Below are positions 1 to 23,650 of a DNA stretch of 23,650 nt, in pieces. This DNA is from a virus. The stretch is from IMG/VR virus record IMGVR_UViG_3300025286_001551, positions 1 to 23,650 of that record; one strand, given 5' to 3'. Each line of letters begins with the position of its first letter. Position 1 is the first letter of the stretch. The notes beneath the pieces were generated by a model. The model did not search any database. It was not told the origin of the DNA and was given only the letters and a program-made list of their open reading frames with translations. The translations under genes were made by a program, and so were the position numbers.

Positions 1-1031
1 ACATCAGATCTATCATCGAGGACCATATTAGATAAGTTAACATTGCCAAGGCAGCAATTACCGTAGCTTGGTAGAGATATCTCTCCGCATGGATTTGTGG
101 AGTCGAGGGATTCAAAATAAGATACATTAGTGAAGCTATTGGCAAGATCAATATTGTAAACGCCAGGGTCTCCAGACTCGACAGCATTTTCCCAAATAGT
201 CTTCCAAAGATCCCTTGCTTTGATTTGTCCTTCTCCCACATATTTAAACTCATCCTTCCAATGCTTTTGATAGAAGTTTTTAGCTCTGGTTATAGCATCT
301 TCTTTATCGAGACCAGTTACCATAATCTCTTCATACACTTCTGGTTGCTGTTCGTTCTCTCTGGCTAACACATAAGGGTGGTACTTCTTATTGTTAAATG
401 TAAAATACCAGTCCTCATCTAACTCTACAGCCTCAAGAAATCTATTAGTAATAGCAACTGAAATGTTAAAGTTATTTAGTTCACCTTTGTCCAGTTTTAC
501 ATGAAGAAAATCCATTAAATCTGGATGTGTTACATTAAGTATACCCATGAGTGCGGTTCGACGGTTCTTACCTGCTCTAACATGGTCTCCAATCTCATTG
601 ATCATTTTAAGTACAGAGACAGATCCGGGAGCAGAATTAGCAACATTACCAATGTCATCCCCTTTAGGTCTAATCTTAGAGACATTAAATCCAATGCCTC
701 CACCAGCACAAGAGATCTGGTACATATCTGCTACGGTCTTACCTATACTTGCTACATTATCTTCAGGTACAATGACATAACAGTTGAGCATATTGTAGCT
801 ACCACCATTTCTTCCTGCACCGTAGATAATCCTACCCCCAGGAATAAAGTCTCCACTCCCCACTATATCATAAAATAGTTTCTCTACTTTCTCCTTATCC
901 GAATCCTTCTCAGCAGTAGCTACAGACCTAGCAATAACTTTAGCTCTCTCAGCCCACTTAGTTTCCCCTGGGTATGCGTATCTCGTATCAAAGATCTCTT
1001 GTCCCAGTTCGGATAATTTTACTTGTGCCAT
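1..1031 (-). CDS. Ribonucleotide reductase catalytic chain, probably class II (partial, 3' end beyond window)
   Basis: 343 codons are visible, open to the left edge. It would reduce ribonucleotides to deoxyribonucleotides for phage DNA synthesis. Seen: NCYV with Cys84 (the first redox cysteine of the family), a GGGIGF loop near residue 110, and NPCGEI with Asn313, Cys315 and Glu317, which match the thiyl-radical Asn/Cys/Glu set, followed by NCCLG with the second redox cysteine. There is no N-terminal ATP cone. The NRRTALMG and NPCGE context and the lack of a visible neighbouring NrdB favour an adenosylcobalamin-dependent class II enzyme (NrdJ-type), but the C-terminus and the left flank are missing, so class I is not excluded. 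The ATG start overlaps the end of the gp46-like gene by 13 bases, so it is the last visible gene of the replication operon. Confidence 0.85.
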   Translation of the reverse strand, partial: MAQVKLSELGQEIFDTRYAYPGETKWAERAKVIARSVATAEKDSDKEKVEKLFYDIVGSGDFIPGGRIIYGAGRNGGSYNMLNCYVIVPEDNVASIGKTVADMYQISCAGGGIGFNVSKIRPKGDDIGNVANSAPGSVSVLKMINEIGDHVRAGKNRRTALMGILNVTHPDLMDFLHVKLDKGELNNFNISVAITNRFLEAVELDEDWYFTFNNKKYHPYVLARENEQQPEVYEEIMVTGLDKEDAITRAKNFYQKHWKDEFKYVGEGQIKARDLWKTIWENAVESGDPGVYNIDLANSFTNVSYFESLDSTNPCGEISLPSYGNCCLGNVNLSNMVLDDRSD

Positions 1032-2542
1032 ATTTTAGATATACCTTTCTTTTTCTCCACCGTTAAACGCTTAGACGAGTCTAATAATGTCTTTAGGTGT
1101 TTGTTGTGTGTGATAACGAATATTTGTCTTGTCTTCTTCAACTCTAACAATAGATTATAGAGTCCCTGTATACCATCCTCATCTATATTCTCAGCTACTT
1201 CATCGAAAAACAATAGATTTGAGTGGTTTGTGTCTGTGAGTAGTAAAAGGTCTTTAAGAGCCATCATGATGGCAAGGTTTAGTTTTCTCTTTTCTCCTCC
1301 AGACAATGATATATAGTGTATTTCTTGGTCACCAATTTTTATGAACTCGGATAATTCCTCATCAAATTCTAAAGAAAAGTTAGGGTCCGTTAGATATGAG
1401 AGGTAGTAGTTGGTACGGTCATTAAAATACTCCAAAACATTACGAATAATATACTTAATAATTCCTTTCTCTGATAATGCCCTCTCCCAGAACCTCATTA
1501 CCTGAGATCCTGTGTGGGAAACAGCTTTCTTATCCTCAAACTCCTTAATCTTCTCTTCCTTCTCCTTCTTTAAACCTTCCAGCATCTCAGCATTACCTTG
1601 AGCCAGTCTAGCATAGTCTACGGTGTACTGAGGCTTAACTGGGAGATCTATGCTATCCATTGTAGCATACAACTCATCTAATTCAAGCTGTTTATCTGCT
1701 TTTTTCTGCTCAAAATCATCTCTAGATATAGTTTGTCCACAAGTAAGGCATTTGGGATGCTCATCCTCCATTCTCTTTTCGTAATGAGATATACCATACT
1801 GTAGAGATTCTTTTTTTCTGTCCAACTCCTCCCATAGGCGAACATTTCTATTATATACATACCATTCCTTCTCTAACTCCTCTAAATCTATATCAACATC
1901 TGTCTGCACTTTGGAGAGTTTCCTATCTAGATTCATAATGTCGTACTTGTATGTATCTATTACTGCGTCTGCTAGTTTAATTCTCTGTGAGTACTCAGAC
2001 TTATACTCTCTAATATGTTCACGCATATCAAAGATTTCATCTAGGTTAAGGAAGTTTCTAATGATATCTCTCTTAACAGCAGGAGTACAGTCCAAGAAGT
2101 TTACATCATTAGACTGACCAAAGAACATAGATGCTAATAGAACCTTATAGTTTGTACCAAGCAACTCATCAATAATAGCTTGAGAATCATTAGCATGTTT
2201 AGCTGTAATGTCTTCCCCATCTAGAGTAAGTGTCATCTTGGTAGGCTTCTTGCATCTTTCAATGCTTAAGATCTTAGTGTTATCAAGTAGGATGTTACAA
2301 CTAACCACAAGTCCTTTACCTGCCTGGGTATTAACAAGAGAAGCTTCGGTACTCTTACGAAGAGTCTTACCAGTTAGAGCAAAGTAGATAGCTTCTACGA
2401 TAGAGCTTTTACCTGACCCATTACTTCCACCAGTGTCTAAGTTCTTCCCTTTAATAATTGTTAGCCCATCAAACTTCTTCAAGTCTATACGGGCTTTCTT
2501 AATGGACAAGAAGTTTTGTATTGTTATATCTCTAATCTTCAT
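1019..2542 (-). CDS. 46: Recombination endonuclease subunit gp46-like (Rad50/SbcC ATPase)
   Basis: This is the ATPase half of a gp46/gp47 (Rad50/Mre11, SbcC/SbcD) complex that resects DNA ends and drives recombination-dependent replication. Seen in the 507 residues: Walker A GSNGSGKS at 39-46, a central charged, probably coiled region, a zinc-hook CLTC at Cys265/Cys268 at its apex, the ABC signature LSGGEK at 413-418, Walker B LLFFDE at 443-448, and a switch histidine in FVITH near 479. The length is close to T4 gp46, with the same short coiled coils. The ATG lies inside the last codons of the gp47-like gene (11-base overlap), with AAGGAG 12 bases upstream, so translation is probably coupled. 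All catalytic motifs are intact. Confidence 0.95.
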   Translation of the reverse strand: MKIRDITIQNFLSIKKARIDLKKFDGLTIIKGKNLDTGGSNGSGKSSIVEAIYFALTGKTLRKSTEASLVNTQAGKGLVVSCNILLDNTKILSIERCKKPTKMTLTLDGEDITAKHANDSQAIIDELLGTNYKVLLASMFFGQSNDVNFLDCTPAVKRDIIRNFLNLDEIFDMREHIREYKSEYSQRIKLADAVIDTYKYDIMNLDRKLSKVQTDVDIDLEELEKEWYVYNRNVRLWEELDRKKESLQYGISHYEKRMEDEHPKCLTCGQTISRDDFEQKKADKQLELDELYATMDSIDLPVKPQYTVDYARLAQGNAEMLEGLKKEKEEKIKEFEDKKAVSHTGSQVMRFWERALSEKGIIKYIIRNVLEYFNDRTNYYLSYLTDPNFSLEFDEELSEFIKIGDQEIHYISLSGGEKRKLNLAIMMALKDLLLLTDTNHSNLLFFDEVAENIDEDGIQGLYNLLLELKKTRQIFVITHNKHLKTLLDSSKRLTVEKKKGISKIWHK

Positions 2543-3542
2543 CTGGTAGTGGGTCTCCTTTCTTGAGCAGAGAGTATCCTTCCATTAAATTTTCTTTAGT
2601 TAAGGTAGGAGATACATCGCAGTTCTCGACATAATCAGTAATGATTTGCTCGTTAATCGTAAACAAATCTCTATTAGGTTTATACTTAGATATCTCATCA
2701 TCATCTCCAAACGCAGGGGCTACTTTAATATCTAACTCCTCTACACGCAAGTTCTCAGATAATTCAGAGGCAGACTCATCTGATCGTAATGATACTCGTA
2801 ACATAGTATACCAACTAGCGTCACTTAATTCTTCTGCTCTGTTGTTAGCCTCCTCTAAAGAGGTTACCACATGTCTTGGTCCGAATCGTACTTCTTTGAA
2901 CTCTTCCCTGACAGGTCCGACTGATTCCTCATGAAGGACAAGATAATATCCTTGGGTTCCTGCTTCACCATAGTTTGTGCTGTATGGAGTGCCAAGAATT
3001 GTAACCAATCCATTTTGTTTAAAGTTATGAATATGTCCAAGGTAAGTTTTACACTTAAAGTCAGAGATGCTAAGAGTAGAATCGGCATCACCAACAGAAT
3101 TGAGGCTACCGAGATAACCAAAGTGCCCAAAAGCTTTAGCGTCTTTAGGACAGCGTGACAAGTACGCTCTAGTAGTGTTCTCATTTTCGTAATGAGGGAT
3201 GAAATATTTATCATTATAAGCTCCAAAATGGTTCCAAACATGGACATACTGAGATCTATACACTTCTAATGCTGTCAACCCGTTATCTGATTTATCAGCA
3301 GAGTCATGATTACCCCTTAACAGGTGTACATTTATATTAGCATCTGTCCAAATGTCTAACAACTCTTTAAACCCAACCAACACCCTGGGGCTGGGATTTC
3401 TATGCATGAAGATATCCCCTAGAAAAATAATCTCATCAGGATTCTCGTCAACAATAATAGATTCTATAGTAGCTAGTTGAGCATTAAGATGCCCCCTACT
3501 TTTACTATCTAAATGAATGTCTCCAATAACTACAGTTTTCAT
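2532..3542 (-). CDS. 47: Recombination endonuclease subunit gp47-like (Mre11/SbcD nuclease)
   Basis: This is the metallophosphoesterase nuclease partner of the gp46-like ATPase. The 336 residues carry the Mre11-family metal-binding series: GDIHLD at 7-12, LGDIF at 41-45, GNHDS at 77-81, a histidine in FGH at 140, and GHIH at 169-172. The length matches T4 gp47 (about 340). Its ATG overlaps the stop of the polymerase piece as ATGA and its own end overlaps gp46 by 11 bases, so polymerase, gp47 and gp46 appear translationally coupled. The acidic C-terminus probably holds the partner-binding region, by analogy with the family. No missing residues are visible. Confidence 0.95.
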   Translation of the reverse strand: MKTVVIGDIHLDSKSRGHLNAQLATIESIIVDENPDEIIFLGDIFMHRNPSPRVLVGFKELLDIWTDANINVHLLRGNHDSADKSDNGLTALEVYRSQYVHVWNHFGAYNDKYFIPHYENENTTRAYLSRCPKDAKAFGHFGYLGSLNSVGDADSTLSISDFKCKTYLGHIHNFKQNGLVTILGTPYSTNYGEAGTQGYYLVLHEESVGPVREEFKEVRFGPRHVVTSLEEANNRAEELSDASWYTMLRVSLRSDESASELSENLRVEELDIKVAPAFGDDDEISKYKPNRDLFTINEQIITDYVENCDVSPTLTKENLMEGYSLLKKGDPLPDED

Positions 3543-4612
3543 AGAACAGGTCTCCCATCTTTAAACTCTACCTCTTTACCATCCCCAAAGGAAGTACCTA
3601 CTTCAGCATCAATCTTCAATGGGAGGTTAAACTGGATACCAAAATCTTTTTTAACTGTCTTATAATTCACCATCTCATCGTACACGATCTCTAGTACCTC
3701 CTCCACCTCATCGTGAGGAGCAATAATCTCTACAGAGTCATGTACGGTGGCTACTATACGGGCATTGAGCCCCTTAAACGATTCCGTGATACCCTTGATC
3801 GCACAGAGCAGTATGTCAGATGCTGCACTCTGGATTGTGAAATTGAGCCCTTGTCGGAGCGCACCTTTAGAGACTTGATTATCGCGTGAGCGTACATCAG
3901 GAAGATTCCTCCTCCTGCCAAATATAGTATAAGCATATTGGTTTTGTCTAATAAAATCATGGACGAAATCCATGTAGCGGAAAATGCCAGGATAAACTTC
4001 TGCGTACTTTTCAATTATCTTTTCTGATCTTCTTTGTGAGATGCCTGTAGTTTCCGAAAGTCGGTATGCTCCTCCTCCATAAGCAATAAGGAACGATACC
4101 GCTTTAGCAATCTGTCGCTCCTGCTTCTTAATTTTCTCTTCTTTCTTTTGGAACAACAGACTTGCCGTATAAGTATGTAGATCTACTCCAGCAGTAAATG
4201 CCTCCTGCATCTTAGTTTCTTTTGCTATGTGTGCTAGAACTCTCAACTCCATCGCTGCATAGTCTACAGTAATAAATGAGTGTCCTTCAGGAGCAGTAAA
4301 CATACTCCTGATATTGTGCTTGTCTTCTCTAGGTAATGTATGAAAGGAGACTCCCATATTACTATAAGAAGCACAACTAAGACGACCAGTTAAAGTCCCG
4401 TCCATTCGGTAATCTACATACACCTTATTAACATCATTAAAGTCTACTGCTCTCTTAATACCATTCACATAAGTATTATACAGCTTCTGTACTTTGCGTA
4501 GCTCTAGTAAGGAATCTAACCAACTCTTAGCTTCACGCAAATCTTCCGTAGACTTCTTGCTAATGTAGTCTTCGCTGATTTGCTTGTCTAGATTCTTATT
4601 TCTTCTTACCAC
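3539..4612 (-). CDS. Family A DNA polymerase, palm/fingers piece (third of three polymerase ORFs)
   Basis: This carries the nucleotidyl-transfer half of the replicative polymerase. Seen in the 357 residues: TGRLS at 75-79, motif A with catalytic Asp117 in DYAAMELR, motif B with Arg166, Lys170, Phe174 and Tyr178 in the exact spacing of E. coli Pol I R754/K758/F762/Y766, a QSAASD segment near 260, and motif C HDS with catalytic Asp292. It lacks most of the thumb and all of the exonuclease domain, which lie in the two upstream ORFs. It starts at GTG inside the end of the middle piece, with GGAG (4623-4626) ten bases upstream; the reading frame is shifted +1 relative to that piece. A stop at 4619-4621 prevents an in-frame upstream extension. 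The 3' end overlaps gp47 as ATGA. Confidence 0.93.
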   Translation of the reverse strand: MVRRNKNLDKQISEDYISKKSTEDLREAKSWLDSLLELRKVQKLYNTYVNGIKRAVDFNDVNKVYVDYRMDGTLTGRLSCASYSNMGVSFHTLPREDKHNIRSMFTAPEGHSFITVDYAAMELRVLAHIAKETKMQEAFTAGVDLHTYTASLLFQKKEEKIKKQERQIAKAVSFLIAYGGGAYRLSETTGISQRRSEKIIEKYAEVYPGIFRYMDFVHDFIRQNQYAYTIFGRRRNLPDVRSRDNQVSKGALRQGLNFTIQSAASDILLCAIKGITESFKGLNARIVATVHDSVEIIAPHDEVEEVLEIVYDEMVNYKTVKKDFGIQFNLPLKIDAEVGTSFGDGKEVEFKDGRPVL

Positions 4613-5081
4613 GCTTCTCTAGCTCCGCTTCAATTTGTGTGAGTAATGTGTCTAGGGATTGTTTGTTGGTGGAGGGGCTACCCTTGTCTGTCATTATAGG
4701 TGGGTAAAAGCCGAACCCCTCATCAGAGTAGAGAATATCTATAAGATCTTTTGTAGACAACAAGTTTGCAGTCTTCGCTACCTTGTCTGACACATACAAT
4801 CCATCTTCAATATCCATCAACAACTGATTCAGGGTTCGGCCCACCACACCCAACTCATCTAAGCTAACATCCAATCCTTTATATTCAATGTCTGCGAATA
4901 CAGGGAAAAGAGGAGAAAGAAGTTTGTCTAGCACAGGTAATGTCCCGTTCGCCACCAGTTTATCCTTTAGCTCATCATATATCCTCAAAGTATAAGACGC
5001 ATCTAAAGCATTACCTGTAGCGCACTCCTCCAAAGTAAGTGCTGCCCAATCAAACTTCTTTCCCTCTTTTACCGTAAGCAC
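4596..5081 (-). CDS. Family A DNA polymerase, exonuclease-III-motif/thumb piece (second of three ORFs)
   Basis: This 161-residue ORF is the middle of a split polymerase. Its first 40 residues finish the 3'-5' exonuclease domain: the ALDASYTL segment holds Asp27 of the Exo III motif. The tyrosine expected four residues earlier in the DEDDy motif is Gly23. The rest reads as the thumb: a VFADIEYKGLDV segment near residue 65, then a loop ending in SPSTNKQSLDTL, which in intact polymerases leads straight into the ELRKVQKLYNTYV helix that begins the next ORF. The GTG start overlaps the upstream TAG as TAGTG, with GGAG (5090-5093) eight bases before it. A protein of this composition is unlikely to act alone, so it presumably assembles with its neighbours or is joined to them by frameshifting. 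Confidence 0.85.
   Translation of the reverse strand: MLTVKEGKKFDWAALTLEECATGNALDASYTLRIYDELKDKLVANGTLPVLDKLLSPLFPVFADIEYKGLDVSLDELGVVGRTLNQLLMDIEDGLYVSDKVAKTANLLSTKDLIDILYSDEGFGFYPPIMTDKGSPSTNKQSLDTLLTQIEAELEKRGKKK
4623..4626 (-). promoter_or_regulatory. Internal Shine-Dalgarno at polymerase junction 2
   Basis: GGAG lies ten bases before the GTG at 4612, within the last codons of the middle polymerase piece. Its purine-rich context suits re-initiation. It decides the choice of GTG as the start of the palm/fingers piece, because an in-frame stop closes the frame at 4619-4621. Confidence 0.5.
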
Positions 5082-6091
5082 TAGAAGTTCTCCAATTCTT
5101 CAGGGAAGAAGAGTTTCACTAGATCCATGAGACTCTTCGGGAGGACTTCATTATACAGGTGTGCCATTATTTTTGTATCGTATACATTCACAGGAGAAAT
5201 ACCATACTTGAGGAGGAACTTAATATCAAACTTACAGTTCTGGAGGATCTTCTTATTAGCCTGATTCTCCAGCACCCACTTCACATGAGTACCAAGTATA
5301 CTAGCAGCCTCTTCCTCAGTAAAAGGGCTTTCTCTATGAAATATGGGAATAACCCAATTTCCTTTGTGAGTACTAAAGGCTATGGTCATGATGGTGTCTG
5401 TTAAAAAGTTAAGCCCTGTGGTTTCAATATCACACGCTAGGTCATCACTAGTTTGGGCTAACTCATCACAGACCTCCTCAACCTCCTCCATAGTAGAGAG
5501 CAGAGTGTAATCAAAGTCTGCCTTGGTTGTATTTCCAAACACATACTTATCAACAGCGTTCTTAATGTCCCTCTCAAAGAGAAACTTATTCTTAGGCTCA
5601 ACCACTACCTGATATGGGTGGTACAAAGGAACCACATTATAATCTTCGTACTTGTACAGGGAGCCTCTCTTATTAGTAATCCCAGACTTTTTAATAAGCA
5701 TCTTCATAGCTAGGTTTCCACAAACGAACACTAACTTGGGCTTATAATTCTCTATAGTATGGGACAAGTGGGCTCGACAAACCTCCCTATCTGAGGGGGT
5801 CATGTCAGCATCTTTAACACTCGGACACTTAACTGAGGGAGAGAATGCATACGAAACTTTAAGTGGGACTATAATATCTTCGATAAGATCTTTTGCTTGC
5901 TTAGGTAGAGGGATACACTTCCCACTATTTTTACAGGCGTAAGACTCAGTAACAAATAGTACATCTACAGGCTTAACATCCTCATAATCAACAATACAAT
6001 GTTCAGACTTGTTGATCTTAAGAATGGAGCAACCCTCACATAAGGGGTTGATACCAACTCCGCTCTCAGCATATAAATTATTAAGGTTCAT
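5081..6091 (-). CDS. UDG-like domain fused to 3'-5' exonuclease N-terminal part (first of three polymerase ORFs)
   Basis: Residues 1 to about 185 resemble the uracil-DNA glycosylase superfamily found at the front of SPO1-type polymerases. Cys18-x2-Cys21 and Cys89-x15-Cys105 have the spacing of the Fe-S ligands of family 4 UDGs, and HP at 158-159 corresponds to the second active-site motif. The first active-site motif (normally GEAPG) reads VTESY, so glycosylase activity is doubtful. Residues 200-336 begin the DEDD exonuclease: Exo I DIETTGL with Asp221/Glu223 and Exo II NCKFD with Asn285/Asp289. The ORF stops at FFPEELENF, just before the Exo III motif encoded in the next ORF, one base back in frame. 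Its ATG shares the bases CATG with the divergent sigma-factor start, and no clear ribosome binding site is visible. Confidence 0.85.
   Translation of the reverse strand: MNLNNLYAESGVGINPLCEGCSILKINKSEHCIVDYEDVKPVDVLFVTESYACKNSGKCIPLPKQAKDLIEDIIVPLKVSYAFSPSVKCPSVKDADMTPSDREVCRAHLSHTIENYKPKLVFVCGNLAMKMLIKKSGITNKRGSLYKYEDYNVVPLYHPYQVVVEPKNKFLFERDIKNAVDKYVFGNTTKADFDYTLLSTMEEVEEVCDELAQTSDDLACDIETTGLNFLTDTIMTIAFSTHKGNWVIPIFHRESPFTEEEAASILGTHVKWVLENQANKKILQNCKFDIKFLLKYGISPVNVYDTKIMAHLYNEVLPKSLMDLVKLFFPEELENF
5090..5093 (-). promoter_or_regulatory. Internal Shine-Dalgarno at polymerase junction 1
   Basis: GGAG lies eight bases before the GTG at 5081, inside the last codons of the UDG/exonuclease piece. 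It supports re-initiation at TAGTG rather than ribosomal slippage; no X-XXY-YYZ slippery heptamer is present at the join. Confidence 0.6.
6072..6079 (+). promoter_or_regulatory. Possible late-type promoter element before the sigma-factor gene
   Basis: TATAAATT matches the T4 late promoter TATAAATA in 7 of 8 positions and ends 10 bases before the plus-strand ATG at 6090. It lies inside the start of the divergent polymerase gene, so a chance match in AT-rich coding sequence is possible. Confidence 0.35.
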
Positions 6092-6431
6092 GGCGAAACA
6101 CTACATAGACAACGACAGATTTGAGGAACTGATCTTATTATACCAGAACGAATCCACAAAACATCAGGAAGAGCTATTTTCTTTGTTCGACCTATTAATT
6201 CAGAATATTATTAACTCTTACGGGTTCGATGTAGAAAGGGATGATGCCAAGCAAGAGTGCTTTCTACTAATCCTAAAGACTATAGGAAAATTCAAACCAG
6301 AGAATGGAAAAGCTTTTAATTACTTCACTACTATTATAATGAATAACTTAAGGCTTATCTATACAAAGAATAAAAAATACCTGTCTAAATTAGAGGCTTA
6401 TGAAGAAATAATTAAGAACAGGTCTAAATAA
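6090..6431 (+). CDS. 55: Late-transcription sigma factor, T4 gp55-like
   Basis: A 113-residue protein resembling T4 gp55, the small sigma factor that directs host RNA polymerase to late promoters. The segment from about residue 52 to 95 (AKQECFLLILKTIGKF, then KAFNYFTTIIMNNL, then a Lys/Tyr-rich stretch) matches the sigma region 2 pattern of gp55 proteins, in which an acidic/aromatic helix is followed by an F-x-Y-F-T helix that reads the -10 box. The protein is shorter than T4 gp55 (185 residues). The ATG at 6090 is preferred over an in-frame ATG at 6009, which would lie deep in the polymerase gene; AAGG sits three bases before 6090. Being plus-strand in a minus-strand block, it probably has its own promoter. 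Several gaps in this window carry gp55-type promoter matches. Confidence 0.7.
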   Translation: MAKHYIDNDRFEELILLYQNESTKHQEELFSLFDLLIQNIINSYGFDVERDDAKQECFLLILKTIGKFKPENGKAFNYFTTIIMNNLRLIYTKNKKYLSKLEAYEEIIKNRSK

Positions 6432-6437
6432 GTCGTA

Positions 6438-6767
6438 TTACCTCTCCAACCCCAGCCGCTTACAAATATCAGTTACATGATTAGTAACCACCACCCTCTT
6501 ATCATTACCTCTTCCCTCAAGAATTACCAACGAGGGAACCTTATCTAATTTCCAAATTACAAAACTGTGGGGAGCGTCAAAAGAGTTTATGATGCTAACT
6601 GATCTCTTGGAAGGGTTGCTTTCTAGCCTCTGTACCAAGTTATCAGAAACTTTATCCCAAAGAGACGTAAAAAGAATAAACTCTCTAGATCCCCTAATCT
6701 TCTGATCCTTAATAAGTTTATTGAGTTCGTTTTCTTTTATAATTTTTCTGGGTGGATGATTAATCAT
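6438..6767 (-). CDS. Small protein with a probable thioredoxin-like fold lacking the CxxC motif
   Basis: 109 residues. The order of elements suggests a thioredoxin fold: a strand ILFTSLW, a helix where the WCxxC active site would be (LWDKVSDNL here), a strand SVSIINSF, then KVPSLVIL, which looks like the cis-proline strand, and a final helix. There are no cysteines at the active-site position; the only Cys is near the C-terminus. So it cannot be a redox thioredoxin and, if the fold is right, would be a binding or structural variant. It could equally be an unrelated small phage protein. The start is ATGA-overlapped with the upstream 112-residue gene, so the two are coupled. It converges with the sigma gene, whose stop is 6 bases away, with no terminator hairpin seen. 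Confidence 0.6.
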   Translation of the reverse strand: MINHPPRKIIKENELNKLIKDQKIRGSREFILFTSLWDKVSDNLVQRLESNPSKRSVSIINSFDAPHSFVIWKLDKVPSLVILEGRGNDKRVVVTNHVTDICKRLGLER

Positions 6768-7102
6768 ATTATGTTATCTTCTGATTCCGAAATATCCTCT
6801 TCAACTTCCTTCAAAGAAACCTCTCCGTCTTCTATTTTTATAGCGTCTGCCATATGCTCAGTTACATTCTGTTCTAAGGTTGTTAAACCTAAAAAGAAGA
6901 TAGACTTAACGAATTGCTCCTCTGATAGATGCTCTGGGCACGTAACCTGCTGAAAACTAGTGTACGCTGCGGCTTCATCCTGACTTAATTTAAATGTAAT
7001 TTTCATACGATTTTTACCTCTGTAAGTTAACTTAACATTCCAGTTATTAACGTCTATCTCACCACCAGAGCAAGAAATTGGTTGAATGTCCATGTTAAAC
7101 AT
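6764..7102 (-). CDS. Hypothetical protein, 112 residues
   Basis: Not recognised. Residues 1-50 are rich in beta-type segments (NWNVKLTYRG, MKITFKLS); the second half contains a likely helix (SEEQFVKSIFFLGLTTLEQNV), and the C-terminal 25 residues are strongly acidic (EVEEDISESEDN). In-frame ATGs at 7102 and 7093 are both possible starts, neither with a strong ribosome binding site; 7102 is given. Its stop overlaps the next gene as ATGA. Its promoter region is shared with the divergent nuclease gene (29-base gap). It could be a small regulator or an accessory replication protein, but nothing in the sequence decides this. Confidence 0.6.
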   Translation of the reverse strand: MFNMDIQPISCSGGEIDVNNWNVKLTYRGKNRMKITFKLSQDEAAAYTSFQQVTCPEHLSEEQFVKSIFFLGLTTLEQNVTEHMADAIKIEDGEVSLKEVEEDISESEDNII

Positions 7103-7106
7103 ACTC

Positions 7107-7125
7107 TATAATAGTACAGAAGGAG
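7107..7125 (+). promoter_or_regulatory. Promoter-like TATAAT and strong Shine-Dalgarno for the nuclease gene
   Basis: TATAAT at 7107-7112 is a perfect sigma-70 -10 box (TATAATAG only loosely fits the late motif). No good -35 at 17 bases was found. AAGGAG at 7120-7125 is followed by six bases and the ATG at 7132. The arrangement TATAA, ACAG, AGGAG resembles the leaders at 13282-13305 and 17998-18021. Confidence 0.5.
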
Positions 7126-7131
7126 ATAAAC

Positions 7132-7656
7132 ATGGAAGATTTATACAATTTAGATAATCTGCGTAAGAAACCTAAGCGTAAGAACAGTAAGGCCAAGGGG
7201 TCAGCGTTTGAAAGGAAGGTAGCAAAGCTTCTTAATGAACACTTTGAAACCACCGACTTCCAAAGAACCCCTGGGTCGGGTGCATTCGCTACTACTCATA
7301 AGCTACCAGACCACCTAAAAATCCATGGAGATTTGATAACTCCTAAGAATTTCATCTATACCATCGAATGTAAGAAGGGTTACAACGATCTGGACCTATA
7401 CTCCCTACTCAATCCAAAATCTAAGATCTATGAGTTCATCAAACAGACAGAAAAAGATGCTGAAGAAGCAAATAAATCAGGAATTGTGTTGATGGCTCAG
7501 GATCGTCGTGATATTATAGTTTTAATTAAGCAGGATAGCCATATATGTAATCAACTAAAGCTTAACAACAAAAGAGTAATATACATCTTGAAGGACTATG
7601 CCTTAACAGCATTTAAAGATCTACTAAGTATAGATAGGTCTTTATTCTTTAATTAA
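7132..7656 (+). CDS. PD-(D/E)xK nuclease, probable Holliday-junction resolvase
   Basis: 174 residues. A Lys-rich start is followed by KGSAFERKVAKLL, with Glu27 in the helix where Hjc-type resolvases carry their first acidic residue. Then come RTPGSGA (45-51), Asp67 in HGDLI, and Glu79-Cys-Lys81 in the second catalytic strand, completing E...D...ExK. The order and the RTPGSGA loop are typical of archaeal Hjc and phage relatives. T4-type phages need a resolvase (endonuclease VII) to clear branches before packaging, and none other is visible here, so this gene may fill that role. It has the strongest ribosome binding site in the window. Its 3' end overlaps the convergent 900-residue gene by 15 bases. 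It could instead be a general repair nuclease. Confidence 0.75.
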   Translation: MEDLYNLDNLRKKPKRKNSKAKGSAFERKVAKLLNEHFETTDFQRTPGSGAFATTHKLPDHLKIHGDLITPKNFIYTIECKKGYNDLDLYSLLNPKSKIYEFIKQTEKDAEEANKSGIVLMAQDRRDIIVLIKQDSHICNQLKLNNKRVIYILKDYALTAFKDLLSIDRSLFFN

Positions 7657-10344
7657 GTGAGTAAACATTAACTGTTGAACTTCTAAGAGCTTGTTCATAA
7701 GTTCTTTAGAGGAGTACTGGGTACTATTTAAATCCATCTTAGGTTCATCCTTACCAGTTAAACCTATAGATCCATCTCTACCTATCCCATTACCAGAGGT
7801 ATACGATAGCCCGTGTCCAACACCCTCAGTCCCAAGACCCCCTAAATTAAATCCTGTCCCAGACTCCCTAAATTTTAAGAAAGATAATGGATTATCTGAA
7901 GCAATCATAGGTCTAACAGCATCTCGTACTAATTTATTTCTTTTATATTTTTTAAAGCTTCTTTTTGTGGGACTAACATCACAAATGACATCACTACAGT
8001 CATCTCTATCTATAGCTCCTCTAGCAAACATCCATGCTATAACATGTTTATATCGAGGATCATTAGCAGCCAAACCTTTTCTAAGGAACCCATGAACAAA
8101 CTGATCCTTTAGGTCTGCCTCCCTCTTCTTCTTTCTATTAGCTGAAAATTTTCCTAGATCATCTTCAGAAGGCATATATAACCCAGTGTCTGATGGCACA
8201 GCAGCCATTAATTCGGATCTGATTTGATCACCATCTAGATTAGGGGTTCTAGTATCAGGACTAAGCAATTTATCAATATGACTTAGACCCCTCTCCAGAC
8301 CCTCAAAGACGTCAACCATAGCTCTCTGCTCAGTTTTCTGCATAGCTCTACTTTTACCACCCTTTAATGGAATCCTGATATTTTCTCTCATAGCAGACAT
8401 CCACTTCTGATCAAGTAAAATATTTCTACCCCCTTTCTGTCCTGGGACATGATCATCAAACATACCATTCTTACCAACAGTAAGCTGACTTAAAGTTTCT
8501 AGGATGGTATCATGATAAGTTCTTGTACTACTTAATTTAGGATTACCACTAGTGTAATACTTAAGAGAGTCCCACGCAGCATACACCTCTGTCTCAGAAT
8601 CATAACTAGAGTCTAACCCCCAATCTTTTATTATATCCTCTACCTTACCACCAATAAGAGCAGCTATATCTCCTAATGCAACTTTATCAGTAGTAGAACC
8701 GAAATACTCTTTAGCTTTTTCTTCACCATCCTTATCCCCACTAAAAAGTAAAACTTGGTCTGCTTTAAACCCCTGTTTACCTGCATCAGCAGCATCACCA
8801 GTTCGTAAAGCTGCAATCGCCCCAGAATTCTTTATAGTTTCCCCTCTAATCTGTGCAGCTACTCTTAAAAATCCCCCAAAAGTATCTGATACATCCTCTA
8901 TCTGGGACATAGCCTCTATCCATTCCTCGGCAATTTCCGTGGTGCCCATCTCCCCACTATAAACCGCATCAGATATCTGAAGAACTTTTCCAATGTTCTT
9001 TTTGTATTCGTTATCTAATTTATTGTACTCTTTCTTAGCCTGTTCCCATCTTTCTAAACTAAGTAAAAGAATAATCCTATCTATATTCTCTGATACATTA
9101 GTTATAATTGCTGTAGACTTTACGGATGTATCTCTAGTCTTAAGAAGCCCTCTATCTATAGTCTCTATAACCAATGTTTTAGCATGATCATCATCTAATT
9201 TTTCAACAACACCATTGTATTCTTTGATAGTATCTATGAGTTCTTTATGTCTACCACCATCAAATTGAATACCCAAATCACCAAACCCATCAGATATAAA
9301 TAGTAAAGTCTTCCCCTTTACAGTTTCTACTAATTTGAAATTATTTCGTATCATTTCTAATTGATCTACTAAGGGATTACCCTCATCAGTTATGGGATTA
9401 GTAAGTGCTGGCAAAAGATTTAATAAATTATCTACTGCGCCCTCTATTTGATCAGGATTTGCGATAGATCTATCTAATTTTAGACCACCAAGCTCCCCTA
9501 AGGATACTCCGAAAGCCTTACCCCCCTTCATAGTTTTAGAAACGGCACCAAAGAAAGACATATCATCATGTATGTCCCCATACCTCCCCCATTTTTCTGG
9601 GTCTTGCTTAAACTTAGTATAAAGTGCAACAAGATCCCCTAAAGTACCATCTAAAACCGTATTTCCATCTTCGTCAGTACGTTTGGGGGGAAATGCGGTT
9701 TGTAACTCAACCCCTAAACGAGTGTCACGAAATTCTTGATAATTTGGGTTAGTACCAAGATCCTCACCAACTTCAGCCCCAGACTCAGACTGCCATAACC
9801 ATCTAGTAACTTCATTAGTGAAAAATTGCTCAAATTGGAAAGTGGTATTACATTCTTTATCTATTACTGCGTCCCTGTTTGGGTTTGATGCCCCCCTTGC
9901 AGTCCAATAAACTGCACCCACGCAAGATTCATCACTAGCAGTGGGTGAATCTAATGCTGCGGAATCAGGTTTTTTTTCAGTAGATTTATCTTTTTGTGTT
10001 GTAGCCCCTTCTGTATTCTCAGATCTAGGTTGGGTTATAGCAAACTCTTTTACTAACTCTGCATCACCAGCTAAGTTTACACTTACATTATCCCCACTCT
10101 GACCAGGAGTGCTTCCTCTAAAAACAGATGTGATTCTTCTAATAATCTCTTGAATAGTCTTACCCGCTGCTGTGAGAGGATCAATTTCCCCATCAGGATT
10201 ATTATGTTTGGCTATAAGAAGAAGTTTTCCGTAGGTAATATCAGAAGTGGCCTCATCAATCCTAGAAGACTCATCAATCTTGATACGCAGTTTCCTCTTC
10301 TTAAGAAGTCCGTAGCTCGTTAGTAAATCTTCAAAAAAATTCAT
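7642..10344 (-). CDS. Large unrecognised protein, possibly a processed internal capsid protein
   Basis: 900 residues from the ATG at 10344; the frame is open to a TTG at 10371, but that codon lies in the loop of a hairpin and is not preferred. I do not recognise the family. The N-terminus is short, hydrophobic then basic, and ends IDESSRIDEATS: both IDE triplets fit the T4 prohead-protease site (Leu/Ile-x-Glu, cleaved after Glu). Next comes a Ser/Thr/Lys-rich linker (about residues 105-140), then long mixed stretches with TLLFISDGFGDLG near 355, a basic segment KRSFKKYKRNK near 800, and a Gly-rich tail before an amphipathic C-terminal helix. It is the last gene of the tail operon, behind its own late-type element. 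An ejected internal protein, as T4 Alt is, would fit; a tail protein is the alternative. Confidence 0.8.
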   Translation of the reverse strand: MNFFEDLLTSYGLLKKRKLRIKIDESSRIDEATSDITYGKLLLIAKHNNPDGEIDPLTAAGKTIQEIIRRITSVFRGSTPGQSGDNVSVNLAGDAELVKEFAITQPRSENTEGATTQKDKSTEKKPDSAALDSPTASDESCVGAVYWTARGASNPNRDAVIDKECNTTFQFEQFFTNEVTRWLWQSESGAEVGEDLGTNPNYQEFRDTRLGVELQTAFPPKRTDEDGNTVLDGTLGDLVALYTKFKQDPEKWGRYGDIHDDMSFFGAVSKTMKGGKAFGVSLGELGGLKLDRSIANPDQIEGAVDNLLNLLPALTNPITDEGNPLVDQLEMIRNNFKLVETVKGKTLLFISDGFGDLGIQFDGGRHKELIDTIKEYNGVVEKLDDDHAKTLVIETIDRGLLKTRDTSVKSTAIITNVSENIDRIILLLSLERWEQAKKEYNKLDNEYKKNIGKVLQISDAVYSGEMGTTEIAEEWIEAMSQIEDVSDTFGGFLRVAAQIRGETIKNSGAIAALRTGDAADAGKQGFKADQVLLFSGDKDGEEKAKEYFGSTTDKVALGDIAALIGGKVEDIIKDWGLDSSYDSETEVYAAWDSLKYYTSGNPKLSSTRTYHDTILETLSQLTVGKNGMFDDHVPGQKGGRNILLDQKWMSAMRENIRIPLKGGKSRAMQKTEQRAMVDVFEGLERGLSHIDKLLSPDTRTPNLDGDQIRSELMAAVPSDTGLYMPSEDDLGKFSANRKKKREADLKDQFVHGFLRKGLAANDPRYKHVIAWMFARGAIDRDDCSDVICDVSPTKRSFKKYKRNKLVRDAVRPMIASDNPLSFLKFRESGTGFNLGGLGTEGVGHGLSYTSGNGIGRDGSIGLTGKDEPKMDLNSTQYSSKELMNKLLEVQQLMFTHLIKE

Positions 10345-10352
10345 GATAGTAG

Positions 10353-10395
10353 AAGAGCCCAACCCAACCAAAGACAGAGGCTGAGTTGGGCTCTT
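10353..10395 (-). other. Intergenic stem-loop upstream of the 900-residue gene
   Basis: The 11-base arms 10353-10363 and 10385-10395 are perfectly complementary around a 21-base loop. No T-run follows on the minus strand, where it is followed by CTACTATC and the ATG, nor on the plus strand, so it is not a classic terminator. If the element at 10400-10407 is a late promoter, transcription would begin at about 10394, making this a 5'-terminal mRNA hairpin. Confidence 0.7.
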
Positions 10396-10399
10396 GGCT

Positions 10400-10407
10400 T
10401 ATTTATT
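10400..10407 (-). promoter_or_regulatory. Late-type promoter element (AATAAATA)
   Basis: Minus-strand AATAAATA matches TATAAATA at 7 of 8 positions. It lies in the 74-base gap after the tail-tube gene, 55 bases before the next ATG. Confidence 0.5.
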
Positions 10408-10418
10408 ATAGCTATTAA

Positions 10419-11009
10419 TTAATCTCTAGAATCCCCTAACTGAATTAAGAAATCATAACGGAAAGTTACAACTATTGTATCAAATTCATTAGTTGCGTAT
10501 GCTTTCTCAGTCTTAACGAACTTTTTAGGGTACAACCCTACAAATTTTACTAAAGATCTAGGGTCCATTTGACCATCCAACTCTAGAACCTCACAAGTAG
10601 TTTTATACTGACCAGGGCTATCTAAATAGGTACTAGTAAATTCTCCAGTCATGGGATCAAAAACTGTTTGGAAATATTTATACAGTTGCCACCCAGCTTT
10701 AGTCTTCAAAAGGTTATCGAAGGTAACTTCCAATTCTCCCATGGAAGGTCTACCTGGATAGTAAGTAACGTCATTAACTCTATTAACAGGTATATCTTCT
10801 ACCTGCATTTGCATACCAGAAACCTTCTTCGCGGCTAAAGTTAATGGCTTAGAAAAAGTTATTGGTACTTCTATTTCTGAGGGTGGGAAAAAAGTTATCT
10901 CCCATTGATATGCTCTTACAGACTCAAGATCCTGAGAAATAACGGGAAGTCCATCATTTTCATTTAGGTTTCTGTTAAGATTATTTGCGTAATAAGATGA
11001 TCTAGCCAT
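10419..11009 (-). CDS. 19: Tail tube protein, T4 gp19-like
   Basis: This forms the inner tube of the contractile tail by stacking of hexamers inside the sheath. 196 residues, close to T4 gp19 (163) and KVP40-type homologues. Seen: an N-terminal arm, then YQWEITFFPP, the YPGRPSMGELEVTFDN segment near residue 90, KYFQTVFDPMTG, and a closing strand pair FDTIVVTFRYDFL, a common pattern for tube proteins. It sits directly behind the sheath gene (11-base gap) as gp19 follows gp18 in T4. Its start context, AAGGATTAAATTATGGCTAG, is almost the same as that of the sheath gene, suggesting matched translation. No hairpin with a T-run follows, so transcripts may run on into the next gene. Confidence 0.85.
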   Translation of the reverse strand: MARSSYYANNLNRNLNENDGLPVISQDLESVRAYQWEITFFPPSEIEVPITFSKPLTLAAKKVSGMQMQVEDIPVNRVNDVTYYPGRPSMGELEVTFDNLLKTKAGWQLYKYFQTVFDPMTGEFTSTYLDSPGQYKTTCEVLELDGQMDPRSLVKFVGLYPKKFVKTEKAYATNEFDTIVVTFRYDFLIQLGDSRD

Positions 11010-11020
11010 AATTTAATCCT

Positions 11021-13093
11021 TTATAGGGTTGCCGCTTGGTTAGTGAGATTAAGCTCAAAGACCACAATCTCTGCTGCTTTAGTAGGTTTAAGAAGAACTT
11101 TACACCACAATTCATTTCTATCTACCCTTACTGGTGTATTAGTGGTCTCGTCACATACAACTTTGTAGTCCACTAAACCTCTTCTTCTCATTATATCGCC
11201 CAACAAGGGATCAACTACATTAACTATTCTCTCCCAGGTAACCGAATCATTAGGCTCGAAAACAAATCTTCTAGTAGAAAGTAATAATTGTTTTCTTACA
11301 ATTATCATAAGTCTTCTTACATTAACTCTATCAAGAGCAGTAGGATCCCTTTGAGCAGTTCGCTGACCGAAAATCATAATTCCCTGTTGTGGGAAGTTAA
11401 CAATAGGATTCACGATATTACCACCGCTATACATAGTGTCCCTGTCGCCCTGGTTGACACTAACCTCCACCTCTGTAGGTTTGGTCAGGCGACCACGCAC
11501 AACACCAGCAGGGGCGAACCAGGGCTCTCCTACATCGTCTGTGTAAGCCATCTGCCTTATAGCAAATATGGCAGGGTCATAGTACCTATCCTTCTGAGCT
11601 ATTACATCAAAAGTTTTTACCCAAGGCCAATAAACAGCAGCATAATTGCTTGCAATTGCAGCAGTTCTTTCGTCTGATTGTCCATTAGTCCAATCAATTG
11701 CTTGCTGAACACTAGTTAGACCTTCAGGTGGAGCGACCACAGCCAGATAGTTTTGAGAAGTTTCAGCTAAACTGATAAGTGTATTCTGAACAGCTTGTGT
11801 GGCTATACCTGGGACAGCAGCCAAGGAAATGTTAAGGGTATCGTTGTCGAGGACGTAAATACCAGTCTTATCAGAAGCAAGACCAATAAGTTGAGAAGTG
11901 CCCTCCGTACCATTATCCCCACCAGTTAAACCAAAAGTCCCCTCTTTAAACTTACAGAATCTTGGATCTACTAAGTTTACTCCAGAACCATTATTACCAT
12001 CTAGACCAAGCGCGGCCCCAAAAAAGTTAGTATTTAATCTAGATTGGAAGGTTGTCATAGCGGTAGGAGAAGCGTCAGCTAATCCCTGAACAAAATATCC
12101 TTTAACAAACTGAGATTTAAGATCTGTGGCTCCAGTATTAAGCTGGTCCTCTGCGAATGCGCCTGAAGCTATCAAGGACATTCTGAAAGACTCTTCCGCA
12201 GCCCCGTCCTTATTTATTTGAACATTAGTATTAACACCACCAGTACGAAGTACTTCAGTAGAGAACCCACTAGTAGTTCCGTCTGGGGCTGTACCTTCAT
12301 TGTACCCTTTTCCTGGGTATAAACTTTGGACTGAATATGAAGCACTCCTAAGAGATCCTGTAGAGTCTATATCAATACCTTGAACCGACACGGAAGACAT
12401 AGAAAACCCGTTTGCGGTTTGTAAATTATTACCCGATATATCAACAGGATACAAAGCGGATACTCCTTCAGCAACAGTTCTACCAGAACCACTAAATGCT
12501 GATGCTGTTAGTATAACACCAGATCCAGCATAACCAGCAGTTACCCAAGCCTTACTAGTATCAGTACCATCAAAATAGGCTCCAACAGCAGCACCATCCA
12601 AACCCCCACCTACAACACTCTTAATAGCATACGCTTGAGAAGATGCATCTCCAGTAGAAGTACTAGCTGGAATATCAAATTGCTTGGGGGTAGCGAATAC
12701 ATCTACACCATTAACATTCACTTGAACATCCAGGTACAGATCTGAGCTAGTTCCGTATCCACTAGCTAAGGTATCAAACGCTGGGCAAGAACCTATAACT
12801 ACAGTAGAAGAAGCATCAGCAGCAGTAGCGGAGTCGCTACACCTGACAAAATACATACTATTAGTAGTCTCTAAAATCTCTAGAGACCCCTCTAAAGCCT
12901 GACCCACAATATCTTCGGTGGGGTTACCAAAGTTCTGAATTAAACTTTCTTGGCTAGTAATTAGAGTAGCTTTATTAATTGGTCCTTGGTTAGCGAACCC
13001 AACAATACCAACAACAGAAGGATTAATGGCTACTGGGTAGTCACTTAAATCTTTCTCTATAACATATACACCTGGGCTTACAAAACTAGCCAT
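11021..13093 (-). CDS. 18: Contractile tail sheath protein, T4 gp18-like
   Basis: 690 residues, close to T4 gp18 (659). The N-terminus SPGVYVIEKDLS is the classic start of phage sheath proteins (the arm that links neighbouring subunits), followed by VVGIVGFANQGP. The C-terminal conserved domain includes IMIFGQRTAQRDPTALDRVNVRRLM, split here at the Arg-rich helix, then STRRFVFEPND, VDPLLGDIMRRRGL and a last strand VVFELNLTNQ. The middle third (about residues 75-330) is rich in Gly, Ser, Thr and Ala, and forms the variable surface domains in known sheaths. AAGGAG precedes the ATG by seven bases. Upstream lies a 58-residue gene with an 11-base gap; downstream is the tail tube. Confident assignment from both ends. 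Confidence 0.95.
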   Translation of the reverse strand: MASFVSPGVYVIEKDLSDYPVAINPSVVGIVGFANQGPINKATLITSQESLIQNFGNPTEDIVGQALEGSLEILETTNSMYFVRCSDSATAADASSTVVIGSCPAFDTLASGYGTSSDLYLDVQVNVNGVDVFATPKQFDIPASTSTGDASSQAYAIKSVVGGGLDGAAVGAYFDGTDTSKAWVTAGYAGSGVILTASAFSGSGRTVAEGVSALYPVDISGNNLQTANGFSMSSVSVQGIDIDSTGSLRSASYSVQSLYPGKGYNEGTAPDGTTSGFSTEVLRTGGVNTNVQINKDGAAEESFRMSLIASGAFAEDQLNTGATDLKSQFVKGYFVQGLADASPTAMTTFQSRLNTNFFGAALGLDGNNGSGVNLVDPRFCKFKEGTFGLTGGDNGTEGTSQLIGLASDKTGIYVLDNDTLNISLAAVPGIATQAVQNTLISLAETSQNYLAVVAPPEGLTSVQQAIDWTNGQSDERTAAIASNYAAVYWPWVKTFDVIAQKDRYYDPAIFAIRQMAYTDDVGEPWFAPAGVVRGRLTKPTEVEVSVNQGDRDTMYSGGNIVNPIVNFPQQGIMIFGQRTAQRDPTALDRVNVRRLMIIVRKQLLLSTRRFVFEPNDSVTWERIVNVVDPLLGDIMRRRGLVDYKVVCDETTNTPVRVDRNELWCKVLLKPTKAAEIVVFELNLTNQAATL

Positions 13094-13104
13094 AATTTAT
13101 CTCC

Positions 13105-13281
13105 TTATGCGTTGGTAATCTTTAAAATTCGTCTTTTAGCCAAATTCTTAACTGTATTGGTTAAAGCTGAATCAGGAACAACAACCTGTTCCCTGGGGGT
13201 GATCCAAATACCTTGAGGACCTTTAGGGGTAGAAAGTATGATCTCTCTTCCCGTGTACGAATCGTTCTTAATTACTTTCAT
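13105..13281 (-). CDS. Small protein upstream of the tail sheath, 58 residues
   Basis: This short gene fills the gap before the sheath gene. The ATG at 13281 is preceded by AGGAGA with about six bases of spacing and by a late-type promoter element. The protein starts MKVIKNDSYTGREIIL, has GIWITPREQVVVPDSAL in the middle and ends with a basic helix and strand (KNLAKRRILKIT). The VPDS plus a C-terminal short strand, the size and the place next to the sheath recall the DUF2635-type small proteins just upstream of the sheath gene in Mu-like phages, but the resemblance is loose. No function can be stated. The clean start, spacing and lack of other genes in the gap support a real gene. Confidence 0.75.
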   Translation of the reverse strand: MKVIKNDSYTGREIILSTPKGPQGIWITPREQVVVPDSALTNTVKNLAKRRILKITNA

Positions 13282-13297
13282 AACATTCTCCTATCTG

Positions 13298-13305
13298 TAT
13301 TTATC
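13298..13305 (-). promoter_or_regulatory. Late-type promoter element (GATAAATA) before the sheath operon
   Basis: Minus-strand GATAAATA (7 of 8 to TATAAATA) is followed by CAGATAGGAGA and ends 16 bases before the ATG at 13281. The same spacing and downstream block GATAGGAGA recur at 18014-18021. This would drive the small gene, sheath and tube. Confidence 0.6.
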
Positions 13306-13336
13306 CCTACAAGAGAGTATAACACTAATTATTTTT

Positions 13337-14095
13337 TTAGGAAACCCAAAGCTCACTTACCACCTTCTCCATCCTACCAGTAGAGGTTATTTTAAACTTA
13401 GGGCTAGGTATAAATGCCTCCACCTCCAAAGCATAAGTTTTCCTTAACACCCTATCCTCTCTATCCCCCGCACCAACAGTGCTTTTATTGGTCTCGGAAA
13501 GTAAAAAAGCCTTAATAGAGCTACTTACAGGGGTCTTAAGGAGTACGCTAGGATTAAATCTAATCCTAATAGCCTGGGATATTTGGTCTATATCTTCCAT
13601 ATATTTACACCACAGATTAAGATTAAAAATTAACTTAACGGGAACGTCAGCAATCCCAACTATCCTTTCGGCTCGTTGTATATCTTGATTCCATACTGTT
13701 TCATATATAATTATATCATCAAATCTGCGCTTTGTAGCATCGTCCCTAGCCCCATCTTGATGAATAGTTATTATTGGTAGAATTATATTATCTTCTTGAG
13801 ATAACTTAGCTACGGTCCTCTCAGGGTTTCCATGCACAGACTTTACTCTCGTAAGTTTATTTTCCCCATCAAGAAAATGAACATTACCAAAGGATACAAT
13901 TAGTGCGCGTAGTATATCCTTATATACAAACGGAGATAGAGTAGAATTACTAGTAGCCTCCAATATATAAGACCTAACTTTAACTCTAGAGGACCTTCCC
14001 GTACCAGAGGTGGAGGTCCCAGAATATTCTGTTGTATCTTTTAGTAGATCTGGTATCTGATTACCAGTATATACAGATTCTCTAGGATTCGACAT
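13337..14095 (-). CDS. Tail completion/sheath terminator protein, T4 gp15-like (tentative)
   Basis: 252 residues, T4 gp15 being 272. Order in this operon is neck, neck, this gene, small gene, sheath, tube, which matches T4 13-14-15-(16-17)-18-19 if the terminase genes have moved elsewhere. Seen: an N-terminal Ser/Thr/Gly-rich arm, LRALIVSFGNVHFLDGENK near residue 65, DDIIIYETVWNQD near 125, VPVKLIFNLNLWCKYMEDIDQ near 150, and a closing segment YALEVEAFIPSPKF. The aromatic-rich central strands and the W-x-x-Y-x-x-D helix are what I associate with tail-terminator-type proteins that cap sheath and tube. The call rests largely on position. It overlaps the upstream gene by 14 bases. Confidence 0.6.
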   Translation of the reverse strand: MSNPRESVYTGNQIPDLLKDTTEYSGTSTSGTGRSSRVKVRSYILEATSNSTLSPFVYKDILRALIVSFGNVHFLDGENKLTRVKSVHGNPERTVAKLSQEDNIILPIITIHQDGARDDATKRRFDDIIIYETVWNQDIQRAERIVGIADVPVKLIFNLNLWCKYMEDIDQISQAIRIRFNPSVLLKTPVSSSIKAFLLSETNKSTVGAGDREDRVLRKTYALEVEAFIPSPKFKITSTGRMEKVVSELWVS

Positions 14096-14654
14096 CTATA
14101 TACCCACCTAAATTATCAGACCTATCAGGAAGAACTTCATCCACAACTTCTTTAGAGTCCCGAAGAAGACGAGCAGAACAAGCTAGATGGAAAACACCAT
14201 AAATCTCAAAGCTATCTTCTTGTACCTCAAAAATTTCATACTTTTGAGATTGAAATTTAGGCTCTACGATATCCCCTGGGATAGGTGATCTGTGTAAAGC
14301 TTGCTCTATATAGGATTTATTAAATATAAATAATTGATCATTAGTAAGTTCTATACCAAATTCAGTTAAAGATTCTTCTAGAACTGTTGGATTATAATGA
14401 CCATGAACCACAACGGGCTCTGTATCTACTACTTTACCTCTAGTTTCTCTATAAACTTTATCGTAGTCCTCTGATCTTCTAAATTTAAAGTAAAGTAATT
14501 CCGATCCCCCAAGCCTTATAATTTCATCATCTATCAAGTTAAATAAATTAATATCATTATTGGTTTGGTCAAATAAACTAAGCTCTGTCCCACCCAAAAG
14601 CTCAGGGAGCGGAGGCATAGGAGTAGTTACTTTAAAATTCTTTCTCTTGGACAT
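14082..14654 (-). CDS. Neck/head-closure protein, T4 gp14-like (tentative)
   Basis: 190 residues (T4 gp14 is 256). The start overlaps the stop of the upstream neck gene as TAATG. Seen: a Pro-rich N-terminal arm, ELLYFKFRRSEDYDKVYRE near residue 52, a strand pair around VVVHGHYNP, PGDIVEPKFQSQKYEIFEV near 125-145, and ACSARLLRDS near 158. The P-G-D-x-V...Y-E-I-x-x-V pattern is common in phage proteins that close the connector ring below the portal. The role would be to complete DNA-filled heads and provide the dock for the tail. Assignment is by pattern plus position between the gp13-like and gp15-like genes. Confidence 0.6.
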   Translation of the reverse strand: MSKRKNFKVTTPMPPLPELLGGTELSLFDQTNNDINLFNLIDDEIIRLGGSELLYFKFRRSEDYDKVYRETRGKVVDTEPVVVHGHYNPTVLEESLTEFGIELTNDQLFIFNKSYIEQALHRSPIPGDIVEPKFQSQKYEIFEVQEDSFEIYGVFHLACSARLLRDSKEVVDEVLPDRSDNLGGYIDVES

Positions 14655-15526
14655 TAGTAAGTAGTGAATCTAGGTGGTTGCTCAATCTCAGAGAGAAGCT
14701 CTTCTTTAAGGCGTTCCTTTTCTGCGGTTCCCTCTTGTACGAGAGCCTGACCATTTAATTGGGACCCTCCAGCGGGACCAGGGATAGTCGAGTATTTACC
14801 TCTAATCTCACCAAGAACCACCTTAGCACAAGCTAAAGCAAATCTTTGAATCCAGTTCCTGTAAGCAGGAGCTATAGTATTACTATCTATAGCCTTGTAT
14901 TCTAATATAACCCTCTCTGGCGTAACAGCAGGGGGTGGATATAACTGTAAAAATTGGTTATTAATAATATCCCAAGTGCCGTCTTGGCCTAGAATCTTTC
15001 TAGTCATCTCCATAGTAGATTGAAGAAGGTAGTAATCACCTATACTAAAGTTATTAAAAAGATAATTATCTTGGAAATACTTAATAAAAAAGTCAAATTC
15101 TAAGGTTCCTGCCTGAGACTGAATACTTAGTAAAGACTTCTTGTATATTACATTGTAAAGATTATTAATCACCCAGGGGGGCAATGAATAAAGATTTATA
15201 TTAGCAGACGCATCAAATACTGCGAACTGTCTGGTCCATGTAGGAGCATGATAATCTAATTGTGTGATAGCCTCATCTATACAAGTTTTAATTTGATAAG
15301 AAGTAAGTTCTACTCGTATAATAGGATGACCCATCCTAGCCAATACAAAACTATTAATAGTCTCCTCAAAGTGATTAAACTCAACACCATCAGATTCAGT
15401 TGTAGCATTTAATTTGCTAGGATCTATAACTCCTAAAGGTATATTCTCTAGCATATTATTGGACATAGGAGCCAGTGCCCCCGAATTCCCAAATACACTC
15501 ATCATAGGTTTACCTATCGTTGCCAT
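14654..15526 (-). CDS. 13: Neck protein, T4 gp13-like
   Basis: 290 residues (T4 gp13 is 309). Seen: HPIIRVELTSYQIKTCIDEAI, a helix typical of head-tail connector proteins, around residues 66-86; an aromatic patch SLPPWVINNLYNVIY; FLQLYPPP near 187; and a C-terminal signature NWIQRFALACAKVVLGEIRGKYS, split at the helix centre, followed by PGPAGGSQLNG and EGTAEKERLKEEL, which I associate with gp13-type neck proteins. It would sit below the portal ring after packaging. The N-terminal 50 residues are low in conserved character. It overlaps the upstream small gene by 17 bases and the downstream neck gene by 1 base. Confidence 0.75.
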   Translation of the reverse strand: MATIGKPMMSVFGNSGALAPMSNNMLENIPLGVIDPSKLNATTESDGVEFNHFEETINSFVLARMGHPIIRVELTSYQIKTCIDEAITQLDYHAPTWTRQFAVFDASANINLYSLPPWVINNLYNVIYKKSLLSIQSQAGTLEFDFFIKYFQDNYLFNNFSIGDYYLLQSTMEMTRKILGQDGTWDIINNQFLQLYPPPAVTPERVILEYKAIDSNTIAPAYRNWIQRFALACAKVVLGEIRGKYSTIPGPAGGSQLNGQALVQEGTAEKERLKEELLSEIEQPPRFTTY

Positions 15527-15716
15527 CTTTAATCCCCTTAGTTTTTATACTACTTTTTTTAGGTTTAGGTTTACTTTTCTTGGGCTCTATTAGTTTTAAA
15601 TAGGAATAATCTAACTTAACAGCAGACTCAATTATCTGCTGTGGTCTTATTTCTAGAATGTCAGATCCTACATACAATAACATCTTAAATCTACACGTAC
15701 TTTTATACTTATACAT
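15510..15716 (-). CDS. Small Lys-rich hypothetical protein, 68 residues
   Basis: Not recognised. The first half looks like a small beta unit (MLLYVGSDILEIRPQQIIESA), and the tail is very basic (KKSKPKPKKSSIKTKG), so nucleic-acid or capsid contact is possible. The ATG at 15716 has AGGGGA just upstream (three-base spacer); a second in-frame ATG at 15683 would give 57 residues and a weaker site. It is the first gene after the capsid terminator, with a weak late-type element in front, and overlaps the neck gene by 17 bases. This suggests it opens the neck-tail transcript. Confidence 0.6.
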   Translation of the reverse strand: MYKYKSTCRFKMLLYVGSDILEIRPQQIIESAVKLDYSYLKLIEPKKSKPKPKKSSIKTKGIKDGNDR

Positions 15717-15725
15717 GAATCCCCT

Positions 15726-15733
15726 ACTTTATA
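15726..15733 (-). promoter_or_regulatory. Weak late-type promoter element (TATAAAGT)
   Basis: Minus-strand TATAAAGT matches TATAAATA at 6 of 8 positions. It sits between the capsid terminator and the small gene at 15716, the place where a neck-operon promoter would be needed. Confidence 0.35.
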
Positions 15734-15737
15734 TAGC

Positions 15738-15779
15738 ACTAAAACAAAAATAGGGTGAGGAGTTTTTCATCCTCACCCC
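15738..15779 (-). terminator. Rho-independent terminator after the major capsid gene
   Basis: Arms 15753-15761 and 15770-15778 form a perfect 9-base GC-rich stem (GGGTGAGGA / TCCTCACCC) with an 8-base loop. On the minus strand it is followed at once by TATTTTTGTTTT. The capsid stop is 24 bases upstream. On the plus strand no T-run follows, so it acts in one direction only. Confidence 0.9.
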
Positions 15780-15802
15780 ATATAATTGTCATTTAGTAGT
15801 TA

Positions 15803-17353
15803 CTACACAGCACCGGCACCAGTGTTAGTAGCAGTACCAGTCCAGTCACCCACAAGGTTACTAGAACCAACGAATCTAATGATACGATAGAATCTAGACT
15901 CTGGGGTAATAGCAGCTTTGCCATACCGAGTAATCAGACCCTTACGAGGCTGGAAAGTCTCGGGATCAACAATCTTCGGCAGACCCTGGAGAGGAATGTA
16001 CGGAGCGTACACATAACCAGCATCCATCGGGCTGTTACCTTTGTAACCCATAAGAATTTCATCTTCTGGGTACAGAGGATCAACATACATATCGTAGCGT
16101 CCCATGAACTTACCAACATAAGAAACAGTGTTTCTACCCATGTTAGTAGGACCATCAGACTTGTCAATGCCACCTTGAAGTTTCGCAGAAGACTCAAGAA
16201 GAGATGCAACCACAGGAGAGCAAAGGATCCAGTTACCAGGACCACGCTGAGTAGACTTATAAATATCTTGCGATACAATGTTAATCAAAGCAAGCAAGTT
16301 AGCATAAGTATCTCCAACATGACGAGGAGCAAAGTTCAGAGCCGTAGAGGTCCAATCCATAAGGTACACATTTCTAAGTGATCCCGCTGGGTCAGTACCT
16401 GGAAGTACTGGGTTATTTTGGAAAGTACCAAAGTTAGAATCATTAGGTTCTGTACCCTGACCAGTAAAGTTATTACTGTTAGCCCAGTTAAGGTTACTTC
16501 TATTCCACGGACCCACAACACTAGTAACATCATACGCGATCATGCGAAGATCTTCAATAAGTTCACGGTCAATCTCAAGACGAAGCTCAGAACTAAGAAG
16601 TTCAGTAAGCTCACGCTCAAGATCAAGGTTATGGTAAGCCTTAAGATCTTGTTGAGCTTCAAGAGTCCAGAGGGCTCTCATCTTACGAGTACGAGCAACA
16701 ACAGGCTGTTGCTCAATGTGGAAGGTCATGTCAGGAATATTAGTACCAGACAAGATCTCACCAGCACTCATACTAAATCCCCATGTAGATCTAGCACCAA
16801 CAGGGGGGAAGTTAGCAATCTGACCACCAATAGTCTGATTAACTGAACCAGGATCGTTTCCAGCGAGGCTCATATCAGACAGGTCATACCCCGTAGCTGG
16901 GGCAGTGAAAGTACCATCAATACCAGTAGTGGTATTGTCGATAGAAGAAGCGACCAAGTTTTGCCACGTAAGGTCGTACTTACTGTACAAGGTCTCTACA
17001 GTGCGAGGATTTCCAATACCTCGATCAGAACCTAGGTAGAAAATTTGAGAGACAGGACCACTCATGGGCTGAACGCCACAAATCCTGTTAGCAATAAGCT
17101 CTGGGAAAACCCTACGAACTAGAGGGAAAGCGAACTTTTGGAAAGTACCAAGAGATCCAGTGGTAGTAGCACCACCGCTATCTGCTGGGAAAGCTTCGTC
17201 TAACCTCTCGTTCATAAGAGACTTTGCTTGGTTCTCAAGGAGTTGTGCTGTCACTCTCTGAGTATAATAATCTTCGATATCTTCAAGAACGGGAGCCCAC
17301 TTACACATGATTTCGTCATCTGCTCCAGGCTCAATAATGTCATTATCAATCAT
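15803..17353 (-). CDS. 23: Major capsid protein, T4 gp23-like
   Basis: 516 residues (T4 gp23 is 521). Seen: an N-terminal helical propeptide-like part, a Leu-Asp-Glu triplet at 51-53 followed by Ala that fits the prohead-protease site, then FPLVRRVFPELIANRI near 75-90 and VQPMSGPVSQIFYL, both hallmarks of gp23 proteins, FHIEQQPVVARTRKMRALWTLE (here split) in the E-loop/domain region, and late segments FMGRYDMYVDPLYPEDE, GYVYAPYIPL and ETFQPRKGLITRYGK. It would form the hexamers of the capsid after cleavage. AAGGAT precedes the ATG. It lies after the scaffold gene (11-base gap) and before a strong terminator, so it is the last gene of the head operon. No separate vertex (gp24) gene is in the window. 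Confidence 0.97.
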   Translation of the reverse strand: MIDNDIIEPGADDEIMCKWAPVLEDIEDYYTQRVTAQLLENQAKSLMNERLDEAFPADSGGATTTGSLGTFQKFAFPLVRRVFPELIANRICGVQPMSGPVSQIFYLGSDRGIGNPRTVETLYSKYDLTWQNLVASSIDNTTTGIDGTFTAPATGYDLSDMSLAGNDPGSVNQTIGGQIANFPPVGARSTWGFSMSAGEILSGTNIPDMTFHIEQQPVVARTRKMRALWTLEAQQDLKAYHNLDLERELTELLSSELRLEIDRELIEDLRMIAYDVTSVVGPWNRSNLNWANSNNFTGQGTEPNDSNFGTFQNNPVLPGTDPAGSLRNVYLMDWTSTALNFAPRHVGDTYANLLALINIVSQDIYKSTQRGPGNWILCSPVVASLLESSAKLQGGIDKSDGPTNMGRNTVSYVGKFMGRYDMYVDPLYPEDEILMGYKGNSPMDAGYVYAPYIPLQGLPKIVDPETFQPRKGLITRYGKAAITPESRFYRIIRFVGSSNLVGDWTGTATNTGAGAV

Positions 17354-17364
17354 AGGAAAAATCC

Positions 17365-17997
17365 TTAATTATTTGAGTTTGGCATGTAAGCCATAACTTC
17401 ATCAGTTAAGAACGGGTTCCCTTCATAGTTATGGTTAGGGCTGTCCTTTACAGGTGCATCCACATTTTCTGTAATAACAATAGCTCTCTCGGTGGACTCG
17501 AAATCACTACCAACTTCTTCTTCAAGAATATTAAAAGATTCTTGAAGTTGTTCTTTTTCTTCAGAGATAACAGATACTTTATCTTCCAAATTGGAGATAA
17601 CCCTATCTAATCTTTGGTTCTCTCTGATGGTATCAGAGAGTTCTCTAGCAAGGATATCATTATCATCATGCACTTTTTCAACATCCTCATTAACTTTGTT
17701 AACTACGGGAGCTAAATCATCACGATCAATTTCAAAGGCTAGAATGGTCTTAATATCGTGAAGAGCTTGAGCGTCACGATAAATCTCATGCGACTCAGAA
17801 AGCTCGTCTAGAGCAGCCTCTTGAATGGCATCCATTTGGTGACGAAGGAATGCATGAACTTTATTAGTAAGCATATCCATCTCTTCGTCAAGTCTTTCGG
17901 AAATAATACCTTGCATAACCTTTGCAATCTCAGAAATAAGCTCTTCGCTCATTCCTTCTGGCAGTAAGTCTGCAATATCTTTTACTTTGTCTGACAT
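17365..17997 (-). CDS. 22: Prohead core scaffold protein, T4 gp22-like
   Basis: 210 residues from the ATG at 17997, which has AGGAGA eight bases upstream; an in-frame ATG at 18030 lies upstream of the late-type promoter element and is rejected. The protein is acidic and almost all helix, with heptad-like stretches from about residue 75 to 165 (VNEDVEKVHDDND, RENQRLDRVISNLEDK, SEEKEQLQESFNILEEE), the character of gp22 cores around which the T4 head assembles. Several Leu/Ile-x-Glu triplets (LDE, LSE) could be cut by the protease during maturation. It lies between the protease and capsid genes exactly as 21-22-23 in T4. Confidence 0.85.
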   Translation of the reverse strand: MSDKVKDIADLLPEGMSEELISEIAKVMQGIISERLDEEMDMLTNKVHAFLRHQMDAIQEAALDELSESHEIYRDAQALHDIKTILAFEIDRDDLAPVVNKVNEDVEKVHDDNDILARELSDTIRENQRLDRVISNLEDKVSVISEEKEQLQESFNILEEEVGSDFESTERAIVITENVDAPVKDSPNHNYEGNPFLTDEVMAYMPNSNN

Positions 17998-18013
17998 AAT
18001 TAAGTCTCCTATC

Positions 18014-18021
18014 TGTTTATA
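18014..18021 (-). promoter_or_regulatory. Late-type promoter element (TATAAACA) before scaffold and capsid genes
   Basis: Minus-strand TATAAACA (7 of 8 to TATAAATA) is followed directly by GATAGGAGA and ends 16 bases before the ATG at 17997, the same spacing as at 13298-13305. It would give extra transcription of scaffold and capsid, the most abundant products. Confidence 0.6.
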
Positions 18022-18070
18022 TGTATGCACCCCATATTAATAGAGGTGTTTTTTATTATTTTTTGTTCGC

Positions 18071-19327
18071 CTAATCTCTATACTTCTTAGATCTACTTCG
18101 GATAATGGTTCTAACTGGAGGGCTATCTGGGACACCCCCCGCTCTCTGAACGGCAGCTAAAAGCCCCTGTTCTCTTTTAGTTTTAGCCGACGAAGCTAGA
18201 TTAACACTTGCATCTGTTGTAGACGCTGGGCCTTTCCTCTTCCTCTCAGCAGTTTTAAGCTTGTGTTTCTGTAATGCTTCCTCAGCAGCCTCCCCTTGAG
18301 CCCTCTTAAACTTAGGACTTATAGCTCTTTTAGTTCTTTCCGTTGATGTGGAGGAAGATTTACCAGCAATTTTCATCTCGTTCAACTTATCTCTCATAAA
18401 GTTAATGAATTGGGTGGAATCATTGGTAGATTGGCTACGCCTAAGTTGTTGTAGGGCTGCATCCCCACCACCTAAACCCAGAGACGATCTTCCTCTAGTT
18501 GTTTGTCCTGGGTTTAATCCAAGTTTTTGTCTTCTAACTTGGGTTCTAACTCTCACTCTGCCTCTTCGTACTTCCGTCCCCCCCCTCTTAATGGCTGATG
18601 CCCTAATGTCGTCCTGCTTTCCTGCCTCAGGTTCATCTATAGGAAATCCAGGGGCTGGCTCCAGTGCCGCAATTTCCCTAGCAGCCTCAGTCCCTATCTT
18701 TTTGCTCCTCCTTCTACCAGCAGGAGTACTTTCAACCGTTAACTCTTCTTTAAGAAGAGTAGTAAAGTTCTTAACCTTTTGGGCTTCTGGGTACACAGTA
18801 TCAATAATCTCTTGGATCTGGGTAGACTCTGTAAGACCAGGGAAAGCACCTCTGGTTGAAGGATCTGCCACAATGTCCCAAGTGATTAACTTAAAGTCCT
18901 CGTTAACATATCTCTTACCGTCCATCTCTTCAGTAACAGTACCCATACCTCTAGAAGAAACACCTATCTTAACTCCCCCATCAATAAGAGCTTTAGCCAC
19001 CTTACCAGACGGAGTATCAAGTATTTCAGCCTCACCAACAAGCTCATTACCCTTCATTTTAAGATCAGTAATCAAGTGAGATACATTAGAAAGTTTAACT
19101 GAATCATTTTGTGGGTGGTCTAGCTCTCCCATCAACCTTCTTTCAGTCATAGCTTCAGCAAGTTTAGAAATTTCTCTTTCCAGAAGAGGCTTTCTATAAA
19201 TTCTTTTGTTATTATTAGCTTCATCTGCTCTCTGAAAGCATCCACGAATCTTCATAGGACCAGAGCCAGCACCCTCGTTTATAATTTGTAAGTTCTCAAT
19301 AATGAATACGTCTTCTAATAATTTCAT
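18071..19327 (-). CDS. 21: Prohead maturation protease, T4 gp21-like, with a long basic C-terminal extension
   Basis: The first ~200 residues are a T4-type prohead protease: GELDHP with His71, VSSRGMG with Ser125 and DIVADPS with Asp155 supply the expected His/Ser/Asp set. It would cut core and capsid proteins at Leu/Ile-x-Glu. It carries such a site itself at IINE (15-18). T4 gp21 is 212 residues, but this protein has 418. Residues ~205-418 are Arg/Lys-, Ser/Thr- and Ala-rich, with RRGRVRVRTQVRRQK and TAERKRKG, little obvious fold, and resemble a basic core or DNA-packing peptide fused to the enzyme. AAGGAT lies before the ATG. The coding sequence is followed by a 73-base gap with a promoter. 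Confidence 0.93.
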   Translation of the reverse strand: MKLLEDVFIIENLQIINEGAGSGPMKIRGCFQRADEANNNKRIYRKPLLEREISKLAEAMTERRLMGELDHPQNDSVKLSNVSHLITDLKMKGNELVGEAEILDTPSGKVAKALIDGGVKIGVSSRGMGTVTEEMDGKRYVNEDFKLITWDIVADPSTRGAFPGLTESTQIQEIIDTVYPEAQKVKNFTTLLKEELTVESTPAGRRRSKKIGTEAAREIAALEPAPGFPIDEPEAGKQDDIRASAIKRGGTEVRRGRVRVRTQVRRQKLGLNPGQTTRGRSSLGLGGGDAALQQLRRSQSTNDSTQFINFMRDKLNEMKIAGKSSSTSTERTKRAISPKFKRAQGEAAEEALQKHKLKTAERKRKGPASTTDASVNLASSAKTKREQGLLAAVQRAGGVPDSPPVRTIIRSRSKKYRD

Positions 19328-19330
19328 AGG

Positions 19331-19780
19331 CTATCCTTTAGTTTTTTTAATATACTTCTTACCCTTACGGGCTTCTCTTCTCCCTTTCGCAGAAAGTTTC
19401 TTTGCCTTCTTTCCTGTATACTTGTGTCCCACTCTAGCTGCATGATCTTTAACTGAACCCCACTCTGCACTAGGAGTAGCACTTCCTGGAGTAAATCCTT
19501 TTGCTATCCTTCCACTCACTACCGACTCAGAATCGGTTCCACCATGAGTTCTTTTTGAAATAACATAAAGTCTTCTAGATCCTTTAGTAGAAAAAATATG
19601 TCCTGGTCCATGAGAGCTTAAAGCAGCTTTGATGGTAGAGTATACCTTTACCCTTCCCTTAATAGCTAAGTTTCCGCTTTTCCCTTTAGTCTTGTAAGAA
19701 CCTCGACCTGAGGGGTAACGACTACTTTTTTTCTCATTAAGAGGTTCGTTTAATAACTTTAGTGCGTTTATTACGTCCAC
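19331..19780 (-). CDS. Small basic head protein with protease-type leader (hypothetical)
   Basis: 149 residues, starting at GTG (GGAA seven bases upstream) within the end of the preceding gene; no in-frame ATG fits. The first 12-16 residues (NALKLLNEPLNE) end in two Leu-Asn-Glu triplets, fitting the prohead-protease cut site. The remainder is strongly basic, with a middle strand-rich part (GRVKVYSTIKAALSS, RRLYVISKRTHGG) and a Lys-rich tail (KKAKKLSAKGRREARKGKK). A leader of this kind followed by a basic body is what T4 internal and core proteins look like. Its place just before the protease gene supports a prohead core role. Family not recognised. Confidence 0.7.
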   Translation of the reverse strand: MDVINALKLLNEPLNEKKSSRYPSGRGSYKTKGKSGNLAIKGRVKVYSTIKAALSSHGPGHIFSTKGSRRLYVISKRTHGGTDSESVVSGRIAKGFTPGSATPSAEWGSVKDHAARVGHKYTGKKAKKLSAKGRREARKGKKYIKKTKG

Positions 19781-20189
19781 GATATTTTCCAGTAATGTTA
19801 GTAGAAGAATAACCAGTACCTATAGACTGTGTGGTAGGCATACCCATACCAGCCATCTCTGCAACTAAGGAAGTAAGTTTGTTGATAGTTTCAACTAGTT
19901 CCTCCCGCAAACTTACTATTTTTTCCTGAAGAATTTCTTGCTCGGATAGTAAAGGCTTCTTAACGGTTTCTCTATTAGAAGACTTCTTATCCACACCAAA
20001 GGATTCTTGTAAGACTTGTTCAACCATAGATATGGGAATATCTACATCAGATATATCGACCTCTGTAGTAGGTAATTCCTTAGGACGAGCTACTTCAGGA
20101 GTAGAGCCCTCTTTAGATACCTCCCCAGAGTCCATTAGAGACATAGCAAAGTCTCCGATGCTCATTCCCGACTCTTCTAATTTACCCAT
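19737..20189 (-). CDS. Probable prohead core-type protein, 150 residues
   Basis: Not recognised by family. The ATG overlaps the upstream stop as TAATG; its own 3' end overlaps the next gene by 44 bases, the largest overlap among real genes here. The N-terminal half is acidic (DISDVDIPISMVEQVLQES); residues ~80-115 form a likely coiled coil (LSEQEILQEKIVSLREELVETINKL), and the last 20 residues are basic (KYRGRNKRTKVIKR). Charge-segregated, helical and next to the protease, it fits a small core or assembly protein such as T4 gp67/gp68, but sequence evidence for that is absent. Confidence 0.65.
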   Translation of the reverse strand: MGKLEESGMSIGDFAMSLMDSGEVSKEGSTPEVARPKELPTTEVDISDVDIPISMVEQVLQESFGVDKKSSNRETVKKPLLSEQEILQEKIVSLREELVETINKLTSLVAEMAGMGMPTTQSIGTGYSSTNITGKYRGRNKRTKVIKRTS

Positions 20190-20536
20190 TACTCGTCGTC
20201 TTCGTCAACAGCCTCAACAATCAGACCAGCATCAGAAAGAACACCAAGAATTTCCTCAGCGTTTTCAATAATAAAAGACTCTTCAACCTGCTCAGAAATT
20301 AGACCAGCTTCCGAGAATACTTCCATCATAGCAGAGGCATGCTCTTCAAGAGCTTCATCTGTAAGCTCATACTCACCAAAATCAGCTTCACACAGAGGAC
20401 AAACATTGGTAACCTCAGTTTCTTCCTCTTGAACCTGAGTCTCCTCAGACTTACGCTCATCAACACGAATACCAGCCTTATCCCAACCACGGGTCTCTAA
20501 AAGCTGATTAACAAAATCACTACTTACTTTATTCAT
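20189..20536 (-). CDS. Acidic protein with a CPLC motif, possible prohead core protein
   Basis: 115 residues from the ATG at 20536, which has GGAG eight bases upstream; a TTG at 20548 is not preferred. It is very acidic throughout (ends EAVDEDDE), with a CPLC pair near residues 46-49 and a histidine about 16 residues later (LEEHASAMM), like half of a zinc finger, though no second His is seen. Two similar helical stretches, EVFSEAGLISEQVEESF and ILGVLSDAGLIVEAVDE, look like an internal repeat of about 28 residues. Its acidity and position suggest the role of T4 gp67, the acidic core protein; the CPLC motif is not known to me in that family. It is the first gene of the head operon, behind its own late-type element. 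Confidence 0.65.
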   Translation of the reverse strand: MNKVSSDFVNQLLETRGWDKAGIRVDERKSEETQVQEEETEVTNVCPLCEADFGEYELTDEALEEHASAMMEVFSEAGLISEQVEESFIIENAEEILGVLSDAGLIVEAVDEDDE

Positions 20537-20595
20537 TTTTTTCTCCAAAAATTGGTATTGGCATTCCTGCCTATTGTATCTATTACATATAGAGG

Positions 20596-20603
20596 TATTT
20601 AGA
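20596..20603 (-). promoter_or_regulatory. Late-type promoter element (TCTAAATA) before the head operon
   Basis: Minus-strand TCTAAATA matches TATAAATA at 7 of 8 positions. It lies in the 92-base gap between the PAAR gene and the head operon, 59 bases before the ATG at 20536. An A-rich run lies just upstream. Confidence 0.5.
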
Positions 20604-20628
20604 CTATTTTTTTTAAAATTAGTTAAGC

Positions 20629-21018
20629 TTATACAGGGGGGTCTGGGTGGTCCCCAGGCATAGCGAATACATTAGGGGAGCAATTTAATGATGTCCCCTC
20701 TTCATTTCTATATACCGTTATAGGGTGCGAGGAATAGTCATCCCCCATTGTTGATATTGTGATTGATTGAAATCCATTATCATTAGCGAATACTGTAGGT
20801 GATCCACTACCCATTAGGACAGTATGTAGTGGGCACTTATCCCCTACAGGGTATTTATGGTCTGTACATGCGTCCCCCATCCTAACAACTCCTATACCAT
20901 TAATCAATACATCATCAGAGCATTCATCTGTGGTGGTCATCGCATCACAAGCATGTCCAGTATCAACGAAGTCGGTCTCATCTCCTCTAGCTACCGCTGA
21001 TAAATTATAATCTTTCAT
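20629..21018 (-). CDS. PAAR-repeat tail spike tip protein, T4 gp5.4-like
   Basis: 129 residues. It caps the central spike of the contractile tail and helps pierce the host envelope. Seen: VARGDETD, then GHACD, VLINGIGVVRMGDACTDH and CPLHTVLMGSGSPTVFAN, the beta-turn repeats of PAAR proteins. Histidines and cysteines in GHAC, TDH and CPLH are candidates for the single metal at the tip. A C-terminal stretch ISTMGDDYSSHPITVYRNEEG may be a short extra domain; T4 gp5.4 has 97 residues. It follows the large cysteine-rich protein by one base, so the two are probably made together and may be partners in the spike or baseplate. Confidence 0.88.
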   Translation of the reverse strand: MKDYNLSAVARGDETDFVDTGHACDAMTTTDECSDDVLINGIGVVRMGDACTDHKYPVGDKCPLHTVLMGSGSPTVFANDNGFQSITISTMGDDYSSHPITVYRNEEGTSLNCSPNVFAMPGDHPDPPV

Positions 21019-21019
21019 T

Positions 21020-23650
21020 TTAGTCTAATGGGGTTGGCTCTATGGGGGTATGGTCAATCTTAGCCTTCAACCATACTATATTTTCATAAACTGAAGACTT
21101 ATCATCATTATTCCCCAACCAATTTTGAGATCTATAATTCTTTAGTCTAGGGTATAATTTATTAACAGATTCATCAGAGGAGGGTTTACCTACACTTAAC
21201 GCAGAACTAAACTCATTAAAATTTCTACACTCTCTATGTAGATACTTCATCATGGGTATCTCCATCCTATCATAAACCTCGTACCAATTAATAGTATTAT
21301 TAGAAGGTATTACATAATCATCTTTCATAGCTTTAGCCAGCCTGTAAACCTCTCTTACACCAAAAGCTGGTCTGGGTAATGTAGGTTCACCTTCATTATA
21401 AAGATTATTATCAGCTATAGATTTAGTATTCATAGAATATTGTACAGCCTGTGTATTCTCAACAGTGGGGTTTATCCCCCTTCCTGGGTACGCTAATCTT
21501 TCTTTTAGGAAAATGGGATCCCAAGTATCTAATTTGTCAGGATTATAATCTAACACTATTTTCAATTCTCTCATACCGTAACCTACAGACTTAGATATAG
21601 CGTGAGTCAGAATATTCTCCGTTCTGTCAGAGGGGTAGGCTACTATGGTCTGTACAGGACCCCTTCTAGGGATTATTGGGAGTCCACCATTATCGTAAGA
21701 AGCTTCATCGAATAAATCTAATACAAAATCTTTGGATATAACCTCGATAGTTCCATCATTTTGCCAGTAACTAGCTATAGGATCTTCAGCGTTAAAATAA
21801 AACTCCAGGTAGGGGAATGCTGCTCCCGACCCTTCCGTATTTACCCAGGCATTCCTTGCGTCTACATCTGTTTCATACTTATAAGTAGCTTTACTTTTAC
21901 GTATAAAAGGATTATCTCTAGGCATATCTTCTACATCCTGTAGAGTAAACATATAAAAATCTTTTCGCTTATTAGAAATACCATATTTTTCATCTACTCT
22001 TGAGGAGGCATCAGTAGTAACTTTCATAGTAAAATCATACTCATCCCCAAGTATATACATTAGTTTTTGTAATACCTCAAGACTAAGTATTCCTGCTCTA
22101 TCAATTAAACTCTTAACGGGTATTTCTGCTATCCCCCCGTCTGATAAAGTAACTCTCTGTAAATCACCATTACTCATAACTAATGTACCATCCCCGTCTA
22201 GAACTATGGTATCCTTAATATCATAATATAAAATAGTAGTAGTACCATCAGAGGTAGTTATAGGAAGACCCTTCTCTAAATCAGGAGCCAAAGTCTTCCA
22301 AGTCCTAATACGCTCCGCTACTCTAACTTCGGTATAGTTATCAAATTTAAGAGGCCATATAGATTCGGTGGCTAACTGTATAGCTGCTGCCTCATTAGCT
22401 ATAGTGCCTGTACGAGTAGTAAGAATTTTAGTAACCTCCACCTCATCTTGGTTATAACCCACTCTAACTCTTTGAGCATCAACATCCACCATCCTATCTG
22501 CAACATGAAGCCAATCCGTAATATCTAAAGTATCCACTTTATTAAGTACTATTAAATTTCTAACGGTCCTTATAAATTCTTTTGTTATTGTTCTTCCAGT
22601 TGAATCTTTAGCCTTATTTAATCTTTCAATAATACTATCATGTATACTTTTTACTAAATTTTTAGTATTTAAATCAGTAAAAGGTCTATCACTAAATCTA
22701 ATTTGTTTATTAATGATATCCACAGTAGCTTTAATACCTACATGAACTATATCTTTAAATAAATCACCTCTTAAATTTCCTCTAGGAACTCCTACAAAAG
22801 TTCTACTGTTTTCAAATTTTGTGTTGTTAACATACTTTTGGTATACAGGATCCGTGTTACCATCTACACCATAAATTTTTTCGTAAGCAGTCTTCCCACC
22901 ATAAAGAGCATACCCATCATCAACAGGTTCCTCTACTTCCTCTACTACATCCTCCTCTCCTGGACCCCCTTCCCTCGTACTGGGGTCGCACTCCTCACCA
23001 GCTAATATACACTCAGCCTGAGTCTCATAACAGGTTGGAGGAGCAAGAGGTTTTAAAATACACGCCCCATTTACCATATGCTTCTCACATGAAATGCTTG
23101 GCTCACAATTAAGATCTGGTCCTCCTATAACTATAGTTTCCCTATCCTCTATGGGCATTATACATAAATATCCATCAGGACACCCAGCACATGCTGTGTC
23201 ACATGCATCTTTTGTTAGATAATGATCAGCTTTAGAACCGTTATAAATACCATTGGGGCACCCTTCAGGGGCTATATCACAATTATCACCTTTTAAAGTA
23301 ACTTCGGTACATAGATGATAACTTCCCCCTTCCAACCTAGTACATTTCCATGCTTGACAAGTTAACTCTTCTTTACAGGTAGCATCACAACTAGGCTTAT
23401 CACTATATACCGTTTCACCACCAACTTGACAAGTTAATCCTGGGCTTGAAATGCACTCCTTAAGAATATTGAAAAAGTTAGGGCACTCCCAATCACCAAC
23501 CATAGTGCCATCACAATCCCCTTCCGCTAGAGGGTCGCACTCCTTGTCCTTACAAATGTAACCAGGGCACTCAGCACCACCAGTACACAATTGATCACCC
23601 GCAAAGTCAGCAGCTATACAGCTTTGGGGATCTTTGTATGCCCCCAAACA
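21020..23650 (-). CDS. Large cysteine-rich tail/baseplate-associated protein (partial, 5' end beyond window)
   Basis: The frame is open to the right edge, so the start is missing; a TTG at 23647 is not taken as a start. In the visible ~876 residues, the first 220 hold 26 cysteines and the other ~655 only one. The cysteine part repeats Tyr-x5-Cys four times (Tyr4, 81, 143, 207 counted from 23647), with Cys-x3-Cys following twice, and Cys-x4/5-[Tyr/Trp]-x-Cys pairs between: a tandem disulfide- or metal-bound module. An acidic linker (EEDVVEEVEEPVDD) leads to a long mixed domain I do not recognise. Being directly before PAAR, it is likely a baseplate, hub or adsorption protein. T4 gp6 is about the size of the C-terminal part, but I see no clear match. 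Confidence 0.85.
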   Translation of the reverse strand, partial: CLGAYKDPQSCIAADFAGDQLCTGGAECPGYICKDKECDPLAEGDCDGTMVGDWECPNFFNILKECISSPGLTCQVGGETVYSDKPSCDATCKEELTCQAWKCTRLEGGSYHLCTEVTLKGDNCDIAPEGCPNGIYNGSKADHYLTKDACDTACAGCPDGYLCIMPIEDRETIVIGGPDLNCEPSISCEKHMVNGACILKPLAPPTCYETQAECILAGEECDPSTREGGPGEEDVVEEVEEPVDDGYALYGGKTAYEKIYGVDGNTDPVYQKYVNNTKFENSRTFVGVPRGNLRGDLFKDIVHVGIKATVDIINKQIRFSDRPFTDLNTKNLVKSIHDSIIERLNKAKDSTGRTITKEFIRTVRNLIVLNKVDTLDITDWLHVADRMVDVDAQRVRVGYNQDEVEVTKILTTRTGTIANEAAAIQLATESIWPLKFDNYTEVRVAERIRTWKTLAPDLEKGLPITTSDGTTTILYYDIKDTIVLDGDGTLVMSNGDLQRVTLSDGGIAEIPVKSLIDRAGILSLEVLQKLMYILGDEYDFTMKVTTDASSRVDEKYGISNKRKDFYMFTLQDVEDMPRDNPFIRKSKATYKYETDVDARNAWVNTEGSGAAFPYLEFYFNAEDPIASYWQNDGTIEVISKDFVLDLFDEASYDNGGLPIIPRRGPVQTIVAYPSDRTENILTHAISKSVGYGMRELKIVLDYNPDKLDTWDPIFLKERLAYPGRGINPTVENTQAVQYSMNTKSIADNNLYNEGEPTLPRPAFGVREVYRLAKAMKDDYVIPSNNTINWYEVYDRMEIPMMKYLHRECRNFNEFSSALSVGKPSSDESVNKLYPRLKNYRSQNWLGNNDDKSSVYENIVWLKAKIDHTPIEPTPLD

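Follow-up and report, generated by a model that had tools for sequence, protein, structure and literature searches.

We found that the viral DNA analysed here (the window, 23,650 nt from a single IMG/VR metagenomic record) encodes a family-A DNA polymerase in three consecutive genes, p1, p2 and p3, produced by two gene fissions, and that the three polypeptides very probably associate non-covalently into one enzyme. The split itself is real and conserved, judging by sequence comparison with relatives; assembly of the products into one enzyme is what we infer from it. Family-A replicative polymerases are normally single-chain. An earlier note on this DNA had read the three collinear ORFs as one UDG-like/exonuclease/family-A polymerase of 854 residues, a total that the three products do give, and both domain matches and conserved motifs agree with that reading. 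Its coordinates, overlaps (1 and 17 bases), frame changes (-1 then +1) and common frame for p1 and p3 (6091-4612 = 1479 = 3 x 493) all check. The locus is laid out as follows.

p1, 5081-6091, minus strand: 336 aa, ATG start; UDG-like domain and first part of the exonuclease
p2, 4596-5081, minus strand: 161 aa, GTG start; remaining exonuclease and first part of the thumb
p3, 3539-4612, minus strand: 357 aa, GTG start; remaining thumb, palm and fingers
J1, 5081, minus strand: p1 stop and p2 start sharing one base (TAGTG); in relatives, site of cargo insertion
J2, 4596-4612, minus strand: p2 stop and p3 start overlapping by 17 bases; the GTG preceded at 10 nt by an SD-like GGAG
SbcD/gp47-like phosphoesterase, 2532-3542, minus strand: next gene downstream, 4-base overlap with p3
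SbcC/gp46-like ATPase, 1019-2542, minus strand: downstream, overlapping the neighbouring gene

Upstream and divergent from p1 lies a sigma-factor-like ORF (6090-6431, plus strand; weak match to PHROG 351), the start of which overlaps the p1 start region and which has a similar counterpart at the same position in L066. Elsewhere in the window, two large minus-strand proteins without PHROG match (7642-10371, 909 aa; 21020-23647, 875 aa) lie in a structural-gene region.

Pfam recognized the outer two products directly, with UDG (3e-8) and DNA_pol_A_exo1 (5e-15) on p1 and DNA_pol_A (PF00476, E 6e-79) on p3; p2 alone had no match in Pfam or PHROGs. A family profile built from 28 relatives of p2 matched Klenow index 159-294 (E 4e-11), the p1 profile matched the family-4 UDG 4zbx and Klenow index 6-132, and the p3 profile matched Klenow index 302-585, so that the three tile the Klenow chain in order. 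With these index ranges assigned to what we take to be the exonuclease and thumb regions, the ordered mapping has J1 falling after Exo II and before Exo III, and J2 falling within the thumb, in line with the earlier note's placement of the breaks. Upon inspection of the alignments (28 rows for p3), the catalytic residues proved to be distributed accordingly: Exo I D221/E223 and Exo II D289 on p1 and Exo III D27 on p2 are invariant, and motif A D117, motif B R166/K170/F174/Y178 and motif C H291-D292 on p3 are invariant or nearly so. Thus p3 carries all three family-A motifs with the catalytic Asp, motif C reading HDS rather than HDE, and the DEDD 3'-5' exonuclease set is complete only when p1 and p2 are counted together.

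The amino-terminal domain of p1 shows both the family 4/5 UDG fold and the four cysteines of that group (C18, C21, C89 and C105, nearly invariant). The AF2 model of p1 found the phiLo family-A polymerase 9qhs as best match (324 columns), followed by UDGs and the Klenow exonuclease. Active UDGs carry a GEAPG motif; the corresponding position reads VTESYA in the window and SDS in most relatives, so the usual active-site motif is not kept and glycosylase catalysis by this domain is doubtful. Modelled alone with AF2, p2 was poorly folded (pTM 0.31), and this low-confidence model had no significant PDB match; the poor predicted fold is compatible with a need for partners without being proof of one. 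An alignment of the fused L095 protein with p2 and p3 fragments misplaced p2 and was left out.

Both breaks recur widely among marine viruses with a T4-type capsid. A widened search gave 207 loci with both, many of which overlap on shared contigs, and duplicate removal left 102 distinct p2 sequences; in all, the two breaks are kept in about 100 distinct IMG/VR relatives from many samples and in one contig of 130.6 kb from a Prochlorococcus single-cell assembly (L244, QCKN01000003.1), so the arrangement does not arise only in metagenome assemblies. Fusion of p1 and p2 occurred in none of the 207 loci, the first break being closed in no relative found. Nine close relatives of p3 (82-97% identity) and several of p1 came from other metagenomes, and those long enough to cover the junctions show identical p1/p2 and p2/p3 joins in independent assemblies at 76-97% identity. 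The three genes stay ordered and close together, and their dN/dS values against the closest relatives (0.04-0.14 for p1, p2 and p3) indicate that all three are under purifying selection. The fragments are thus collinear, individually conserved and, as described below, separately initiated, as expected of a split polymerase.

The first break has also become a place where other genes are found. Inserts ranging from <200 to 2,400 bp occupy J1 in 38 of 98 distinct loci, which is why p1 and p2 often do not overlap, and in 26 of those 38 the cargo includes antisense genes, so that p1 and p2 cannot be a single translation product there. By comparison, cargo at J2 was seen in 1-2 of 99 loci, and the gap after p3 exceeded 150 bp in 6 of 68. 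The J2 inserts are a 208-aa ORF in L081 and a 184-aa kinase-like ORF in L317/L319; an apparent 132-bp J2 gap in L031/L394 is probably a contig indel and was left out of the count. Several close-relative contigs carry a 91-aa membrane-like ORF between p1 and p2 (L006:4257-4532, L035:4223-4498, L056:4223-4498, L227:972-1247), which overlaps the stop of p1 with its own start and the start of p2 with its own stop. This ORF is 88-91% identical across L006, L035 and L056 while p1 is only 52-55% identical, and polymerase parts are 43-66% identical between phages sharing an approximately 90% identical copy, a disparity indicating transfer of the 91-aa gene from lineage to lineage. On the starred branches of the tree, cargo is gained or lost at least 13 times. 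Sampled J1 and J2 cargo comprised membrane-like, 2OG oxygenase, glycosyltransferase, thyX, glutamine synthetase, kinase-like and unknown genes, with one PD-(D/E)XK protein in L351; no HNH or GIY-YIG endonuclease, the signature of a homing-endonuclease split, was found in it. An ancestral homing-endonuclease event may nevertheless have taken place at the break.

In all 26 antisense-cargo loci a TATATAG-like motif directly precedes the p2 start (20 nt before p2 in, for example, L012, L024, L044, L050, L061, L202 and L243), and it was absent from all 59 direct loci and all 9 loci with the 91-aa gene. Read on the opposite strand, the motif precedes an SD-like site, after which the antisense gene starts. 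Although chosen after sight of the sequences, it is probably the promoter of the antisense module. In the window, a similar CTATAATAG occurs in the divergent 7102/7132 intergenic region.

We examined the start codons and frames of the relatives for signs of independent translation. The p2 start is ATG in 99 of 102 relatives; for p3, 74 have GTG and 25 have ATG. An SD-like site precedes p3 in 79 of 99 loci versus 18% of ATG/GTG codons inside p3; before p2 in cargo loci such a motif was present in only 5 of 39. Relative to p2, p3 is read in the +1 frame in 75 loci and in the -1 frame in 22, the J2 overlap varies from 1 to 44 bases, and the relative frame at direct J1 junctions, those without cargo, is constant (59/59). 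Taken together, the inserts at J1, the variable J2 frame and the SD-like sites bear out the view already advanced for the window, that p1, p2 and p3 are separately initiated genes and not the product of indels. Two related suggestions held in part. The window does have GTG with GGAG at both joins, 8 nt before the p2 start and 10 nt before the p3 start, but in relatives the breaks are independent of GTG; and coupled translation can be only part of the story, because antisense genes separate p1 from p2 in 26 distinct relatives.

Three explanations would restore a single polypeptide or a single gene, and these data bear on each. An ordinary polymerase ORF interrupted by two indels, from sequencing or assembly, might be suspected in a window drawn from one metagenomic record, particularly as a 2-base difference at J2 (a TA insertion, 6750-6850) is enough to fuse p2 and p3 in the close relative L086. 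That fusion lies near a contig end and may reflect either an error or a genuine re-fusion. Against indels, the same breaks recur in a single-cell genome and in about 100 distinct sequences drawn from many samples, and other genes are inserted exactly at J1. The earlier note had proposed looking for the same two breaks in relatives, and had held that uninterrupted ORFs in all close relatives would overturn a true split; what we found was the breaks conserved in about 100 distinct relatives and the joins shared by independently assembled contigs. By this sequence comparison the indel explanation is already refuted, and we give it practically no credence. Programmed ribosomal frameshifting, which would draw one polypeptide from the overlapping ORFs and for which the same relative frame at 59 of 59 direct J1 junctions could be cited, is very improbable: the p1 stop directly precedes a start with SD-like spacing, separate or antisense genes break up J1, the J2 frame relation takes both values (75 and 22 loci), and start codon and overlap length vary, such that the relatives show no conserved shift site and direction.

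Splicing would be a further route to one chain, with the cargo as introns or the fragment ends as split inteins. Group I introns are common in the PolA genes of SPO1-type phages. Such introns in phage PolA genes have been documented (PMC10580990) and a split-intein PolB is reported for MIJ3 (PMC6892783), providing precedents for both variants. However, Rfam, whose models include group I introns, matched nothing in 11 loci with and without cargo; cargo-free loci present a stop and a frame change with nothing to splice; and neither p1 nor p2 has an intein-like extension in the alignments by inspection. We rate splicing slightly below even frameshifting. A different objection accepts three proteins and doubts their union: p3 alone would replicate DNA, p1 and p2 forming a separate or dispensable nuclease/UDG-like protein. 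It is unlikely, if less so than the foregoing. Palm and fingers are both on p3, and the UDG-like domain could act alone; but the thumb cut leaves p3 without a part that p2 holds together with Exo III, and the two breaks persist along with every motif in three ordered, closely spaced genes.

In the preferred reading the three products associate into one polymerase. As the sequences show, one fission (J1) divides the exonuclease, leaving Exo II on p1 and Exo III on p2, and the other (J2) divides the thumb between p2 and p3; with the coding sequence broken, J1 became an insertion place for other genes on either strand. Joining of p2 to p1 would complete the exonuclease and joining of p2 to p3 the thumb, and since p2 is needed by both partners, the working enzyme would be a p1-p2-p3 complex. 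By analogy, such reassembly is plausible: the split NrdA of Aeh1 (PMC2988022) and fragmented T7 RNA polymerase (PMC4299498) offer precedents.

Searches with distant members uncovered a sister clade (about 41 distinct rows) in which J1 is present and p2 and p3 form one ORF. Its J1 cargo includes thyX-like and glutamine-synthetase-like genes, found between p1 and p2p3 in L257:4939-5616 and L259:4987-5991, as well as a PD-(D/E)XK protein. Single-ORF relatives are only distant (25-33% identity; LysYB1, MW202455, PSU4). Because the two-gene clade has J1 too and no relative found closes it, J1 most simply came first, and the simplest reading of the sequences is a fused gene that acquired J1 and then J2. 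Three members of the two-gene clade (L265, L267 and L386) also have J2 split, and FastTree with SH-aLRT placed them as a second J2 fission; a single J2-split group nevertheless survived the AU test (p 0.44), for which reason we do not claim two independent fissions. The history of J2 may comprise one or two origins, or a re-fusion.

To judge whether this is the main polymerase of the phage, we surveyed the 20 longest contigs (49-131 kb; genome fragments). PF00476 was found exactly once in each, PF00136 and PF07733 in none, and no second PolA, PolB or PolIII-alpha appeared in these 20, a second polymerase being possible beyond the fragments; as far as the contigs show, the three-gene enzyme appears to be the main polymerase. 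A T4-type gp23 capsid gene was present in 20/20. The same contigs had no psbA, sought as support for a cyanobacterial host, though L244 derives from a Prochlorococcus single cell. Overall, we lean towards the view that a major marine lineage with T4-type capsids uses a three-subunit polymerase with its proofreading site across a subunit interface, produced by stepwise fission at J1 and then J2 (the latter possibly repeated), and that J1 serves as a dock through which cargo, including antisense modules with a promoter-like motif, moves between phages.

The three-gene form, together with its two-gene and distant one-gene relatives, would be a rare stepwise record of the passage from a single chain to an obligate complex. 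It supplies natural split sites for PolA engineering, possibly allowing proofreading to be separated from synthesis by omitting a subunit. Annotation pipelines will label p2 hypothetical and overlook a complete polymerase.

For comparison with known systems, p2 had no tblastn match among 50,697 phage records in INPHARED, and the open-access literature searched held no report of a three-part phage polymerase or a three-gene PolA, consistent with the earlier note's statement that a replicative polymerase in three parts lacks precedent; two-piece ones are known. The Rhodothermus phage RM378, which that note had named as a precedent, does have a T4-related capsid (PMC4360716) and keeps exonuclease and polymerase in separate genes. 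We rejected it as a homologous precedent: by its motifs the polymerase is family B, its two genes lie about 57 kb apart, the cut is at a domain border and not through the active site, and RM378 gave no match to the p1, p2 or p3 profiles. Polymerases of the SPO1/Herelleviridae type and of phiLo share the UDG-like/exo/pol domain order, yet are one polypeptide at 25-33% identity. T7 RNA polymerase remains functional when engineered into three or four co-expressed fragments (PMC4299498).

Closer in kind are critical phage genes that were broken, have an insertion at the break and must reassemble (PMC2988022): the two-piece PolB (genes 43A/43B) of Aeromonas phages 25 and 44RR, nrdA of Aeh1, split by mobE with a fully functional product, and the T4 topoisomerase, split by mobA. 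In Aeh1 the mobE start shares one base with the nrdA stop (UAAUGA; PMC2988022), much as the 91-aa cargo starts over the p1 stop here. In these systems, however, a homing endonuclease is present or implied, and 43A/43B is a family-B polymerase with one break; here a family-A polymerase has two breaks, and the sampled cargo contained no HNH or GIY-YIG gene. The OM43 phages MEP401 and MEP402, related to Zobellviridae, carry their DNAP in two ORFs, and in most of that group a marine family-A polymerase is likewise split by a small ORF, though at one break inside the PF00476 polymerase domain (PMC10580990). Two-piece split phage polymerases were thus known already, and what appears new here, going by the open-access papers searched, is the three-gene family-A form.
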